Shown: in pieces, positions 1-64,000 of the stretch
Layout: every line of letters starts with the position of its first letter
Position numbering within the stretch: the first letter of the stretch is position 1
Made by a program: the position numbers and the translations under genes
NCBI GenBank assembly: GCA_017519865.1
Contig: JAFWRQ010000014.1
Span: 141,521 to 205,520, forward strand
Direction of reading: 5' to 3'
Origin: Bacteroidales bacterium
GTDB lineage: Bacteria; Bacteroidota; Bacteroidia; Bacteroidales; UBA932
Length of the DNA: 64,000 bases
Notes under the pieces: generated by a model
What the model saw: only the letters and a program-made list of their open reading frames with translations
What the model was told of the DNA's origin: nothing
The model's database searches: none

Positions 1-1143
1 GATGGACCCCATCTGGCCATTGCCGTAGCGTTCTCCTTCAGTAAGGATGATCTCGAGGTTCTTGTATTCGATATCGGATTCTACGCGAATGTCTTCGAAA
101 TATATGTCCCGGACCTCGGACGGGCCGTCGCAAACGATGCTGAATGCGGCGTGACCGCCGGTACGTCCGGAGCCGCGTGCCCGAAGGATGTCACAATCCT
201 GCATTCTTATGTTCTCGACGATCCCTCCGTTTAGTTCGAAGCCCATCGTCATTCCGTCGGCGTGGTCCCATCCTACGAGAAGGCATCCTCTGATGGTCAC
301 GTCGCGGCAGCTGAGGTCGAAGTTGCCTGGATTGCCGTTGGCTTTTATGGCGATGCAGTCGTCACGTGTACGGATGAAGCAATCGTCGATGAGGAAGCCT
401 TTGCTTGAAACGGGATTGATGCCGTCCAGGCCCCAGGTGCCAGTATGGGAGAAGACTTTGACATTGTGATAGACCGTGTTGAGGCTGTTGGTGACCGTAT
501 TTGTCCAGCCCCGTGTACTTCTCATGAATATTCCGTCAACGGTTAGGTTTTCGCATCCGTTGACGCTGAGGTTGCCACCGAGCGAGCCGCGGCCAAGGAT
601 CTTGACATTCTTTCCTGTGCCGTTGAAATTGCCGTTGACCAGCGCACCTCCGGCGATGTAGACTGTCATTCCATCCTCAAGGGTGATTCTTCCTGCATCA
701 TGGACTCCAGGACCGAAATATCGGACTCCCGGAGCATTTGGGGATGGAACTTCCGTTTCCAGCGGGTTGGCAAATATCGCCAGGTAAGGCCGGTCGTCTA
801 TCCTGATATACAGTTTGCCGGGCCCGTCGATCTTGAATGTCATCCTTTTTCCGTTGACTGAGGCCTTGATGCCGGCGCTTTTTGGCTGGATGGAATACGT
901 GTTGATGGGAGATGAGGCCTCGATGGTGATTGTCTGTGGGCCGTCGCAGGAAAAGTTTGCTACGTGCAGGCCTTCCATCCCGTCAGGTCCCACTTGCTCG
1001 ACCCATACAGGCTTTCCGCCTGCGACCAGGGAATAATCCGCACTGGTCTTCATACCCGGTATCATCGGGTATGTAACAATATTCTGGGCGTGCGCCGGAA
1101 GAACCAGTGCCGCGCCCAGAATAAACAGAACAAAGTTTTTCAT
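1..1143 (-). CDS. Secreted right-handed beta-helix protein, GH28-like (3' end outside window)
   Basis: The window holds the first 381 codons; the C-terminus lies beyond the left edge. The protein opens with a Sec signal peptide (MKNFVLFILGAALVLPAHAQ). A short N-terminal beta domain is followed by parallel beta-helix repeats. The stretch GLDGINPVSSKGFLIDDCFI leads into RTRDDCIAIK and later GWDHADGM, which resemble the DG, DD and GHG elements of the polygalacturonase (GH28) fold. It starts 2 bp after the GH31 stop codon, so it is the last visible gene of the alpha-glucan operon. A polygalacturonase role would be odd there. Related beta-helix families such as GH49 dextranases would suit the context better, but I cannot distinguish them. 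Fold is fairly certain; substrate is unknown. Confidence 0.7.
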   Translation of the reverse strand, partial: MKNFVLFILGAALVLPAHAQNIVTYPMIPGMKTSADYSLVAGGKPVWVEQVGPDGMEGLHVANFSCDGPQTITIEASSPINTYSIQPKSAGIKASVNGKRMTFKIDGPGKLYIRIDDRPYLAIFANPLETEVPSPNAPGVRYFGPGVHDAGRITLEDGMTVYIAGGALVNGNFNGTGKNVKILGRGSLGGNLSVNGCENLTVDGIFMRSTRGWTNTVTNSLNTVYHNVKVFSHTGTWGLDGINPVSSKGFLIDDCFIRTRDDCIAIKANGNPGNFDLSCRDVTIRGCLLVGWDHADGMTMGFELNGGIVENIRMQDCDILRARGSGRTGGHAAFSIVCDGPSEVRDIYFEDIRVESDIEYKNLEIILTEGERYGNGQMGSI

Positions 1144-1145
1144 AA

Positions 1146-3533
1146 TCAATATTTTACTATAACTCTCGCTGGGGCGTTTGCAGGCTGGACAGGAAGTTTG
1201 ATGCTTGCTTCCTGCTTGTTCGCATCCCACTTGCAATCCAATGCCTTGCCATCGAATGTCGCGGAAGGCTTGCGGGCAAGTCCGCCGATCACGATGGTCA
1301 GGTCACGGTCTGCCGTCATACCCTTGTACGAACCCTGACGGGCAGCGATGTCGACCGTGCAGCCGGAGCCTGTTGCCGTTTTGGTAATCAGCGTGGTGGC
1401 GTAGGAGTCGGGGTATGCCTGGCTAACCTCGTCATCCTCGTAGTGGGTGTAGCTGCTTTTCCCGGTACCGGGAGCTATGTAGATGCGAAGCGCATTGCTC
1501 TTCTCTTGGAGGTTCTGGATGCCTTCGGCTGCGAGCGGGATGATGGCTCCTGCCTTGACGAACCAGGCGATCTCTCCAATCGTATACTTCAGGTCACGGG
1601 TCTGTCCACCCTTGAGCATCTGCTTGTGAGCCATATCGTACCAGTCGTTCCCGGCAGGGAGCCATACGGAACGGCCAGCCTTGCCCGTCAAGGAGTCCAG
1701 AGGCTCGCATACGGTCGCCGCAAGGATGTTGTCGCCGAAGAAATACTGCTCTTTCCAGTTGTATGCTTTCTCCTCTTCGGGGTACTCGTAATACATAGGA
1801 CGGCAGAGGGAGACTCCGGTATCGTAGGCCTTGCGGGCCATATCATAGATGTATGGGCTAAGGGCATAGCGAAGTTCCACGGCATCCCTCATATACTGAT
1901 AGTGGTCTTCGAACGCCCAGAACCTGCGCTCTATGATGGCGGAGCTGGTGCAATGGGTCTTGAAGAGGGGAGAGAAAACGCCGTACTGGAGCCAGCGGGT
2001 ATAGAGCTCGGGATCGGTAGGAATCTGGCCGCGTTGCATATGGCCGCCCAGGTCGTGTCCCCAGTATCCGTAGCCCACATTGGAGGCCGTGGCGGTGAAA
2101 TACGGCAGGTAGGCAAGGACTTCCCAAAGGATGTTGGTGTCTCCGGAGAAGCCGAGCTGGTAGCGGTGGCTGCCCAGGCCTCCCCAGCGGTGGTAGATCA
2201 TCGGGCGTTCCGAATCCTCGGCGGGTTTGCCGCTGTTGCGGCGCACCTTGTCGTTGAAGAAGGTGTGGTTGAGCCAGAAAGTATTGCTGAGCCCGGGGAC
2301 ATAGTTGCTTTCCTTGTATTGCTGCCAGTCGAGCCACCAGAAGTCGACTCCCTGTTTCTCAAGCGGATGGAGTACGGAATTGAAATAAGCGTCGGCCCAG
2401 GCGACCTGGTCCATACGGAAGGGAACGGGAGCGTGATAGCCCTTCTTGGCGATGTTGCCGTTGGCCTGCTGCTCGCCGCCCTTGTAGATATAGCCCTCCG
2501 GGCCGTCGTAGTCGTCCGTGCGGGAGAGGTAATCGGCCACGAAGGCCGGGTAGGCATCTTCGCGCTGGACGATTCCGGAAGCGGGATGGAGGTTGAGGGA
2601 AGTCTTGAGATGGAGTTCGTCGTGAAGTTCAGCAAGGAACGCCTCCGGATCATTGAAGAGGTCGCGGTTCCATGAATAACCGGTCCAGCCGACGTTCTGG
2701 CCCACCTCATCGCGGCGGAGCCTGCGGCTAGTGGACTGCCATGTCTGATGCCAGTCCATATCGATCACCATTACGTCGATGGGAATGCGGCGGTCGCGGA
2801 ACTCCTTGCCCAGGGCCAGGAACTCCTCGTCGCTGTATGCCCAGTAGCGGCTCCACCAGTATCCGAAAACAAACTTGGGCGGCATGGGGATCTTGCCTGC
2901 AACCTTGGTGAAATCGGCCAGGGCGGTTTTGTAGTCGTGTCCGTAAGCGAAGATGTAAAGGTCCTGGACCTCACCTTCAGGACGTACGGATACCCACTCG
3001 CCCCAGTCGCTGTCGTCGGGAACGAAGAGGTGACGGGAACTCTCGTCTACGATGGCCCAGCCATCCCTGGAGAGGATGCCGAGTTCCATGGGGTCGTTGT
3101 TGTTGATATGGTTTGGCCCGGTGCAACCGTCCAAGGTGCGGGCCGTACCCATCAGGTTGCCCGTGGCTTCAAGGCCGGGATGCCAGGTGACGGTCTTTCC
3201 ATTCAGCTTGAAAGATACGGAAAGATTGTCCTCCGCGAATTTTCCGCCCTTGTAGGTCAATGTGACCGCGGAAGTGCGGATGGTGGCACCGTCACCGCTC
3301 CTTGTGGCGGTGAACTTGGGAACGGGAAGATTGCGGTTGACTATGGCGAGGGTTGCGTGATCCTCGAAACGGCCGTTCTCTGACCATTCCATACGGATGA
3401 GCCTGTCGGTGAGCACGGTAAAACGAGCGTTGCCGACGACCACCTGTGCCTCTGCGGGGGCGACGGGGTCGTTTTTTGCCTGCCCCGTGAAGGCGGCAGC
3501 CAGAAGGGCCGCCAAAAGCAATATTCTCTTCAT
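1146..3533 (-). CDS. GH31 family alpha-glucosidase-like enzyme, secreted
   Basis: This 795-residue protein has a cleavable signal peptide (MKRILLLAALLAAAFTGQAK), then the GH31 N-terminal beta-sandwich and a catalytic barrel. FVFGYWWSRYWAYSDEEF, VMVIDMDWH and GYGYWGHDLGGHM are GH31 landmarks. The likely nucleophile is Asp402 in FWWLDWQQ and the likely acid/base is Asp465 in GFSGDT. GH31 enzymes release alpha-linked glucose or xylose from non-reducing ends. In an operon with several alpha-amylase-family enzymes, a periplasmic alpha-glucosidase trimming oligosaccharides is the natural role. It lies 1 bp from the upstream GH13 stop and 2 bp from the next gene, so co-transcription is expected. Subfamily and exact linkage are not resolved. 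Confidence 0.9.
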   Translation of the reverse strand: MKRILLLAALLAAAFTGQAKNDPVAPAEAQVVVGNARFTVLTDRLIRMEWSENGRFEDHATLAIVNRNLPVPKFTATRSGDGATIRTSAVTLTYKGGKFAEDNLSVSFKLNGKTVTWHPGLEATGNLMGTARTLDGCTGPNHINNNDPMELGILSRDGWAIVDESSRHLFVPDDSDWGEWVSVRPEGEVQDLYIFAYGHDYKTALADFTKVAGKIPMPPKFVFGYWWSRYWAYSDEEFLALGKEFRDRRIPIDVMVIDMDWHQTWQSTSRRLRRDEVGQNVGWTGYSWNRDLFNDPEAFLAELHDELHLKTSLNLHPASGIVQREDAYPAFVADYLSRTDDYDGPEGYIYKGGEQQANGNIAKKGYHAPVPFRMDQVAWADAYFNSVLHPLEKQGVDFWWLDWQQYKESNYVPGLSNTFWLNHTFFNDKVRRNSGKPAEDSERPMIYHRWGGLGSHRYQLGFSGDTNILWEVLAYLPYFTATASNVGYGYWGHDLGGHMQRGQIPTDPELYTRWLQYGVFSPLFKTHCTSSAIIERRFWAFEDHYQYMRDAVELRYALSPYIYDMARKAYDTGVSLCRPMYYEYPEEEKAYNWKEQYFFGDNILAATVCEPLDSLTGKAGRSVWLPAGNDWYDMAHKQMLKGGQTRDLKYTIGEIAWFVKAGAIIPLAAEGIQNLQEKSNALRIYIAPGTGKSSYTHYEDDEVSQAYPDSYATTLITKTATGSGCTVDIAARQGSYKGMTADRDLTIVIGGLARKPSATFDGKALDCKWDANKQEASIKLPVQPANAPARVIVKY

Positions 3534-3534
3534 A

Positions 3535-5496
3535 TTATTTCTTGTATTCTATGACGATGGCTTCCATAGGTCCGACCTCGGTGTCGTTGGAGACCGTTAC
3601 TTTCTCGCCGGTTATGACATTGGTGCCAGTACCCAACCCGTCGGTTATTTCGGAATAGTCGCTCCAGGGAATGTGTACAGCCTCATCAGAAGGATTGATG
3701 AACACGAAGACCGTGTCGGTGTCGTTGTATCGGAAATAGCCGTAACCGTTGCGTCCGGGAATGAAATGGAGGGTCTTTCCATTATGGATAACTTCTGCGT
3801 CTTTACGCCACCTGAAAAGCTTGCGGCAATAGTCATAGACATCCTTGCGCATACCCTTCTCAATGGGCTGCCCGTCGAAATCCACGTCGGCAGCGGCGCG
3901 TCCTTCATCGGTGAAGAAGTCGAATTCGTCACCTTCCCAGCCTCCCGGGAAGTCAACCCTCAGTCCTGGATCACCGGCACGCAGGTCGGCCGATGAGAAC
4001 ATCATCTCGTCTCCGGAGAAGATCTGCAGGATGCCGCGGGCAGTGGCGAAGAAGGTCACCATCGCCTTGAAACGGGCCGGGTCCTTGCCCACGATGTCAC
4101 CGACACGGCGGGTGTCGTGGTTGCTGGTGAAAATCATCAGATGGCTCAAGTCGTGGTAGAGGTAGTCCTGTGCCAGAACGTCATAAAGCGCCTTGGCGCT
4201 GGTACCGCCGCCACCTCGGCCGCCCTGACCGCCCTGCCTGCCGCCCTGCGGCGCGCCGAACACGGAATTGGCCGCGTTCATGAGCGGGAAGTCCATTATG
4301 GACGGGAGGAAGGAGTTGAAGCCGTCGGAATTGGGGGCGTCCTTCTGCCAGTAAGCGATGGAGGCGGGAGAGCCGATCCAGCACTCGCCTACGATATTGA
4401 ATCCGGGATACTCGTCCGTAACCGCCTTGCACCATTCTGCCATAGGATACTTCTCGTTGTAAGGATAAGTATCGACGCGGAATCCGTCCAGGTCGGAATA
4501 CTCGATCCACCAGATGGCCCATTGCTTGAAATAATGGAGAAGATAAGGGTTGTCGAGATTCATGTCTACCATACCGCGGGTGAACCATCCGCTGTCCATC
4601 AGCATCGCATCGCGTTTTGAACCGTGCGGGTCGGACAAGGCGGAGAAAGCATAGTTGGACCCGGTATAGGACGGGAACTGGTGGATCCAGTCCTGGAAGG
4701 GGAGGTCAGTTGCCCACCAATGTGTGGTGGTGCCGCTGTGGTTGGTCACGATGTCCATTATGACCTTTAGATCCTTCTCGTGAGCCTTGGAGACGAATTC
4801 CTTGTAGAGGGCGTTGTCACCGTAGCGGGGGTCGATCTTGTAGTAGTCAGCTGCGGCGTAGCCATGATACGAGCCTCTCCTGTCGTTGTCGAGGAGGAGA
4901 GGGGTGTTCCATATGGCTGTGGCACCCAGGTCGGCGATGTAGTCCAGATGGTCTATGATGCCCTGTAGGTCACCTCCGTGGCGGCTTCCGATGGAAGAAC
5001 GGTCAGCCTTTTCGTCAGTGTCGGGGGTGCTGTCGTTGGAGGGGTCTCCGTTGGCGAAACGGTCCGGCATGATGAGGTAGATCAGGTCGGCAGTGGTGAA
5101 ACTTGCCCTGTCGGCGGAGTTCTTGCGCCTTGAGGCAATCTCATACGGATACTTGAAGGAGTCTTTTCCCTTGGTGAAGACCAGCCAGTAGGTTCCCGGC
5201 TTCGCCGAAGCGGGTACGTCGACGTCCACGAACAGATAGTTGGCGCTCTCGGCTTTGTTTACAGACTTGACCTTGACGCCGCTGCCACCCTCGATGCGTA
5301 CATCCCAGGAGCTGATGTCGGGGCCGTTCACGAGCAGTTGGAGGGGACATTTCATCCCGGTCCACCAGGAGAGGGGTTCGACGTGGGCCAAGGCGCCTTC
5401 CGGAGCGTCGGGAACGTCGGAGGGCTTGAAACCTGAGCAGGAGGCCAGTGCCGTAATAGACAGCACGGCGAGGAGGAGTAAGGATTTATGGTTCAT
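3535..5496 (-). CDS. GH13 alpha-amylase family lipoprotein (neopullulanase/SusA-like)
   Basis: A 653-residue protein with lipoprotein signal (ALASC at 16-20), so probably membrane-anchored. Residues about 35-125 form an Ig-like N-terminal domain as in cyclomaltodextrinases, followed by the (beta/alpha)8 barrel and a C-terminal beta domain. The four GH13 motifs are intact: DIVTNHSG near 248; DGFRVDTYP with nucleophile Asp342; IVGECW with acid/base Glu371; TSNHDTRR with Asp461. A Gly/Gln/Arg insert sits at 416-432, between the Glu371 and Asp461 motifs. Gap to the phosphatase gene upstream is 5 bp and to the GH31 gene 1 bp. It should hydrolyse alpha-1,4-glucan or pullulan-type oligosaccharides; exact specificity cannot be read. 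Confidence 0.92.
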   Translation of the reverse strand: MNHKSLLLLAVLSITALASCSGFKPSDVPDAPEGALAHVEPLSWWTGMKCPLQLLVNGPDISSWDVRIEGGSGVKVKSVNKAESANYLFVDVDVPASAKPGTYWLVFTKGKDSFKYPYEIASRRKNSADRASFTTADLIYLIMPDRFANGDPSNDSTPDTDEKADRSSIGSRHGGDLQGIIDHLDYIADLGATAIWNTPLLLDNDRRGSYHGYAAADYYKIDPRYGDNALYKEFVSKAHEKDLKVIMDIVTNHSGTTTHWWATDLPFQDWIHQFPSYTGSNYAFSALSDPHGSKRDAMLMDSGWFTRGMVDMNLDNPYLLHYFKQWAIWWIEYSDLDGFRVDTYPYNEKYPMAEWCKAVTDEYPGFNIVGECWIGSPASIAYWQKDAPNSDGFNSFLPSIMDFPLMNAANSVFGAPQGGRQGGQGGRGGGGTSAKALYDVLAQDYLYHDLSHLMIFTSNHDTRRVGDIVGKDPARFKAMVTFFATARGILQIFSGDEMMFSSADLRAGDPGLRVDFPGGWEGDEFDFFTDEGRAAADVDFDGQPIEKGMRKDVYDYCRKLFRWRKDAEVIHNGKTLHFIPGRNGYGYFRYNDTDTVFVFINPSDEAVHIPWSDYSEITDGLGTGTNVITGEKVTVSNDTEVGPMEAIVIEYKK

Positions 5497-5501
5497 TCGT
5501 T

Positions 5502-7031
5502 CTATTTGTTATAACCGGCCAAATTGGCGATAATGGGTGCTATCTGGGTGTTGTCGGTCACCGGGATGAAGGCTTCCGCACCACTGCCCGTAACATAAAG
5601 GCCTACTGGTGAACCGGTGTGGGCACCGTGGCTCCACTGGTAACCGGCGGTCCTGTTGAGATAACCGATCGCATCGGAAACGAGGGTGGTGTTGATTGAG
5701 TAGAGGTTCTCGACATTGTTCTCGCGATTGCCGCCGGCGCCGAAAGTGCTGTCGTATATTGCCTTCAGGGAAGCCTCGGCGCGCCTGTCCACCGTAACGG
5801 TGGTCCAAAGCCCGAGATTGTCACTGAAGAAGTCTTTAACCTGGTCCCAGGTAGGGGGAGTGTATTCCTGCTGGGGCTGAGGCCCGCCTTGTCCCTGTGG
5901 ACGGCTACCCTGTCCCTGCGGGCGCTGACCTCGTCCCTGTCCTTGCCCGCCTTGCTGGCGCGGTGGATAGAAAGCTTCGCGGAAGCGGGTGTTGACCGCA
6001 TCCATCGACATTGTCTGCGTCGCCATCCTGTCAGGATGCATCTCGTACTGGCCGGAACCGAGTTCGAGGCCTCCTGTCTCGTGGTCGGCGGTGACTACGA
6101 TGAGTGTCTCGTCCGGGTGAAGGTCCTTGAACGCAAGCACGACATCTATAGCCTCAGCAAAATCATTCACTTCCTGGAAGCAGGCGGCTCCGTCGTCGGC
6201 GTGTCCGCCGTTGTCGATCCTTCCACCTTCGATCATGAAGAAGAATCCCTTTTCACCATATTTCGCATCAAGATAGCGTATGCCGGCCTCTACGAAGTCG
6301 GACAGTTTGGTGTCATCCTCTTTGCGGTCGATGGCATATGGCAGCTCTGTCTGGGCCTTGCCGCTGAGGCAGAGGACTCGTCCGGGAATGTTCTCTATGC
6401 CCTCGAACTGACCGGGTCCGCGCAGGATTCTGATGCCGGCTCCTCGGGCCTCGGTCTCGAAGAAAGCCGCATCGTGGCCGGTATTGCGCTCGGTTATGAA
6501 ACCGGCACCGGCCGCGAAATCGACCGGAGCGTGGAGATATTGGAAAGCGATTTCTTCATAGCTGCCACGCTGGGCTGTATGGGCGATGAAACAAGCCGGC
6601 GTCGCGTGATTGACTCCTACGTTGGTAGCGACGCCCGTACCGTATCCGGCATCTTTGGCCCATTCCACAAGGTTCGATACGGAGTTTCCGTCCGCATCCA
6701 CCCCGACGGCATTGTTGTAGGTTTTCACGCCTGTAGCGAGGGCTGTTCCTCCTGCTGCGGAGTCGGTCACGAGCGAAGTCGCAGATACCGTGGTGATGAA
6801 GTTCCTTACAGGGAAGTGTGCGAAATTGATCTCTTCTGGGCCGTACCCCGTGCCTGCGTTGTATTGCTCGGCACCGATAACCTGGTTGATGCCCATTCCG
6901 TCACCGATCATATAGAAGACATACTTGACTTGGGGCTCCGCGGCTTTCTTCCTATTCCTGCGGGCGTCCGCTGGAACGAAAACGAGGAGCAGCAAGATGC
7001 TCAGTAAGGCGTATTTGAGGGTTCTTTTCAT
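5502..7031 (-). CDS. Alkaline phosphatase family enzyme, secreted
   Basis: This is a PhoA-superfamily phosphatase (about 509 residues). VFYMIGDGMG supplies a metal aspartate, LVTDSAAGGTA holds the nucleophilic Ser (about residue 91), HATPACFIAH and GRIDNGGHADD supply further metal ligands, and VVTADHETGG supplies a metal Asp-His pair. I place the start at the ATG giving MKRTLKYALLSILLLLV, a good signal peptide; the frame also opens at a GTG 9 bp upstream that overlaps the previous stop. A proline/glutamine/glycine/arginine tract lies around residues 350-390, before TPPTWDQVKDFF. Its place inside the glucan operon suggests it removes phosphate from phosphorylated glucan such as starch, or scavenges phosphate; this is inference. 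Confidence 0.9.
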   Translation of the reverse strand: MKRTLKYALLSILLLLVFVPADARRNRKKAAEPQVKYVFYMIGDGMGINQVIGAEQYNAGTGYGPEEINFAHFPVRNFITTVSATSLVTDSAAGGTALATGVKTYNNAVGVDADGNSVSNLVEWAKDAGYGTGVATNVGVNHATPACFIAHTAQRGSYEEIAFQYLHAPVDFAAGAGFITERNTGHDAAFFETEARGAGIRILRGPGQFEGIENIPGRVLCLSGKAQTELPYAIDRKEDDTKLSDFVEAGIRYLDAKYGEKGFFFMIEGGRIDNGGHADDGAACFQEVNDFAEAIDVVLAFKDLHPDETLIVVTADHETGGLELGSGQYEMHPDRMATQTMSMDAVNTRFREAFYPPRQQGGQGQGRGQRPQGQGSRPQGQGGPQPQQEYTPPTWDQVKDFFSDNLGLWTTVTVDRRAEASLKAIYDSTFGAGGNRENNVENLYSINTTLVSDAIGYLNRTAGYQWSHGAHTGSPVGLYVTGSGAEAFIPVTDNTQIAPIIANLAGYNK

Positions 7032-7036
7032 AAATG

Positions 7037-10000
7037 TCACCTTTCAATGGTGGGGAATATGGTCAGGCGGAGAGTCGTGCTCCCGTAAGGTACAAGGTCG
7101 ATGTACTGTACCTGGCCTTCGGTTTCGACCTTCTCCGGAAGTGCGGGGGTATACCTGTCTTCCTGCAATGTCCAGCCCTTGACGCTGACGACGGGGACAC
7201 GGATCTTCATCGGGACCTTGTCCGGATCGAAGGGGAATCCTTGGGCGCCGGTGGTTTCTGCTTTGAGGCCGTCCAGGCGGTTGCGGACCAAAGCGTAGTT
7301 CCAGGGTCCTGCGGGAGTCATACTCCAACTTTTGAAATCTGGATTGGCCGACACCTTGCCGGCGAGGTTGGAGTAGATCTGGGAATCTTCCTCGACCTTT
7401 GCGGGGACGGCATAAGTGTAGACGATAGGACCGCGCTGAATCGAGGAGCCTGCGACGGGATTGTCTACGACCTCGATCTCCATAGGGAGGCTGACGGTGA
7501 AGCTGTCACCGCTGCGCCATTCCTTGCTGACAGTCTTGAATCCGGCCTTTTCGGCCTTGCACCATTCCGGTATCCTGTATGTGAAATCCATATTGTACGC
7601 CTTGGAGGAGGGCTTTCCATTCTCGAAGAAACTGAACTCGAAGCGGACTTGCTCCTCGAAAGGATAAGAGGTTTTTTCCTCGATGCGGACAGTGACTCCG
7701 CCGCCGAGGTCGTACTCTACTGACGAAGGACCGTACAGAGCTGCCACCGGATTTCCTTTCTTGTCGCGCAGCCACATGCGGGCTACGTAGTTCGGCATAT
7801 AGCGGTGGAGATTGCCTATACAGCACTCCGTCTCGTGGATTGGCCTATAGGCCATCCAGGTCAGGCCGTGCTTGAACCGGTTGTGATTGGAGTTGCCTGT
7901 TGCGATGACCTGATTGGGGCAGGAGAAATACTGCATCGACTTGAAATCCTTGGTGATGGAACCAAGGCCACCGTTGAAGATGCCCTTTTCGATGCGGTCG
8001 GCCCAGCGGCCGTCGCCGGTAGTCATCAGATAATACCCCATTGTCCAGGTATAGTCGGACACGTCGCAGGTCTCGTGGCTGGCGAGCGGATCGTTGCCTG
8101 CCAGGGACTCGGATGAGGAGTTGATACCGTCGATGAGCATATTGGGACCCTCCATCTTTGCTTCCGCCTTAAGGGCGGCGTCCAGGTAGCGCTGTTCGCC
8201 TGTGTAGGCATAGAGCAGGAGAGGTATCTTCAGAAGTTCGTTCATCGTGACACCATGCATCGTGAACACCGTCTCGTCGAGAGCCGTGGTCTGGGTCATA
8301 TCGGATGCCCCTTCTTCCCAGGCGCGCACCGCGTGGTCGAGGAGGTCGCGGTTGCCGGTGATGGAGTATGTCCAGAGCATTCCTTCGACGTTTACGACAA
8401 AACGGTTCATTGCCAGTTCGTCGACAGTATAGGACAAGTAGTTCTTCTCGAGTGCCTCTGGGATGCGCGGATCACCTGTGGCCTCATAGTAAGCCTTGAC
8501 TGCACGGAAGAAGACCGCCCAAGGCCAGGCCATCGAGCCGGTCTCGGGGCCCAGGCGTCCTTCCGGACGGTCGGCAGCGGCTATGCGCTGCTGGCGGGCA
8601 CGGCGCTCCTGCTGCTCCGCAGCGCGCTGCTGCGCCCGCGGATCGGCCGAAACCTGGGCATTGAAGTCCTCTGCCTGGCGCTGGGGCCTTTGGCCTTCAA
8701 CTCCCTGTGGAGGCCTCTGGCCCTGTCCGGCGGGAGTCGCATTCTGCCCTCCCTGGCCTCCGCGTCCGCGGCCACCCTGTTGTGCCGGCTCGGGCGGAGT
8801 GCCCTTCTGTGCCGGGAGAGGATGTGCAAGGACATAATCGATGTTTTGCTGCCAGATGTCGAGGAACTTTTTGTCGTCAAGCAAGAATCCGAGACGCGTA
8901 AGCCCGTCGAGATAATATGCGGTCTGTTCGAAGCGCCACCAGTCGGCACCCCTGGACTCGGAATCCCTTTCCAGCGTTCCCGCCCACAAAACGGAATTGT
9001 AAGGATACGCCATCGCCTCCGGATGGCCGGTGAGGCCGTCGCGCTGGCGCTCGAGTATCTCTTTGAGCCAGCCTTGGGGCTGGATCTTGTCTATCAGGCC
9101 TTCGGAGAATGCGGCATATGGTGCCGCCGGGATGCCGGAGCCTGAGGTTACCGTCATTTCGGGCGTGAAAAGATCGAAGACATAGGTCCCGCGTGCAGGG
9201 ACGTGCAGCTTGCCCACCATACTGTGGATCTCGCCGGTAATCACGTCCTTGCCTGCCGTGAAGTCACCGATGACGTCGCTATAGCGTGACAGGTCGATGT
9301 CGACGTCACGGTCAGAGCCTCCGAGCACCACAAGGACTGTCTCGTCGTCTTTGATACGTGCATAGACATAGCAGTCGCCGTGCTCGCGCAGAGGTGCGTA
9401 CTGGATGAGTTTGCCGCCGGCGATGGCCTTTGACCCCTTTCTCCATTGGAGGATCCTGTGCATATAGTCCCAGGCCTCGTTCTCCTCGGCGGTTCGGCCC
9501 TCGCGCGTGAAGACGCTGCGGGTGTCGCCGGGGAATCCGCCGGGCATATCGATGCGGATGGCGCCGTCTCCCTGCTGCTTCGTGGCTTTGAACAGAAGTT
9601 CGGTACCATAATACACCTGCGGAATGCCACGTGTAGTCAACAGGAAAGCTATGCCCTGCTTGTATCGGTTCAGACCCACGTCTTCCTTGCGAGAGAAGCG
9701 TCCGAGGTCGTGGTTGTCGAGGAACACGAGAATGTTGTCCGTATCGGCATAGAGGACATCGTTCGCCATCGACACGTAGATGTTGAAGAGTCCTGTGGCT
9801 GCACCGTCGGCGGAATTGTTGGGCTGTGCGAATGCATCCGGAGCGAGGAACGCCAGGTTGAAGTCCATCACGGTCTTCAAGTAGGAGTTGTATGCGGGGT
9901 TGAGCGGGGAATCGTGCTGCCACCAGGCCGGGAATCCGCTTCCAAGGGGATACCAGGTTTCTCCGGTAATATTGAAATCAGGATATTCCTCCAGAGTTTC

Positions 10001-11026
10001 CTTGCACCAGCGGGCGCCGAAAATGGGATCCATATACGGATGCGTATCCTGCCTGACGCCGTCGATACGGGCGTATTCGATCCACCAGATACAGTTCTGG
10101 ATCAGATAGTCGGCGACGAGCGGATTGCGCTGGTTAAGGTCGGGCATTCCGCTGTTGAACCAGCCGTCGGTGAAAAGCTTGCGCTCGGACGGAGCCGCGT
10201 GTGGATCTACTGCAGTCCACTTGTTGTGGCTGGTCCCCACGAAGGTGTTGTTGAAATTGAGCCAGTCATCGGTGGGAAGGTCGCTCATCCACCAATGACC
10301 GCTGCCGCAGTGGTTGAAGATCATATCCATAACCACTTTCATCCCACGTGCATGGGTCTTGTCGACGAAGTCGATGTACTCCTCCATCGTTCCGAAACGG
10401 GGATCGATGTCGTAATAGTCGGTGATTGCGTAGCCGTGATAGGTGTTGGCTCCGTTTTTCTGTACCGGGTTGAGCCAGATAGTGGTCATCCCAAGGTCCT
10501 GGATATAGTCCAGATGATCCAGGACGCCCTTGATGTCACCACCGTGGCGGCCTCCGTCGCGGGAACGGTCGGCCCTGGCACCCTCGAGGGTGTTGTTGTC
10601 GGGGTTGCCGTCAGCGAAACGGTCGGGCGTGATCAGGTACAAAACGTCCTGGGGTCCGAATCCGAGCGCACCAGGCTTGCGGTTGCGTTCGCGGAGTTCG
10701 AAGGGCTGGACGGTTTTGCCGCCGGCCCCCGAGAATGTAATGTCCATCGTGCCCGGTCTGGCCTTGTCGGAGATGTCGAAATAGAGGAAGAGATAGTTGG
10801 GATTGGAGGTTTTGACCACATCCTTGAGCGTAACCCCCCTGTAGTTGACGCTGACCTCGTTGGCGGAAATGCCGGGTCCGTGGACCATCACCTGCAGTGT
10901 GGTGTTCTTCATTCCCGTCCACCAGAAAGGCGGATCCATCTGCTGGATCTCCGCGGCAAGGACGCCGAAGCTTTGGGCCCAGAAGAGCCCAAAGCAACAG
11001 GCGACAGTCAATATGATCTTTTTCAT
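7037..11026 (-). CDS. Fusion: GH13 alpha-amylase domain + GH127-like (DUF1680) domain
   Basis: A very long polypeptide of about 1,329 residues (positions below count from an alternative ATG at 11044 that overlaps the upstream stop as ATGA). Signal peptide first; the MKKIILTVACCFGLF start favours 11026. Residues 35-625 are a complete GH13 enzyme: MIFNHCGSGHWW, GVRQDTHPY (Asp333), ITGETWY (Glu362), FLDNHDLGR (Asp446). Residues 640-1335 match DUF1680/GH127 beta-L-arabinofuranosidase-like enzymes. The HETCD motif (Glu991, Cys993) and ETECCIGN (Cys1074-Cys1075) would form the zinc-cysteine catalytic site known from that family. A GQRP-rich insert with a charged Ala/Gln/Arg stretch runs from about 745 to 825, inside the second domain. 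Both halves look catalytically intact. The frame is open throughout, so this is not a simple misread stop. Substrate of the second domain in an alpha-glucan locus is unclear. Confidence 0.88.
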   Translation of the reverse strand: MKKIILTVACCFGLFWAQSFGVLAAEIQQMDPPFWWTGMKNTTLQVMVHGPGISANEVSVNYRGVTLKDVVKTSNPNYLFLYFDISDKARPGTMDITFSGAGGKTVQPFELRERNRKPGALGFGPQDVLYLITPDRFADGNPDNNTLEGARADRSRDGGRHGGDIKGVLDHLDYIQDLGMTTIWLNPVQKNGANTYHGYAITDYYDIDPRFGTMEEYIDFVDKTHARGMKVVMDMIFNHCGSGHWWMSDLPTDDWLNFNNTFVGTSHNKWTAVDPHAAPSERKLFTDGWFNSGMPDLNQRNPLVADYLIQNCIWWIEYARIDGVRQDTHPYMDPIFGARWCKETLEEYPDFNITGETWYPLGSGFPAWWQHDSPLNPAYNSYLKTVMDFNLAFLAPDAFAQPNNSADGAATGLFNIYVSMANDVLYADTDNILVFLDNHDLGRFSRKEDVGLNRYKQGIAFLLTTRGIPQVYYGTELLFKATKQQGDGAIRIDMPGGFPGDTRSVFTREGRTAEENEAWDYMHRILQWRKGSKAIAGGKLIQYAPLREHGDCYVYARIKDDETVLVVLGGSDRDVDIDLSRYSDVIGDFTAGKDVITGEIHSMVGKLHVPARGTYVFDLFTPEMTVTSGSGIPAAPYAAFSEGLIDKIQPQGWLKEILERQRDGLTGHPEAMAYPYNSVLWAGTLERDSESRGADWWRFEQTAYYLDGLTRLGFLLDDKKFLDIWQQNIDYVLAHPLPAQKGTPPEPAQQGGRGRGGQGGQNATPAGQGQRPPQGVEGQRPQRQAEDFNAQVSADPRAQQRAAEQQERRARQQRIAAADRPEGRLGPETGSMAWPWAVFFRAVKAYYEATGDPRIPEALEKNYLSYTVDELAMNRFVVNVEGMLWTYSITGNRDLLDHAVRAWEEGASDMTQTTALDETVFTMHGVTMNELLKIPLLLYAYTGEQRYLDAALKAEAKMEGPNMLIDGINSSSESLAGNDPLASHETCDVSDYTWTMGYYLMTTGDGRWADRIEKGIFNGGLGSITKDFKSMQYFSCPNQVIATGNSNHNRFKHGLTWMAYRPIHETECCIGNLHRYMPNYVARMWLRDKKGNPVAALYGPSSVEYDLGGGVTVRIEEKTSYPFEEQVRFEFSFFENGKPSSKAYNMDFTYRIPEWCKAEKAGFKTVSKEWRSGDSFTVSLPMEIEVVDNPVAGSSIQRGPIVYTYAVPAKVEEDSQIYSNLAGKVSANPDFKSWSMTPAGPWNYALVRNRLDGLKAETTGAQGFPFDPDKVPMKIRVPVVSVKGWTLQEDRYTPALPEKVETEGQVQYIDLVPYGSTTLRLTIFPTIER

Positions 11027-11040
11027 AGTATCTGTGATTA

Positions 11041-13062
11041 TCATTTGCTAAGGTCGAGCACGTATACTCCACGTGCTGGCATTACTACGGGCGAAGTGAC
11101 ATCCACCACCTCTCCGGTGACCGCGTCCTTGCCTCTGGTGTAGTCCTTTATGACTTCGGAGAAACGCGACATATCCACGATGCGGACGCTGTCCGAGCCG
11201 TTCAGCATTACCAGAACGGTGTTTTTCCCGTCCGTGCGGGCATATACGTAGCACTTGGTTTGATTGTCAGGCGTGTAGTGTATGAGTTTTCCCTCGGTCA
11301 CCGGTTTGGAGTTACGGCGCCAGTTCAGGAGCTTGCTGGCGAAATCCCAGCACTCGTTCTGAAAATCGTTCCTGCCCTCTTTCGTGAAGCAATCTGCAGG
11401 ATCCTCTTTCCAACCGCCCGGGAAGTCGGCGCGTCCGCCGCTGCGACCGGACATCGCAATTTCGGTACCGTAATAGATCTGCGGGATGCCACGTGTCGTC
11501 AGGAGAAATGCAAGGCCTTGTTTAAGTTTCCAGGCGGGATCGTCCGGATTCATGAATCGGTCGATGTCGTGGTTGTCCAGGAAGGTCAGAACGTGGTTCG
11601 GATCGGGGAAAAGGAAGTCCTGGGTGATGACCTCGTACATCTTGAAAAGGCCAGCCTCTGAACCTTCACTGGTATTGCTCTCCTTCATTATCTCACGCTG
11701 AGTAGTGAAGGTGAAGTCAAAGTCCATTACAGTCTTGAGGTGGGGGTCGTTGGCATTGACGGCAGATCCGCGTTGCCACCATCCGGCGGCGGAGTTGCGT
11801 GGATACCAGCCTTCACCCACGATATTGAAGTCGGGATATTCCGCTTCGATCTCATCGCACCAGCGGACCATGAAGTCATAGTCGGCATAGGGGTAGGTGT
11901 CCATTCGGATACCGTCCACGCGGGCGTACTCGATCCACCAGATACTGTTCTGTATCAAGTATGTAGCCAGATGGCGGTTGCGCTGGTTGAGGTCGGGCAT
12001 TCCGCCGGAGAACCAACCCTCGATCAGGATGTCCTTCTCGCTCTGGGGAGCGTGAGGGTCCATCAGAGTCCACTTGTAATGGGTGGTAGTGACCAGTCCG
12101 CCGGGTTGGCGGACAGCCGAACGCAACAGGGCGTCCCTGGTCTCCTGGGGCAGTGCATTGAACTCATCGATGGTGGCGGGGAGTTGCACCTGCTGGCCGC
12201 GGCGCTGGCCGCCGCCCTGCTGGCCGCCGCCCTGCGGGCCCTGCGTCTGGCCCTGCTGGGCAGCACGCTGCCCTATGCTTCGGGCGTAGTCGTTCTGGTT
12301 GAACCAGTCATCGTCGGGAATATCCTCGATCCACCAGTGGCTGCTGCCTGAATGGTTGAAGATCATATCCATAACGACCTTGATGTCCTTCGCGTGCGCT
12401 GCGTCAATCATTTCGCAGTATTCTTCGTTCGAACCGAGCCTCGGGTCGATGAGGTAGAAGTCGGAAATGGCGTATCCGTGAGAAGCATTGCTCCTGTTGT
12501 ACTGAACGGGATTGAGCCAGACGGCCGTCACGCCAAGTGCGTCGATGTAGTCGAGATGGTCCTTGATACCCTGAAGGTCTCCGCCATGATGCCCTCCGCC
12601 GTTCTGGCGGTTTACCGGGAAGTTCTCCCACTCGTCATTTGCGGGATTACCGTTGGAGAATCGGTCGGGCATAATGAGGTAGAGAACATCCTTGGAGGTG
12701 AAGCCCAGGGCGCCTTTCTTGGTGTTGCGTGGACGCAGTACGAAGTCTTTTACGGTAGTCTTCCGGCCCTCCTTGAACTGGAAGGTCATGGTGCCCGGAC
12801 GCGCAGACGCCGAGATGTCCAGATATACGAACAGGTAGTTGGGGTTCTTGACCTTTGCGACCTCCTTGACTGATACTCCGGGATAGTCCTTGAGTGAGAA
12901 CTCGCTCGCGGCAATGTCCTTGCCATAGAACATAACCTGAAGTTCGTGGTTCTTCATTCCGGCATACCAGAAGGGGGGATCCATCCTCTGGATATCGGCC
13001 GCAAAGGAGGCTGTCCCGAGTGCAGCAAAGGCCAGGGCTGTCAGTAAATATTTGATTTTCAT
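11041..13062 (-). CDS. GH13 alpha-amylase family enzyme, secreted (neopullulanase-like)
   Basis: 673 residues with a signal peptide (MKIKYLLTALAFAALGTASF) and an N-terminal domain sharing the MDPPFWYAGMKN start seen in the GH13 half of the downstream fusion, so the two are paralogs. GH13 motifs: MDMIFNHSGSSHWW, DGIRMDTYPY (Asp388), IVGEGWYP (Glu417), FLDNHDIDR (Asp499). An insert of about 65 residues starts near 262 with a Gln/Gly/Arg tract (264-292) and continues as a predicted helical stretch before TTTHYKWTLMDPHAP; in the paralog this loop is short. It ends in a 4-nt ATGA overlap with an alternative start of the fusion gene and lies 5 bp after the upstream GH13. Likely periplasmic or outer-membrane-associated alpha-glucanase. 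Confidence 0.92.
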   Translation of the reverse strand: MKIKYLLTALAFAALGTASFAADIQRMDPPFWYAGMKNHELQVMFYGKDIAASEFSLKDYPGVSVKEVAKVKNPNYLFVYLDISASARPGTMTFQFKEGRKTTVKDFVLRPRNTKKGALGFTSKDVLYLIMPDRFSNGNPANDEWENFPVNRQNGGGHHGGDLQGIKDHLDYIDALGVTAVWLNPVQYNRSNASHGYAISDFYLIDPRLGSNEEYCEMIDAAHAKDIKVVMDMIFNHSGSSHWWIEDIPDDDWFNQNDYARSIGQRAAQQGQTQGPQGGGQQGGGQRRGQQVQLPATIDEFNALPQETRDALLRSAVRQPGGLVTTTHYKWTLMDPHAPQSEKDILIEGWFSGGMPDLNQRNRHLATYLIQNSIWWIEYARVDGIRMDTYPYADYDFMVRWCDEIEAEYPDFNIVGEGWYPRNSAAGWWQRGSAVNANDPHLKTVMDFDFTFTTQREIMKESNTSEGSEAGLFKMYEVITQDFLFPDPNHVLTFLDNHDIDRFMNPDDPAWKLKQGLAFLLTTRGIPQIYYGTEIAMSGRSGGRADFPGGWKEDPADCFTKEGRNDFQNECWDFASKLLNWRRNSKPVTEGKLIHYTPDNQTKCYVYARTDGKNTVLVMLNGSDSVRIVDMSRFSEVIKDYTRGKDAVTGEVVDVTSPVVMPARGVYVLDLSK

Positions 13063-13067
13063 TACTT

Positions 13068-14486
13068 TTATTTTACGATTACATACTCGAAGGGACGGAG
13101 GAGCTCAGTCTCGCCAAAGGTCATGTTCCCGCCAGAGAGAAGGTCGGATACCTTGCGGCCCTGCCATCCTGCAGGGACCGGGGCGTTGACCTGGGTGTCC
13201 CTGAGGTTGACCATCACCAGCAGGGTCTCGCTCTCCTCGACGCGTTCGAAAATGAGCACGTCGTTATGAGGGTATGGTACGAGGGAACCACGCCTGAGTG
13301 CGGGATGGGCTTTATAGAGGGCGATTAGGTCCTTGTAAGCCTGGACCATGCCGGGATTGGCGTCCCAATCCATTTCAGCGTAGTTGAAGAAGTTGATTTT
13401 GCCCGGATAGCCAATCTCCTGGCAGCTATAGACGAGGATGCCGCCGTGAATGAACGCAGTCGCCACGAAAGCGGCGATGGAACCGTCGTTGCCGAAGAAC
13501 TCACGCACTGGAGACATCTTGACGTGTTCGTCGTGGTTAGTCGTGAAGCGGAGCTTGACCTTGCCTGCGGGCAGGCCTGCATACTCGCTGGAGTCGGCTG
13601 CAAAGAGGCTGCTGACGGGCACCGTCCTGTTGACGGTGCGCGTGCGCACCTGGGGTTGCTGCTGCCCCTGCTGGCGATTGCCCTGGCGCTGGCCCTGTGC
13701 CCTCTGGGCCTGTGGTGCCGGTTGCTGGACGGTGACGGTCTCGCCGTTGAATACCCGGCGCAGTGCGGAAAGCCATCCCCAGGCATAGTTCAAGTCGAAG
13801 CCGGCCTCGAAATGGTCCTTACGCTGACCTTCGGCGAGCATAAGGAGAGGATGTCCCGTGGCGCGCAGCTGAGCGACACAGTCCTTCCAGAATTCGAATG
13901 GAACGTAGTCGGCAGCATCGCAGCGGAAGCCATCGACACCGACCTCTTCCACCCAGAACTTCATTGCGTCGATCATTGCCTGACACATTTCGGGATTGTC
14001 GAAGTTGAGATCGGCGACGTCGTTCCAACCGGTTCCCGCAGGATGGATGATCTCCCCATTCTCATCCTGCGTGTACCACTCAGGATTGTCCTTGATCCAC
14101 TGGTTGTCCCAGGATGTGTGGTTGGCGACCCAGTCGATGATTACGGCCATACCCCTGGCGTGTGCGTGGGCTACAACCTCCTTGAAATCATCGAGCGTGC
14201 CGAATTCGGGATTGACGGCCTTGTAATCCTTAACGCAGTATGGGCTCTTGACGGCTTTTTCAATGCCTATTTCGCAAATGGGCATGAACCATACGACGTT
14301 GGTTCCCAGCTCGCTGATCGCATCGATGCGGGCGTTCACCGCCTTGAAGGAATTCTCAGGAGCGAAGTTACGTGGATTGATCTGGTACATCACAACGTCT
14401 TCCGGAGCGGGGATGGTGACAGATGATATCTTGGCCGTGCAGGCTGAAGCCAGTACGGCGAGAAGGAGAATCAGACTTTTTTTCAT
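13068..14486 (-). CDS. GH13 alpha-amylase family lipoprotein (short form)
   Basis: 472 residues, lipobox ASAC at 13-16, no N-terminal Ig-like domain: the barrel starts directly at VVMYQINPRNF. Motifs: VIIDWVANHTSWD, DGFRCDAADY (nucleophile Asp190), LMLAEGQ (Glu219), TTNHDEH (Asp319). A Gln/Arg/Pro/Ala-rich insert occupies 253-282 between the Glu219 and Asp319 motifs. A small C-terminal beta domain follows. First enzyme gene after the regulator pair (18 bp gap). Shorter and differently built than the two SusA-like enzymes downstream, so probably cuts a different chain length or linkage. Confidence 0.9.
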   Translation of the reverse strand: MKKSLILLLAVLASACTAKISSVTIPAPEDVVMYQINPRNFAPENSFKAVNARIDAISELGTNVVWFMPICEIGIEKAVKSPYCVKDYKAVNPEFGTLDDFKEVVAHAHARGMAVIIDWVANHTSWDNQWIKDNPEWYTQDENGEIIHPAGTGWNDVADLNFDNPEMCQAMIDAMKFWVEEVGVDGFRCDAADYVPFEFWKDCVAQLRATGHPLLMLAEGQRKDHFEAGFDLNYAWGWLSALRRVFNGETVTVQQPAPQAQRAQGQRQGNRQQGQQQPQVRTRTVNRTVPVSSLFAADSSEYAGLPAGKVKLRFTTNHDEHVKMSPVREFFGNDGSIAAFVATAFIHGGILVYSCQEIGYPGKINFFNYAEMDWDANPGMVQAYKDLIALYKAHPALRRGSLVPYPHNDVLIFERVEESETLLVMVNLRDTQVNAPVPAGWQGRKVSDLLSGGNMTFGETELLRPFEYVIVK

Positions 14487-14504
14487 TTGGTTCGTTGTTT
14501 TTTT

Positions 14505-15272
14505 CTATGCAAGCCACGCCATGAAGTCATTTACGCGCGAGCGTGCGACTATCATGTCGGTTTCCGGAGGGGGGTCCATAAGTATTTTCAAACGTCCTCC
14601 GTAGATTCGTTCAATGCCTTTGATGGCAAATGAGGAAATGATGTAGTTGCGCGAAATCCTGAAGAATACCTGCGGGTCCAGTTCGTCGAGAATAGACTCC
14701 ATCTGATGGTCGAAGTAATACTTGGTGCCATCGTTTTTCACTATGTACTTGCTCTTGCCCTCTACGTAGAAGTAGGCTACATCAGAGGTCTCTATGGGGA
14801 TGATCTTCTGTCCCAGTCGGACTATGAACCTACGCCTGTATGTCTTTCGGGTGGAGTCCCTGTCGTGGGCGAATCTCTGCATCGTCGACAGGATGGCATT
14901 GATGTCGAAACTATCCGAACTTGCCCGGCAGCGGCTCACGGCCCGGAGCAGGGCCTCGTCATCAAATGGCTTGAGGAGATAGTCAATGCTGCCCGCCTCG
15001 AAAGCCTTGACGGCATACTTGTCGTATGCGGTAGTCATAATGACCTTGGCCGTGATGGTCTCATGCTTGAAGATTTCGAAGCAGCTGCCATCCTGCAGTT
15101 CCACGTCCATGAATATAATGTCCGCGGTATTGCCCGGAGTGCGCAGCCATTCGAGCGTTCCCTTGACAGATTCGATCACGGCAACGACTTCGATGTCGGT
15201 GAAATTCCTGGTCAGTGCCCGTTTCAGGGTCTGCTGGGCAAGTATTTCGTCTTCTACGATAAGCGCTTTCAC
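14505..15272 (-). CDS. LytTR-family response regulator
   Basis: 255 residues. N-terminal receiver domain with MKALIVEDE acidic pair and phospho-acceptor Asp56 (IIFMDVELQDG), then AYDKYAVKAF and the conserved Lys in YLLKPF. Residues about 145-250 form a LytTR DNA-binding domain (RRFIVRLGQKIIPIETSDVAYFYVEGK type; key elements DVAYFY, FFRISRNYII). It lies 6 bp downstream of its kinase. It presumably activates the glucan operon. LytTR pairs are common in Bacteroidetes, but polysaccharide loci more often use SusR, hybrid two-component or ECF-sigma regulators, so this location is less usual. Confidence 0.93.
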   Translation of the reverse strand: MKALIVEDEILAQQTLKRALTRNFTDIEVVAVIESVKGTLEWLRTPGNTADIIFMDVELQDGSCFEIFKHETITAKVIMTTAYDKYAVKAFEAGSIDYLLKPFDDEALLRAVSRCRASSDSFDINAILSTMQRFAHDRDSTRKTYRRRFIVRLGQKIIPIETSDVAYFYVEGKSKYIVKNDGTKYYFDHQMESILDELDPQVFFRISRNYIISSFAIKGIERIYGGRLKILMDPPPETDMIVARSRVNDFMAWLA

Positions 15273-15278
15273 GGTCTC

Positions 15279-16430
15279 TTACAATAAGGGGAGTTTGACG
15301 GTATAATCGTTCTCGGTTTCTGCAATAATAATTTCCTTCCCGGCTTCGTCGCGGTATCTCTTGCGAATGTATCGCTGTCCGTTCCCGGTTGAAGGCTGCG
15401 AGGTAATCTTGGGGTTGCGGTTGTTGGTGACGACGACGTAGCCGTCTTCAAGGAAGATACGTATCCTGAGAGGCTGGTCCTTCGAGATGCTGTTGTGTTT
15501 GGTGGCATTCTCGACCAGCAGTTGCAGGGAGCAGGGGATGATGAAATGCGGCGGGCCGTTCCTGTCTATATCTATCTTGGTTTCAAGCCCTTCGGGGAAG
15601 CGTACCTTCATCAGCTCGATGTATTGGCTGACAAACTTCAACTCGTCTTCAAGATATACAAGGCTTTCATCTTCAGTCTCGATGAGATATCTGTAGATCG
15701 AAGACAGTTGATGGATGAACTGCGAGGCCTGTTCATCGTGCCCGGAGACTACGATGCTGTCCAGCGAATTGAGGCTGTTGAACAGGAAATGCGGTTCTAT
15801 CTGCTGCTTCAGTTTTTCATAACTGTACTGGGCCTCGTGCTTTTTCTTTTTCTCGGACCTGATGTCCTGCTGGACGGATATGGTCTTGGCAGCCATCCAG
15901 ATGACGGCGGCAAAACTGATAGCATAATCGATAATGATGTTCATCGCGAGGTTCTCTCCGAAGAAGGAATTTGAATTCCGGAGCATCATTACCAGACGGA
16001 CTATAAGGACCGTTACGAAAGCGAAAATGAGCCAGGCCGGGCTCTGTGTGTTTGTTTCGTGATAGAAGCGGCTCTTCCGGACCAGGAACTCGCATCCGAC
16101 CTGCACCAATCCAAGGACGCCTGTGACCAGGAAGGTGCTTATCGGTCCTCTGAAGTAGTACTGTATCGGGCTGGAGGGGAATATGTTGTGCCTGACGAAT
16201 AATCCAACAATACTTCCCAGGCGCAGGCCGGCGAAATTGATCAGTATGACGGCTATGATCATGAACGGGATACTCATATGCCTGCGAAGCGAGAGCATAA
16301 CGGACATAAGCATTGTAAGAAGGGTCAGGGCCATTTCATCGTGGAACCCGATCCTTCGTGCAGCGAACGAGACCACTGCATGCAGGATGCAGAAAATCAA
16401 GATAATGTTATGTTCTTTGATCCTGTTCAT
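15279..16430 (-). CDS. LytS-type sensor histidine kinase (His_kinase family), membrane protein
   Basis: 383 residues. Residues 1-185 contain about five to six hydrophobic segments with no large periplasmic sensor domain. A basic linker (RSEKKKKHEAQ) leads to the conserved QIEPHFLFNSLNSLDS box with phospho-acceptor His214, followed by the family's helical region and an ATPase domain (CSLQLLVENATKHN with the N-box). The lack of a periplasmic domain suggests sensing in the membrane or through a partner. Kinase and LytTR regulator lead the enzyme operon and follow the SusC/SusD pair by about 98 bp. Confidence 0.92.
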   Translation of the reverse strand: MNRIKEHNIILIFCILHAVVSFAARRIGFHDEMALTLLTMLMSVMLSLRRHMSIPFMIIAVILINFAGLRLGSIVGLFVRHNIFPSSPIQYYFRGPISTFLVTGVLGLVQVGCEFLVRKSRFYHETNTQSPAWLIFAFVTVLIVRLVMMLRNSNSFFGENLAMNIIIDYAISFAAVIWMAAKTISVQQDIRSEKKKKHEAQYSYEKLKQQIEPHFLFNSLNSLDSIVVSGHDEQASQFIHQLSSIYRYLIETEDESLVYLEDELKFVSQYIELMKVRFPEGLETKIDIDRNGPPHFIIPCSLQLLVENATKHNSISKDQPLRIRIFLEDGYVVVTNNRNPKITSQPSTGNGQRYIRKRYRDEAGKEIIIAETENDYTVKLPLL

Positions 16431-16467
16431 CGGTCATTTTGAACTATAAAGATAGTGTTTTTTTAAA

Positions 16468-16495
16468 GGGGGCGCAAATGGAATCCAGCGCCCCC
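16468..16495 (-). terminator. Stem-loop between susD and the kinase gene
   Basis: Perfect 8-bp inverted repeat GGGGGCGC / GCGCCCCC around a 12-nt loop, 34 bp past the susD-like stop in the minus direction. Only three T residues follow it before an A-run, so a strong intrinsic terminator is doubtful. It may act as an attenuator or as an mRNA-stabilising hairpin that keeps SusC/SusD transcripts more abundant than the enzyme transcript. Confidence 0.5.
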
Positions 16496-16528
16496 TACCA
16501 ACCTAAACCAATCAATTAACCAATATCT

Positions 16529-18481
16529 TTATACGTAATCAGGATTCTGTACGAGTCCGTGGTTGGCATCAAGAGCGCGCTGAGGGATGGGATACCACTC
16601 ATACTTGCGGTCACGCTTTGCCGGAAGGTCGTAGCCTGTCTCGGTTGCACGGCCGAAGAACCACCACTGGCCCTGGGTGAACTTGTCGAAGCGGCGCAGG
16701 TCGGTGCGGCGGCGGTGACCCTCGTCGTAGAACTCGAGTCCCCACTCGCTGAGCATGCGGTCCATGTCGAATGCATCGCTGAAGCCTCTGGGAGCCTGGT
16801 CCTTGGCACCTACGAGGGCTTTGCCGGTAGTAGGATGGACACCGGGATTGTTCCAGTCGGCATCGGAGAAGTAACGCTTGCGCACGGAGTTGACCATGTT
16901 CTTGGCCTCGGCGGCGTTGCCTTCGCGAAGGAGACACTCGGCGTAGGTGTAGACGACCTCGGCAAGACGGAATTCGACGACGTCGGGATCGCAGAAGTCA
17001 AAGCCGGAGTTGGTGGTATAGTAAGGGTACTTGGCGGTACGCAGACCGGAGTTGGTCTCGCCCCAGCGGGGATTCTCGACGACCTCGACAGGGTGGTTGC
17101 CCTTACCCTGGAAGTTGCCCACCTGGTCGACATAGACGAGACCCATTCCGTTGCGGTCGGCGTCGGCCATCTGGACATCACCTGTGCCGTAGTGTTCACG
17201 CATGACGCCCTCGAGGAACATTCCACCCCAGTTGCCGCTGTCGTCTCCATAAGGAGGAAGCAGACGGATGTCACGAGGGTCGAAACGCTCGTGGACGGCG
17301 CCGAGTTTGTCGTTGTAGGGAGCGTCGAGGAAGCACTTGGCGAGTTCCTTGTCGTACATCTCCTTGATCACGCGGGCTTCATAGATGGGAGTGATGCTCT
17401 TGATGGTGCCGTTGCTGCGATAGGTGGTGTCGGCTCCGACCTGGACGTTCTCGACGCACTGGGCGTAGAAGTCGCTGCTGTTGTCGAAGGAAGGAGTAGT
17501 ACAGGTGCAGTTCCAACCGGCGTGGCGCTGGGTGGTATCGAAGTAATTCATGAAGACGTAACTCATGAACGGGCCGTTGCGCATGTTGGTGGACTTCTTG
17601 TTGTAGATCAGGTCGCTTGAGAAGGCGAAGATGATTTCAGGGCAGTTCGTATCGTTGTTGTATGAATAGATGTCCTGATACTTGTCCACGATGCGGTAGG
17701 AACCGTACTTGCCGTCAAGGATCTCCTTAGCGAGGTTCTTGCACTCGGAGAAGCGGGCGGTGCCGGTGAAGATCTCGGAGTTGAGCAGGATGCGCATCTT
17801 CAGTACGCGGTTGAAAGCCTGGTTCACACGGTTGACCGAACCTCCGACAGGGAGGGCGGAGAGAGTCTCGTCGAGCTCCTGCTCCATCCAGTCGCAGACT
17901 TTCTTGCAACCCTCCTCGAAGGTGGTGCCTGCGCAGGCGCTCTCGGGAAGGATGCTGGTGTCGGTGCTGGTGGTCAGCGGAATGACGCCGCCGAAGACCT
18001 CGAACACGTTGTAGTAGCAGTACACGCGGAAGGCGCGGACCTCCGCTATGTACGACTCCTTCTTCTGTTCGGTGATGCCGATCGAGGAGGCCTCGATGCT
18101 GGAGAGGTCGTCTATGAAGTTGTTGCAGAGGCCGATGGCGGTCCAGGCACCGTTCCAGATACGGTTGACGTAGTTGGAGAGCGGAGTCCAGGTATGGGTG
18201 GAAAGGACGAACTTGTCACCGGAGTCCCAGCCCCAGCTGCCGCCGTTCCAGGATCGCCAGGCGATCTGGTCGGCGGAGAGCTCCTGGGCATACCAGTAGA
18301 GCTCGGAGAGGTCTCCCTGCTCCTGCGCATAGATATTGGCGATGACCTGCTTGACGGCGGACTCGTCCGAGAAGTAGTTACCGGCGTCGAGTAGGGTGAA
18401 AGGATGCTCCTCCATGTCGAAACAGCTTGTTGCGGCAAGTCCGGCAATCAGTACGGAAAGGATAATTCTTATCTTTTTCAT
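16529..18481 (-). CDS. SusD/RagB family glycan-binding lipoprotein
   Basis: About 650 residues from the MKKIRI start (the frame also opens 18 bp upstream). Lipobox ATSC is followed by FDMEEHPFTLLD, the usual SusD N-terminus. The helical SusD core is visible (RAFRVYCYYNVFEVFGGVIPLTT, shortened here to RVYCYYNVFEVFGG), and the C-terminus has the usual WYPIPQRALDANHGLVQNP-type ending. It pairs with the SusC-like receptor 36 bp upstream and would sit on the cell surface as the lid that captures the glucan. No truncation seen. Confidence 0.93.
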   Translation of the reverse strand: MKKIRIILSVLIAGLAATSCFDMEEHPFTLLDAGNYFSDESAVKQVIANIYAQEQGDLSELYWYAQELSADQIAWRSWNGGSWGWDSGDKFVLSTHTWTPLSNYVNRIWNGAWTAIGLCNNFIDDLSSIEASSIGITEQKKESYIAEVRAFRVYCYYNVFEVFGGVIPLTTSTDTSILPESACAGTTFEEGCKKVCDWMEQELDETLSALPVGGSVNRVNQAFNRVLKMRILLNSEIFTGTARFSECKNLAKEILDGKYGSYRIVDKYQDIYSYNNDTNCPEIIFAFSSDLIYNKKSTNMRNGPFMSYVFMNYFDTTQRHAGWNCTCTTPSFDNSSDFYAQCVENVQVGADTTYRSNGTIKSITPIYEARVIKEMYDKELAKCFLDAPYNDKLGAVHERFDPRDIRLLPPYGDDSGNWGGMFLEGVMREHYGTGDVQMADADRNGMGLVYVDQVGNFQGKGNHPVEVVENPRWGETNSGLRTAKYPYYTTNSGFDFCDPDVVEFRLAEVVYTYAECLLREGNAAEAKNMVNSVRKRYFSDADWNNPGVHPTTGKALVGAKDQAPRGFSDAFDMDRMLSEWGLEFYDEGHRRRTDLRRFDKFTQGQWWFFGRATETGYDLPAKRDRKYEWYPIPQRALDANHGLVQNPDYV

Positions 18482-18517
18482 TTTGTTTTCGCTTAACATT
18501 GTTTCACGTGTGGCAGA

Positions 18518-21472
18518 TTAGAACTGAGCGGTGACGCCGAGGGTGATTCTCGAAGCGTAGAGGGAGGTCGAGCCAGAGATACCCGGCTCCAGTCCGATGG
18601 AGCTCACGGTGGACGGGTCGACGCCGGTGAAACCTGTGAGGGTCAGCAGGTTAGTGGCGGCCAGATAGAGATAAAGGCTCTCAAAATTCAATTTGTTCTG
18701 CTTGAAGCGGAAGTTCTTTCCGACGGAGACGCGCTCGATCTTGAACCAGTCTCCCTTCTCGAGGAAGAAGGAGTTGAGATAGTTGTTGTCTGCGGTTAGG
18801 TACGGATACTTCTCATAAGCGCTCTTGAGGAGGTTCTCGGCGGAGACGCCGGGATAGCCGTAGGACTGGAGCTGGTTGTTCCAGATGTCCATGCCGGCAA
18901 GACCGCGGCCGTTGATGGAGAGATCCCAAGTCTTATAGTTGAGAGTGAAGTTCAGGGAGAAGCTGTGTTTCGGGAGGGTGTTGCCGATGAAGACCTTGTC
19001 GTCATCCTTCACGCCAGTCTTGGTGGCAGTGCCGCCGTCAGCGGTCTCGTGGAGGAGCTGTCCGTCATCGGTATAGCCGGCATACTTGAAGCCACGGAGG
19101 CTACCGATACGGGTGTTTTCATACAGACGGAAACGGGTATCGGAAGAACCCAGACCGCCGGCGGAGCCGAGGTCGACCCAGGATGCTGCGTATACGTCAT
19201 TGCCGATGCTTACCAGGCGGGCATCGCTGAAGGAGTAGGTGCCGCCGATGCTGTAGCGAAGGTCCTTGGTGATGTTGTCCCGCCAGTTCAAGGCGAGTTC
19301 GACACCCTTGTTGGAGGTGGAACCGAGGTTCAGCTGGATGGTGGAATACACGTACGGAGGCTGAGGAGCGGTGTAGGTGTAGAGGAGGTCCTCGGAACGG
19401 CGGTCGAAGTACTCGAGGCTACCGGTGAGGCGGCGCTTGAAGAGTTCGAAGTCGAAGCCGTAGTCGTACACGACGGCGGTCTCCCAACCGAGGTTCGGGT
19501 TGGCGTTACGGTTGATTCCGTATCCCGGGACCCATTCGCCGTCCATAAAGTAGTTGGAGCCCTTGGAGGCGTAGGTGGAAAGGGAGGCGTAGTCGGAGCC
19601 GGCGTTACGACCGGTCACACCGTAGGATGCACGGAACCTGAGCTCGTCCAGCCAGCCTCTGGTGCCCTGCATGAACGGCATGTTGGAGATGGTCCAGGCT
19701 GCGGAGACGGCGGGGAAGTAACCGTACTTTTTGTTCTTTCCAAACTTGGAACTTCCTTCGTAACGGAGGGATGCGGTAGCGGTAAAGAGGTTCTTCCAGC
19801 TGTAGGTAACACGGCCGAAGACGCCGGCAATCTTATTGAAGCCCTTGCCGGAACTCATTGAGGCCTGACCGTCCTTGAGGTAGGTACCAGAACCGATGTT
19901 GTACCACAGGAACTGGTCGTACTGGAAGTCGCGGTTGGTCATGTTCATGCTCTCGTTTACCGAGTCGTTGTAGGAGTAGCCGCCAACAGCCTTGATGGTG
20001 TGGTCTCCCTGTTGGAAATTGTAGTTGACCAGCCATTCGAAGCTCTTGCTGAGGGAGTTGTTGCTGCCCAGGGAAGCGGAGCCTGCCCAGTTGTTCCACA
20101 TCTGTGCGGTCTGCATCGTGGAAGGAGTATAGGAGTGGCTGTAGCTGGAATTGTAGCGGAAGGAAGCGTTTGCGTTGGTGGTGAGCAGGTGGTAAGCGTT
20201 CTGGAAGATCTTGACTTTGATGTCCTGCTGGAAGGTCAGGCTCGTGGAGTGGCTCTTGTTGATGGGGACCATCAAGTTTTCCACGGAGTTGGTGGAGCCT
20301 GTGGAGGAAGTCGGCCAGTAGTAGCCTGTAGGGGTGCTCTCGTCGTAGACCGGGACGGTCGGGTTGGAGAACGGTGTACCCGCAAAGGAGGCGCTGTTGC
20401 CCTCGCTGACGTTAGCGCGGATGTTGGCGACGGTGCTGGACTCGATGATGTCGTTGAGCATCTTCTGGTTCATCTGGAAGCGCGCACTATAGCTCTGGGA
20501 ATCGCTGTTCTTGGTGAGAGCGTTGTTGTCGGTATAGGTCAGGGCCAGGCTGTAGTTGCTCTTTGCGGTGGATCCGGCAAGGGTGATGTGCTGGTTGAGG
20601 TCATAGTAAGGCTTGTCGTTCTTGAGTGCCTTGTAATAAGCATTCTCGATACGGTTGCCGTAGTCGGCCTTACCACGGGTCTCATTGAGTTCGAGCCACT
20701 CGTCCAGGCTGAAGGTCTCGGGGAACTTGTGGAGAACCTGCGTAGCGACATAGGAATCATAGGTCACACGCACGCGACCAGCTGTGCCGGAACCTTTCTT
20801 GGTGGTGACGAGGATGACGCCGTTTGCACCGCGGGTACCGTAGATGGCGGCGGAAGCGCCGTCCTTAAGGACCGAGATGGACTCGATGTCCTGGGTAGCG
20901 ACATCACTGAGAGAACCACCGATGATACCGTCGACGACGATGAGCGGGGAGTTGCCGCCGTTGATGGATGTGGCACCGCGGATCTGGTAGCCGGAGGCAT
21001 TACCGCTGGCGTTAGTGTCGATATTAAGGCCGGCGACCTTACCGACGACGAGGGTCATGGCGTTGGGAGCAGCCTTATTGAAGTCTTCGGCTCTAACGCT
21101 CACGACAGATGAGGAGATCTCCTTCTTGTTCAAGGTACCGTAACCGACGACTACGGTCTCGTCAATCATTTCGGTATCTTCCTGGAGGGTAAGTCTCGAG
21201 GGAACCTCGGAAGCGACGAACGTGACCGTCTGGTATCCGATGCAACTGATCTCGATGGTGGAGCGGGCGCTGGAAACACGGAGGGAATACTCTCCGTCTG
21301 TACCTGTCGCCGTACCGTTCGTGGTGCCGCGCTCGATGACCGAGGCGCCAACCACAGGGCCGAATGCGTCGGAAATGACACCACGGACTTCATATCCGTT
21401 CTGGGCGGACATGTGGACGGACGCGGCAAGGAAAACTGCCACGCCCGTTAGGAAAGCCAGTAAATTCTTCAT
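18518..21472 (-). CDS. SusC/RagA family TonB-dependent outer-membrane receptor
   Basis: 984 residues and complete. Signal peptide, then a carboxypeptidase-like regulatory beta-sandwich (VRGVISDAFGPVVGASV), a TonB-box region before VVVGYGT, the plug domain with PLIVVDGIIGG and SVLKDGASAAIYGTRGANGV, and a beta-barrel ending in aromatic Phe (LGVTAQF). ELRFRASYGVTG is the conserved barrel motif that is broken in the neighbouring paralog. It has its own promoter region with a palindromic operator and is separated from the upstream SusCD pair by a terminator. It should import the glucan fragments digested by the downstream enzymes. Confidence 0.95.
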   Translation of the reverse strand: MKNLLAFLTGVAVFLAASVHMSAQNGYEVRGVISDAFGPVVGASVIERGTTNGTATGTDGEYSLRVSSARSTIEISCIGYQTVTFVASEVPSRLTLQEDTEMIDETVVVGYGTLNKKEISSSVVSVRAEDFNKAAPNAMTLVVGKVAGLNIDTNASGNASGYQIRGATSINGGNSPLIVVDGIIGGSLSDVATQDIESISVLKDGASAAIYGTRGANGVILVTTKKGSGTAGRVRVTYDSYVATQVLHKFPETFSLDEWLELNETRGKADYGNRIENAYYKALKNDKPYYDLNQHITLAGSTAKSNYSLALTYTDNNALTKNSDSQSYSARFQMNQKMLNDIIESSTVANIRANVSEGNSASFAGTPFSNPTVPVYDESTPTGYYWPTSSTGSTNSVENLMVPINKSHSTSLTFQQDIKVKIFQNAYHLLTTNANASFRYNSSYSHSYTPSTMQTAQMWNNWAGSASLGSNNSLSKSFEWLVNYNFQQGDHTIKAVGGYSYNDSVNESMNMTNRDFQYDQFLWYNIGSGTYLKDGQASMSSGKGFNKIAGVFGRVTYSWKNLFTATASLRYEGSSKFGKNKKYGYFPAVSAAWTISNMPFMQGTRGWLDELRFRASYGVTGRNAGSDYASLSTYASKGSNYFMDGEWVPGYGINRNANPNLGWETAVVYDYGFDFELFKRRLTGSLEYFDRRSEDLLYTYTAPQPPYVYSTIQLNLGSTSNKGVELALNWRDNITKDLRYSIGGTYSFSDARLVSIGNDVYAASWVDLGSAGGLGSSDTRFRLYENTRIGSLRGFKYAGYTDDGQLLHETADGGTATKTGVKDDDKVFIGNTLPKHSFSLNFTLNYKTWDLSINGRGLAGMDIWNNQLQSYGYPGVSAENLLKSAYEKYPYLTADNNYLNSFFLEKGDWFKIERVSVGKNFRFKQNKLNFESLYLYLAATNLLTLTGFTGVDPSTVSSIGLEPGISGSTSLYASRITLGVTAQF

Positions 21473-21502
21473 GTGGATTTAGTTAATAAGTGTGTTTGAA
21501 CG

Positions 21503-21533
21503 TAAAAGTAGTCGGACGTTACCATTATAAATA
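21503..21533 (-). promoter_or_regulatory. Candidate Bacteroidetes promoter for the intact susC gene
   Basis: On the minus strand TACTTTTA matches the TAnnTTTG -7 element at seven of eight positions, about 31 nt before the ATG. An AT-rich stretch (TATTT) lies about 18-19 nt upstream in the -33 position but is a poor match to TTTG. A weak -33 suits an activated or repressed gene. Confidence 0.4.
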
Positions 21534-21545
21534 TGAAACGTTTCA
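21534..21545. promoter_or_regulatory. Perfect palindrome TGAAACGTTTCA, LacI-type operator candidate
   Basis: Twelve-base perfect palindrome with a central CpG, the form typical of LacI/GalR-family operators. It abuts the -33 region of the intact susC promoter, where a bound repressor would block RNA polymerase. No LacI-family gene is in this window, so the regulator would be encoded elsewhere. Confidence 0.55.
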
Positions 21546-21603
21546 GTTTTTGGTGTGAGCGGTTAATAAATTGGCGTGAGCAGCATTTGCCCTATTTGAT
21601 ATG

Positions 21604-21638
21604 TGAAAAAAATGACCGGCGCAGAGGCGTCGGCCATT
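21604..21638 (-). terminator. Intrinsic terminator after the second susD
   Basis: Minus-strand hairpin AATGGCCGACGC / GCGCCGGTCATT with one G-T pair and one mismatch, followed by a run of seven T residues. It lies 24 bp past the susD stop codon and separates this transcript from the next susCD promoter. Confidence 0.8.
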
Positions 21639-21661
21639 CATTGTATATGACAGGTTGAGGG

Positions 21662-23491
21662 TTACTCTTTCCAGCCCGGGTTCTGAGGCATGCCGTCAGA
21701 CTCGGAGTTGAGGTCGATGTAGGTCTGCGGGATAGGCCAGAGATTCCACTCGATCTCGCCGGAGAAGTCTGCCCAGCGCCTGTATTCCCAACCCACAGGG
21801 GTGTTGGCACGTGCAGAGTACATGCCATAGTCGTAGATCCTGTGCTTCCACTCCGAAGGTTTCATCCTCAGGAAGGTTGCCCAGCGAAACTCTTCGTACA
21901 GAAGTTCGCGTGCCCTCTCGTCGAGGATGATGTCGATGTCGATCGTCGTGAAAGGAGTGGCCTGGGCACGGTTGCGTACGATGTTGATGGCCTGGAGGGC
22001 ACCGGCTGTATCGCCGCCGCGGTACTTCGCCTCTGCGAGGAGAAGCGCCGCCTCGGCGCTGCGCGCCGCATACTGATGCCTGTAGAAATACACATACGGA
22101 CCTGCCGAAGTCGGCTGCTGGGTGTCATAGTCCCAGGCATCGAAAGGAGTCTCCTTGTAGAAGATCGGGAAGATGGTCGTGGCCCTGTTGGGGTCGGTAC
22201 TGTCGGTCTCGTCCCAACCGACCTTCTGCTCATAGAGTGAGTGGTTCGGGTCGGTGCAGATGAACTTGGTCCTGACGGTGACATCCTCCACGTAGCGCAT
22301 GTCGTACTCGGACCCGTTATTGTTGGCGGGCTCCCAGTTGAAGTAGCAGGCATAGTTGGTCGGGCAATACTGTGCCCATCCGGTACCACCGTTGATGGCG
22401 GGATAGGTCTTGCCACCGTACTTAGCCGAAACGGTCGCCCAAGGACCGGCGGCGGCGCCGGACTCGACAAACTGCTTCCTCCAGACACGGCTCTTCAGTG
22501 ACGGGGAGAGGCCGTAGTTGTTGAAGCGCCTTCCACCGTTCAGGGCGTAGGCTGCGTAGTCGGGAGCGGACTCCATAACCCAGACAGCCTCAGTGTTCTC
22601 GGGACGGATGACGTTGGCGGACACGAACAGGTCACTGTAGACATTTCCGTCAGGGAAAGCATTGGGGATACCGAAGTTCTCGCCGGAGGCGCCGGGGAGA
22701 CGGACGCCGAACCTCTCGGTCATCAGAGGACGGTTGGTAAGGACCTCCTGAGCGTACTTCGCGGAGTTTTCGAAGTCGGCCTTGCTGTCGTTCTCCTCGA
22801 CACCGAGCCCGAGGTAGGCCTCGGAGAGGAAGAATGCTGCTGCCCACTTGCTGGCGCGTCCGCTCTCGTTTTGCGCAAGCGAAGCCGGGAGTTTGTCGTA
22901 TGCTGCCTTCAGATCGGTGATGGCGGCGTTGTAGGTCTCGACGCGTGATGCGCGGGTGTAGCCGAAGTTAGGGGTCTCGGAGTATTCGAGCACGAGCGGC
23001 ACACCGCCGTAGAGCTCGGCGAGACGCAGGTAGCAGACGCCGCGCAGGAACAGGGCCTCGGCATTTGCACGCGCCTTCGTGGCCTCGCTGTCCCATTCGA
23101 CGTTGTCGAGCTGGCTGATGGCGAGGTTGGAATAGGAGATGATCTTATAGAACTTGTCCCAGAAGTCCTTCGGAAGGCTCTTGTCGGTGGACCAGGCACC
23201 CTTGATGTTGCTGAAGTGCTCACCGGCACCAAGCTGATACTTGCCGTCGAAGATATCGGTACCTGCGGTCTTGCGGAAACGCACACCCATACCGGAGCCG
23301 TTCGGGAAATAGAGCTCGCTCATATCATAATACCCGGTATAGATGGTATTCAATAACTGGTCGCTGGACTCGAATGCGTTGAGGATAGTGACGCGGTCCT
23401 TGACCTTTTCGGTCAGGAACTCCTCGTCCGACATACATCCGGAGACGATGGAAGCAACCAGGGCTAATGTCAATATAATAAACTTCTTCAT
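21662..23491 (-). CDS. SusD/RagB family lipoprotein (second pair)
   Basis: 609 residues, lipobox VSGC with Cys19. The SusD helical core is present (LFLRGVCYLRLAELYGGVPLV), and the ending WPIPQTYIDLNSESDGMPQN is typical. It lies 18 bp downstream of a SusC gene that has an in-frame stop; if that SusC is dead, this lipoprotein has lost its cognate transporter. The last 57 nt are nearly identical (53 of 57) to a relic at 26686-26742, showing that another copy of this gene once existed upstream. Confidence 0.93.
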   Translation of the reverse strand: MKKFIILTLALVASIVSGCMSDEEFLTEKVKDRVTILNAFESSDQLLNTIYTGYYDMSELYFPNGSGMGVRFRKTAGTDIFDGKYQLGAGEHFSNIKGAWSTDKSLPKDFWDKFYKIISYSNLAISQLDNVEWDSEATKARANAEALFLRGVCYLRLAELYGGVPLVLEYSETPNFGYTRASRVETYNAAITDLKAAYDKLPASLAQNESGRASKWAAAFFLSEAYLGLGVEENDSKADFENSAKYAQEVLTNRPLMTERFGVRLPGASGENFGIPNAFPDGNVYSDLFVSANVIRPENTEAVWVMESAPDYAAYALNGGRRFNNYGLSPSLKSRVWRKQFVESGAAAGPWATVSAKYGGKTYPAINGGTGWAQYCPTNYACYFNWEPANNNGSEYDMRYVEDVTVRTKFICTDPNHSLYEQKVGWDETDSTDPNRATTIFPIFYKETPFDAWDYDTQQPTSAGPYVYFYRHQYAARSAEAALLLAEAKYRGGDTAGALQAINIVRNRAQATPFTTIDIDIILDERARELLYEEFRWATFLRMKPSEWKHRIYDYGMYSARANTPVGWEYRRWADFSGEIEWNLWPIPQTYIDLNSESDGMPQNPGWKE

Positions 23492-23509
23492 TGTCTTAGG
23501 ATTTAAGGG

Positions 23510-26500
23510 TTAGAATGTAACGTTCAGGCCAAGGGTGAAGGCGCGGGGCATACCGACCGAATAGCCATTGGACATTTCGGGGTCGGCCATACGCCACTTG
23601 GGGGCGACATAGAAGAGATTCCTTCCGGAGAGGGTGACCCTTGCATTGGCAAGACCGACAGCCTGGGCCAGCGCCCTCATATTGTACGAGAGGGAAAGGT
23701 CCTGGAGACGGACATATCCGTAAGGATTGAAGATGACATATTTGCTCTCGTTGTACGTTGCGTGCGGGCAGTCCGTATCGGTACGTCCGGGATAGTAGAA
23801 CGGGATGTCGAGGGCGTTGCCTTCGGTGGTGTTGAAGGTCCTGTAGGCGAAAGTGTTGTCACGCAGTCCGTAACCGTTGCCGCTGAAGATGCCCTGGAAG
23901 AGGAAGTAGAGCTGGAGGTTCTTGTAACGGAAGGTATTGGCCCAGGAAAGGCGGAAATTCTCGTCCGTGGAACCCATGATCTGCTTGTCGCTGGCTCCGG
24001 GGTTCTCGGTCAGACTGCCGTCTGCAGCGTAGAATACGGCCTCGCCGGGCTTGGCAAGGCTGCCGTCCTGGTCGATGTATGCTACTTTGTAGTTGTAAAT
24101 GACGTTGATCGGGTGTCCAAGGAAGAGACCGTTGGCGATGTCGTCCTGACCGTCACCGTAGAGGTCGACGATCTTGTTCCTGTTAAGGGTGAAGATGAAG
24201 TCGGAGTTCCAGGTGAAGTCGCGGGTCTTGACGGGAACGACGGTGGCGTTGATCTCGATACCCTTGTTGTCGACCTGGCCCATCGTGGCCTTTTGGCTGG
24301 TGATACCGGCCGTCATGACGGGGATGGTCCTGTTGAAGATCTGGTCCGTAGTCTTGGAATAATATGCATTCAGGTCGAAGTGGACCCTTCCCTTGAGGAA
24401 GTCGCCTTCAATACCCGCATTCCAGGCTGCGGTGGTCTGCCAGCCGAGTGCAGGGTTGCCGAGGGCGCTGATCTTCTGTCCCCAATGGACTGTCTCGTTG
24501 GAGTAGAACGGGATGCCTCCGTCTTTGGCGAGGGAGATGGTGGAGAGGGTTCCGTAAGGGCTGAGCGTCTGTGCACCGTTCTTGCCTCAGGAAGCCTTGA
24601 GTTTGAGTACGTCGATCCAGCCGACGTTCTTCATGAACGGCTCGTTGGAGATGGTCCAGGCGGCACCGAAAGCCGGGAAGTTACCCCACTTAGACTCTGC
24701 TCCGAAGACGGAGCTGCCGTCCCTGCGGATTGAGGCGTTGAGGTGGTAAGTGTCCTTATATGACCACATTGCGCGGGCGAGATAGCCGATGTCGGTGTGG
24801 AGCGAGTAGCTGGGGCTGGAGAAGTCCTTGGTGTCGGCGTTGGAAAGGCCGTGCCATCCGAGGAGGGTGTTGCCGGCAGCGGTGAAGCTGTTACCGTTCA
24901 TAGAGTAGCTGGAGGACTGGTCGCTGTCGCGGGTGTACACGAGCGAAGCGCTGAGATAGTGGTCGCCGAACTGGTGGGCATAGGAAAGGATGTTGTCTAT
25001 GACCCAGTTCTGCCTCTTGCTCTCGGAGATGGAACCGTTGGCATCCTTGAGGCTGAAGTACTCGGGGTTCTGACCTACGCCTTCGATGTCCATTTCGCCG
25101 AGCAGCTGCACGTAGTAGTTCTCGTGCCTGAAGCTCTTGTTGTTGGTGTTGCGCTCGCCATAGGAGGCATTTACGCGGAAATTGAGACCTTCGACCCAGG
25201 GGATGTTGATCTGGATGTGTCCGCCGAGGTTGAGGTTATTGTAGCGGTTCTCACGCTCTCCGCCGTACTCGACTGGCCACAGGGGGTTGTACCTCGAAGG
25301 GGAGATACCGTCGGTATAGAAACGGAGGCTTCCGTCGGGCAGATAAGGCATTGCGTAAGGGGAAAGGCAGTAGAGGTCGTAGCGTACGGAAGCCTGGTTG
25401 CCGTCGCTGAGCGTGTTGGTGAAAGCCGTGTTGACGCCGACCTCGATCAGCTTGGAGATGTTGGTGGTGAGGTCCACGGACACGTTGTTGCGCGTGAAGT
25501 GGTCGCCGATGATGTAACCTCTCTGGTTGGTGCGGCCGAGACTCACGAAATAGTTGGAGTTGGCGGTGCGGCCGGAGAAGTTGAGGTTATAGTTCTGGTT
25601 CCATCCGGTCTGGAGGCACATGTCGTACCAGTCGGTGACGATACCGGCTTTGTACTGCTGCTCCTCCATATAAGTCATGAAACTGAGGTCGGAGAAATCC
25701 GTCCTGCCGGCGCGGGCATTCCTGAAGATGATGTATTCGTCAGGATCCAGCACCTTGGGAATGTAGGTAGGATTGGAAATCTGCTGTGTGGTACTGAAGG
25801 TGATGGTCGGCTTGCCTTCCTGGCCCTTCTTGGTCGTGACCATAATGACGCCGTTGGCGGCCTTCGATCCGTAGGCGGCGAGGGAAGTCGCGTCCTTGAG
25901 GACGCTGACCTGCTCGATGGAGTTGGGGTCGATATCCTCGATGTTACCGGGGAATATGACACCGTTGAGGACAATGAGAGGTGATGAAGAGGTTGAGCCG
26001 ATGGACTTCCTACCGCGCACGAGGATGCTGGAATTCTGTCCGACAGTACTCTTTTCCGCTCCGATAACGACGCCGGAGAGGCGTCCGCGGAGAAGGTCGG
26101 AAGTGGTCTGGAGGCCCATGTCGGCCACGGGCGAGTCGGCCAGCTTCACGACATCAACCGATCCTGTGAAGTTCTTGGCGCGTGTGGTACCGTAACCGAT
26201 AACGACCACGTCGTCAAGGAGTTCCTGGGAGATGGTGAGGGGAATTGTGAGTTCAGTCCGTCCGTTCAAGGGAACTTCGACTTCGTCGTAACCTACGCTC
26301 GACACGACCAGGATGGCGTTCGGCGCACAATTGAGAAGGAACCGGCCGTCGTTGTCCGTGGCGACTCCGTTGGTGGTTCCTTTTACCATTACCGCGGCAC
26401 CGATGACTCCCTGGCCGGATTCATCGACGACTGTGCCGCGCACGCTGCGTGTCTGGGCGGGCAGGTTCCAGGAGAGGAAAAGCCCGATAATGGACACACA

Positions 26501-26524
26501 GAAAAAAGACAGTGCTCTTTTCAT
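23510..26524 (-). pseudogene. SusC/RagA family receptor interrupted by one in-frame TGA
   Basis: A SusC-like reading frame of about 1,004 codons, complete from signal peptide (MKRALSFFCVSIIGLF) through CPD-like domain, plug (PLIVLNGVIFPGN, SVLKDATSLAAYGSKAANGV) to the barrel end LGLNVTF. Codon TGA at 24587-24589 splits it after LKAS and before GKNGAQTLSPYG. The frame is the same on both sides, so this is a nonsense change and not a frameshift. Family members commonly have Trp or Tyr here (ASWG or ASYG); TGG to TGA is a single G-to-A change. Other genes in the window terminate at TGA, so it is not a sense codon in general. Either a recent pseudogene, a strain variant, or a base error. The start may also be 9 bp upstream. 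Confidence 0.85.
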
Positions 26525-26633
26525 AAAACACATAAATACAATTGGTTATAAAAGTGGTTGGTCGCTGTAATCGCTGATTCCCGGGTGGTCAGTTCCGGCT
26601 ATGACAGAGTGTCATTAAAGGGCTTAGTGAAGG

Positions 26634-26664
26634 TAAATATACAGAAAACTTTCTTTTGGTAAAA
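26634..26664 (-). promoter_or_regulatory. Candidate promoter for the interrupted susC gene
   Basis: Minus strand TTTT, 19 nt, TATATTTA: close to the Bacteroides -33/-7 form. It predicts a leader of about 100 nt before the start codon. It lies directly downstream of the susD relic, so it survived the rearrangement that removed the upstream copy. Confidence 0.5.
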
Positions 26665-26685
26665 GTGAATGCCCAGAAAAATCAC

Positions 26686-26745
26686 TTATTCTTTCCAACC
26701 GGGGTTCTGCGGCATGCCGTCAGACTCGGAGTTGAGGTCGATCAT
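26686..26745 (-). pseudogene. 3'-terminal relic of a SusD gene
   Basis: Minus-strand codons read IDLNSESDGMPQNPGWKE followed by TAA. Of the last 57 nt, 53 match the end of the intact susD at 21662. Homology stops abruptly upstream of the Ile codon. The relic lies between the GntP gene and the susC promoter and is all that remains of a third SusD copy, or of a duplicated end left by recombination. Confidence 0.85.
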
Positions 26746-26780
26746 CGTGTTGCGGTATGTTGACATCCGCGGCGGGTAGC

Positions 26781-28187
26781 TTACGCAAATAAGGAAATGA
26801 TAAGGGCGACAAGGAAACCTGTGCAGCCCACGAGCGTTTCCATGACGGTCCAGGTCTTCAGGGTGGTCTTCTCGTCCATGCCCAGAAGGGATCTGACAAG
26901 CCAGAAACCGGAGTCGTTGAAGTGGGAGCAGACGGTGGCGCCGCCGGCGATGGCGGCCGTGATGCAGGCGAGGTGCGTGGGCGATAGCCCGGCCACCTCT
27001 GGCATCGCGGCAATGATGCCGGCGGCCATCGTCATCGCCACGGTCGCCGAGCCTACTGAGATGCGTACCAAAGCCGCGACCAGGAATGCGACTATCACCA
27101 TCGGGAAAGATGCGGATGCCACCGCATTGCCGATAATCCCGCCCAGGCCGGAATACTGCAGGATGTAGCGGAGCACTCCGCCGCAGGCGGTGACCAGGAG
27201 TATGAGCCCGACGGGCTCCAGCGACCTGGTCATCACTTTCTCAAGTTCTGCGGCGGAGTAGCCGTTGCGGTAGCCCAGCAGGGCCATCGCAGCGATTGTG
27301 GCGATGGTCAGGGCAACGAACGGCTCACCGAGGAATCCTATTATTTTTCGCGCGGGCGCGAGCGCGTCCACTACGCCGGCAACGGACTTCAGAATAATGA
27401 GTATCAGGGGAATAAGGATGATGATGGCGACCGTCCAGAAGGACGGAAGGCGTCGCGTCGCTCCGGTCGACTGCGGACTTTTCGCGGCAGCGCTTTGCGG
27501 GCTCCGCGCGGCCTCCGCCGCACTCTCCTCAACAGCCTCCCGCGCCGGCACGAAGTACTTCTTCCCACAATATGCTCCCCAGATCGGCCCAGCCACTATC
27601 ATGGCCGCAACGCCGCAGACTGCGCCGACCATGATCACACGGCCCAGGTCCACCCCGAGCATCGCTGCCACCAGCACCGGGCCGGGAGTCGGCGGGATGA
27701 AAGCATGGCCGACCGCCAGACCCGCCAGAAGCGGAATGGCGTAATACAGAGTTGAACGACCGGTCCTCCTGGCCAGCGAAAAGGCCAGCGGAATCAGGAT
27801 AATGAGTCCGGCATCGAAGAAAACAGGTATGGCAATGACCAGTCCGGTTATGGCCAGGGCCCACGCGGCCTTTCGGTCTCCGAACTTGTCTACAAGTGTC
27901 TCGGCCAGCACCTTAGCCCCTCCGGAAATCTCCAGGATAGCTCCGAACATCGAGCCTAATCCCACCAGCAGGGCTATTCCCTTCAAGGTGTTCCCCACCC
28001 CGTCGTCCACAGCGGACACAATCTGGTCGAAAGGCATCCCGCTGCCCAACCCTATCAGGACCGCACCCACAAGGATGGCTATCATCGCCGGAACCTTGAA
28101 GCGGATTATAAGAACCAGCAGGATCACCAGCCCCACGAGGGCTGCGACCACCAAACGTGTCGGATCCAATGCTGCGATTTCGTTCAT
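26781..28187 (-). CDS. GntP-family gluconate/organic acid permease
   Basis: 468 residues, about 12-14 hydrophobic segments. Family features: LVGLGSMFGAILEISGGA, AIPVFFDAGLIILIPL, HAFIPPTPGPV and SHFNDSGFWL near the C-terminus. GntP transporters are proton symporters for gluconate, idonate or related sugar acids. A hydrophilic Ala/Ser/Pro stretch rich in AAAKSPQS-like repeats sits near residues 220-245 in the central cytoplasmic loop. It is transcribed in the same direction as the glucan locus but is separated from it by the susD relic and a promoter, so a shared role is not implied. Confidence 0.92.
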   Translation of the reverse strand: MNEIAALDPTRLVVAALVGLVILLVLIIRFKVPAMIAILVGAVLIGLGSGMPFDQIVSAVDDGVGNTLKGIALLVGLGSMFGAILEISGGAKVLAETLVDKFGDRKAAWALAITGLVIAIPVFFDAGLIILIPLAFSLARRTGRSTLYYAIPLLAGLAVGHAFIPPTPGPVLVAAMLGVDLGRVIMVGAVCGVAAMIVAGPIWGAYCGKKYFVPAREAVEESAAEAARSPQSAAAKSPQSTGATRRLPSFWTVAIIILIPLILIILKSVAGVVDALAPARKIIGFLGEPFVALTIATIAAMALLGYRNGYSAAELEKVMTRSLEPVGLILLVTACGGVLRYILQYSGLGGIIGNAVASASFPMVIVAFLVAALVRISVGSATVAMTMAAGIIAAMPEVAGLSPTHLACITAAIAGGATVCSHFNDSGFWLVRSLLGMDEKTTLKTWTVMETLVGCTGFLVALIISLFA

Positions 28188-28224
28188 ACCGTTCCGGTAA
28201 TGCTTATTCGTTAACCGTCAAATG

Positions 28225-28232
28225 CAAATATA
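28225..28232 (-). promoter_or_regulatory. Candidate -7 element (TATATTTG) for the permease gene
   Basis: Exact match to TAnnTTTG on the minus strand, about 38 nt before the permease ATG. I see no convincing -33 element. Confidence 0.4.
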
Positions 28233-28376
28233 ACAAAAACTCCTCACGCCTCCCCCATCATCCCTCGGAAATACTATGGGTTGAGTGCGCTTATCCCTCT
28301 TGGGCTTCCCTGGAAAGGCTCTCCCCGTTCTCAACGATTTGCGCATCTCCTCCCTTTTCCTTCTGCCATCCCCATT

Positions 28377-28507
28377 GGTGTGCAGCTAGGTCGCTTTTGC
28401 ACATGAGAGTGTTCTGTAGGTCGGTTTGGTGTGCAGTTTGGCCTCTTTTGCACACCGAGGTATTCTGTAGGGTGGTGTGGTGTGCAGTTTGGCCGTTTTT
28501 GCCCACC
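28377..28507 (+). repeat. Three 29-bp REP-like palindromes at exact 51-bp spacing
   Basis: Units at 28377-28404/5, 28428-28456 and 28479-28507. Each is GGTGTGCA, a 13-nt centre, then TGCACACC or a close variant. The spacers are also similar (core TTCTGTAGG), so the full period is a 51-bp repeat. They lie just downstream of the transposase-like gene and are shared with copies at 29515-29594, 47979-48007 and 50802-50881. All units point the same way on the plus strand, with a T-rich right arm. Confidence 0.9.
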
Positions 28508-28526
28508 GGGGGATTGGATGGGCGGG

Positions 28527-29453
28527 CTATGGGAAGAGTTCTTTCACGATTTGTGGATCGAGATTGAGGATGCGACGGATCTGACCGTTGGTGGCGTTGT
28601 ACCTGTTTTTCATTTCAATGGCGATGCTTATTTTCTGGTCTGGAGCGAGAATGGAGGGACGCGGCTGATTGAAGGTTTTCCTGCATAGGGCAGTTACGGC
28701 TGAGAAGAGTTCTTCATCTGTCAGAAACACTTGATCCCCAAGTCTTTTTGCCGTCTCTGAGTATGCCTCGTAACTCTTGGTTAAGAGAGAGAAATACTGA
28801 TGTGCATCTCGGAAAAACAGCTCTCCGCCGCTTATGTCCACGAATGATTTGATAGAGATCATCCCGTCCTTGACAATCCAGTCATCCGGCAACGGCTGTA
28901 TCCTTCCGCGACAGAGAATGCGTTTTTCCTTGTATGTTAGACTCGCAAAGGTGGTACCGTCCGCATCGAGTCCCGGATTGAAATAATGCCTGCCCGAACT
29001 CCAGGGATATGAGAAAGGTGTGTAGGAGGGATGGGCGAGATAACCGTTCCGATGCACGTATACAATCTCGTTGCGAAGGGCTTTAAGCGACTCAATGGGG
29101 ATGAGGTTGCAATTGAAGTTGTTCAGGTCCACCGTCCGCCCGGTCTCACGGACAAATCGTTGGAGTTTACGCTTCCTTCTGTCGAAAAACGCGAGGACCT
29201 CGTCACGATTGCCAGCGGCGATATCATGTAGATGGTTGGACATTACTGTGCTGGAGTAAATGACGACAGGACCTTTGGTGAGGGCGGCGGAATTGACCCC
29301 GATACGGTACTCCTGGTCAGTCAGGAAGATACACCCTTGGAGATTGCCCGGGGTGCAAATATGCCAGAAAGGCCCACGGGTGTTGAAGAGGTACTCACAG
29401 TATTCCTCTTTGCGCGCGAATTCAGCGCGGGGATTGTTGTTGAAGTTTTCCAT
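28527..29453 (-). CDS. REP-associated tyrosine transposase (RAYT), Y1 HUH family
   Basis: 308 residues. VIYSSTVMSNHLHDIAAG carries the HUH motif (His74-Leu-His76) in the expected SNHxH context. EIVYVHRNGYLAHP followed by YPWSSGRHY matches the conserved tail of the Y1 transposase domain, with Tyr132 or Tyr138 as candidate nucleophiles. The region after residue 165 is a long C-terminal extension ending in a helix-turn-helix-like element (IAIEMKNRYNATNGQIRRIL), seen in many Bacteroidetes RAYTs. RAYTs nick single-stranded hairpin DNA and mobilise REP palindromes; they are usually single-copy, domesticated genes. Three palindromes lie directly 3' and two directly 5', all of one family, which strongly supports the assignment. 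Complete, with no sign of decay. Confidence 0.88.
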   Translation of the reverse strand: MENFNNNPRAEFARKEEYCEYLFNTRGPFWHICTPGNLQGCIFLTDQEYRIGVNSAALTKGPVVIYSSTVMSNHLHDIAAGNRDEVLAFFDRRKRKLQRFVRETGRTVDLNNFNCNLIPIESLKALRNEIVYVHRNGYLAHPSYTPFSYPWSSGRHYFNPGLDADGTTFASLTYKEKRILCRGRIQPLPDDWIVKDGMISIKSFVDISGGELFFRDAHQYFSLLTKSYEAYSETAKRLGDQVFLTDEELFSAVTALCRKTFNQPRPSILAPDQKISIAIEMKNRYNATNGQIRRILNLDPQIVKELFP

Positions 29454-29514
29454 GCGCCAAAACTAGCAAAAGATCCGTCTCCGCACATATAAAAAGATAT
29501 ATTTCTAGCGGCCC

Positions 29515-29594
29515 GGTGTGAAATATATATGTTTTTTCACACCGAGGATGTCTGTGGGTCGGTTTGGTGTGCAGTTTGGTCGCCTTTGCACACC
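29515..29594 (+). repeat. Two 29-bp REP-like palindromes, 51 bp apart
   Basis: Units 29515-29543 and 29566-29594 lie upstream of the RAYT gene. The second matches the GGTGTGCA/TGCACACC family. In the first the seventh stem base is A, not C, and its partner is T, not G, so pairing is kept (GGTGTGAA/TTCACACC). The centre of that unit is AT-rich. The spacing is again exactly 51 bp. Confidence 0.9.
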
Positions 29595-29644
29595 GAGAGA
29601 TCAGTGGGAAGGCCGCGAAAGATCAGGCGGGCAGAAGGGGAGGG

Positions 29645-30829
29645 TCAGGATTTTGGCCGGAAGAGACGGTCGATGACGAGGGCGATGGCTCCGTCGCCGG
29701 TGACGTTGCAGGCCGTGCCGAAGGAGTCCATGGCGATGTAGAGGGCGATCATCAGTGCCTGAGCTTCGGCGCCGAAGCCCAGGATGGAGCTGAGCGGCGC
29801 GAGGGCTGCCATGACGGCTCCGCCGGGCACCCCGGGCGCCGCCACCATCATGATACCTAGCATCAGGATGAATTCAAGGAACAGGGGGAAGGAGTGCGGC
29901 ATGCCGTTCATCAGGCAGACGGCCAGGGCGCAGCAGGTGATCTTCATCGCGCTGCCGGACATGTGGATGGTGGCGCAGAGAGGCACGCTGAAGCCTGCGA
30001 CCTCCTCGCGCACTCCGTTGGCGATGGTCTGCCGCAGCGTAACCGGGATGGTCGCTGCGGACGAAGATGTGCCCAATGCCGTGAAATAGGCGGGCAGCAT
30101 GCCTGCGAGCAGTTTCAGCGGATTCCTCTTGACCACCGCGCCGGCAATGCAGAACTCATAGAGCAGAATGAATATATGCAGTGCGAATATGACCAGGATG
30201 ATCATCGCAAAAACCTTCAGGACAGGGAAAACCTTGCCCGAGCAGGTCATATCCAGGAATATACCGAAAATATACAACGGCAGCAACGGGATGATGAGTT
30301 TCTCGATAGTCCTGGCGATGGCGCTGCGGAACTCCGAGAAGAAGCCCTTGAGGACCGGCAGGTCCATGTGGGCTATGCACAGTCCGAAGATGAACGAGAA
30401 CACCAGCGCCGTCATGACGTCCATCATCGAAGGAATGTTGATCGTGAAATATGGCTCTAGACCCGCGCCGGCGGCCGCGATGTCGGCCGGGCCGGCCTTG
30501 GATACGAGCGAGGGGAAGATCGCTTCCCCGACTCCGTATCCAAGCCCCGCGGCAAGGGCAGTGTCGAGATAAGCGATGGCCACGGTCACCAGAAGCATCT
30601 TCCCGGCGCTCTTGCCGATGTCGCCGATCGCGGCCGTGACGAGCCCGAGGATGATCAGGGGAATGAGGAATCCCAGCAACTGGGAGAATATTCCGTTGAA
30701 TGTAAGGAATATTCTGACGAACCATCCGGGCATCACCAGACCCAGTACGATGCCCAGTACTATCGCAATCAATACCCTCGGGAGGAGCCCGATGCGTCCT
30801 CGCTTCAATATGACGGAGTTAGCAGCCAT
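29645..30829 (-). CDS. Dicarboxylate/amino acid:cation symporter (DAACS family)
   Basis: 394 residues, about eight transmembrane helices plus two re-entrant loops. The serine-rich motif TALGTSSSAATIPVTL, the ATIHMSGSAMK segment and the DSFGTACNVTGDGAIALVID motif are those of the GltP/DctA family. It would import dicarboxylates, glutamate/aspartate or serine/threonine with Na+ or H+. Transcribed divergently from the DUF4988 operon with a 109-bp shared promoter region. Confidence 0.93.
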   Translation of the reverse strand: MAANSVILKRGRIGLLPRVLIAIVLGIVLGLVMPGWFVRIFLTFNGIFSQLLGFLIPLIILGLVTAAIGDIGKSAGKMLLVTVAIAYLDTALAAGLGYGVGEAIFPSLVSKAGPADIAAAGAGLEPYFTINIPSMMDVMTALVFSFIFGLCIAHMDLPVLKGFFSEFRSAIARTIEKLIIPLLPLYIFGIFLDMTCSGKVFPVLKVFAMIILVIFALHIFILLYEFCIAGAVVKRNPLKLLAGMLPAYFTALGTSSSAATIPVTLRQTIANGVREEVAGFSVPLCATIHMSGSAMKITCCALAVCLMNGMPHSFPLFLEFILMLGIMMVAAPGVPGGAVMAALAPLSSILGFGAEAQALMIALYIAMDSFGTACNVTGDGAIALVIDRLFRPKS

Positions 30830-30855
30830 GACCGTGTTTCTTGACGTGAATGTTA

Positions 30856-30863
30856 CAAATATA
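30856..30863 (-). promoter_or_regulatory. Candidate -7 element (TATATTTG) for the symporter
   Basis: Exact TAnnTTTG match on the minus strand, 27 nt before the start codon. A TTTC lies 23 nt further upstream, slightly far for a -33 element. Confidence 0.45.
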
Positions 30864-30906
30864 ACATCTTAGTCGCTTTTTTGGGAGAAATGTATAAAAA
30901 TTTATT

Positions 30907-30914
30907 TACATTTG
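30907..30914 (+). promoter_or_regulatory. Candidate -7 element (TACATTTG) for the DUF4988 operon
   Basis: Exact TAnnTTTG match, 25 nt before the ATG at 30939. A TTTTTTG lies about 23 nt upstream. A very short leader is predicted, as is common in Bacteroidetes. Confidence 0.5.
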
Positions 30915-30938
30915 TATAATTAGGAAATAGTAGTGCTT

Positions 30939-32444
30939 ATGCAAAGATTATTTAGAGCCGTGGTTCCAGTCGTCCTCGCGGCTTTCCTGACGGCCCTGAC
31001 GGGCTGTACGGGGTTGGTTCAGGACGATTTGGATGCAACCCATCAGAAACTGGATGCTCTCAAAGAGCTGGTCTCTTCTGTAAACAACCAATTAACAATT
31101 CTGAACAAGATCGTCGGCGAACTCGATGACAGCCACACTATCATTCCGGGCTCTTTCAAGGAGACGGATGAGGGATACGAGGTGTCATTCAAGGACGGGA
31201 AGACAATCGTCATCCCTTATGGCAAGGACGGTGTTGACGGAGAGACTTTCATCCCTGTCGGAGTCCTTTCCAAGGACGGTTATTATTATTGGACGGTCAA
31301 TGGAGAACCGATCCTCGGTGACGACGGCAAACCGATAAAGGCCGGTTCCACTGATGGGGTCGCACCCGAGATTACGGTCGAGGGTGACTATTGGTACATC
31401 ACCTGGAACTATCCGGACGGTACTACCGTCAAGAGGCGTCTTGCGAGTTGCGAGGATGTTGACGGCATCAGGGTGTTCTCGGGGTACGACAGGAGCGATC
31501 CCAACAAACTGGTCCTGACCCTCCTTGACGGTAACGTGATCGAACTGCCCTATTTCATCGAGTTCAACCTCTCGTTCGACGGAGCAGTCATGGATACCAT
31601 CAAAGTCTCGGCCGGAGAGCTTATCCCCATCCCTTACAAGGTTCTGGTGGAAGGCGGGACCGACCAGCCCGTTGTGGTCACATCCGGCACTGACGGCGTA
31701 TACTTCTCGCAAGTGGTCCGCGGCGAAGAATCCGGCGCCGGAGTTGTCAAGGTCCAGGTTCCGGACCCCTTCGAGGAGGGCTACATCCTTCTGAACGCTT
31801 ATTGCGGCGGCAATTCCACCACCAAAATGATCTCGTTCCAGGAGCGTCATATCCCGTTTGCGGAGCAGACGGTCCGCCTCGCCAGTGGTGAGGATACCCG
31901 GACGGTCGCTTACGATGCAAACTTCGATTATGAGATCTCGGTCGAGTATCCCGATGCCGAGGCCGATGCCGACTGGCTGGAGGCCAAGTCCGAATCTGGT
32001 AGCATCTCATTCAAAACCAGGTCCAATCCCAGCGATGCTGTCAGGAATTGTATCGTCAAGATAACCCCGAAGGACAACCCCGATTATCTCTGCACCACCT
32101 TCGAGGTCAAGCAGGCAACCAACCGGGCCATCGTTTTCGAGAATGATGAGAGTTCGACTTTGACTTTCACTTCCGACAGCGAGAGAGCTGTTTTAACTGC
32201 TCCGGCTGAGGGCGGTGACGCAATAATTTGGATGACTTCTTTGGACGGAACTTCGCTTTTTATAGAGATGCCTGAAGCTAATTGGTATACAACAGAGCTC
32301 AATCAAGTGGATGGCTTCTATAGGCTTAAAGTGCACGTGGATGCCCTTGGCTCTGCGGAGTCACGCAAAGCAGAAGGAGAACTAAAGGTTAAGATTATTA
32401 CTGCGAGTTTTCGTGTCGTATACTTTGATATTAACCAGGAATAA
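30939..32444 (+). CDS. DUF4988-type coiled-coil lipoprotein with BACON-like domains
   Basis: About 501 residues from the ATG; an in-frame GTG lies 6 bp upstream. Lipobox ALTGC, then a heptad-rich coiled coil (DATHQKLDALKELVSSVNNQ onward), then the DUF4988 head with ISFKDGKTI-like and GKDGVDGETF segments. The C-terminal half has beta-sandwich repeats of BACON type (DADWLEAKSESGSISFKT; EANWYTT). It is probably surface-exposed. BACON domains bind glycan or mucin, or act as spacers. First gene of a four-gene operon; 23 bp before the next. Confidence 0.75.
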   Translation: MQRLFRAVVPVVLAAFLTALTGCTGLVQDDLDATHQKLDALKELVSSVNNQLTILNKIVGELDDSHTIIPGSFKETDEGYEVSFKDGKTIVIPYGKDGVDGETFIPVGVLSKDGYYYWTVNGEPILGDDGKPIKAGSTDGVAPEITVEGDYWYITWNYPDGTTVKRRLASCEDVDGIRVFSGYDRSDPNKLVLTLLDGNVIELPYFIEFNLSFDGAVMDTIKVSAGELIPIPYKVLVEGGTDQPVVVTSGTDGVYFSQVVRGEESGAGVVKVQVPDPFEEGYILLNAYCGGNSTTKMISFQERHIPFAEQTVRLASGEDTRTVAYDANFDYEISVEYPDAEADADWLEAKSESGSISFKTRSNPSDAVRNCIVKITPKDNPDYLCTTFEVKQATNRAIVFENDESSTLTFTSDSERAVLTAPAEGGDAIIWMTSLDGTSLFIEMPEANWYTTELNQVDGFYRLKVHVDALGSAESRKAEGELKVKIITASFRVVYFDINQE

Positions 32445-32467
32445 AACACCCAGAAATAAATCATACA

Positions 32468-33505
32468 ATGAAAAAGTATATAATTGCAGGTATCATGGCA
32501 GTCGCGCTGATGGCGAGCGGCTGCGGCAAGTTCGTCAGGGACGAGCTTATCAATATGCAGAATGAGATCGACCGTCTGCAGGACGTCGTCGCGGAAGCCA
32601 ATGAGTCCTTAGGGACCCTTCAGGCAGTTGTCGACAAGATGGCCGCGGGAGGATTTATCGTCGACGTACAGGAGACAGCCTATGGCGACACCACCGCGTA
32701 CGTCCTCAAGTTCGGTTTTGTCGACGCTAACGGAAACGTCGTTGAAGATGCCAATCCCCTCATCCTCCGCACCGGAGTGGACGGAAGGGATGGCGAAGAT
32801 GCTGAACCTATCGTTGTCGGCGTCAAATATGACGAACAGGACTACCGTTGGTACTGGTGCGACTCGCAGACCGAAGAGTGGATCCTCGATTCGGAAGGCA
32901 ACCGTATCCCCGTGGACGGAAGGACTCCGGAACTTAAGATCGAGGACGACTTCTGGTGGGTGACGTTTGACTCCAATAAACCGGCTGAGAAGAAGGAGTG
33001 GACGAAGATGGGCCCCGCCAAAGGCAATCCCGAGGTCTTCTCGGACGTCAAGCCCCTTGACGACCGCGTAGAACTCACTCTCGCTTCCAGCGGCGAGGTG
33101 CTGACGATCATGCGCTACCTGCCCGTCGAACTCAAGCTGACCGTCGGCGACAAGGAAGTGGGCGAAAGCCTGCCTGTCAATCCCGGAGATACCCTAGCCA
33201 TCAACTATGCCCTGTCCGGAACGGCTGCCGCCAAGGCCATGGTCTTCGCCGGCACCGACGGCCGTTTCAAGACTTCCTTCAAGCGCCTGTCCGACACTAC
33301 GGGTGTCGTCAGGGTCATCTGCCCCGCTGTCATACCCGAGGATGGATATATATACATTAACGTAAACGATCCCAACGGCCGTTCCACGGTCCGGGTCATC
33401 AATTTCACCAAGGCTGAAGCCAATGTCCCTGAAGAGGGAGAAGGCTCCGGAGAGAGCTCCGGCTCCGGCGAAGGTTCGGGAGAGAATAATCAGGAGGGCG
33501 CGTAA
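32468..33505 (+). CDS. DUF4988-like coiled-coil lipoprotein
   Basis: 345 residues with lipobox MASGC, a short coiled coil (NMQNEIDRLQDVVAEANESL), a collagen-like TGVDGRDGEDAEP link and beta-rich segments parallel to those in the preceding gene. It ends in a Gly/Ser/Glu-rich tail (EEGEGSGESSGSGEGSGE), a flexible acidic terminus not present in the neighbour. The stop overlaps the next start (TAATG). Paralogous to the first gene; both probably form part of one envelope structure. Confidence 0.72.
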   Translation: MKKYIIAGIMAVALMASGCGKFVRDELINMQNEIDRLQDVVAEANESLGTLQAVVDKMAAGGFIVDVQETAYGDTTAYVLKFGFVDANGNVVEDANPLILRTGVDGRDGEDAEPIVVGVKYDEQDYRWYWCDSQTEEWILDSEGNRIPVDGRTPELKIEDDFWWVTFDSNKPAEKKEWTKMGPAKGNPEVFSDVKPLDDRVELTLASSGEVLTIMRYLPVELKLTVGDKEVGESLPVNPGDTLAINYALSGTAAAKAMVFAGTDGRFKTSFKRLSDTTGVVRVICPAVIPEDGYIYINVNDPNGRSTVRVINFTKAEANVPEEGEGSGESSGSGEGSGENNQEGA

Positions 33506-34074
33506 TGAAGAAGTTGTTGTTAATAGGTCTGCTGGGGCTGATATTGCCCCTGACGTCATCCGCCCAGATATGGACGGTGCAGACCAACGTCCTTGACTGG
33601 GCGGCCCTTGGGACCGTCAATGCCGAGGTCGGGGTGTCCCTGTCCCAGCATTTCTCCTTCATGGCGGGAGGCCGCCTGAATCCGTGGGAGTTCAAGGACA
33701 GCAAGCATGACATCCTGGTCTACAACCAGCAGAAGACCGTCTATCTCGGTGTCCGCTACTGGCCCTGGTACGTCAATTCCGGACTGTGGTTCTCTGCCAA
33801 AGCGCAGTACACTCCTTCCTTCGCTGTCTCGGGCCTGTGGTCCAAGGCGCTGACCGAAGGAAAGAACGGATTCGGCGGAGTATTGTCCGCCGGCTACACC
33901 TTCATGCTATCCAAGCATTTCAACCTTGAGGCCGGAATCGGTGCATGGGCGGGAGTCTTCCAGGACTACAGCGCCTATAACAGCCAGGCCAACAAGAATT
34001 ATGTGCGGGAGGAGGGACGCAAGACATGCATCCTTCCCGACCAGGTATCACTCAGCCTAGTTTACGTTTTCTAG
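33505..34074 (+). CDS. DUF3575-family outer-membrane beta-barrel protein
   Basis: 189 residues. Signal peptide MKKLLLIGLLGLILPLTSSA, then IWTVQTNVLDWAALGTVNAE, which matches the DUF3575 start, alternating amphipathic strands (GVRYWPWYVNSGLWFSAKAQ, SAGYTFMLSKHFNLEAGIG) and a terminal Phe (LSLVYVF) expected for an outer-membrane barrel. The family is often found with fimbrial or OmpA-like genes in Bacteroides. It is translationally coupled to both neighbours: overlap of 1 nt upstream and 0 nt gap downstream. Confidence 0.8.
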   Translation: MKKLLLIGLLGLILPLTSSAQIWTVQTNVLDWAALGTVNAEVGVSLSQHFSFMAGGRLNPWEFKDSKHDILVYNQQKTVYLGVRYWPWYVNSGLWFSAKAQYTPSFAVSGLWSKALTEGKNGFGGVLSAGYTFMLSKHFNLEAGIGAWAGVFQDYSAYNSQANKNYVREEGRKTCILPDQVSLSLVYVF

Positions 34075-36051
34075 ATGAAATCCAAGTTTGTTATAATAGG
34101 GGTCCTGGCGGTAATCGCCCTGACCTATTCCTGCGCTTCGCAGCGCAAGCTCGCCGCCATCAGGAGCGGCGACCCGGCGGCTTCGCTGGTCCTTGGAAAC
34201 GATGTCTATATCCCGGAGGTCAAGGAGGTCAAGACCCTTCGTGACACGCTCCGCATCAAGGACGACGACGGCACCGAACTGATACTGATGAAGGCCATCC
34301 TGGACGAGGACTCCGGCGAGATGGTGGCCACGGAAACGCTGGAGGCGGCCAAGGTAACGGCCCGCTTCCGCAATATCGCGGAGCGGCACGGGCTCGTGGA
34401 TCTGGCTTTCCAGATCATCGTGCCCGCAGCGATGCAGGACAGCAAGTGGCAGCTGCGCTTCTATCCCGACATGTATATGCTGGGCGACGTCGAGCGCCTC
34501 GAGCCGGTGGTCATCACCGGCAATTCCTACCGCAAGGCGCAGCTCAGGGGCTACCAGCAATATGAGCGCTTCCTGTCGCGCATCGTTTCCGACACGACGC
34601 GTTTCGTGAACGTCAGGGCTCTGGAGATCTTCCTCAAGCGTAACATCCCCCTGCTGTATGCCTTCAAGACCGACAGCACTTTCGTCTCCGACGAGCAGTT
34701 CTACACTATGTACGGAGTGTCCGAGCAGGAGGCTATCGACCATTATACCAACAAAATAGCCAAGAGTATCAACGAGCGCCGCAAGGACAAGATGGACGAG
34801 ATGTACCGCAAGTATGTCAAGGTCCCCATCGTCACCGAGGGCATCCGCCTGGATACCGTGATGGTCAGCCGCACCGGCGACTTCATCTACAATTATGTCC
34901 AGACCATCGCCACTAGGCCGCGCCTGCGTAAGGTCGACATCGTCCTGTCGGGCGACATCTATGAGTCCGACAGGCGTCTGTACGAGATTCCCGAGAGCGA
35001 GCCGCTGACCTTCTACATCAGCTCCGTCTCCGGGCTTACCGACCAGACCGAGCGTTACATGACCAAGATCATCGAGCGCCACGCTGATGCCAACACCACG
35101 AGCAACATCGACTTCAAGGTCGGCAAGAGCAACATCGACCTTGAGATGGGCAACAACCGCCGCGAGCTCGGGCGGATACGCCGCACGCTCGCTGCCTTGC
35201 TGGAGAACGAGACTTACCTGCTGGATTCCATCATCGTGACGGCTTCGGCTTCGCCCGAGGGGCGCGAAAGCCTCAATTCGAGGCTTTCCCGAGCCCGCAG
35301 CGAGTCCATCTCGCGCTATCTCGACGAGCAGATAAAGGTCCTGCAGGACTCCCTGGACCGCAACCGCAGCGTCGTTTACGACGAGTCGGGACGCCGTGTC
35401 CGCGCCGAGCGGGTGCGCATCCCGTTCATCAACCGTTCGAAGGGAGAGAACTGGGACCGCCTGGATATCCTCGTTGACCAGGATACCTACCTTACCGAGG
35501 GCGACAAGTCGCGCTACGACCTGCTGCGGCGCGTGCCTGACCTCGACGGCCGCGACGCGCTGCTTGGCCGCGAGCGCTTCTACCAGTATCTGCGCGACGA
35601 GCTTTACCCGAGGCTCCGTACCGTTGCATTCGACTTCCACATGCACCGCAAGGATATGGTCAAGGATACTATCCACACGACCGTCCTCGACTCCACCTAT
35701 ATGCGCGGTGTCAATGCCTTGCTGAACATGGACTATGACGGCGCCCTGGCGCTGCTCCAGCCTTACGAGGACTTCAACACCGCCATTGCGTACATGGGCC
35801 TCGACCGCGACTGGAGTGCAATGCAGATCCTTTCGCAGCAGAAACAGACCGCTCCGGTCAACTACCTCATGGCAATCCTTTACGCCAGGACCGGCGACGA
35901 ACAGGAGGCCGTCTCGCGCTACCTGCAGGCCTGCCGCCAGGATGCTTCGTACATCCACCGTGGCAATCTCGACCCCGAGATCTCACAGCTGATCAAAGCC
36001 TACAAACTTAACGGCTACGACGGGGAGGAAGTCCCTCCGGCGGACTACTGA
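34075..36051 (+). CDS. OmpA-like domain lipoprotein (envelope assembly)
   Basis: 658 residues, lipobox TYSC. The N-terminal 330 residues have no domain I can name. Residues about 395-450 match an OmpA-type peptidoglycan-binding segment: LLDSIIVTASASPEGRESLN then SRARSESISRYL. The C-terminal 100 residues look TPR-like (ALLNMDYDGALALLQPYEDF, MAILYARTGDEQEAVSRYLQ). Last gene of the operon; a perfect hairpin follows 29 bp after the stop. Likely anchors the lipoprotein/barrel complex to the cell wall. The gene is highly GC-biased at third positions, which creates a long antisense frame that I do not regard as a gene. Confidence 0.75.
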   Translation: MKSKFVIIGVLAVIALTYSCASQRKLAAIRSGDPAASLVLGNDVYIPEVKEVKTLRDTLRIKDDDGTELILMKAILDEDSGEMVATETLEAAKVTARFRNIAERHGLVDLAFQIIVPAAMQDSKWQLRFYPDMYMLGDVERLEPVVITGNSYRKAQLRGYQQYERFLSRIVSDTTRFVNVRALEIFLKRNIPLLYAFKTDSTFVSDEQFYTMYGVSEQEAIDHYTNKIAKSINERRKDKMDEMYRKYVKVPIVTEGIRLDTVMVSRTGDFIYNYVQTIATRPRLRKVDIVLSGDIYESDRRLYEIPESEPLTFYISSVSGLTDQTERYMTKIIERHADANTTSNIDFKVGKSNIDLEMGNNRRELGRIRRTLAALLENETYLLDSIIVTASASPEGRESLNSRLSRARSESISRYLDEQIKVLQDSLDRNRSVVYDESGRRVRAERVRIPFINRSKGENWDRLDILVDQDTYLTEGDKSRYDLLRRVPDLDGRDALLGRERFYQYLRDELYPRLRTVAFDFHMHRKDMVKDTIHTTVLDSTYMRGVNALLNMDYDGALALLQPYEDFNTAIAYMGLDRDWSAMQILSQQKQTAPVNYLMAILYARTGDEQEAVSRYLQACRQDASYIHRGNLDPEISQLIKAYKLNGYDGEEVPPADY

Positions 36052-36079
36052 TTCTCCCTCCAAGCGCAGTTATAACACA

Positions 36080-36115
36080 GTAACCCTCAACCGCAAGTTG
36101 AGGGTTACTTGCTTT
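36080..36115 (+). terminator. Hairpin terminator after the envelope operon, also a repeat-family member
   Basis: GTAACCCTCAAC, five-base loop, GTTGAGGGTTAC: a perfect 12-bp stem, 29 bp in total, followed by TTGCTTTTTCG. It works as a plausible intrinsic terminator. A degenerate second copy (CCCTCAACC...) begins 52 bp later, near 36136, so it also belongs to the AACCCTC/GAGGGTT palindrome family found at 37019-37146 and 42988-43016. Confidence 0.7.
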
Positions 36116-36168
36116 TTCGCCGGAAACCGGCTTGTCCCTCAACCTCCGGTGGAAGGTTAGGGGAGGCG

Positions 36169-36199
36169 TTGGAAATGAGCGGGATAAATGCTAGTTTTG
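36169..36199 (+). promoter_or_regulatory. Candidate promoter for the repeat-protein gene
   Basis: TTGG, 19 nt, TAGTTTTG: exact -7 and partial -33 match. The predicted transcript start near 36206 favours the ATG at 36221 over the one at 36212. Confidence 0.55.
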
Positions 36200-36220
36200 T
36201 AGAAAACAATTATGGAGTTG

Positions 36221-36652
36221 ATGAAGAATAGATTTTTGATGATGGTCGCGGCGGTGGTGCTGGCGGCGGCAGTGGCGCTGTGCGGCGGGCCGGAGGCCCG
36301 GGCGCAGCGCATCACCGACGCCGGCTACAAGGCCGTCGGCTACATCAAGGCCGACGGGACCGTCCAGGACGCATCATACAGGATCGTAGGCCATATAAAG
36401 TCTGACGGGACGGTGCAGGACGCCTCTTACAAGATAACCTACCATCTGAAAGGAGACGGTACTGTGCAGGATGCATCATACAGGATAGTAGGGCATATCA
36501 AGGACGACGGGACAGTCCAAGACTCGGGCTACAAGATCATCGGCCACGTCAAGAAGGACGGTACCATCCAGGATGCATCCTATAAGATTATCGGCCACGC
36601 GGAGGGAATACCGCTCCACTGGGCGGCTTTCTATTTCTTCTTCAACAAATGA
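36221..36652 (+). CDS. Secreted 17-residue tandem-repeat protein
   Basis: 143 residues from MKNRFLMMVAA (in-frame ATG 9 bp earlier). After the signal peptide (ending ARAQ) the protein is almost only six copies of a 17-residue unit, consensus DASYRIVGHIKSDGTVQ, ending in AAFYFFFNK. Strong periodicity of small, aromatic and Gly-Thr-Val-Gln positions suggests beta-strand blades closing into a small flower-like fold. Similar repeats occur in Bacteroidales proteins annotated as 4-fold beta flower, from memory and not checked. Function unknown. Stands alone with its own promoter. Confidence 0.72.
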   Translation: MKNRFLMMVAAVVLAAAVALCGGPEARAQRITDAGYKAVGYIKADGTVQDASYRIVGHIKSDGTVQDASYKITYHLKGDGTVQDASYRIVGHIKDDGTVQDSGYKIIGHVKKDGTIQDASYKIIGHAEGIPLHWAAFYFFFNK

Positions 36653-36789
36653 CAGCCTGAACATTTCCCTCCTGTCCACGATAATTTACCTCACCGACAA
36701 AGTGTCCGCCAATGGCGCGGACTTTTCCACATAGCAGTGGGAAAAGTCCAACGCCCCCTCCCTCCATCCGCCCTTTCCTTTTCCCTCCT

Positions 36790-36923
36790 TCTGCCCTTTC
36801 CGCCTGCATCTCCTTCTCCGTCCCCTCCTCCTCTGCACACGCCCCTTCTGCCCTTTCCGCCTGCATCTCCTCCTCCGTCCCCTCCTCCTCTGCACACGCC
36901 TCTTCTGCCCTTTCCGCCTAACC
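36790..36923 (+). repeat. 57-bp tandem repeat (about 2.3 copies)
   Basis: Unit starting TCTGCCCTTTCCGCCTGCAT recurs at 36790, 36847 and 36904, exactly 57 bp apart. Nearly pure pyrimidine on the plus strand apart from GCACACG blocks. 57 is a multiple of three, but no supported gene reads through it. Confidence 0.8.
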
Positions 36924-37018
36924 TCTCTCCCCCTACTGTCCCACCCGCAAGCATCTTTACCTCTCCCGCTCGTCCAACCTCCCCCGTCCCCTGACCCCTT
37001 CCTTCCCAATATCTCCCT

Positions 37019-37146
37019 CAACCCTCAACCCCGGTGGAGGGTTACCCTACTTTTTTGCAAAATCCCTCGCAACCCTCAACCCCCGGTGGAGGGTTACCCT
37101 GCTTTTCAGCAAAATCCCTCGCAACCCTCAACCCACGGCGGAGGGT
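37019..37146 (+). repeat. Three palindromes AACCCTC...GAGGGTT at 51-52 bp spacing
   Basis: Units begin at about 37020, 37071 and 37123. Centre is CCCCGGTG-like, and the spacer TTTGCAAAATCCCTCGC is conserved between the first two. With two flanking bases on each side the palindrome is 28-29 bp, the same unit length and period as the RAYT-linked family but with an unrelated sequence. Confidence 0.85.
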
Positions 37147-37339
37147 TAAACCAGTTTACCCAGTGGGTTGGGCAGGAAGGACGCTAGAAAAACACCTTGA
37201 GCGATAAAACGGCTCGGAGAGGCTTAGAAGGCATTTCGTGACTTAAGGTCCCATATGATTTACCGGTACCTTGATCGGTGATAGGTCTTATATGTAGCTA
37301 CATTGCGGATTAGCTCACAAGGTGTTTTTCCGTAATGTT

Positions 37340-37406
37340 ATCCCTCGGCATTTTGCTGAGGGATGTCGGTGAAAGTGGAGTACCTCTCGGCATTTAACTG
37401 AGGGAT
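37340..37406 (+). repeat. Two short palindromes ATCCCTC...GAGGGAT, 42-bp period
   Basis: Units 37340-37364 and 37382-37406, with central GGCATTTTGCT or GGCATTTAACT, each followed by GTCGG. The 42-bp period equals that of the family at 42870-42948 but the sequence differs. Confidence 0.75.
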
Positions 37407-37788
37407 GTCGGGAGGGGTGGATGGTTTTAAGAAGAATAACGATATATTTGTAGAAGGACATTGAGGCCTGCAAAAAAAACTGAAGATTTTTCCAACCTTT
37501 CGGCGGTGGTTTGCGTTATAGTATTGAAACCACTCCGCAACAGGAAGATCCTGCAGGACGGAACCCATAAAGGAGACCGGAGTCAGTGCGAAGGGGAAAG
37601 GTCGAAGACGGAAGGAGAGACAGTGACGAGGTTGGGTACGCCGGAGAGAAGCCGGATCGGTGACGAGGCAAAAGACGGAAGGGAGAGATAGAAGGAGGAG
37701 ACGGGGAAGGAAGAGGGGAGAAGCAGAAGCGGGGACGAGCCTGGGAGGGAAGGGTGGAATGTCGAACAGTTTAATAAATGATACAGTT

Positions 37789-38235
37789 ATGGATTTCTTT
37801 GAGTATGTAATGCTTCCGATCTGCATCTGCGTGGTGCTCCCGGTGCTGATCGTGTTGATCGTCGGACTTGTACGCAAGAACGAGACAAACCGCAAGGCGG
37901 AGATTATGCTGAAAGCCATCGAGAATGGCGTAACCATTGATCCGGAATTATTTATGGCAAAAACAAAGAAGAGAGGCTCCATCAAGCAGGACCTTATGGA
38001 CAAACTGACAGGAGCTTGCATCACCAGTCTGATGGGAGTGGCTTTCATAGTCCTTGCCCTGGTGAACGCCTATGCTGGCGGAATCAGTTTCAACATCTTC
38101 CCTTCTTCTTACGTTCCTGTCGCCGGAGCCGTGCTTCTGGCCGTGGGCATAGGACTCTTCATCTCATACTTCGTCAGTAAGAAGATGCTGGCGAAGGAGA
38201 TTGAGGCAGAGGAAAGGGAACTTCTCGAAAAGTAG
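37789..38235 (+). CDS. DUF6249-family membrane protein
   Basis: 148 residues from MDFFEYVMLPICIC. First transmembrane helix at about 5-28, a cytoplasmic basic/acidic stretch (RKNETNRKAEIMLKAIENGV), then two helices (about 75-95 and 105-125) and a charged coiled tail (KEIEAEERELLEK). DUF6249 proteins lie beside an ECF sigma factor in many Bacteroidetes, as here (2-bp gap). The longer open frame upstream is purine-rich low complexity, so I reject its starts; an ATG at 37759 remains possible. Confidence 0.8.
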   Translation: MDFFEYVMLPICICVVLPVLIVLIVGLVRKNETNRKAEIMLKAIENGVTIDPELFMAKTKKRGSIKQDLMDKLTGACITSLMGVAFIVLALVNAYAGGISFNIFPSSYVPVAGAVLLAVGIGLFISYFVSKKMLAKEIEAEERELLEK

Positions 38236-38237
38236 GT

Positions 38238-38714
38238 ATGACCCGGGAGCGGTTCATCTCCGAAGTAAGAGCATGTCAGGGACGGCTGAGGCGGTTCCTG
38301 GCTTCGCTGTGCGGGGATGCCGCCCTGGCGGACGACATCGCACAGGAAGCGCTCGTCCGCGCTTACGTCTGCTCCGACAATTTCTCAGGCAATTTCAAGG
38401 CCTGGCTCTTCAGGATAGCCTATAACTGTTTCATCGACAATCTGAGGCGGGTGCCGGCGCCGGCGGCGACGCTCGACGCGCCGGAGGCGCTCCGCGTCGC
38501 CGACCCAGCCGCCTCCGACGCGGCGTTCCGCCACGAGGAGCTGCGGCGGGCGTTGTCGCTCCTTCCGGAGAAGGAGCGTACCGCCATCGCGCTCCACTAC
38601 TTCGAAGACCTCCCTGTCAAGGAAATCGCATCCATCATGCAGATTCCCGTCGGCACGGTCAAGTATCACCTTTCGGTGGGCAGGGACCACCTCAAACAAC
38701 ACATCCGAATATGA
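38238..38714 (+). CDS. ECF-type RNA polymerase sigma factor
   Basis: 158 residues. Region 2 core: CGDAALADDIAQEALVRAY then KAWLFRIAYNCFIDNLRR. Region 4: LSLLPEKERTAIALHYFEDL, then VKEIASIMQIPVGTVKYHLS, a clear sigma-70 region 4 helix-turn-helix. The linker is Ala/Pro-rich. Its stop overlaps the next start by 4 nt (ATGA), so the pair is co-translated; the small membrane protein downstream may be its anti-sigma factor. Confidence 0.95.
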   Translation: MTRERFISEVRACQGRLRRFLASLCGDAALADDIAQEALVRAYVCSDNFSGNFKAWLFRIAYNCFIDNLRRVPAPAATLDAPEALRVADPAASDAAFRHEELRRALSLLPEKERTAIALHYFEDLPVKEIASIMQIPVGTVKYHLSVGRDHLKQHIRI

Positions 38715-39073
38715 AAGATTTGGACCGATTCTTACGCGAAAATGCCCCGGAAACCCCTGAGGAGGGACAGTTCCTCATAGAGACCAATGCGCGGCTGGAC
38801 TCCGTCGAAGGCATTAAGAAGACCGTCGACGGAGAGAACCGCCGCTGGCGCGTCGCGCTGATAATAGCGCTCGCCGCCGGCCTCGTACTCGGATGCATCA
38901 TTACTCTTATAGTGATGTTTTATCCCGTCCAGCCCGCCCGGGCTGACGTCTCCGCCGTCGCGCGGGCGGTGGAGTCGCTCCGCGACTACAAGGAAGCCCT
39001 GATGGGCGCCATCGCATTCTGCGCCGTCGCCCTCGGCCTCCTCCTGATGTCGCGGAAGTGCGAGGCGCTGTAG
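38711..39073 (+). CDS. Small membrane protein, possible anti-sigma factor
   Basis: 120 residues: a hydrophilic N-terminus (KDLDRFLRENAPETPEEGQF), one helix at about 47-70 (VALIIALAAGLVLGCIITLI), a short extracytoplasmic loop, and a second helix at about 97-115. No zinc-binding anti-sigma motif. Assignment as anti-sigma partner rests only on the 4-nt overlap with the sigma gene and on the topology. Confidence 0.6.
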   Translation: MKDLDRFLRENAPETPEEGQFLIETNARLDSVEGIKKTVDGENRRWRVALIIALAAGLVLGCIITLIVMFYPVQPARADVSAVARAVESLRDYKEALMGAIAFCAVALGLLLMSRKCEAL

Positions 39074-39082
39074 GCGCCTGGC

Positions 39083-39832
39083 CTATTTGCTATAGACTGC
39101 CCTGATGTTCATCCCGAAGGCACGGTCCGAGGTCGGGAGGGACATATTGTTGAGAGAGGGGGTCCTTACGTGCGGAGACACCATCAGACAGTATGCTCTG
39201 GAAGGGTTGTAAACATCATACAGGAAACGATTCTCCGTGTATTCGATCTCGGCCGTCCAGAAATACCCTGCGTAGTTTTCACTATTCACGGGGAATTTCG
39301 TCCCGTCGCAGTTGCCCGCTGCCGGAAACATAATGCTCTTTCCAGTCTTGATGCTGGTCAGTTTCAGGCAGTCGATAAGTCCAACCTTTTCAATTGACTG
39401 GGTCAGTAATGGCGAGTCGATAAGTTCCTGGATGTCTTCTCTGGTCGGCACGTGCCAGCCTTCGCCGAGCAGGACGTGCGCGGCATCGTCTTCGGGCTTC
39501 AGTGCGACCCTGTAGTCGATGTTGCTTCCGTATGCGGGGTTGTAGTTGTATTTGGTCAGGGATCTGGGGGAATTGTTGCTCCAAGCGTAATTGCTCCAAT
39601 TGTAGAACGCGTCCTTCGGCGCCGTCTCGCCCCAAGAAAAAAAGTACCCGGGTTCACCCGGCTTGGTCGCACCGATGTCGAATGACGCCCACTTGACGGA
39701 TAGCCCGAGGTCTACGGCTTCGGGGATGACGATCTTATCCGGCTCTTCCTCTTCCTCCGGCTTGGTGCAGGAGAAACATAGGAGCGAAAGGCAGGCAAAT
39801 GCCAAAGCTGAAAGTTTCGACATAGTCTTCAT
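39083..39832 (-). CDS. Lipoprotein with FISUMP-like domain
   Basis: 249 residues, lipobox CFSC, acidic spacer (EEEEEPDK), then AVDLGLSVKWASFDIGATKP and YFFSWGETAP, the start of domains like the Fibrobacter succinogenes major paralogous domain common in Bacteroidetes. EGWHVPTREDIQELI and YFWTAEI are also typical, and the C-terminal AFGMNIRAVY matches the family ending. Surface lipoprotein of unknown role. Convergent with the sigma module (9-bp gap). A second Met gives a start at 39823. Confidence 0.75.
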   Translation of the reverse strand: MKTMSKLSALAFACLSLLCFSCTKPEEEEEPDKIVIPEAVDLGLSVKWASFDIGATKPGEPGYFFSWGETAPKDAFYNWSNYAWSNNSPRSLTKYNYNPAYGSNIDYRVALKPEDDAAHVLLGEGWHVPTREDIQELIDSPLLTQSIEKVGLIDCLKLTSIKTGKSIMFPAAGNCDGTKFPVNSENYAGYFWTAEIEYTENRFLYDVYNPSRAYCLMVSPHVRTPSLNNMSLPTSDRAFGMNIRAVYSK

Positions 39833-39861
39833 TGAAATGCTTGGTTTTTGACAAAAATAAT

Positions 39862-39869
39862 TAAATTTG
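39862..39869 (+). promoter_or_regulatory. Candidate -7 element (TAAATTTG)
   Basis: Exact TAnnTTTG, with TTGG about 17 nt upstream (39841-39844) as a weak -33. The predicted leader to the ATG at 39888 is only about 12 nt. Confidence 0.5.
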
Positions 39870-39887
39870 TGATAATTACCATTTTAT

Positions 39888-41435
39888 ATGAGGGCTTTTT
39901 CCATATTCGCCGCGTTTCTGGTATTGATTTCGGCCTGCACTGGTAAGCTTCCTCCGGAGGATATCCCCTCTGAGGAGCCTGCAAAGGAGGCGGGGCCGAT
40001 ATTCTTTGGGCTCGCCGTGAAGTATCCCCAGCTTATCGAGCACCTCTCCGACACAGAGGACTATCTGGTTGAGCTACCCTTCGACAAGAACGACCAGATG
40101 GTCGTCACCGGCGAAGGCATCAGCGGAACCCTCAAATACGACCGTTTCTATATCTTCCCTTATGCTGTGGGATTCTCAGGCTACCTGACATACGACGGTC
40201 CGGGAGGGCCTCCGGCCGACCTGGTCCTGAACGTCAAACGCATCAACCCTTCCTTCTCCAACGACGGAAACGCCCTTACCGGGCCGGCGGCGACAATGGG
40301 TCTGGAAGAAGCGGTAAACAGATACGGTGTCAGCAGTGGGACCTGCACATACGGCAACCCCGCTGTGGAGTTGTCCCAGTCGACGGCCTTTTACTCCGTG
40401 ACAATGGACGTGACGTCAGGCTTCCCTGCCGGTAAAGGTAATAAGGTCACACTGATCGATAATGGCAAGGCATACGGCCCTTTTGACTTTGACCCTCGCA
40501 GCGAGGAGGCGCTTGTCCTGGCGCTTCCCGGAGGCGCGGAGCTGACCAGGCCGATGCTTGAGTTGGACGGAATTGCAAAGTTCCCCATTTCGCCCGACCT
40601 GGTACCAATCAGCCAGGAGTCTTTCGTGTTGGAAAGCGGGCACCATTACTGGGAGTCCGTCCAGCTTCGCAACCTTTCGGCAGAATGGTACTTCAGTCCG
40701 GCATATAATACGGTCTATTACCAGCCTGACCCTCAAACGCCTACGAGAAGCACCATTTCCGCCTTTGGCGAGGCCCATAACGTATTTCTCAGCAACATCA
40801 ATATAGAAAGCAACCGGACGGCGATATCCTTTGGCAACGACACATTTGTCTGGGTGGACGGGAACTGCCGTGCCGTCTCCACTGACGGCAGCAGTCCCGC
40901 CATCTTCATCGCCTCCGGTAGTTCGCTCCACATCAAGGGCGACGGCAACCTCATTGCCGAGAGCAATGGCGAGGGTGAAGGAGGCGCGGGAATAAACTTC
41001 GGCAGCTTCCAAAGGGACTGTGGCGACATCTACATTGAAGGCGCCGTAAGCGTGCAGGCCAAGGGCGCTGCGGGCGCAGCCGGAATCGGAATGGGAAAGG
41101 TCACTACCACCCAGGCGATAGAGTTCAATTGCGGTAATATCTTCATCAATACGACCGGAACGGTCAAGGCCGTCGGCGGCGCCGGAGCGGCAGGCATAGG
41201 CTCCGGACGCCTGCCGTACTGGGATTGTTCCGTGTATTTCGGTAGTATTTCGGTCTTAGGAGGCATAGTTGACGCCACCGGAGGGGGAGAAGGTGCCCCC
41301 GATATCGGGGTCTGTGAAGGGGCTAGTATCCCCGGGGGAGTGTCGGTGGGTGCTGGCGTGACTTACGACGGCGTACACGGTTACCACGTCGTAAGGACTG
41401 ACGGCACTGTACCCGCGGCTTACGACAAAGATTGA
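39888..41435 (+). CDS. Large lipoprotein with fimbrillin-like N-part and beta-helix-like C-part
   Basis: 515 residues, lipobox ISAC. The N-terminal 250 residues are beta-rich (ISGTLKYDRFYIFPYAVGF) and recall fimbrillin-family proteins. From about 350 on, Gly/Ala/Ile-rich repeats (SVQAKGAAGAAGIGMGKVTT, TVKAVGGAGAAGIGSGRL) suggest a stacked beta-helix or adhesin stalk. It ends in HVVRTDGTVPAAYDKD. No catalytic motif seen. Probably cell-surface, perhaps an adhesin or fimbrial tip component. Only 24 bp from the convergent ZIP gene. Confidence 0.65.
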   Translation: MRAFSIFAAFLVLISACTGKLPPEDIPSEEPAKEAGPIFFGLAVKYPQLIEHLSDTEDYLVELPFDKNDQMVVTGEGISGTLKYDRFYIFPYAVGFSGYLTYDGPGGPPADLVLNVKRINPSFSNDGNALTGPAATMGLEEAVNRYGVSSGTCTYGNPAVELSQSTAFYSVTMDVTSGFPAGKGNKVTLIDNGKAYGPFDFDPRSEEALVLALPGGAELTRPMLELDGIAKFPISPDLVPISQESFVLESGHHYWESVQLRNLSAEWYFSPAYNTVYYQPDPQTPTRSTISAFGEAHNVFLSNINIESNRTAISFGNDTFVWVDGNCRAVSTDGSSPAIFIASGSSLHIKGDGNLIAESNGEGEGGAGINFGSFQRDCGDIYIEGAVSVQAKGAAGAAGIGMGKVTTTQAIEFNCGNIFINTTGTVKAVGGAGAAGIGSGRLPYWDCSVYFGSISVLGGIVDATGGGEGAPDIGVCEGASIPGGVSVGAGVTYDGVHGYHVVRTDGTVPAAYDKD

Positions 41436-41459
41436 TATTTCTTTAGCGGTCAGGTATTC

Positions 41460-42218
41460 TCAGCCCATAACTACGTCGAGGACCATCATAAGTGCGAAGC
41501 CGATGGCAAAGCCGACCGTCGCGACGTTGGAATGTTTGCCCTGCGAGGCGTCCGGAACCAGTTCCTCCACCACGACGTAGAGCATAGCGCCTGCGGCGAA
41601 AGCCAGCAGGCCGGGCATCAGCGGCGTGACCGCGGCAGCCAGCAGGATGACCAGCGCGCCGCCGATGGGCTCGACGATGCCGCTCAGCGCGCCTACCCAG
41701 AAGGATTTCCAGCGGCTGTTGCCGGCGGCGCGCAGCGGCATCGAGATGATCGCCCCTTCGGGGACGTTCTGGATGGCGATGCCCAGCGAGAGCGCGAGCG
41801 CACCGGCGGCCGTCATTCCGGCGCCGCCGCTCAGCGCCCCAGCGATGGCCACGCCCACCGCCATTCCCTCCGGGAAATTGTGGATTGTCACGGCCAGCGC
41901 CAGCATTGTCGTCTTCGACAACCTGCTCTTCGGCCCCTCGGGGCCTCCCGCCGGGTGCAAGTGCGGCGTCACGTGGTCGATCAGCAACAGGAAGGCGAAG
42001 CCTCCCAGCAGCCCGATCGTCACCGGCCAGACGCCGCCCATCTCCATCCCCGGAATCAGCAGCGACCACACGGATGCCGCCACCATCACGCCGGACGCAA
42101 AGCCCAGCAGGACCTTCTGCAGCAGCTCCGGCATCTCTTTCGTCATAAAGAAAACGAATGCAGCCCCAGCCGCCGTCCCCAGGAAAGGAATCAATAAAGC
42201 AGTAAATATCGCGTTCAT
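41460..42218 (-). CDS. ZIP-family divalent metal transporter
   Basis: 252 residues from MNAIFTALLIPFLGTAAGAA. About eight helices; metal-site motifs TIHNFPEGMAVGVAIAGAL and GIAIQNVPEGAIISMPL, and a His-containing loop (HVTPHLHPAGG). Such proteins bring Zn2+ or other divalent metals inward across the inner membrane. A longer frame upstream encodes EKDEVEKDEVEKK, which comes from a 15-bp repeat, so I reject that start. Alternative-frame ORFs overlapping this gene are shadows. Confidence 0.92.
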   Translation of the reverse strand: MNAIFTALLIPFLGTAAGAAFVFFMTKEMPELLQKVLLGFASGVMVAASVWSLLIPGMEMGGVWPVTIGLLGGFAFLLLIDHVTPHLHPAGGPEGPKSRLSKTTMLALAVTIHNFPEGMAVGVAIAGALSGGAGMTAAGALALSLGIAIQNVPEGAIISMPLRAAGNSRWKSFWVGALSGIVEPIGGALVILLAAAVTPLMPGLLAFAAGAMLYVVVEELVPDASQGKHSNVATVGFAIGFALMMVLDVVMG

Positions 42219-42229
42219 AATGCACTCTC

Positions 42230-42868
42230 TTGTTTGTCCTTTCTTCTCCACCTCATCCTTCTCCACCTCATCCTTCTCCACCTCATCCTTCTCCGCTCCC
42301 TCTTCTCCGTCCCCTTCTTCTCCGTCCCCTTCTTCTCCGTCCCCTTCTTCTCCGCCTGATTCATTTATGCCTCAAAGTTACAATTCTTCTCCTTTACCTG
42401 CAATCCCCATCTCTCGCTATTACCCCTGCTCCCATTCCCGCTCTCCCTCCCGTTCCCGCTCCCTCCTGTCTCTTTCCCCTCTTTTCCATCTCCTTTTGTC
42501 CCCGCTCCCTCCTGTTCTTCTGCCCGCCTGTCTCTTTCCCCTCCTATTTTTTCCCCGCCTGTCTTTTTTCCCTCTTCTCCGCGTCCCTCTTCTCCATCTC
42601 CTCCTGTCTCCGCTCCTGCCTGTCCTTCTGCCCGCCATTTCCTTCCCTCCCGTTCCTGCTCCCATTCTCAGCTCGGGAGCAGAACCATCTTTTTTACTCC
42701 CTTTTTGCATTTTTCTCGCCATTCTGGAGCGGAATCCCCTTTCCTGCTCCCATTCGCGCATTCCCTCGGTCTTTTTTCCCGTCAGCCTTCCGTTCCTATC
42801 CCCATTCCTCTTCCCTCCGTCTTTCCTCCCGTCTGCCTTCCGTTCCTGCTTCCTTTCCAGCCCGCCTC
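42230..42868 (+). other. 640-bp polypyrimidine tract upstream of the ZIP gene
   Basis: Plus strand is overwhelmingly C and T (purine-rich in the ZIP gene's sense direction). It begins with 15-bp tandem units. No gene is supported. Long open frames here encode Ser/Pro/Leu/Phe low complexity. Confidence 0.75.
42245..42353 (+). repeat. 15-bp tandem repeats
   Basis: About three copies of CTCCACCTCATCCTT (42245-42293), then about three copies of TTCTCCGTCCCCTTC (to 42353). Located 30-140 bp upstream of the ZIP start codon. Confidence 0.8.
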
Positions 42869-42869
42869 G

Positions 42870-42948
42870 CCCGAAGGTTCCGCTGAAAAATGCCGCATCC
42901 TTCGGGAAATGCCCGAAGGTACCGCTGAAAAACGGCACATCCTTCGGG
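42870..42948 (+). repeat. Two 37-bp palindromes CCCGAAGG...CCTTCGGG, 42-bp period
   Basis: Units 42870-42906 and 42912-42948. The stem is a perfect 8 bp; the 21-nt centre (CCGCTGAAAAA core) is conserved with four or five differences. Only 5 bp separate the units. Confidence 0.85.
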
Positions 42949-42987
42949 AAAACAGCTTACCTTCCGCGGGGAAGGGCGGGGAGCGCC

Positions 42988-43016
42988 GTAACCCTCAACC
43001 GGCGGTTGAGGGTTGA
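42988..43016 (+). repeat. Single AACCCTCAACC/GGTTGAGGGTT palindrome
   Basis: Perfect 11-bp stem with a 3-nt loop (GGC). Same family as 36080-36108 and 37019-37146, again 29 bp with its flanks. Confidence 0.8.
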
Positions 43017-43142
43017 ATCTCGCCTGGGCGGTTAGGGACGCAGGAGGACTGGTGAGGCGCTTGAGACCCTTCTGTTCAGGTGAAAATGTGGATAGGGGTT
43101 GGGCGGACTGGGGCAGGAGGACCGTGGAGAGGCGGATATTCA

Positions 43143-43316
43143 TTCTGCGTGGGGAACTACCGCATCTTCTGCTCGATGGTCATCTTCCGCAACGTGTTCA
43201 CCGCCGCCCAGACCATGGAGGACGTGGAGTATACGCTCAACGCATTCTAGTAAATCAAGGCCAAGCTTGACACCGGCGAATACGACGACGCTATAGCAGT
43301 CATGACGACTGAGTAG
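43143..43316 (+). pseudogene. Decayed 3' fragment of an unidentified gene
   Basis: One frame reads NYRIFCSMVIFRNVFTAAQT, MEDVEYTLNAF, then TAG TAA, then IKAKLDTGEYDDAIAVMTTE and TAG. Composition and hydrophobic pattern are protein-like on both sides of the double stop, and the terminal stop closes the same frame. I do not recognise the family. No start is visible. Surrounded by palindromic repeats. Confidence 0.5.
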
Positions 43317-43364
43317 CCATGGGTGACGGTTGGCGGGATAAGGGTGGAGTGCGGTCAGGGAAGA

Positions 43365-43474
43365 CACAGAATGAATGAGAGTGCAGTGGCGTTCATTCTG
43401 TGGCCGAAAATCTGCCCGTTGGGAGCCTTTTCCTGCCATAGAATGGATGTTGGGGCGGTTCTGTTCATTCTGTG
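43365..43474 (+). repeat. Two 38-bp palindromes CACAGAATGAA...TTCATTCTGTG
   Basis: 43365-43402 has a perfect 11-bp stem and a 16-nt loop. 43437-43474 is a weaker copy (CATAGAATGGA arm), 72 bp downstream. A lone half-arm, TTCATTCTGCG, lies at about 43140. Confidence 0.75.
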
Positions 43475-43540
43475 GAATACCACGATTGTGGGGAAAAGGT
43501 TGAAGAGGGGGAAGCCTATTAAGGTTGGGAGAGGGGCAAA

Positions 43541-43619
43541 TCTGATCGTTTTTGGCGAAATCGTTCAGAAAGGGTAGATTGAAGGTGAAAACTGAACAAA
43601 GATGATGGAATCGTTCAGA
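43541..43619 (+). repeat. Two imperfect 29-bp palindromes, 50-bp period
   Basis: 43541-43569 is TCTGATCG, 13 nt, CGTTCAGA; 43591-43619 is ACTGAACA, 13 nt, CGTTCAGA. Arm and centre lengths (8-13-8) match the RAYT-linked family exactly, but the sequence does not. Confidence 0.6.
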
Positions 43620-43761
43620 AATAATGGTGAGGAAAAAGATTTTTCGCAGTTTTTGAAAAATATCGTTTGCGATATAAAATTAAAGCCGTATATTTGTATC
43701 GTGAACGATATAAATGGCATGGGGGGGGAAGCATAATAAGACGTGGAGAGCTGGCGGAGAG

Positions 43762-44062
43762 GCGGTAGAAGAGTGGCATGAAGAAGAGAGACAGAACGAG
43801 AGAGGTAGGATGGGAGAATGGACAAGAAGAGCAGGAAGGGGAGGCGGTAGAAGAGTGGCATGAAGAAGAGAGACAGAACGAGAGAGGCAGGATGGGAGAA
43901 TGGATAAGAAGAGCAGGAAGGGGGGCGGTAGAAGAGTGGCATGAAGAAGAGAGACAGAACGAGAGATGCAGGATGGGAGAATGGACAAGAAGGGCAGGAA
44001 GGGAGGCGGTAGAAGAGTGGCATGAAGAAGAGAGACAGAGCGAGAGAGGCAAGATGAGAGTG
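43762..44062 (+). repeat. 81-bp purine-rich minisatellite (nearly four copies)
   Basis: Unit starts GCGGTAGAAGAGTGGCATGA at 43762, 43844, 43925 and 44006 (spacing 82, 81, 81). Few differences between units, so recently expanded. Purine-rich on the plus strand, the sense strand of the downstream peroxidase gene. 81 is a multiple of three and both strands stay open, but the encoded repeats are highly charged or Ser/Pro/Leu-rich with no start context, so I treat it as non-coding. Confidence 0.88.
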
Positions 44063-44244
44063 ATGGGATAGTTGAGAGAGGTAGAGCAGGGGAGGTGAGA
44101 TGGGATAGGATTAGAAGGGAAAGGAAGGAAAGGGATGAGGCGGGATGGAAAGAGAAGGGCTGAGGAGGATGATGAGGCGGGATGGGGAGGAGGAGATCGA
44201 AAGTGTCAGACAGGATAAGAATAACAATATAAATGAAAAGAGAT

Positions 44245-44787
44245 ATGACAAAGATTTATGATTTCAAGGCCCTGAGCAATAAGGGCAAAGAGGTGGACTT
44301 CGCGCAGTATGAGGGCAAGGTCCTGATGGTGGTCAATACCGCATCGAAGTGTGGGTTCACTCCGCAGTATGACGGGCTGGAAGCCCTTTATCAGAAGTAT
44401 AATGGGCAGGGATTCGAAATTGTGGGATTCCCTTGCGACCAGTTTGCCGGCCAGGAGCCCGGCTCCAACGAGGAGATTGCGGAGTTCTGCCGCATCAACC
44501 ACGGCGTGACCTTCCAGTTGATGGCCAAGACCGATGTCAACGGCACCAATGCCGAGCCGATCTTCGAGTATCTGAAGGCCGCGGCACCTGCCGAGGAATA
44601 CAACGGCCTTAAGGCCAAGGCCACCAGGGCCATGCTCAAGGGAATCAGCAAGAGTGTGGAGAAGGACAGCGACATCCTCTGGAATTTCACCAAGTTCCTC
44701 ATCAACCGCGACGGCACCGTTGTCAAGCGCTACGCTCCCACCACCACTCCCGAGGACATCGAAAAGGACATTCAGGGAATGCTATGA
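44245..44787 (+). CDS. Glutathione peroxidase-family thiol peroxidase, cytoplasmic
   Basis: 180 residues from MTKIYDFKALSNKG; an in-frame ATG lies 12 bp upstream. [18 protein letters not shown] holds the peroxidatic Cys (no selenocysteine), [15 protein letters not shown] holds the family motif with a second Cys, and WNFTKFLI carries the conserved Trp-Asn. It reduces organic and hydrogen peroxides, probably with thioredoxin. Overlaps the OhrR gene by 4 nt (ATGA). Confidence 0.93.
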   Translation: MTKIYDFKALSNKGKEVDFAQYEGKVLMVVNTASKCGFTPQYDGLEALYQKYNGQGFEIVGFPCDQFAGQEPGSNEEIAEFCRINHGVTFQLMAKTDVNGTNAEPIFEYLKAAAPAEEYNGLKAKATRAMLKGISKSVEKDSDILWNFTKFLINRDGTVVKRYAPTTTPEDIEKDIQGML

Positions 44788-45236
44788 TAAAAGAGGAGTT
44801 CAAACTGGACAACCAGCTCTGTTTCAGGCTCTACACTGCCTCGAGGCTGTTGACACAGGCGTATAATCCGCTGCTCGCGGAGTATGGGCTGACCTACCCG
44901 CAGTACCTCGTCCTGCTGGTACTGTGGGAAAATGACGCCCAGCCGGTCAACGACATCGCCAAGCGGCTTTTCCTCGAGACCAACACCGTTACGCCCCTTC
45001 TCCAGAGGATGGAGAAGGAGGGCGTCCTCGTCCGCCGCAAGGGCGAGGCGGACGGTCGCCAGACCATAGTCTCCCTGACCCGGAAGGGCAGGGAGCTCCA
45101 GACGAAGCTGGCCGACGTGCCTTTTGCCGTCGGAAACGCCGTCGTCTGCGACAGCGTCAACCCAGCCACCGCTCCGGACCTTTTCCGTATGCTCGACGAC
45201 ATCATTGCAAAACTCAATAATCCCCAAACAACATGA
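44784..45236 (+). CDS. ohrR: OhrR-like MarR-family organic peroxide sensor/repressor
   Basis: 150 residues. [16 protein letters not shown] places a Cys at residue 13 in the position of the redox-sensing Cys of Ohr[16 protein letters not shown] and the winged helix ([20 protein letters not shown], then [15 protein letters not shown]) are typical. Flanked and overlapped by two peroxidase genes, which it probably represses until the Cys is oxidised. Overlaps the next gene by 4 nt. Confidence 0.9.
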
Positions 45237-45853
45237 AAACCAGACGTATTATCTCCCTCGCGGCGATGGCCGCCGCCCTTTTCTTCACCGCCTGCCAGTC
45301 CGGAAAGACTACCAAGGTGTATGACTTTACCGCTGTCGCCAACGACGGCTCTGAGGTGAATTTCTCCGACTACAAAGGCAAGGTCCTCCTCGTGGTAAAC
45401 ACCGCCTCCAAGTGCGGCTTCACTCCCCAGTACGACGGCCTCGAGGCCCTGTACGAGAAGTACAAGGACCAGGGTCTCGTCATCGTCGGTTTCCCCTGCG
45501 ACCAGTTCGGTCACCAGGAGCCCGGCACCGCCGAGGAGATCGAGGAGTTCTGCCGCCTGAACTACGGCGTAACCTTCCCCCTGATGGACAAGATCGAGGT
45601 TAACGGCGACAACGCCCACCCCATCTACAAGTGGCTCTATTCCGAGAAGCCTTTCGCCGGCTTCGGCGAAGGTGAGACCGCCCAGCGTATGGGTCAGATG
45701 CTCGCCCGCATGGATCCCGACTACCTCTCCAACCCTGACATCAAGTGGAATTTCACCAAGTTCCTCGTCGACCGTAAGGGCAATGTCGTCGACCGCTTCG
45801 AGCCTATGGTGACCCCCGAGGAACTCGCTACCTATATTGAGGCACAACTGTAG
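45233..45853 (+). CDS. Glutathione peroxidase-family lipoprotein, envelope
   Basis: 206 residues. Same enzyme family as the gene two upstream ([20 protein letters not shown] identical over the active site) but with a lipoprotein signal (FFTAC, Cys21), so it acts in the periplasm. [10 protein letters not shown] carries the conserved Trp-Asn. The pair gives one peroxidase on each side of the inner membrane under one regulator. Confidence 0.92.
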
Positions 45854-45857
45854 GGCG

Positions 45858-45888
45858 TTTCTCTATTCGTTGATTTTTTGTAAATTCG
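45858..45888 (+). promoter_or_regulatory. Candidate promoter for the esterase gene
   Basis: TTTC, 19 nt, TAAATTCG: one mismatch in each element. About 35 nt before the ATG at 45923. Confidence 0.5.
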
Positions 45889-45922
45889 CACATACAAGAT
45901 ATCAACCAACACAACCATAGAT

Positions 45923-47026
45923 ATGAGAAAGCTTATTGTCTTTACCATTGCCTTGGCTGCCATCCTGTGCTCATTCAGCGCGGGCGCGCAGCAGCCGCAG
46001 AGAAGGATTTCCCCCAATGACACCCTGAAGAGCGTAAGAGTGCTTCCCGACGGGACGACCGTCTTCAGCATCTACGCCCCGAAGGCGAGGACCGTCAGCC
46101 TTACGGGCGACATGATGCCCTATGGCCAGCCCGTCGTTCCCGTCGAGAGGAACGGCGTCTGGTCCTTCAGCATCCCGAACGTCAAGCCCGGTTCGTACAG
46201 GTACCATTTCGTGGTGGACGGCGTACAGGTCTATGACCCCAAGAGCCCTACGACCACGCAGAATACGGCCCTGGCCGTAGTGGAACCCAACGGAAAGGAA
46301 TTCTTCTCCTACAATCCCAACATTCCGCACGGCGCCCTTGCGGTCCGCTCCTACTGGAGCAAGACCCTCGGCCGCACGCGGACGATGAGGGTATGGACCC
46401 CTGCGGGGTACGAGGCCGGCAAGGCGAAGCTCCCCGTCCTCTACCTCATCCACGGCGGCGGCGACACTGATGTCGCCTGGCCGACCGTCGGCTGCGCCGG
46501 CGACATCCTCGACAACCTCCTGGCCGAGGGCAAGATGGTCCCGATGATCGTCGTGATGCCAGACGGCTCCTGCGACATCTCGAGTTTCGAGAAGGACCTG
46601 ATGAACGATATCATCCCCTTCATCGAGACCAACTACAGGGTCCTGGCGGACAAGGACCACAGGGCCGTGTCCGGCCTCTCGATGGGAGGCATCGAGACCC
46701 TCGAGGTCATCTTCCAGAATCCTGACAAGTTCGGTTATGTATGGTGTCTCTCCGGAGGCTTCAACCCCGGCGTAGACATCCAGAAGGAGGCAGAGAGGCT
46801 CAATGTCAGGGCCAACGCGGCCATCATCAACAAGAACTGCAAGGAGTTCGTGATGACCCAGGGAGGCAGGACCGATATCACCTACGTTTCGGGCGAAAGG
46901 GCCAACAAACTCTTCGACGAGGTCGGCCTGAAGTACGAGTATCAGGAAGTCGGCGAAGGACACACCTGGTACACCTGGAAGATCAACCTCTACGACGAGG
47001 CCCAGAGGCTCTTCAAGAAGAAATAA
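45923..47026 (+). CDS. Secreted CE1-type esterase with N-terminal CBM48-like domain
   Basis: 367 residues. Signal peptide ending SAGAQQ; residues about 40-120 form an E-set/CBM48-like sandwich (VFSIYAPKARTVSLTGDM, GSYRYHFVVDGVQVYDP). The alpha/beta hydrolase follows: LPVLYLIHGGGDTDVAW (oxyanion region), nucleophile in SGLSMGGIET, acid in the following strand, His in VGEGHTWYTW. Matches esterases that remove feruloyl or acetyl groups from plant cell wall glycans. Stands alone with its own promoter; ends 0 bp from the convergent SDR gene. Confidence 0.88.
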   Translation: MRKLIVFTIALAAILCSFSAGAQQPQRRISPNDTLKSVRVLPDGTTVFSIYAPKARTVSLTGDMMPYGQPVVPVERNGVWSFSIPNVKPGSYRYHFVVDGVQVYDPKSPTTTQNTALAVVEPNGKEFFSYNPNIPHGALAVRSYWSKTLGRTRTMRVWTPAGYEAGKAKLPVLYLIHGGGDTDVAWPTVGCAGDILDNLLAEGKMVPMIVVMPDGSCDISSFEKDLMNDIIPFIETNYRVLADKDHRAVSGLSMGGIETLEVIFQNPDKFGYVWCLSGGFNPGVDIQKEAERLNVRANAAIINKNCKEFVMTQGGRTDITYVSGERANKLFDEVGLKYEYQEVGEGHTWYTWKINLYDEAQRLFKKK

Positions 47027-47839
47027 TCAGAGGGCGTGGCCGCCGGACACCTTGATGACTTGTCCGGTCAGCATCCGCGCCTGCCCGCTGGCGAGAAATA
47101 GAATAGTCTCTGCAATGTCTTCCGGTCTGACCAATGAGCCCATTGGGATGACCGGAAGCACTGTTTTTTCCAGATCTTCGTCGATCCAGCCCGTCTGGGT
47201 GGGGCCGGGAGCGACGCTGTTCACTGTGATCCCGTACTTCGCCACCTCGAGGGCTATGCTGCGGGTGAGCGCTTCCAGCGTCGCCTTGCTGGCACCGTAA
47301 GTGATCTGGCCGGCAAATACTTGCGCGGCGTCGGTGGAGAGGAAGACGACCCTGCCGTAGTCGCCCCGGTGACGGACAAACTCCCTTGTCATCAGCAGGC
47401 TGCCCCGGACATTGACCGCAAACGTATCGTCGATGATGCTCCGGGTGATGCTCTCTATGGTGTCCAGGCCGTCCATATCGCAGTCCGCCGCATTGTTGAC
47501 CAGGATGTCAACCTTGCCGAACCGCTCCAGGACTCTGCTGAAGATATCTTTCACGGCATCCTCGTCGGAAATGTCGCTCTCAATGACCAGGAAGTCGGCG
47601 CCCATCGCCTTGAGCCGGGCCTCCACGGCGTCGGCATTTCCGGCATTCGCCTGGAAATACCGGTCTGCGCCGTTCCGGCCGGCCTTCCCCTCGTCGAACG
47701 CCCGGGGGATGCGCTTGTACACCAAGGCCACCTTCGCCCCTTCGCGGGCGAAGGCCAGCGCCGTCGCCGCTCCGATCCCCTGCGGGTTGTTCGCCCCAGT
47801 GACCAGAGCCACCTTGTCCTTCAGTCCATAGTCGACCAT
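47027..47839 (-). CDS. Short-chain dehydrogenase/reductase (FabG-like)
   Basis: 270 residues. Nucleotide-binding TGANNPQGIGAATALAFA, NNAADCD (the usual NNAG), catalytic Ser in VVFLSTDAA and YGASK (Tyr-x-x-x-Lys), and PGPTQTGWI after the fifth strand. The TGANNPQGIG form with Asn-Pro resembles SDRs that tolerate ENR/FabI-like variation. Substrate unknown. A promoter-bearing repeat with a truncated ORF lies just upstream. Confidence 0.9.
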   Translation of the reverse strand: MVDYGLKDKVALVTGANNPQGIGAATALAFAREGAKVALVYKRIPRAFDEGKAGRNGADRYFQANAGNADAVEARLKAMGADFLVIESDISDEDAVKDIFSRVLERFGKVDILVNNAADCDMDGLDTIESITRSIIDDTFAVNVRGSLLMTREFVRHRGDYGRVVFLSTDAAQVFAGQITYGASKATLEALTRSIALEVAKYGITVNSVAPGPTQTGWIDEDLEKTVLPVIPMGSLVRPEDIAETILFLASGQARMLTGQVIKVSGGHAL

Positions 47840-47857
47840 AGTACTTGTCTTTAATGA

Positions 47858-47902
47858 TTAACGCGCGTCGTAGTTCGTGCCGGTATAGAGGACTCTTTGC
47901 AT
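47858..47902 (-). pseudogene. Truncated 5' copy of the small gene at 50527
   Basis: Reads MQRVLYTGTNYDAR then TAA, matching the start MQRVFYTGTNFDEV of the intact gene. The upstream 100 bp, including a TATATTTG -7 element at 47924-47931 and a 29-bp palindrome at 47979, are also shared with 50691-50830. A duplicated promoter-plus-start fragment. Confidence 0.8.
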
Positions 47903-47978
47903 TGTGCCACCTCGTTTCAAGAACAAATATACGATTTTGTTCCTAATTCGCGTGCTACGAGGCCCTTCGTGCCGCCCC

Positions 47979-48007
47979 GGTGTGCAAAATGGCCGTTTTT
48001 GCGCACG
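47979..48007 (+). repeat. 29-bp RAYT-family palindrome
   Basis: GGTGTGCA, 13 nt (AAATGGCCGTTTT core), TGCGCACG. Same family and orientation as the copies flanking the RAYT gene, about 18.5 kb away. It sits at the edge of a larger repeat of about 140 bp shared with 50691-50830. Confidence 0.88.
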
Positions 48008-48036
48008 GGGAGGGTGGGGGCGAGGCAGTCTCGCAT

Positions 48037-48044
48037 TATTTTTG
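48037..48044 (+). promoter_or_regulatory. Candidate -7 element (TATTTTTG) for the TPR regulator
   Basis: Exact TAnnTTTG, 42 nt before the ATG at 48079. The -33 region is G-rich and poor. Confidence 0.4.
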
Positions 48045-48078
48045 CTCCCGTTAAGTGTGGATTAGCAAAATGAGCGAT

Positions 48079-49647
48079 ATGAGAAAGGCGATTCTGGTCC
48101 TGATGGTCGCGGGGGGCGTGGTGGCGTGCTCCCGCACCGGTGGCGTCGGCTTCCGGGAAGCTGAAGCGATGCTGGACAGTGCGCGGGTGCAGGAGGCCGA
48201 GTACGGGTTCGTGCCGGCGGCGGACGAGGAGGGGCTGGCCGAAGCGGCGGAGTATTTCGAGAAGAAGGGCTCCGCGGAGGAGCGGCTCGCCGCGTGGTCC
48301 TTGCTGGGCAAGGTACAGCTGGCGGATGACGCCCTGTACCGCGCGGTCGTCTCCTTCGAGCACGCGCTCGCAGCAGCGGGCGAGCTCAAGGACGACGGCG
48401 CCCGCGGCGAGATCTGCCGCCAGCTCGCGTACGCTTACAACGCCTCCGGCCAGCACGTCGCCGCGGCGCGCCAGCTTTACGAATCCTACCAGGCCTTCAA
48501 CCGCGCCTCGATGGACGAGGAGAGCCGCAGGACGCTGCTCGAATACGGCCAGGCGTGGTACAACTTCGAACGATACGACGACGCTGCGTCCATTTTCAAT
48601 ACCGTGCTCGCAGAGTCAATCGAGGCGAAGGACACCTTGACCCAGGTCCGCTGTCTCCAGAACTACTCCGCGATGCTGGTGGAGATGGACCCTGTCGACC
48701 CCGCGCTTGCGCGGGATATGCTCGTCCGCGTGAGGGACGAGCTGCATTACCCGCTGGGCAGCGCGGACTGAGGAGTGTTGGCCTACGCGGCCGCCCTGAT
48801 GGGCCAAGACGCCGAGGCGCAGCGCTGCCTCCTGCAAGCGCGCGCCCGCGTCGAGACGGTCTCCGACCGCAACAGGCTGCATTTCCGCGAATACCAGGTG
48901 GCTTCCCGCGCCGGCAGGACCGCCCAGGCGCTCCAGGCGCTGGAGAGGGTGACGGCCTCCGGCAACGAGGAGGACATCTCCGCCCTGCGGAGCGCTGTAA
49001 CCCTGGCCCGCGAGGACTATCTCCAGGCCCGCGAGGCGCTCGCCTCCGCGCGGCTCCGGGCCCAGCGGCTGGGGCAGATCGCCCTGCTGCTACTGCTTAT
49101 AGCCGTAGGCAGCACGGCGCTGTGGTATCTGCGCGCCCGCCGCATCGCCAACGAGAAGGCCCTGGCAGAGGAGCGGGCTGAGACCGAGCGCTACATCGGC
49201 ATAGCCGAAGAGCTGCAGGCGCGGCTGGGAGAGACCTCCCGACGCCTGCGCGACACCGCCTCCGGCAAGAACGAGGTCCTGGAGCGTCTCTGCGAGCAGT
49301 ATTACGTCTTCGAGGGCACGGACAAGCTTCAGAACAACCTCCTAAAGGAAGTCCGGCAGGCCGTCGAAGGACTCCGGAACGACAAGAAAGTCCAGGCACG
49401 CCTGGAACGCTCGGTAGACGCTTCGCGTGACGGGGCCGCTGCAAAACTGCGCGCCCAGCTCCCCAACTGCAAGGAGGAGGACGTCCGCCTCTTCGTCCTC
49501 GCGGCCTCCGGATTCAGCCGCACTGCGATGGCCACGCTGATGGACAAAGAAAAAGGGGTGATAAACAACCGCCTCTGGCGCCTCAAGGGGCGCATCGCGG
49601 ACTCCGACGCCCCCGACAAGGACCTGCTTTTGAGCTGTCTGGAGTAG
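48079..49647 (+). pseudogene. TPR-transmembrane-HTH regulator interrupted by one in-frame TGA
   Basis: One frame of 523 codons. Lipoprotein-like or signal-anchor start (MRKAILVLMVAGGVVACS), TPR-like helical repeats (AWSLLGKVQLADDALYRAVV, LAYAYNASGQHVAAARQLYE), a transmembrane helix at about 335-355 (IALLLLLIAVGSTALWYL), a coiled coil, and a C-terminal helix-turn-helix-like segment (DVRLFVLAASGFSRTAMATL, then INNRLWRLKGRIAD). TGA at 48769-48771 splits SAD from GVLAYAAALMG; the frame is identical on both sides and TPR character continues. This architecture is common among Bacteroidetes regulators. Read as intact, it would start at 48079, 48070 or a GTG at 48055. Confidence 0.75.
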
Positions 49648-49676
49648 TTTTGTAAATCGTTGATTATCAATAGCTT

Positions 49677-49715
49677 AAGAGTCGCGAGATTTTTTCGCGA
49701 CTCTTCTCTTTATAT
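49677..49715 (+). terminator. Intrinsic terminator after the TPR regulator
   Basis: AAGAGTCGCGA, 7-nt loop, TCGCGACTCTT: perfect 11-bp stem starting 30 bp past the stop, followed by CTCTTTATAT. Confidence 0.8.
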
Positions 49716-49772
49716 CTGTCTGATAATCAGTGAATTATAAACGCCTCGCGAGATTATTTACGCCCGCGATTT

Positions 49773-49805
49773 TTTGGAAAACGCCCGGACGCGTCCGTAA
49801 CTTTG
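49773..49805 (+). promoter_or_regulatory. Promoter of the TonB-family gene
   Basis: TTTG (49773-49776), 21 nt, TAACTTTG (49798-49805): full match to the Bacteroides consensus, one of the best in the window. Predicted leader about 20 nt. Confidence 0.7.
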
Positions 49806-49833
49806 CACTGGACAAACTCAAACACAAAAAGTT

Positions 49834-50517
49834 ATGGAAACGAAAAAATCTCCCAAGGCTTCCCTCGAAAGCAAGAGGGTACTTTTCACGGAGCTCGGGC
49901 TCATCCTTTCCCTGCTCGCCGTCTTCGGCGCCTTCTCCTACAGTTCCGCTGTCCACGAGACGGCAGACCTTCTGGATTCTTCTATGCCCATCGAAATAGT
50001 TGAAATGGTCCCTATCACTCAGGAAACGCCGCCCGAACCTCCCCAGGTTCCGGCCCTCCCGCAGCTCTCCGAAGTCCTTGAGATCGTCGACGACGACATC
50101 GAGACGGGGGAAATCATCAACTTCGATGACCTGGTAATAGATATCCCTGTATATGACTACCGAATTGAAGTCGTGGAAGAGCCGGTCGAAGAGGAGGAGA
50201 TCCCCTTCGTGCTGGTGGAGCAGAAACCGACCTTCCAGGGCCAGGACGCCAATACCTTCAGCAGCTGGATAGGCCAGCACCTCATCTACCCCGAATTAGC
50301 CAAGGAATTGAACCTGCAAGGCCGCGTCACCATGCAGTTCACAGTGATGAAGGACGGCTCAGTGGGCAATATCAAGGTCGTGCGCGGCGTTGACCCGCTG
50401 CTGGACCAGGAAGCCCTGCGTGTAGTCGCCACCTCCCCGAAGTGGGAGCCCGGCCGTCAGCGCGAACGCGCCGTCAACGTCACCTACACCTTCCCCGTCA
50501 TCTTCCGCCTCCGGTAG
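49834..50517 (+). CDS. TonB-family energy transducer
   Basis: 227 residues. Short basic cytoplasmic N-terminus (METKKSPKASLESKR), one transmembrane anchor (about 20-42), an acidic Pro/Glu periplasmic spacer (PITQETPPEPPQVPALP, EEPVEEEEIP), and a C-terminal TonB domain (QGRVTMQFTVMKDGSVGNIK; EALRVVATSPKWEPGRQ; VNVTYTFPVIFRLR). It would transfer proton-motive energy to SusC-type receptors. The DDDIETGEI segment is typical of Bacteroidetes TonBs. Its last 17 codons have a relic-like match at 55769. Confidence 0.93.
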   Translation: METKKSPKASLESKRVLFTELGLILSLLAVFGAFSYSSAVHETADLLDSSMPIEIVEMVPITQETPPEPPQVPALPQLSEVLEIVDDDIETGEIINFDDLVIDIPVYDYRIEVVEEPVEEEEIPFVLVEQKPTFQGQDANTFSSWIGQHLIYPELAKELNLQGRVTMQFTVMKDGSVGNIKVVRGVDPLLDQEALRVVATSPKWEPGRQRERAVNVTYTFPVIFRLR

Positions 50518-50526
50518 GGACGGGCA

Positions 50527-50724
50527 TCAGCCCTGCTTTTCTACCCGAAGGGCGCCGTCGTCTTCAAGGACGATGGCGTCCCCTTCGTTTACGGACTCGA
50601 AACCATCGCCCGTATCGACCGACAACATCGTGAAACCCATGCAGAAGTACGGCGCCAGGACCCTGTCGCCGCACAACCGCTTCACTTCGTCGAAGTTCGT
50701 ACCGGTATAGAAAACTCTTTGCAT
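50527..50724 (-). CDS. Small conserved protein of unknown function (65 aa)
   Basis: MQRVFYTGTNFDEVKRLCGD, then a compact beta-rich remainder (VLAPYFCMGFTMLS, DAIVLEDDGALRVEKQG). I have seen similar small proteins in Bacteroidales, sometimes near phage genes, but cannot name it. A frame-upstream Met 24 bp earlier is less likely: the MQRV start is also conserved in the truncated copy at 47858. A TATATTTG element lies 22 bp upstream. Confidence 0.7.
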   Translation of the reverse strand: MQRVFYTGTNFDEVKRLCGDRVLAPYFCMGFTMLSVDTGDGFESVNEGDAIVLEDDGALRVEKQG

Positions 50725-50745
50725 CGTGCGAGCTCGTTTCAAGAA

Positions 50746-50753
50746 CAAATATA
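50746..50753 (-). promoter_or_regulatory. Candidate -7 element (TATATTTG) for the 65-aa gene
   Basis: Exact TAnnTTTG within an imperfect GAACA/TGTTC inverted repeat (50743-50765). The same element and dyad occur at 47921-47941 next to the truncated copy. Confidence 0.5.
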
Positions 50754-50801
50754 CGGATTATGTTCCTAATTCGCGTGCTGCGAGGCCCTTCGAGCCGCCC
50801 C

Positions 50802-50881
50802 CGTGTGCAGAATCGCCGTTTTTGCACACGAAACCGCTATTTATGCCCCGCTGGTGTGCGAAAGAGCCGTTTTTGCACACG
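50802..50881 (+). repeat. Two 29-bp RAYT-family palindromes, 51 bp apart
   Basis: Units 50802-50830 (CGTGTGCA/TGCACACG) and 50853-50881 (GGTGTGCG/TGCACACG), spacing exactly 51. The centre GCCGTTTT is shared with the copies at 28479 and 47979. The spacer differs from the RAYT-adjacent spacers. Confidence 0.9.
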
Positions 50882-50909
50882 GGGAGGGAGTTGCCGACCG
50901 CGACGAGGG

Positions 50910-51029
50910 TCAGAGGCGGGGGGGGTAGGAACGGGGAAGGAGGTAGAGGATGACCTCGATCTGCTGCTCGGGGTGGACGTCGGGGTTTAGGCGCGAGATG
51001 CGCAGCTCGTAGGCGTCGCCGTGGCCCAT
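50910..51029 (-). pseudogene. Possible 3' gene fragment, 5'-truncated
   Basis: Minus-strand frame MGHGDAYELRISRLNPDVHP then EQQIEVILYLLPRSYPPRL and TGA. The sequence looks protein-like (alternating, with ordinary composition) but is too short to be a convincing gene, and its 5' end meets the start of the di-heme oxidoreductase fragment head-to-head at about 51030. Family unknown. Confidence 0.4.
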
Positions 51030-51030
51030 G

Positions 51031-51243
51031 TGCCGCACCACGCCCTTGTGGGGACGCGGCCTTTCCACCCTGAATACCGGAGCATCGGACCGTCTGCATG
51101 ATTGCCGCGCCAGGAATGTAGTGGAAGCGATAATGTGGCACGCCTATTCCAAGCAGAGTGACGGATACCAGTCCGCTGAAAGATTCTATAATCTGTCCAA
51201 GGAAGACCGCGACGCGGTAGTCCTCTTCATTGATTCCATCTGA
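51031..51243 (+). pseudogene. 3' fragment of a DUF1111 di-heme oxidoreductase
   Basis: Reads RTTPLWGRGLSTLN, then RLHDCRARNVVEAIMWHAYS and RFYNLSKEDRDAVVLFIDSI before TGA. TPPLWG and LHDGRA are hallmarks of the DUF1111 thiol oxidoreductase/cytochrome c peroxidase C-terminus. All heme-binding CxxCH regions are missing, and the usual Gly after LHD is Cys. The stop overlaps the start of the cytochrome c maturation gene by 1 nt (TGATG), so the two were once one operon. Confidence 0.75.
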
Positions 51244-52445
51244 TGAAAAAGTTATGTAAATACCTGAGTTATGGATCGTTGGCTGCTGTCATCCTGGCTA
51301 TGACGGCAGCCACTTTCCTGGAGAAGCTCAAGGGGGCGGAGACTGCCCTTGACACGGTCTATCACAGCGCCTGGTTCATGGCGCTGTGGGGTATTGCCGC
51401 CATATCCGGCATGGTTCTCCTGCTGAGCCGCGGTATGTCCCGCAAGGCTTTCACTGTGGGGATGCATGTGGCGTTCCTTCTGATCCTCGCAGGGGCGCTT
51501 GTGACGCATCTGACCGGAGAGAGCGGTTCCCTGTACCTCCGTACAGGTGAGGAGGCGACATCCTATGAGAAGGATAACGGGGAGACCGGACCTCTCGATT
51601 TCGGAATGCGTCTGGAGAGTTTTTCCATAGACTATTATACCGGGACGAAGCGGCCCAAGGATTACAGGAGCGAAGTGACCCTTCTCCCGGAAGGGGAGCA
51701 TCGCACCATTTCGATGAACCACATCCTCAAGAAGAACGGATACCGCTTCTATCAGGCGGATTATGACGAAGACCTTCTCGGCAGCATTCTCGCCGTGAGC
51801 CACGACCCTTGGGGCGTCGGCATTACCTATGCAGGATACATCCTGCTGCTTGTGTGTATGGTGGGCTTTTTCTTCCAGAAGGGAACGGCATTCAAGGAAT
51901 ACTGCTCAAAGGTGCAGATTTCCCACGGCTTGAAAGTGGGACTTTACATAGTCGGCGCCTTGCTGTTGCTGGGATGCTTCTGGCTCATCTGCCGGAAGTG
52001 GATCTTCGAGCCTTTGCTTCCGGTGCTGCGTTCGCCCCTGCTGTGGATCCACGTCGTGAGCATGATCATCTGCTATACTATCTTTGCGCTGGTGGCCGTC
52101 ATCGGTGTCGTAGGCCTTTTCCTGCGTGCTGAAAGCGCACGGGAGCGGCTTCAGACGATCAGCCTCATCGTGCTCTATCCGGCTGTGTTCCTTCTCGCCT
52201 TCGGAACTTTCCTGGGCGCCGTCTGGGCCAATATTTCCTGGGGCAGTTACTGGGCCTGGGATCCCAAGGAGACTTGGGCGCTGATCACGCTCCTGGTATA
52301 CTCTTTCGCATTGCACGGAAAAAACCTGAAGGCATTCCAGCACCCCAGGTTCTTCCACGCTTTCTGCATTGTAGCATTCCTTTCGGTCTTGATAACCTAT
52401 TTCGGAGTCAATCTGATCCTTGGAGGAATGCACTCTTACGCCTGA
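51243..52445 (+). CDS. CcsBA-like cytochrome c biogenesis protein (ResB-CcsA fusion)
   Basis: 400 residues, about nine or ten transmembrane helices. The N-terminal third is ResB/CcsB-like (LYLRTGEEA, MNHILKKNGYRFYQADYD). The C-terminal half carries the Trp-rich heme-handling motif WGSYWAWDPKETWALITLLV and further conserved His residues (WIHVVSMIICY; LVYSFALHGKN; FFHAFCIV). It exports heme and attaches it to apocytochromes. It follows directly after a truncated di-heme cytochrome gene, its likely former client. Confidence 0.9.
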   Translation: MKKLCKYLSYGSLAAVILAMTAATFLEKLKGAETALDTVYHSAWFMALWGIAAISGMVLLLSRGMSRKAFTVGMHVAFLLILAGALVTHLTGESGSLYLRTGEEATSYEKDNGETGPLDFGMRLESFSIDYYTGTKRPKDYRSEVTLLPEGEHRTISMNHILKKNGYRFYQADYDEDLLGSILAVSHDPWGVGITYAGYILLLVCMVGFFFQKGTAFKEYCSKVQISHGLKVGLYIVGALLLLGCFWLICRKWIFEPLLPVLRSPLLWIHVVSMIICYTIFALVAVIGVVGLFLRAESARERLQTISLIVLYPAVFLLAFGTFLGAVWANISWGSYWAWDPKETWALITLLVYSFALHGKNLKAFQHPRFFHAFCIVAFLSVLITYFGVNLILGGMHSYA

Positions 52446-52765
52446 TCGACAGGACCTTGCGCCCGTTTCCGGGCGTAGTATTCGCTGCGTTTGGGATTTT
52501 CCGGAAACCAGCCCTTGAGAACCCGTTTCTCCTGGGCTATTATTTCGCGTATGCCCCAGAAGCAGGAAAATGCCGCGGCGCCCAGGATGGTGGACCACAG
52601 CAGCCCCGTCACAAACAGCGACGCGACGGCAAACGCTGCTCCTACCAGCGCCAGAACCCACCAGCTCTGCTTGCCCCACTGATACTCCATCTTTATGACG
52701 ACGGGGTGACACACCCCTATGATGAGGAACACGGCGGCTCCAACGACAATTCCTTCAAAGTTCAT
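52436..52765 (-). CDS. DUF4491-family membrane protein
   Basis: 109 residues starting MNFEGIVVGAAVFLIIGVCHPVV (first helix), then KMEYQWGKQSWWVLALVGAA, a third helix, and the conserved tail GIREIIAQEKRVLKGWFPEN. Strong match to the small DUF4491 family of Bacteroidetes and Firmicutes; role unknown. Its 3' end overlaps the CcsBA stop by 10 bp in convergent orientation. Confidence 0.88.
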   Translation of the reverse strand: MNFEGIVVGAAVFLIIGVCHPVVIKMEYQWGKQSWWVLALVGAAFAVASLFVTGLLWSTILGAAAFSCFWGIREIIAQEKRVLKGWFPENPKRSEYYARKRAQGPVDQA

Positions 52766-52881
52766 TGTTTACCTTTTCTTTTCGCGGCCCAAAGATAGTA
52801 AAAGTTCCCGTTTCCCCCAACCCGTAATAATGTCCGGGAGCGCAAATGTTGATGCGGTTTTTCATTCACAAGAAGAATTCG

Positions 52882-52889
52882 TACATTTG
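52882..52889 (+). promoter_or_regulatory. Candidate -7 element (TACATTTG)
   Basis: Exact TAnnTTTG, with TTTT 19 nt upstream. 27 nt before the ATG at 52916. Confidence 0.55.
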
Positions 52890-52915
52890 AAGATAGAATC
52901 AAATGACATCCCGAT

Positions 52916-53656
52916 ATGAAGAAGTTTTTGTTTGCCGGAGCCTTGGCCCTGCTCGTTTCCTGCGCAGGGGGCAAGTCCGATGTGGAAGTGATCACCGACT
53001 TTTATAAGGCCGTTCTGGGCGAAACCGAAATGACCGACGGTCTCCTTCAGGAGAGCCTGTCGCAGCCCGTCCTGGACGCACTCTGGGAGGCCGACTACGC
53101 CGATACCTATTCTTACTGGGCTTTCAGGACCGGTTGCCAGGACGGCCCCTCGCAGGAGTCGTCGCTGGAGGATGTCAAACCTCTGGGAGACGGTTGGTAT
53201 CAGGTCACGTACTCAGACCTCGGCATCCCCGGCATCACGGATGTCAGGGTGGAGGACGGCAAGATCTGCGACTACCGTCCTTTCAGCGTGCCCTTCGAAC
53301 TCGCGCACGGTTATTTCCTCCGCAATGACGTCCAGGGCGATGCCTGTCCGAAGAAGATTACCAACCAGGAGGAGCTTCTGCAGTACTTCGGTATGGCGGC
53401 GGTAATGGGAAAGAACGGGGAGCCGACGGCCATCGATTTCGATAAGTCCTTCGTCATCCCCGTAATCTATCCTGATACGGACCAGGAGACCTCCATCGTC
53501 GTTGACCGGTTCTGGCGTACGGGTCCGGAATCCCTCACTCTTTCAGTGAGTTCCATTGTCGCCGATGAGCACCTCAGTTTCACCATCCGCCCCGTCCAGC
53601 TCCTGATCGTCGACTCCTTCTACCGCGACTTCACCCTCGACTACCATCAGGACTGA
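52916..53656 (+). CDS. Lipoprotein of unknown function, DUF3828-like
   Basis: 246 residues; lipobox VSCA (Cys16). DVEVITDFYKAVLGETEMTD and QPVLDALWEADYADTYSYWA recall NTF2-like/DUF3828 periplasmic domains, then two beta-rich halves (VDRFWRTGPESLTLSVSSIV). No catalytic residues evident. Single gene with own promoter. Confidence 0.65.
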   Translation: MKKFLFAGALALLVSCAGGKSDVEVITDFYKAVLGETEMTDGLLQESLSQPVLDALWEADYADTYSYWAFRTGCQDGPSQESSLEDVKPLGDGWYQVTYSDLGIPGITDVRVEDGKICDYRPFSVPFELAHGYFLRNDVQGDACPKKITNQEELLQYFGMAAVMGKNGEPTAIDFDKSFVIPVIYPDTDQETSIVVDRFWRTGPESLTLSVSSIVADEHLSFTIRPVQLLIVDSFYRDFTLDYHQD

Positions 53657-53670
53657 AGTAGTCACTTAGA

Positions 53671-54288
53671 CTATCTGATGAAGTGTGTGCGCTCGGCGGG
53701 CTCGCCGCCGCGCCCGGGCGCGGGTTTGCCATCTGTGGCTTTCAGAAGCCACGCCATGTTGTTGGCGAGGGTGCGCATGGTCTGGAGGCCTTCCTTGTCC
53801 AGTGAGGCCTCACCCGCTTCGCGGCCGTAGACGATATTCCAGTATTGCGATGCCACGACGGGCATGTTCATCATCAGGAAGGGCATGCTCAACGTTTCGA
53901 AGGACGCTGAGGCGCCGCCGCGGCGGCAGACCGCGACTGCCGCGGCGGGCTTGCCGGCGATGCTGGCTCCGTTGGAGTAGAACGCCCTCTGGATAATACT
54001 CAGTAATGCTCCGTTGGGCTGGCCGTAATAGACGGGAGAGCCCACGATCAGCGCGTCTGCCCCGGCGAATCTTTCGCTGATACTGTTGCAGACGTCGTCG
54101 TCGAAGATGCACCTGGCATTGTTGGACGCGCAGCGTCCGCAGGCGATGCAGCCCCGGACCGGTTTGTTGCCGATCCAGACAATCTCGCTCTCGATTCCGT
54201 TCTTCTCCAGTTGCTTCGCAATCTCGCCCAGGGCTATTGCGGTGTTGCCCTTAGCATGCGGGCTGCCGTTTATCATCAGTACTTTCAT
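53671..54288 (-). CDS. Flavodoxin-like NADPH-dependent FMN reductase
   Basis: 205 residues. FMN-binding loop LMINGSPHAKGNTAIALGEI, a Cys pair in GCIACGRCAS, and IVGSPVYYGQPNGALLSIIQ. Typical of two-domain iron-sulfur-flavin or quinone/nitro-reductase relatives; ends in a short charged tail. Reduces quinones, nitro compounds or metals with FMN. 39 bp from the ThuA gene downstream on the same strand. Confidence 0.9.
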   Translation of the reverse strand: MKVLMINGSPHAKGNTAIALGEIAKQLEKNGIESEIVWIGNKPVRGCIACGRCASNNARCIFDDDVCNSISERFAGADALIVGSPVYYGQPNGALLSIIQRAFYSNGASIAGKPAAAVAVCRRGGASASFETLSMPFLMMNMPVVASQYWNIVYGREAGEASLDKEGLQTMRTLANNMAWLLKATDGKPAPGRGGEPAERTHFIR

Positions 54289-54327
54289 GGTTGTTTCTAT
54301 GTTGGTTGGTTTGTATTGCTGTGGTTG

Positions 54328-55179
54328 CTAACGCTCAAAGGGGTCGCCCTTCGGGGACTGGCTGACCACCCAACGTAACGCGTTGACGAATAGGAGATTC
54401 TGAGTGGCGTCGCTGAAGCAGCGGTCGCCGTGTCCCATATTGATGTAGGCCATGCGGTAGTTCCTGTTGGTCCAGACCACCGGGAAGTCGCCGCCGAAGA
54501 CGATGTCTTTAAGGCCCATCGGGAAATTCTTCTGTGAGAGGCTCACGAGCACCTGCACGTCGGGGTTCGAGCGCGGGTCCGGCTGCCACTGGTAGAACTC
54601 CGTCTCCGGGACGACGAACTCGTCCGGAAGGTTGCGGGTCACCGGATGGTCATGGCCCTCGACCTCTACCAGACCCGGTTGCGGAGGCCAGTTGTTGCAG
54701 AGGAAACTCACTCCGCCCAGGAAATTGCGGAACCAGTCCCAGCCCGTCGAACGGTCGTTATAGCTTGCGGCATGGAAGCCGAGCCAGCCGCCGCCGTTAT
54801 CCATATACTCTTCGAAGGCCTTGCGGTCCCTGGCCGAAGACGGAGCGGCATCCGGCATAATGATGATGTCGTACTGGGACAGGTCACCCTGCGCCAGGAG
54901 GTCCTGGCTCACGTCCATTATCCATCCTTCGCCGTAAGTCAGCCGATGGAAGAACTCCACGGCTTGATGTGAAAACTGCTGGTGGGCCTCCTCCACCCGG
55001 TCGGAATAGTAAAGCAGCGCCTTGAAGCGCGGCGTGCTGCCGGCATAGCTTGCCGGGCGCACATCGGCGGCGGACACGAAAGGCGCGGCCGGTGCCTGCG
55101 CGCCTTTCTGCGCACCGCCGCCGCACGCGGCCAGCAGCAGCACGCCCGCCAGGGCTGTCAAAAGTCGAAAGCGTTTCAT
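54328..55179 (-). CDS. ThuA-domain lipoprotein
   Basis: 283 residues; lipobox LAACGGG. ALLYYSDRVEEAHQQFSHQA, YDIIIMPDAAPSSARDRKAF, and GGWLGFHAASYND followed by NWPPQPGLVEVEGHDHPVT are ThuA (trehalose utilisation) fold landmarks. ThuA-like proteins act on sugars, e.g. converting disaccharides to keto-sugars; secreted forms are common in Bacteroidetes glycan loci. Reaction not certain. Confidence 0.87.
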   Translation of the reverse strand: MKRFRLLTALAGVLLLAACGGGAQKGAQAPAAPFVSAADVRPASYAGSTPRFKALLYYSDRVEEAHQQFSHQAVEFFHRLTYGEGWIMDVSQDLLAQGDLSQYDIIIMPDAAPSSARDRKAFEEYMDNGGGWLGFHAASYNDRSTGWDWFRNFLGGVSFLCNNWPPQPGLVEVEGHDHPVTRNLPDEFVVPETEFYQWQPDPRSNPDVQVLVSLSQKNFPMGLKDIVFGGDFPVVWTNRNYRMAYINMGHGDRCFSDATQNLLFVNALRWVVSQSPKGDPFER

Positions 55180-55206
55180 AATGCTGTTCTTTGTGACGGT
55201 ATAGGA

Positions 55207-55698
55207 CTATTTCTCCTTGACCCGTTTGCCGCTGATGTGCTCGACCTCGAAGTCGAGCACTGCTGCTCTCGGGCCGTTTTTCATCATATCTGAGTCGATG
55301 TCATATCCTTCTGGGAAGTATTTGGCACCGAACTGGCGGAGCCTGGCCGTATGCTCGGCCTCATCAGTGACGACCCGTACCCGGCCGAAGCAGATGACGC
55401 TCTTCACGTGGTACCACCAGTCGTTCTCCTCCTTTATAGGTTCGTCGACCACAGTGAAGCAAGCCTTGTCGCAAGCTTTGATAGCATCCATCTTGTGCCC
55501 CTCCAGGGCGCAGTGGAACCAGATATGGCCGTCTGCATAGAGAAAATTGACAGGCAGCGCATAGGGATATCCGCCATCGCCGATGACGGACAGGAAGCCC
55601 CTGTATGCCCGGGTCAATATCTCCTGGCACTCCTGTTCTGGAAGCGCCTGCTTGAACCGCCTCATCGGGCGGAAGGTCGTGGATGCATCGATGCTCAT
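55207..55698 (-). CDS. Pyridoxamine 5'-phosphate oxidase-like flavoprotein (NimA-like)
   Basis: 163 residues from MSIDASTTFRPMRRFKQALP. GFLSVIGDGGYPYALPVNFL, IWFHCALEGHKMDAIKACDK and VICFGRVRVVTDE are the FMN-binding split-barrel features of the family that includes 5-nitroimidazole reductases. A longer frame upstream starts in the intergenic region and I reject it. It follows after the ThuA gene in coordinates but is first in transcription order, with a 27-bp gap. Confidence 0.88.
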   Translation of the reverse strand: MSIDASTTFRPMRRFKQALPEQECQEILTRAYRGFLSVIGDGGYPYALPVNFLYADGHIWFHCALEGHKMDAIKACDKACFTVVDEPIKEENDWWYHVKSVICFGRVRVVTDEAEHTARLRQFGAKYFPEGYDIDSDMMKNGPRAAVLDFEVEHISGKRVKEK

Positions 55699-55768
55699 GG
55701 TATTGGTTATTAGAAGGTAAGGACAAATATAGGAATATTCTTCCGAATCCCCCTTATTTGCAATATGC

Positions 55769-55819
55769 CGCGCCGTCAACGTCAGCTACACGTTCCCGGT
55801 GATCTTCACGCTCCGCTAG
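55769..55819 (+). pseudogene. 3'-terminal relic of a TonB-family gene
   Basis: Sixteen codons RAVNVSYTFPVIFTLR then TAG. Compared with the end of the TonB gene at 50466-50517, 43 of 51 bases match. No TonB sequence precedes it. A gene-end relic from a paralog. Confidence 0.75.
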
Positions 55820-55928
55820 CTGCGCTGATAAGTAAGTTGGGGAAAAGTCGCATTAGTTGGATAATTGTCATTTAATGCTTAAATTGTCAAGAATCTTTGA
55901 ATTAACAGAGTAAATGCTCAGAACCACT

Positions 55929-56399
55929 ATGAGGAAATCCTTTTTTGCGGCCGTTGCAGCCTGCCTGACCATCCTTACATCCTGCGGAGTATCGAATGTC
56001 CGCCATACCGGAGATCTTACGGGGTCCATTTACGGCATCTGGGCATTGGATTCCAAGGCCGTCGTTCCCGCAAATGTAACCGGAAACCGGAATCAGGTCG
56101 ATTATTCCGGCGTCCATTTCTATCTTTCATTGAGCGAGCCGCGCATCGCCCTTGCCAAGAAGGGCAGTTTCACGCAACTTGACCTCAAGGATGTGGATGT
56201 CGACGGCTCACAGTTCTCTTACAACGCTTCCAAAAAGCAGATCAGTTTCACGAAGACGCTCTGGCTCACGCAGGGCCTCAACTATGAGATGCGCCTGTCA
56301 GGGACATACAATGTCCTGGAGATGAGCCGCTCCAGGCTGGTCATCCAGAAGGAATCCCTTGGCGTCAAGACCATCTACACCTTCCGCCGGTACAGATAG
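55929..56399 (+). CDS. Lipocalin-like lipoprotein
   Basis: 156 residues from MRKSFFAAVAACLTILTSCG (lipobox LTSC); an earlier ATG lies at 55914. Beta-rich: GSIYGIWALDSK, VHFYLSLSEPRIALAKKG, QISFTKTLWLTQGLNYEMRL. This resembles small META/lipocalin-like domains of Bacteroidetes. Function unknown. Followed after 36 bp by a 49-codon ORF. Confidence 0.65.
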   Translation: MRKSFFAAVAACLTILTSCGVSNVRHTGDLTGSIYGIWALDSKAVVPANVTGNRNQVDYSGVHFYLSLSEPRIALAKKGSFTQLDLKDVDVDGSQFSYNASKKQISFTKTLWLTQGLNYEMRLSGTYNVLEMSRSRLVIQKESLGVKTIYTFRRYR

Positions 56400-56435
56400 C
56401 CATCCCCGGCACCATAACGTAAATAACTGTTGAAA

Positions 56436-56585
56436 ATGGATACTTCAGATATCCTTCTCAAGGTCCGTGACGGCGAAATGTCGGTTGCCGAGGCAGAGGA
56501 GGCTGTGGAGAAGGCTCTCAAGGCAGTGCATATGGAAGCCCATGGCCTTGAGCTTCCGTTGTCTTTTTCGCGGCAGATTCTCTAG
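56436..56585 (+). CDS. Small SHOCT-like protein (49 aa)
   Basis: Short ORF MDTSDILLKVRDGEMSVAEA, EEAVEKALKAV..., ending SRQIL. The ILLKVRDGEMSVAEAEEAVE helix-turn-helix pattern matches SHOCT-like oligomerisation segments (form: L..l..GeIs.eEAe..l). It follows the lipoprotein gene in the same direction and ends 27 bp before the convergent GH35 gene. Support is modest. Confidence 0.45.
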   Translation: MDTSDILLKVRDGEMSVAEAEEAVEKALKAVHMEAHGLELPLSFSRQIL

Positions 56586-56611
56586 CGCCCGGCGATAGAA
56601 ACTGACACCGC

Positions 56612-58363
56612 CTATCGTCCCTGGACTGTTGCGGCAGACGGATAGAGCACGACCCTCACCGCGCCTACGCCGTTGATCCCGACCCTGTTCTCGTCGCCGT
56701 TGAGCCTGCGTCCCGGAACCCATTTACCCTTTACGAAGGTACCTTCTTCGATGGCGTCGGTGAAGATCCTTGTTTGAGCGTCGGCGTCCTTCGGGGCGAA
56801 CGAGAATGATACGTTGATACCGACGATATAGAACTCATCCGGCGAAGTCTGGAGAATAAGGGCTCCTGACTGGGCCTGCTGCTGGGAGGCAGCAGCCAGC
56901 TGCGCGTTCTCCCTGGCCATTTGGGCTGCGCCCTGGCCATAGTTGAAGGCGCGCTGGTTCCTGACTGAAGAGCGTGCGGTGAGTATATAGTCTCCCATCT
57001 GGACTGAAGGGCTTGCATTCTCCTCCGTCACCCTAAGGCCGCGGAGCTTGTCTGAGCCGTAGTTCCGGATGATCATCTGGTCCATTCCGGACAGGATCTT
57101 ATAGCATTTGGCAAGATTCTCGAAATCAGCGGAGTACTCTCCGGTTGCGTTCTGCGCACCGTCAAAACCGAACGGTGCAAATCCGAGGGCGTCATATTCA
57201 CCATAGGCGTATAGGGCCTTGGAAACGTCCACCCTGCACTCGGGGATGAATATGGGATTGTTGCTCAGGGCGAACTGGCTGAGAACCCACTCGTATTCGC
57301 TGATGTAGATGTCGGGCGCGGTGAAATCCACCGCAGGCGCAGCGGCCCTCCAGACGTCGATCACCTCCGGAAGCGGGCTCCCTGAAGGGAACTGTCCGGG
57401 ATTGATCATCCCGGGCTGGCGGAGCCAGTTGTTGACATACATTGGAATATCGTGGGCGGCCTTTCCTGCGGCCGTGATCTCGTTCACATACTTGGCATAG
57501 TGGTAGGCCTGGAATATCTCCTCGGTATAGTACGGATAGTCGGTGAGGATGTCTTCAGCCGTGGTGTGACTCGTGCCGAATACCTCCTCCCAGGTGCCGG
57601 ACATCTTGTAGCCGTTCTCGCCCCAGACCCTTTCAAGTTCCGGGAAGAGCTGTCCCTTATGGCTTGAGAGATATTCCATAAGGTCGGAGGGAACCTGGCC
57701 CTCCCAGGCCTCCTGGGCTGCAGGGGAGAAGTCCCTCACGGAACCGAGGATGCCCATCTCGTTCTCCACCTGCATCATGATCACGGTGTAGTCCCTGTCA
57801 ATCTCATTGATATGCTGCATCAGCGCTGCAAACGCGTCCCTGTCCGCCTTTAGGGATTCCTGGCCGAAGGTGGACAGCACGTTGAGGAACCCGCCGTCCT
57901 GGGTCTGTACCAGGGGATAGGTGACGGGATTGCGCTTGATATAACTTGGCGCATAGGTGGAGTTACCGTTCTTCCAGCTGGCAAACCAGATCATGACCAC
58001 CTTGAGACCGTTCTTGCGTGCGCTGCGTATCACGTGGTCGACGGAGGTGAAATCGTAATGGCCGGGCTCGTCCTCGATCACATCCCACGAGCAGGAGGCG
58101 ATCACCGTATTGAAATTGGCGTATCTCATCTGCTCCCATACCCCGATGCTCTCCATATAGCTTTCAGATGTGCTTGTGGAGTTGTGCAGTTCTCCGGTCA
58201 ACATCAGGAATGGCTTTCCGTTTACCTCAAAATGTGTAATCCCGTCCTCCTGGACGAGGGCAGGCTTGACAGAAGTGTTCTCGAACACCTCAGAACAGCC
58301 CTGAAACATGAAAAGGCAGGCCGCCAGGCCGATGGCAGTAAGCGAAGATAAGAGGGTCCTCAT
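56612..58363 (-). CDS. GH35-like beta-galactosidase with DUF5597 C-terminus, lipoprotein
   Basis: 583 residues; lipobox MFQGC. THFEVNGKPFLMLTGELHNS and NFNTVIASCSWDVIEDEPGH are typical of this clan-A enzyme group. Acid/base Glu in QVENEMGILG, nucleophile Glu in PIFIPECR. The C-terminal part (YDALGFAPFGFD onward) corresponds to DUF5597. Residues about 485-505 are Ala/Gln-rich (QMARENAQLAAASQQQ), a possible milder form of the inserts seen in the glucan operon. Divergent from galM, so a galactoside-degrading pair is plausible. Confidence 0.85.
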   Translation of the reverse strand: MRTLLSSLTAIGLAACLFMFQGCSEVFENTSVKPALVQEDGITHFEVNGKPFLMLTGELHNSTSTSESYMESIGVWEQMRYANFNTVIASCSWDVIEDEPGHYDFTSVDHVIRSARKNGLKVVMIWFASWKNGNSTYAPSYIKRNPVTYPLVQTQDGGFLNVLSTFGQESLKADRDAFAALMQHINEIDRDYTVIMMQVENEMGILGSVRDFSPAAQEAWEGQVPSDLMEYLSSHKGQLFPELERVWGENGYKMSGTWEEVFGTSHTTAEDILTDYPYYTEEIFQAYHYAKYVNEITAAGKAAHDIPMYVNNWLRQPGMINPGQFPSGSPLPEVIDVWRAAAPAVDFTAPDIYISEYEWVLSQFALSNNPIFIPECRVDVSKALYAYGEYDALGFAPFGFDGAQNATGEYSADFENLAKCYKILSGMDQMIIRNYGSDKLRGLRVTEENASPSVQMGDYILTARSSVRNQRAFNYGQGAAQMARENAQLAAASQQQAQSGALILQTSPDEFYIVGINVSFSFAPKDADAQTRIFTDAIEEGTFVKGKWVPGRRLNGDENRVGINGVGAVRVVLYPSAATVQGR

Positions 58364-58393
58364 ATCCGTGTCATTAATTACGATTTGGTGTCG

Positions 58394-58424
58394 TAAAGAT
58401 AAACATTTTTCCTCAACGATAAAA
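58394..58424 (-). promoter_or_regulatory. Candidate promoter of the GH35-like gene
   Basis: Minus strand TTTT, 19 nt, TATCTTTA: close to consensus. 31 nt before the start codon. Confidence 0.5.
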
Positions 58425-58431
58425 GCGTGGA

Positions 58432-58463
58432 TTTGCTAAGGATGGAAATAATGTGTAGATTCG
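58432..58463 (+). promoter_or_regulatory. Promoter of the aldose epimerase gene
   Basis: TTTG (58432-58435), 20 nt, TAGATTCG (58456-58463); one mismatch overall. About 38 nt before the ATG. Its -33 lies 8 bp from that of the divergent GH35-like gene, so the two may be co-regulated. Confidence 0.6.
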
Positions 58464-58500
58464 TGTCCGATAACTATTGCCAAGATACTAACCACGCTAT

Positions 58501-59643
58501 ATGAAACAGACAGGTTTTTTCAAGTCTGCAGCCTTGTGTGCGGTCGCACTGTTCTGCAGCGTTTTTGCCGATGCCCAGACGAAGGCTCCGGGCGACCTTC
58601 TGGACAAAACCGACTTTGAGATGGAGATCGGCGGCAAGCCGGTTTCCCTCTACACCATCACGAACGGAAGGATTACCGCCCAGATCACTAATTACGCAGG
58701 TTACATCGTGGGTATATACGCACCTGACAAGGACGGGAACTACACAAATGTTGTCGGCCACAACGACAACATCCAGCAGTACCAGTCTTTCGGCCGCAAT
58801 CCCACGGGAGCGGCCCTCGGCCGCTATGCCAACCGCATCGGGAATGCATCGTTCACCCTGGATGGTGTCAAATATGAAGTGACCAGGAACAATGGCGCTC
58901 ACTCCCTGCACGGAGGGTCGAAAGGTTTCGACCGCACCGTTTGGGATGTCGAGGAGGTTACCGAACGCTCGGTCGTCCTCAGTTGCGTCCTAGAGGACGG
59001 CCTGGATGGATTCCCCGGGACCCTTAAGACATTCCTCACTTTCTCCGTCACCGATGACGACGGCGTCTCGATCGAATACAGGGCGACGACCGATAAACCT
59101 ACGGTCTGCAACCTGTCGCATCACGTCTATTTCAATCTCAACGGATTCCCGGCGGAAAACGTCCTGGACCACGTCGTCTGCATAAATGCCGATGCCATTA
59201 CCGAGGTCGATGATGGCCTTATCCCTACGGGAAAACTTTTGCCCGTGGAGGGTACTGCGTATGATTTCCGTACGCCGGTCAAACTCGGCGACAGGCAGGT
59301 CGCCGCGCCGGCCGGGCGCGGTGCCTTCGGCCCCGGCGCCCAGCCCGCTCCCGTCCCTGACGGGATGGTCCGCAGCTACGACCAGAACTACTGCCTGAAC
59401 CATACCGCTGCCGGCAAGGTTGAGGTCGTGGCTTCCGTCTATTCCCCGGCTTCCGGCCGTTTCCTTGAGGTACTCAACGACCAGCCCGGTCTCCAGTTCT
59501 TCACAGGAGGCCGCGTGGCTTTCGCCATGGAGTCCCAACTGTACCCGGACACCCCCAACCATCCGGAATTTCCCGGCACCGCAACCCTTCGCCCCGGCGA
59601 AACCTATCACCATACCGTCATCTACCGGTTCTCGACAAAGTAG
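58501..59643 (+). CDS. galM: Secreted aldose 1-epimerase (galactose mutarotase)
   Basis: 380 residues. Signal peptide ending CSVFADAQ; GRYANRIGNASFTLDG (conserved Asn-Arg), NNGAHSLHGGSKGFD (catalytic His region), LSHHVYFNLNG (second His), and Glu in GLQFFTGG...SQLYPDTPNHPEF are GalM hallmarks. It interconverts alpha and beta anomers of galactose or glucose in the periplasm. An insert APAGRGAFGPGAQPAPVPDG near residue 265 is Gly/Pro/Ala-rich, resembling those in the glucan enzymes. Confidence 0.93.
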   Translation: MKQTGFFKSAALCAVALFCSVFADAQTKAPGDLLDKTDFEMEIGGKPVSLYTITNGRITAQITNYAGYIVGIYAPDKDGNYTNVVGHNDNIQQYQSFGRNPTGAALGRYANRIGNASFTLDGVKYEVTRNNGAHSLHGGSKGFDRTVWDVEEVTERSVVLSCVLEDGLDGFPGTLKTFLTFSVTDDDGVSIEYRATTDKPTVCNLSHHVYFNLNGFPAENVLDHVVCINADAITEVDDGLIPTGKLLPVEGTAYDFRTPVKLGDRQVAAPAGRGAFGPGAQPAPVPDGMVRSYDQNYCLNHTAAGKVEVVASVYSPASGRFLEVLNDQPGLQFFTGGRVAFAMESQLYPDTPNHPEFPGTATLRPGETYHHTVIYRFSTK

Positions 59644-59665
59644 GAAGATTTGGATTTGAACGACT

Positions 59666-59700
59666 AATTGTGTAATTTGCATCGTTTTAATCACACAATT
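59666..59700. promoter_or_regulatory. AT-rich dyad AATTGTGT-N19-ACACAATT upstream of hypB
   Basis: Perfect 8-bp arms separated by 19 nt, starting 23 bp after galM and ending 31 bp before hypB. It overlaps a promoter-like TTTG-N19-GTAATTTG. It could be an operator for a metal-responsive regulator (NikR sites are spaced dyads, GTATGA-N16-TCATAC in E. coli), or a terminator stem. The regulator is not in the window. Confidence 0.5.
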
Positions 59701-59731
59701 GATAACCGGATAATGCCGTTTCGCTTTCGAT

Positions 59732-60403
59732 ATGGACGAAGTGAAAGTAATCGAGATCAAGAAAAGCATCTTCGCCGAGAATGACAAAGACGCCGACGCA
59801 CTCCGTAAGGAGTTGAAGGATAGAGGGGTATATCTGTTGAACCTGATGTCGTCGCCCGGAAGCGGGAAAACGACCACCCTGATAAAGACCATCAACCTTC
59901 TCAAGGATAAACTCCGGATCGCCGTGATGGAGGCGGACATCGACAGCGACGTCGATGCGGTCAAGATCAAGGACGCGACCGGTATCAAGTCCATCCAACT
60001 GCATACCGGCGGCATGTGCCACCTGGATGCAGAGATGACCCGCCAGGGCCTGGACGGCCTCGTTCTCCAGGACTGCGACCTTGTCGTCCTGGAGAACGTC
60101 GGCAACCTGGTCTGCCCTGCCGAGTTCGACACCGGCAGTTGCCGGAACGCCATGATCCTCTCCGTTCCGGAAGGGGATGACAAGCCTCTCAAATATCCCC
60201 TGATGTTCTCCGTCTGCGACGTCGTCATCATCAACAAGACCGACGTGCTTCCGTATTTCGATTTCGACATGGAGAAATGCCGGGAGTACATCCGCATGCG
60301 CAATCCCCACGCCAGGGTATTCCCCATCTGCGCCCGTACGGGCGAGGGGGTCGATGCCTTCGCGGAATGGCTTCTGGCCGAGGTCAGGTCCTGGAAACAA
60401 TAA
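59732..60403 (+). CDS. hypB: Hydrogenase/urease nickel incorporation GTPase HypB
   Basis: 223 residues. P-loop NLMSSPGSGKTTTLIK, switch motif EADIDSDVDA, metal-site residues in TGGMCHLDAEM (Cys-His) and VGNLVCPAEFD (Cys), and the G4 motif NKTDVLPYF. SIM-type GTPase that delivers Ni to hydrogenase with HypA. There is no histidine-rich N-terminus, so no storage role. First gene of a four-gene operon; 11 bp to the next. Confidence 0.94.
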   Translation: MDEVKVIEIKKSIFAENDKDADALRKELKDRGVYLLNLMSSPGSGKTTTLIKTINLLKDKLRIAVMEADIDSDVDAVKIKDATGIKSIQLHTGGMCHLDAEMTRQGLDGLVLQDCDLVVLENVGNLVCPAEFDTGSCRNAMILSVPEGDDKPLKYPLMFSVCDVVIINKTDVLPYFDFDMEKCREYIRMRNPHARVFPICARTGEGVDAFAEWLLAEVRSWKQ

Positions 60404-60414
60404 ACGACCGTCAT

Positions 60415-63240
60415 ATGCCCGAAATGTCAACCAAGTTCGTCCCCAAGCACAAAGGGGATAAGAACCCCAATCCGAAACTCCTCAAGTTCGTCCGCCACGT
60501 CACGGACCGCATTCCCGGAAAGATCAAGATGACCACGGACGCCCCGGAATACTGGGGCCTCGCCTGTCTATTCGAGGACGAGATGGATGCGGTCACCCGC
60601 GAAGCGGCCCTGGACCTGCTCCTGGACATGTTGCCCGGCAATTTCTTCAAGGTCCGCGAACACAGGCCCTACGCCCTCCTGCACCAGTGGAATGCCGCGA
60701 AGCACTACACCCCGGATGACAAGTCCTTCGACGAACTGCTGGATAAACTCGCCTATCTCGGAATGCTCGAGTACGACTATGGCGCCAAATACACCGACGA
60801 CGGCCCCGTCCCCGGAACTACGTACAACCGTGAAGACCGCATCTATTGGGTCCCGATGTTCGTCCCCGGCTCGGCGGAATACACCAACATGAACACGGAG
60901 TTGATGGACCGCCACCCGGAGTTGGCGATGTTCTTCGAGCGTATGACTTTCCTCCCGCTGGAGAAAGTCACCCCGATGGTCCCTATGGGCGGCTCAGGTA
61001 TCGGAATGCATGTGATTCCGGTGGAAAAGGCCATCTCCATGGAGAACCAGTCGGTTGACATAGAGCATATTTCATATTGGCTGAAGAAATACGAAGGCCA
61101 TATCGGCGTAGGCATCTGCTCGTGCCGTTACGGCCGCAAGAAACTGGACGAAGGCTGCGCCGATGACTACCGCGACTGGTGCATAGGCGTAGGCGACATG
61201 GCTGATTACCTCAGGGAGACCGGACGCGGCCACGACATCACTTATGACGAGGCGATGGCCATCCTCAAGAAGGCCGAGGACCACGGCTTCGTCCACCAGA
61301 TCACCAATATCGACGGTGAGGGCAAGATCTTCGCCATCTGCAACTGCAACGTCAAGATTTGTAACGCCCTGCGCACCTCGCAACTCTTCAATACCCCCAA
61401 CCTGTCGCGCAGCGCCTATGTCGCCGAAGTGGACCCGAAGAACTGCGTCGCCTGCGGCCGTTGCGTAGAGTACTGCCCCGCAGGCGCCGTCAAGCTCGGC
61501 CAGAAACTCTGTACCAAGAACGGTCCCGTGAAGTATCCCAAGCACGAACTTCCCGACTCGACGAAATGGGGCGAGCACAAATGGACCGAGGACTATCGGG
61601 ATAAGAACCGCATCAACTGCTATGAGACCGGTACCTCGCCCTGCAAGACAGCCTGCCCGGCCCATATCGCCGTCCAGGGCTATCTGAAAAAGGCCGCCGA
61701 AGGCAAATACACGGAAGCGCTCGAGCTTATCAAGCGCGAGAATCCGTTCCCTGCCGTGTGTGGCCGCATCTGCAACAGGCGTTGCGAAGACGCCTGCACA
61801 CGCGGCACCATCGACCAGCCTATCGCCATAGACGCCGTCAAGAAATTCATCGCCGAGCAGGACCTCAAGGCGGAGACCCGCTTCGTCCCCGAGGTGAATA
61901 CCTGCTCCAACGTCCTGGACCGCTGGCCGGAGAAGATCGCCGTCATTGGCGGTGGCCCTGCCGGCCTCAGCTGCGCCAACTATCTGGCCACCATGGGCTA
62001 CAGGCCGACGGTATTCGAGAAGAATGAGGAGCCCGGCGGAATGCTCCGCTACGGCATCCCTTCATACAAGCTTGAAAAGGATGTCATCGCGGCCGAAATC
62101 GACATCATGAAGGAGATTGGAGTTGAGATCCGCACGGGGGTCGAGGTCGGCAAGGACGTCAGCATCGCGCAGTTGCGCGAGCAGGGCTACAAGGCCTTCT
62201 ACGTGGCCATAGGCTGCCAGGGAGGCCGGCTGCCGGGCATTCCCGGCGAGGCCCTGCCCGGCACGACGACCGCCATCGACTTCCTTCACGACGCCAATAC
62301 CGGCAAGGTGAAGGTTGCCGGCAATGTCGTAGTCGTCGGCGGTGGAAACGTCGCCATCGACGCGGCGCGCGTGGCGAAGCGCAGCGGCGCGTCCTCGGTC
62401 ACGATGCTGTCGCTCGAGACCGAGGACATCATGCCCGCTTCGCTCGAGGAGCGCACCGAGGCCCGGGAGGACGGGGTAGTCCTGAACCCCGGCTGGGGCC
62501 CGAAGGAGGTCCTCGGCGACGGCAAGGTCACGGGCATCGTCTTCAAGAGATGTACGTCCGTGTTCGACGCGGACCATAGGTTTGCACCGGAATATGATGA
62601 GAACGAACTCATCACCCTCGATGCCGACATGGTCATCTTCGCCATCGGTCAGACCGTGGTGCTGAAGGATCTCCTGAAAGACACCAAGGTGGAGTTCTTC
62701 CGTGGGGTATATCCCATTGCGGACAAACTCACCTACCAGACTGCGGAGGAGGACATATTCGTGGGCGGCGACGTGTTCACCGGCCCGAAGTTCGCCATCG
62801 ATGCGATTGCGGCCGGCAAGGAAGCGGCCGAGTCGCTGCACAGGTATGTGCAGCACGGCCACATGACCATCGGCCGCAACCGCCGCGACTTCATAGAACT
62901 CGACAAGTCCGACATCGTGGTCGAGTCCTACGACAACTCCTCGCGTCAGGATCCCGGCGTGACGCCGGCCAAGGATCCCTTCCGCGAGTACCACAACACC
63001 CTCACCGAGGAGCAGGTCCGTCGGGAAACAGCGCGCTGCCTCTCCTGCGGTGCATCCGTCGTGGACGAGAACAAGTGCATAGGCTGCGGCGTCTGCACCA
63101 CGAAGTGTGGTTTCGACGCCATCCATCTGCACCGCGTGCATCCGGAGGCCAGCCACCTCGTCACCTCCGAGGACAAGTTCAGCGGCATCCTCCCGTATAT
63201 GCTCAAGCGTACCGGCCGCATTATCTTCAACAAGAAATAG
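60415..63240 (+). CDS. Multidomain iron-sulfur flavoprotein, GltD-like with ferredoxin domains
   Basis: 941 residues from MPEMSTKFVPKH. Residues 1-330 have no name I can give but contain Cys clusters (GICSCR at 233-237; ICNCNVKIC at 308-316). A 4Fe-4S ferredoxin follows (CVACGRCVEYCPAG near 344). Residues 410-870 resemble the small subunit of glutamate synthase/DPYD group: CKTACPAHIAV, AVCGRICNRRCEDAC, FAD site IGGGPAGLSCANYLATMG, NAD(P) site VVVVGGGNVAIDAARVAKR. A second ferredoxin closes it (CIGCGVCTTKCGFDAI). It probably shuttles electrons between NAD(P)H and an iron-sulfur partner. Lying between hypB and hypA, it may serve a nickel enzyme elsewhere. Complete and unusually large. Confidence 0.85.
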   Translation: MPEMSTKFVPKHKGDKNPNPKLLKFVRHVTDRIPGKIKMTTDAPEYWGLACLFEDEMDAVTREAALDLLLDMLPGNFFKVREHRPYALLHQWNAAKHYTPDDKSFDELLDKLAYLGMLEYDYGAKYTDDGPVPGTTYNREDRIYWVPMFVPGSAEYTNMNTELMDRHPELAMFFERMTFLPLEKVTPMVPMGGSGIGMHVIPVEKAISMENQSVDIEHISYWLKKYEGHIGVGICSCRYGRKKLDEGCADDYRDWCIGVGDMADYLRETGRGHDITYDEAMAILKKAEDHGFVHQITNIDGEGKIFAICNCNVKICNALRTSQLFNTPNLSRSAYVAEVDPKNCVACGRCVEYCPAGAVKLGQKLCTKNGPVKYPKHELPDSTKWGEHKWTEDYRDKNRINCYETGTSPCKTACPAHIAVQGYLKKAAEGKYTEALELIKRENPFPAVCGRICNRRCEDACTRGTIDQPIAIDAVKKFIAEQDLKAETRFVPEVNTCSNVLDRWPEKIAVIGGGPAGLSCANYLATMGYRPTVFEKNEEPGGMLRYGIPSYKLEKDVIAAEIDIMKEIGVEIRTGVEVGKDVSIAQLREQGYKAFYVAIGCQGGRLPGIPGEALPGTTTAIDFLHDANTGKVKVAGNVVVVGGGNVAIDAARVAKRSGASSVTMLSLETEDIMPASLEERTEAREDGVVLNPGWGPKEVLGDGKVTGIVFKRCTSVFDADHRFAPEYDENELITLDADMVIFAIGQTVVLKDLLKDTKVEFFRGVYPIADKLTYQTAEEDIFVGGDVFTGPKFAIDAIAAGKEAAESLHRYVQHGHMTIGRNRRDFIELDKSDIVVESYDNSSRQDPGVTPAKDPFREYHNTLTEEQVRRETARCLSCGASVVDENKCIGCGVCTTKCGFDAIHLHRVHPEASHLVTSEDKFSGILPYMLKRTGRIIFNKK

Positions 63241-63241
63241 G

Positions 63242-63589
63242 ATGCACGAACTGGGGATCGTTTTCTACATCATCCGCGACGTGAAGCAGGCGGCGGAGGA
63301 GAACGGCGTAAGCCGTGTGTCCGCCTTGGTGATGAACATCGGTGAAGTCTCCACCGTCGTGCCGGAGTACCTCATCGACTGCTGGCGCTGGGCTGCCGAC
63401 AAGGAGGACCTTTTGCGGGGGAGTGAACTCCGCATCAACACCATCCCTGCCGTGACATTCTGCGAGACCTGCGGAAAGGAATACGAAACCGTCCCCAACG
63501 GAAAGACCTGCCCGTTCTGCGGCAGCGGGAATACCTGGCTGCTGCGCGGAAACGAAGTGGAAATCAAGGAAATAGAAGTACCGTCATAA
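63242..63589 (+). CDS. hypA: Hydrogenase nickel incorporation protein HypA
   Basis: 115 residues starting MHELGIVF, whose His2 is the nickel ligand. Zinc ribbon CETC ... CPFC near 77-97. Coupled with HypB, it inserts nickel into hydrogenase. It starts 1 bp after the flavoprotein stop; a longer frame upstream lies inside that gene and is rejected. Confidence 0.94.
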   Translation: MHELGIVFYIIRDVKQAAEENGVSRVSALVMNIGEVSTVVPEYLIDCWRWAADKEDLLRGSELRINTIPAVTFCETCGKEYETVPNGKTCPFCGSGNTWLLRGNEVEIKEIEVPS

Positions 63590-63614
63590 TTATTAATAAC
63601 TAAAACTAAACACA

Positions 63615-64000
63615 ATGTTCTTCCAAGTCTATGGCGAACACGCTTTCGCCCAGTGGGGGATGCTTCTGGTCGTGCTTCTCGGCCTCATCCTCCTGAATGA
63701 GTTCGCACGCCGGACCAAGGCCGGCGGCATCATCACATTCCTGGCCATCCCGCTGGCCCTGACCATCTACTTCCTCGCCATCTGGATCGGCGTAAGGACC
63801 GGAAAGCAGTGGGCGCTGGAGAACCAGACCCACGTCTATATGCAGGGCTGGTTCCACTATGCCAAACTCTACGCGGCCACGGCCGGCTGTATCGGCTTCA
63901 TGATGATCAAGTACAAATGGGGCATCGGCGCCAAGCACTGGTTCAAACCCTTCCCGTTCATCATCGTGGCCATCAACATCCTCATCGCCTGTGTATCGGA
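63615..64000 (+). CDS. DUF5692-family membrane protein (3' end outside window)
   Basis: First 128 codons present. MFFQVYGEHAFAQWGMLLVV starts a membrane protein with helices at about 12-30, 38-58, 80-100 and 108 onward, and a motif YAKLYAATAGCIGFMMIKYK. I recall DUF5692 proteins from gut Bacteroidales and Clostridia; function unknown. Linked to hypA by a 25-bp gap, so a role in nickel supply or in hydrogenase-related membrane work is conceivable but unproven. Confidence 0.75.
   Translation, partial: MFFQVYGEHAFAQWGMLLVVLLGLILLNEFARRTKAGGIITFLAIPLALTIYFLAIWIGVRTGKQWALENQTHVYMQGWFHYAKLYAATAGCIGFMMIKYKWGIGAKHWFKPFPFIIVAINILIACVS

Follow-up and report, generated by a model that had tools for sequence, protein, structure and literature searches.

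The closest described systems to the locus studied here are the REPtrons of E. coli and Stenotrophomonas, in which an HUH/tyrosine protein, the RAYT or TnpAREP, has private palindromes, the REPs, on both sides (PMC2817692, PMC8266576, PMC6006769). Their palindromes occur in dispersed copies, protein and palindrome change jointly, and several systems are found per genome. RAYTs from E. coli, Stenotrophomonas and Marinomonas cut their cognate single-stranded hairpins, and two RAYT groups differ in hairpin recognition, partly via the loop (PMC8266576). REPINs are short mobile units of two hairpins, arranged as inverted doublets, and at some sites REPs form tandem arrays of fixed spacing (112/72 bp; evenly spaced GI; PMC3116915). 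IS200/IS605 elements have HUH/tyrosine chemistry and hairpin ends as well (PMC6006769), with one left and one right end.

A catalogue of TnpAY1 proteins was built by searching complete genomes with the Pfam model Y1_Tnp (E < 0.01; Quentin et al., 2018; PMC6006769). Its subclass 2.6 comes from Bacteroidetes and has atypical flanking hairpins without GT[AG]G, with copies elsewhere in the genome; the accessible part of the description gives 179, which we read as the length in amino acids, and the motif YIH[QN]NP, and it mentions neither a period nor a direct tandem arrangement. Subclass 2.1 carries a long C-terminal domain, HTH or DnaA_C-like, and, according to the same part of the source, is without REP-like sequences.

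Here, we analyse a stretch of 64,000 nucleotides from a Bacteroidales bacterium (GenBank assembly GCA_017519865.1, contig JAFWRQ010000014.1, positions 141,521 to 205,520), hereafter the window, which holds a gene for a protein of this kind. The locus shares with REPtrons the HUH/tyrosine protein, the private palindromes on both sides of the gene, the joint change of protein and palindrome, the presence of several systems in one genome and probably the dispersed copies, but its hairpins have no GT[AG]G at the foot, are direct rather than inverted and follow a fixed 51-bp unit, and its protein has a long C-terminal region and is missed by standard models. REPINs share the use of short hairpin units; their doublets are inverted, whereas most units here are direct, and the period characterises an entire clade rather than some sites. 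The likeness to subclass 2.6 extends to the Bacteroidota host, the atypical hairpins and probably the copies elsewhere, but not to a protein of 308 aa with the motif YVHRNG (Y-V-x-R-N in the family). Likewise, the length and the conserved C-terminal region recall subclass 2.1, but the family has arrays. IS200/IS605 differs in that many units are found here and that the gene is mostly stationary in close orthologues. Single features have precedents, namely hairpins without GT[AG]G (PMC6006769) and evenly spaced tandem REP arrays (PMC3116915); the arrangement as such was not found described in titles and abstract openings on RAYTs, REPINs and Bacteroidetes/Bacteroidales, a survey that covered few subscription papers or preprints. 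The 51-bp clade is a variant of the REPtron kind and not a classical GTAG RAYT. The first-pass annotation had suspected a distinct type, and judged by the accessible subclass descriptions in PMC6006769 the clade indeed lies outside all of them.

A RAYT-like gene between its own palindromes

The neighbours of the gene at 28527-29453 encode a permease of the GntP family (26781-28187) on one side and a sodium:dicarboxylate symporter (29645-30829) on the other. From the sequence alone, it had been described as flanked by its own palindromes, three on the 3' and two on the 5' side, all in one orientation and 51 bp apart, and the coordinates bear this out (Table 1). Each of the five hairpins spans 29 nt, with an 8-bp stem and a 13-nt loop; on either side of the gene, neighbouring hairpins start exactly 51 bp from each other, and all five have the same orientation, judged by loop and spacer. 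The pattern GGTGTGCA-N13-TGCACACC, with up to 3 mismatches, has 16 sites genome-wide versus 1 for a reversed-pattern control, and pairs with the same stem occur in 0/154 Markov-shuffled flanks, so the hairpins are not a product of chance. Five of the 16 sites are those at the gene, seven are related copies elsewhere and four are seemingly unrelated or chance matches. When folded as single-stranded DNA, four of the five hairpins beat the mean of their own shuffles by at least 1.6 sd; the one at 28479 does not (z -0.32). An Rfam search of window positions 28000-30000 gave no match.

Table 1. Coordinates of the features discussed, in window positions.
Feature	Position	Strand	Basis or remark
Gene of the RAYT-like Y1 HUH protein, 308 aa plus stop	28527..29453	minus	ORF and translation; homology by profile
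HUH motif, codons H74-L75-H76	29226..29234	minus	H74/H76 invariant in alignments; coordinates from reading frame
Codon Y132, presumed catalytic tyrosine	29058..29060	minus	Invariant in alignments; aligned with tyrosine of RAYT-like proteins
C-terminal region, residues 245-308, HTH-like by eye only	28530..28721	minus	Conservation; also present in further long RAYT-like proteins from the genus
Hairpin unit 1, 3' side of gene	28377..28405		2 mismatches to consensus stem
Hairpin unit 2, 3' side of gene	28428..28456		Stem perfect, 8 bp
Hairpin unit 3, 3' side of gene	28479..28507		1 stem mismatch; 19 nt from stop codon
Hairpin unit 4, 5' side of gene	29515..29543		TGTGAA/TTCACA variant, fully paired, both arms changed
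Hairpin unit 5, 5' side of gene	29566..29594		Stem perfect, 8 bp
GTGTGC-type hairpin, single	47979..48007		Mechanical ORF 47917-48456 (minus) overlaps; intergenic place likely
Dispersed hairpin, first of 51-bp pair	50802..50830		No overlapping ORF of at least 150 aa
Dispersed hairpin, second of 51-bp pair	50853..50881

Searched on its own, the window protein has no meaningful match in Pfam or NCBIfam, Y1_Tnp included, and would therefore be missed by the route on which the catalogue of PMC6006769, in its accessible description, was built. We assembled two alignments, A1 with 37 proteins of the genus, the window protein counted, and A3 with 69 proteins, of which 68 are relatives taken from named records and one is the window protein. 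With an E cut-off of 0.01, Y1_Tnp matches 3/37 proteins of A1 and 10/69 of A3, and the NCBIfam model REP_Tyr_transpos matches 8/37 and 7/69, respectively; PADLOC and PHROGs gave weak matches only, in 1-2 of the 69 members of A3. H74, H76, Y132 and N136 are invariant in both alignments (37/37 and 69/69), and the tyrosine motif YVHRNG is of the Y-x-x-R-N type, with R135 present in 35/37 proteins of A1. The window protein thus has the HUH motif and the single, presumably catalytic tyrosine expected of the Y1 HUH superfamily (TnpAY1). The relationship to the RAYT/TnpAREP core emerges in profile-profile steps: the A3 profile matches 15 Bacteroidota RAYT-like proteins (hhalign, 98.4%, E 4e-15) over a region spanning HUH and tyrosine, and the profile of these 15 proteins in turn matches E. 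coli TnpAREP 4er8 at 1e-13. By these comparisons, the window protein is a divergent RAYT-like Y1 HUH protein, in agreement with its initial assignment.

The same assignment had included a long C-terminal HTH extension. The C-terminal region is conserved, for instance at Q291 and L296, and the window family aligns with 14 further long RAYT-like proteins from the genus over nearly the full length, C-terminus included (E 8e-41); the HTH label, given by eye, found no match to an HTH family in the searched libraries.

Arrays with a near-constant unit length throughout a clade

Relatives occur in 51 of the 61 genomes searched in the genus, the own genome included. In the own genome (2.12 Mb, 75% complete), a direct protein search gave 8 matches, window gene counted, and the family model adds 3 RAYT-like places. 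Three of the paralogues (L004, L005, L006) each have a different private hairpin on both sides at 50-51-bp spacing, with the exception of one 21-bp gap at L004 and two 42-bp gaps at L005. The flanks of L005 mix two stem variants, AAGAACA and AAGCACA; units of the latter recur at one distant place (L090, G000:C37:5556-5675), and 51- and 42-bp spacings are found there as well as at L005. At the RAYT-like paralogues L007 (G000:C23:27918-28781), L008 (G000:C37:1315-1887) and L009 (G000:C37:45333-45734), a tandem array of the 51-bp type was not detected.

A strict detector, which accepts hairpin pairs 49-53 bp apart, found such pairs in 45/76 upstream and 38/78 downstream flanks of 80 named loci, versus 0/154 shuffled flanks and 0/159 genome segments. 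We then used a relaxed detector (48-54 bp) on 114 loci, comprising the 80 named ones and 34 from genome searches, some present twice; L007-L009, as distant paralogues without a tandem array, were left out of this set. It found arrays at 97/114 loci versus 9/114 control segments, the latter being stretches of the own genome that themselves hold some arrays, and six other 7-bp spacing bands gave 0-8 of 114 loci. No array was found by this detector at 17/114 loci, among them L026, where separate inspection did reveal 51-bp spacing.

The modal period is 51 bp at 81 of the 97 array loci, 52 at 10, 50 at 4, and 49 and 53 at 1 each, while the hairpins measure 18-38 nt. Grouped by hairpin, the 91 distinct loci make up about 38 families, with less than 75% arm similarity between families; a few of these (L108, L121, L122, L135) are doubtful as detections. 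The period is 51 bp in 29/38 families and 50-52 bp in 37/38. The 51-bp hairpin array is a real, statistically strong and clade-wide feature, and the window gene, like most of its relatives, is flanked by palindromes of its own, a trait of RAYTs.

At many loci, hairpins are found in the leader region and no more than about 20 nt away from the stop codon. Such positions would suit operators or RNA attenuators that the protein, perhaps via its C-terminal region, binds for autoregulation, and hairpin effects on the expression of the IS200 transposase are mentioned in the accessible part of PMC3733652. For autoregulation, however, neither the arrays on the 3' side nor distant dispersed copies are needed, nor array sizes that reach 15-19 units at some loci, and we consider it very unlikely that this is what the arrays are for; autoregulation may be a secondary role of the hairpins.

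Hairpins and proteins change together

Across the 91 loci that remain of the 97 after removal of 6 duplicate proteins, hairpin similarity follows protein similarity (Mantel test, r 0.46, reached in 0/2000 permutations). Hairpin-arm similarity is 0.95 above 90% protein identity and falls to 0.43-0.48 below 50%, and proteins that are 75-87% identical can have different stems.

Pairing was evaluated in 29 units of 11 related loci, with L163, L172 and L031 of an original 14 loci and the distant units of L166 and L167 left out. Standard pairs make up 94.6% of the cells versus 78% in shuffles, a count that is partly built in, as the detector picks paired arms; this does not apply to changes in both arms, which occur in 31 cells versus 11.5 in shuffles (0/500). 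Pair positions that carry double changes are no more numerous than in the shuffles (4 versus 3.6; 312/500).

With one consensus taken per locus, the common loop centre consists of an A-tract, GGCC and a T-tract. A loop of the form AAA-N2-9-TTT is found at 54/91 loci versus 39/850 control hairpins, with one pattern applied to both, and GGC or GCC stands at the loop centre at 68/91 loci versus 279/850 controls. Read on the gene strand, the loops at the window gene contain the A-tract and, as their core, either GGCC or GACC; AAAC stands where the T-tract would be expected.

Copies away from the gene

Hairpins of the GTGTGC type occur at 7 further positions, at 4 places of the own genome: those in the window (Table 1), three on contig C36, at spacings of 51 and 50 bp, and a single one on contig C12. 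Copies are therefore not confined to the window; had they been, the functional link between palindrome and protein would, by the initial description, have failed. They differ from the units at the gene in the loop and, often, in the outer base pair, and their owner may be another paralogue, missing from the 75% complete genome. Within the window, a 143-bp duplication (47866-48007 and 50688-50830, 89.5%) has its end at the hairpin; one of its copies comes with a single unit, the other with two units 51 bp apart.

The functional link had also been said to fail if the palindrome occurred in genomes lacking this RAYT. The palindrome is absent from 60/60 other sampled genomes of the genus at up to 1 mismatch, which is a weak test, as no homologue above 46% identity is among the matches listed there. 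In genome G057, the hairpin of L045 is also found away from its gene, partly at 51-bp spacing (C5, C27), in a noisy scan with 44 matches versus 15 in the control. The scan of genome G045 (4 forward and 6 reverse matches versus 3 and 4 in the control) used a pattern one base too long and is not taken as evidence.

Other hairpin families of the own genome are dispersed at other unit lengths. The hairpin of paralogue L010 has 23 copies, 22 of them in 11 pairs at exactly 72 bp (control 0), and two of these pairs sit at the L010 gene; the linker of this family is itself palindromic, so that direct and inverted orientation cannot be told apart. For the hairpin of paralogue L212, 48 copies were counted at 22 places; the gaps between them include 23 of 42 bp and 3 of 41 bp (control 0).

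Members of such families are also seen in the window. A pair of 38-nt hairpins of the CACAGAATGAA family, as at L010, lies at 43365-43474, exactly 72 bp apart; hairpins of the CCTTCGGG/CCCGAAGG type, a family as at L212, lie 42 bp apart at 42871-42950; and a further pair (AACCCTCAACCC..GGAGGGTT) lies 52 bp apart at 37071-37147. The L010 protein has H-D-H in place of H-hydrophobic-H at the HUH motif.

Array dynamics and inheritance of the gene

Orthologues at shared sites have arrays that differ by whole units, as counted by the detector, for example L116 (4,5) versus L119 (2,2) and L030 (3,3) versus L155 (2,2). Gene flanks are shared in 14/15 testable pairs at 90-99% protein identity, in 41/68 at 80-90% and in 31/154 at 60-80%, a range in which DNA divergence hides sharing; the ortholog pairs in these counts are not independent. 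The gene is mostly inherited in place. We considered L158 and L159 as a recent jump of a whole element, given their 99% identical proteins and unshared far flanks, and rejected this case: the borders are unreadable, and L158 carries a partial gene end and an array upstream. This partial end and array ahead of the full gene look as they would after a tandem duplication.

Hairpin-bearing tandem repeats are slippage-prone, and whole-unit differences around a gene that seldom changes place are what one would see if replication slippage or recombination had expanded repeats lying beside a domesticated gene, with an inherited 51-bp period and an enzyme that moves nothing. Mere inheritance would, however, have to preserve a period of 50-52 bp in 37/38 hairpin families that are less than 75% similar in their arms, and to do so while the hairpin changes with the protein. 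Nor would it account for copies at other places of the genome, or for the dispersal of related families, one in pairs at exactly 72 bp and one in 42-bp arrays. We therefore regard slippage as an unlikely explanation.

Guide motif, orientation and phylogeny

In the initial description, a conserved spacer of the GTAG/GTGG type was part of the unit. At the window gene, this holds in so far as TCTGTAGG/TCTGTGGG is common to its units; the spacer is confined to them and absent from the linkers of the dispersed copies, of which one of the two on C36 has GTGG in a different context. A general role of the motif as a guide was rejected. GT[AG]G lies 0-2 nt from the hairpin foot in 24/1016 cases versus 17 in shuffles, which is near chance, and at 0/10 feet of the window locus, which in this respect differs from classical RAYTs; linkers contain it less often than shuffles do (58/303 versus 103). 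A search for unit borders from the array ends found sharing above background only for ~4 nt 5' and ~3 nt 3' of the foot, and neither another guide nor a cleavage site emerged from it.

The claim of a direct arrangement rather than inverted pairs proved right beyond the window: adjacent units are direct at 85/96 loci, inverted at 7 and tied at 4. Upstream and downstream arrays are direct to each other at 57/71 loci, inverted at 12 and tied at 2, and the window locus, being direct, lacks the inverted flanking REPs of classical RAYTs.

The left and right ends of IS200/IS605 elements would show direct orientation as well. Together with the HUH motif and single tyrosine, the direct orientation across both sides could thus point to an active insertion sequence of this type with unusual multiple ends. 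Near-identical copies elsewhere and single hairpin ends would then be expected, but the paralogues in the own genome have diverged, none being more than 35% identical to the window protein, the arrays consist of several units, and the four array-bearing paralogues of the 51-bp type have different hairpins. Moreover, gene context is mostly kept in close orthologues, relatives were not found in plasmid, phage and viral-contig collections, and the motif is Y-x-x-R-N rather than the Y[IV]ENQ given for subclass 1.1 in the accessible part of PMC6006769. An active insertion sequence is, in our assessment, hardly probable.

In a tree of 76 chosen proteins, computed with a quick support method, all 42 rows with the 51-bp-type trait and 11 labelled undetected form a single branch (SH-aLRT 95); L040 is among those marked undetected, although the relaxed detector found 52-bp units there. 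RAYTs have reportedly been grouped by Bertels and colleagues (2017). Outside the 51-bp branch, single hairpins on either side are common, and other periods are 42, 52 and 72 bp. The tree labels had suggested inverted arrangements outside the clade and direct ones inside, a contrast that failed on recount: the label 'inverted' was not upheld for L209, L212 and L070, and among 20 outside loci checked, seven are clearly inverted (L191, L192, L050, L072, L197, L205, L206), four are direct (L207 and L208, both with 52-bp units, L211, L213), two are mixed (L055, L201), and the remainder are weak or undecided. Period and tandem arrangement mark the clade; outside it, orientation is mixed.

A possible mechanism and its meaning

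We propose, with a probability of roughly 0.68, that the locus is a REPtron-like element whose RAYT-type HUH nuclease moves direct, fixed-length hairpin units as single-stranded DNA. The computed basis is the anatomy, the homology, a period that stays constant while hairpins vary, hairpins that change jointly with the protein, pairing retained where both arms have changed, the whole-unit differences and the dispersed copies of a related subtype. From the analogy with RAYTs and the constant period, we infer activity, binding, nicking, strand transfer, mobility, the cleavage position and a period set by the enzyme.

The RAYT-type single-strand nuclease would recognise its private hairpin, with specificity coming from the stem and with the loop centre of most families (A-tract, GGCC, T-tract) as a common handle. 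Y132 would then nick every unit, in single-stranded form, at the same position. Because the units share their orientation and the 51-bp distance from hairpin to hairpin, nicks at two neighbouring units would free a piece of unit length (51 nt), which may be rejoined beside another unit or elsewhere. Through such release and rejoining, arrays would grow and shrink by whole units, and a few copies would arise elsewhere.

More tentatively, and as a reading that we find conceivable though not the one to be expected, the RAYT-like paralogues of the genus may represent a radiation of ruler nucleases. Each of them would have a hairpin of its own and a unit length typical of its clade (42, 51, 52 or 72 bp), determined by enzyme geometry, and would move its hairpins as direct, integer-length single-stranded cassettes.

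The 51-bp clade bears on two open questions, namely how a RAYT selects its palindrome and which unit moves. It provides many natural enzyme-hairpin pairs with different stems, a mostly common loop centre and a near-constant unit length, so that recognition code and unit length are directly testable by swaps. If the radiation of ruler nucleases were true, a single genome would harbour several parallel hairpin-array systems that do not cross-react and that diversify like locks and keys.
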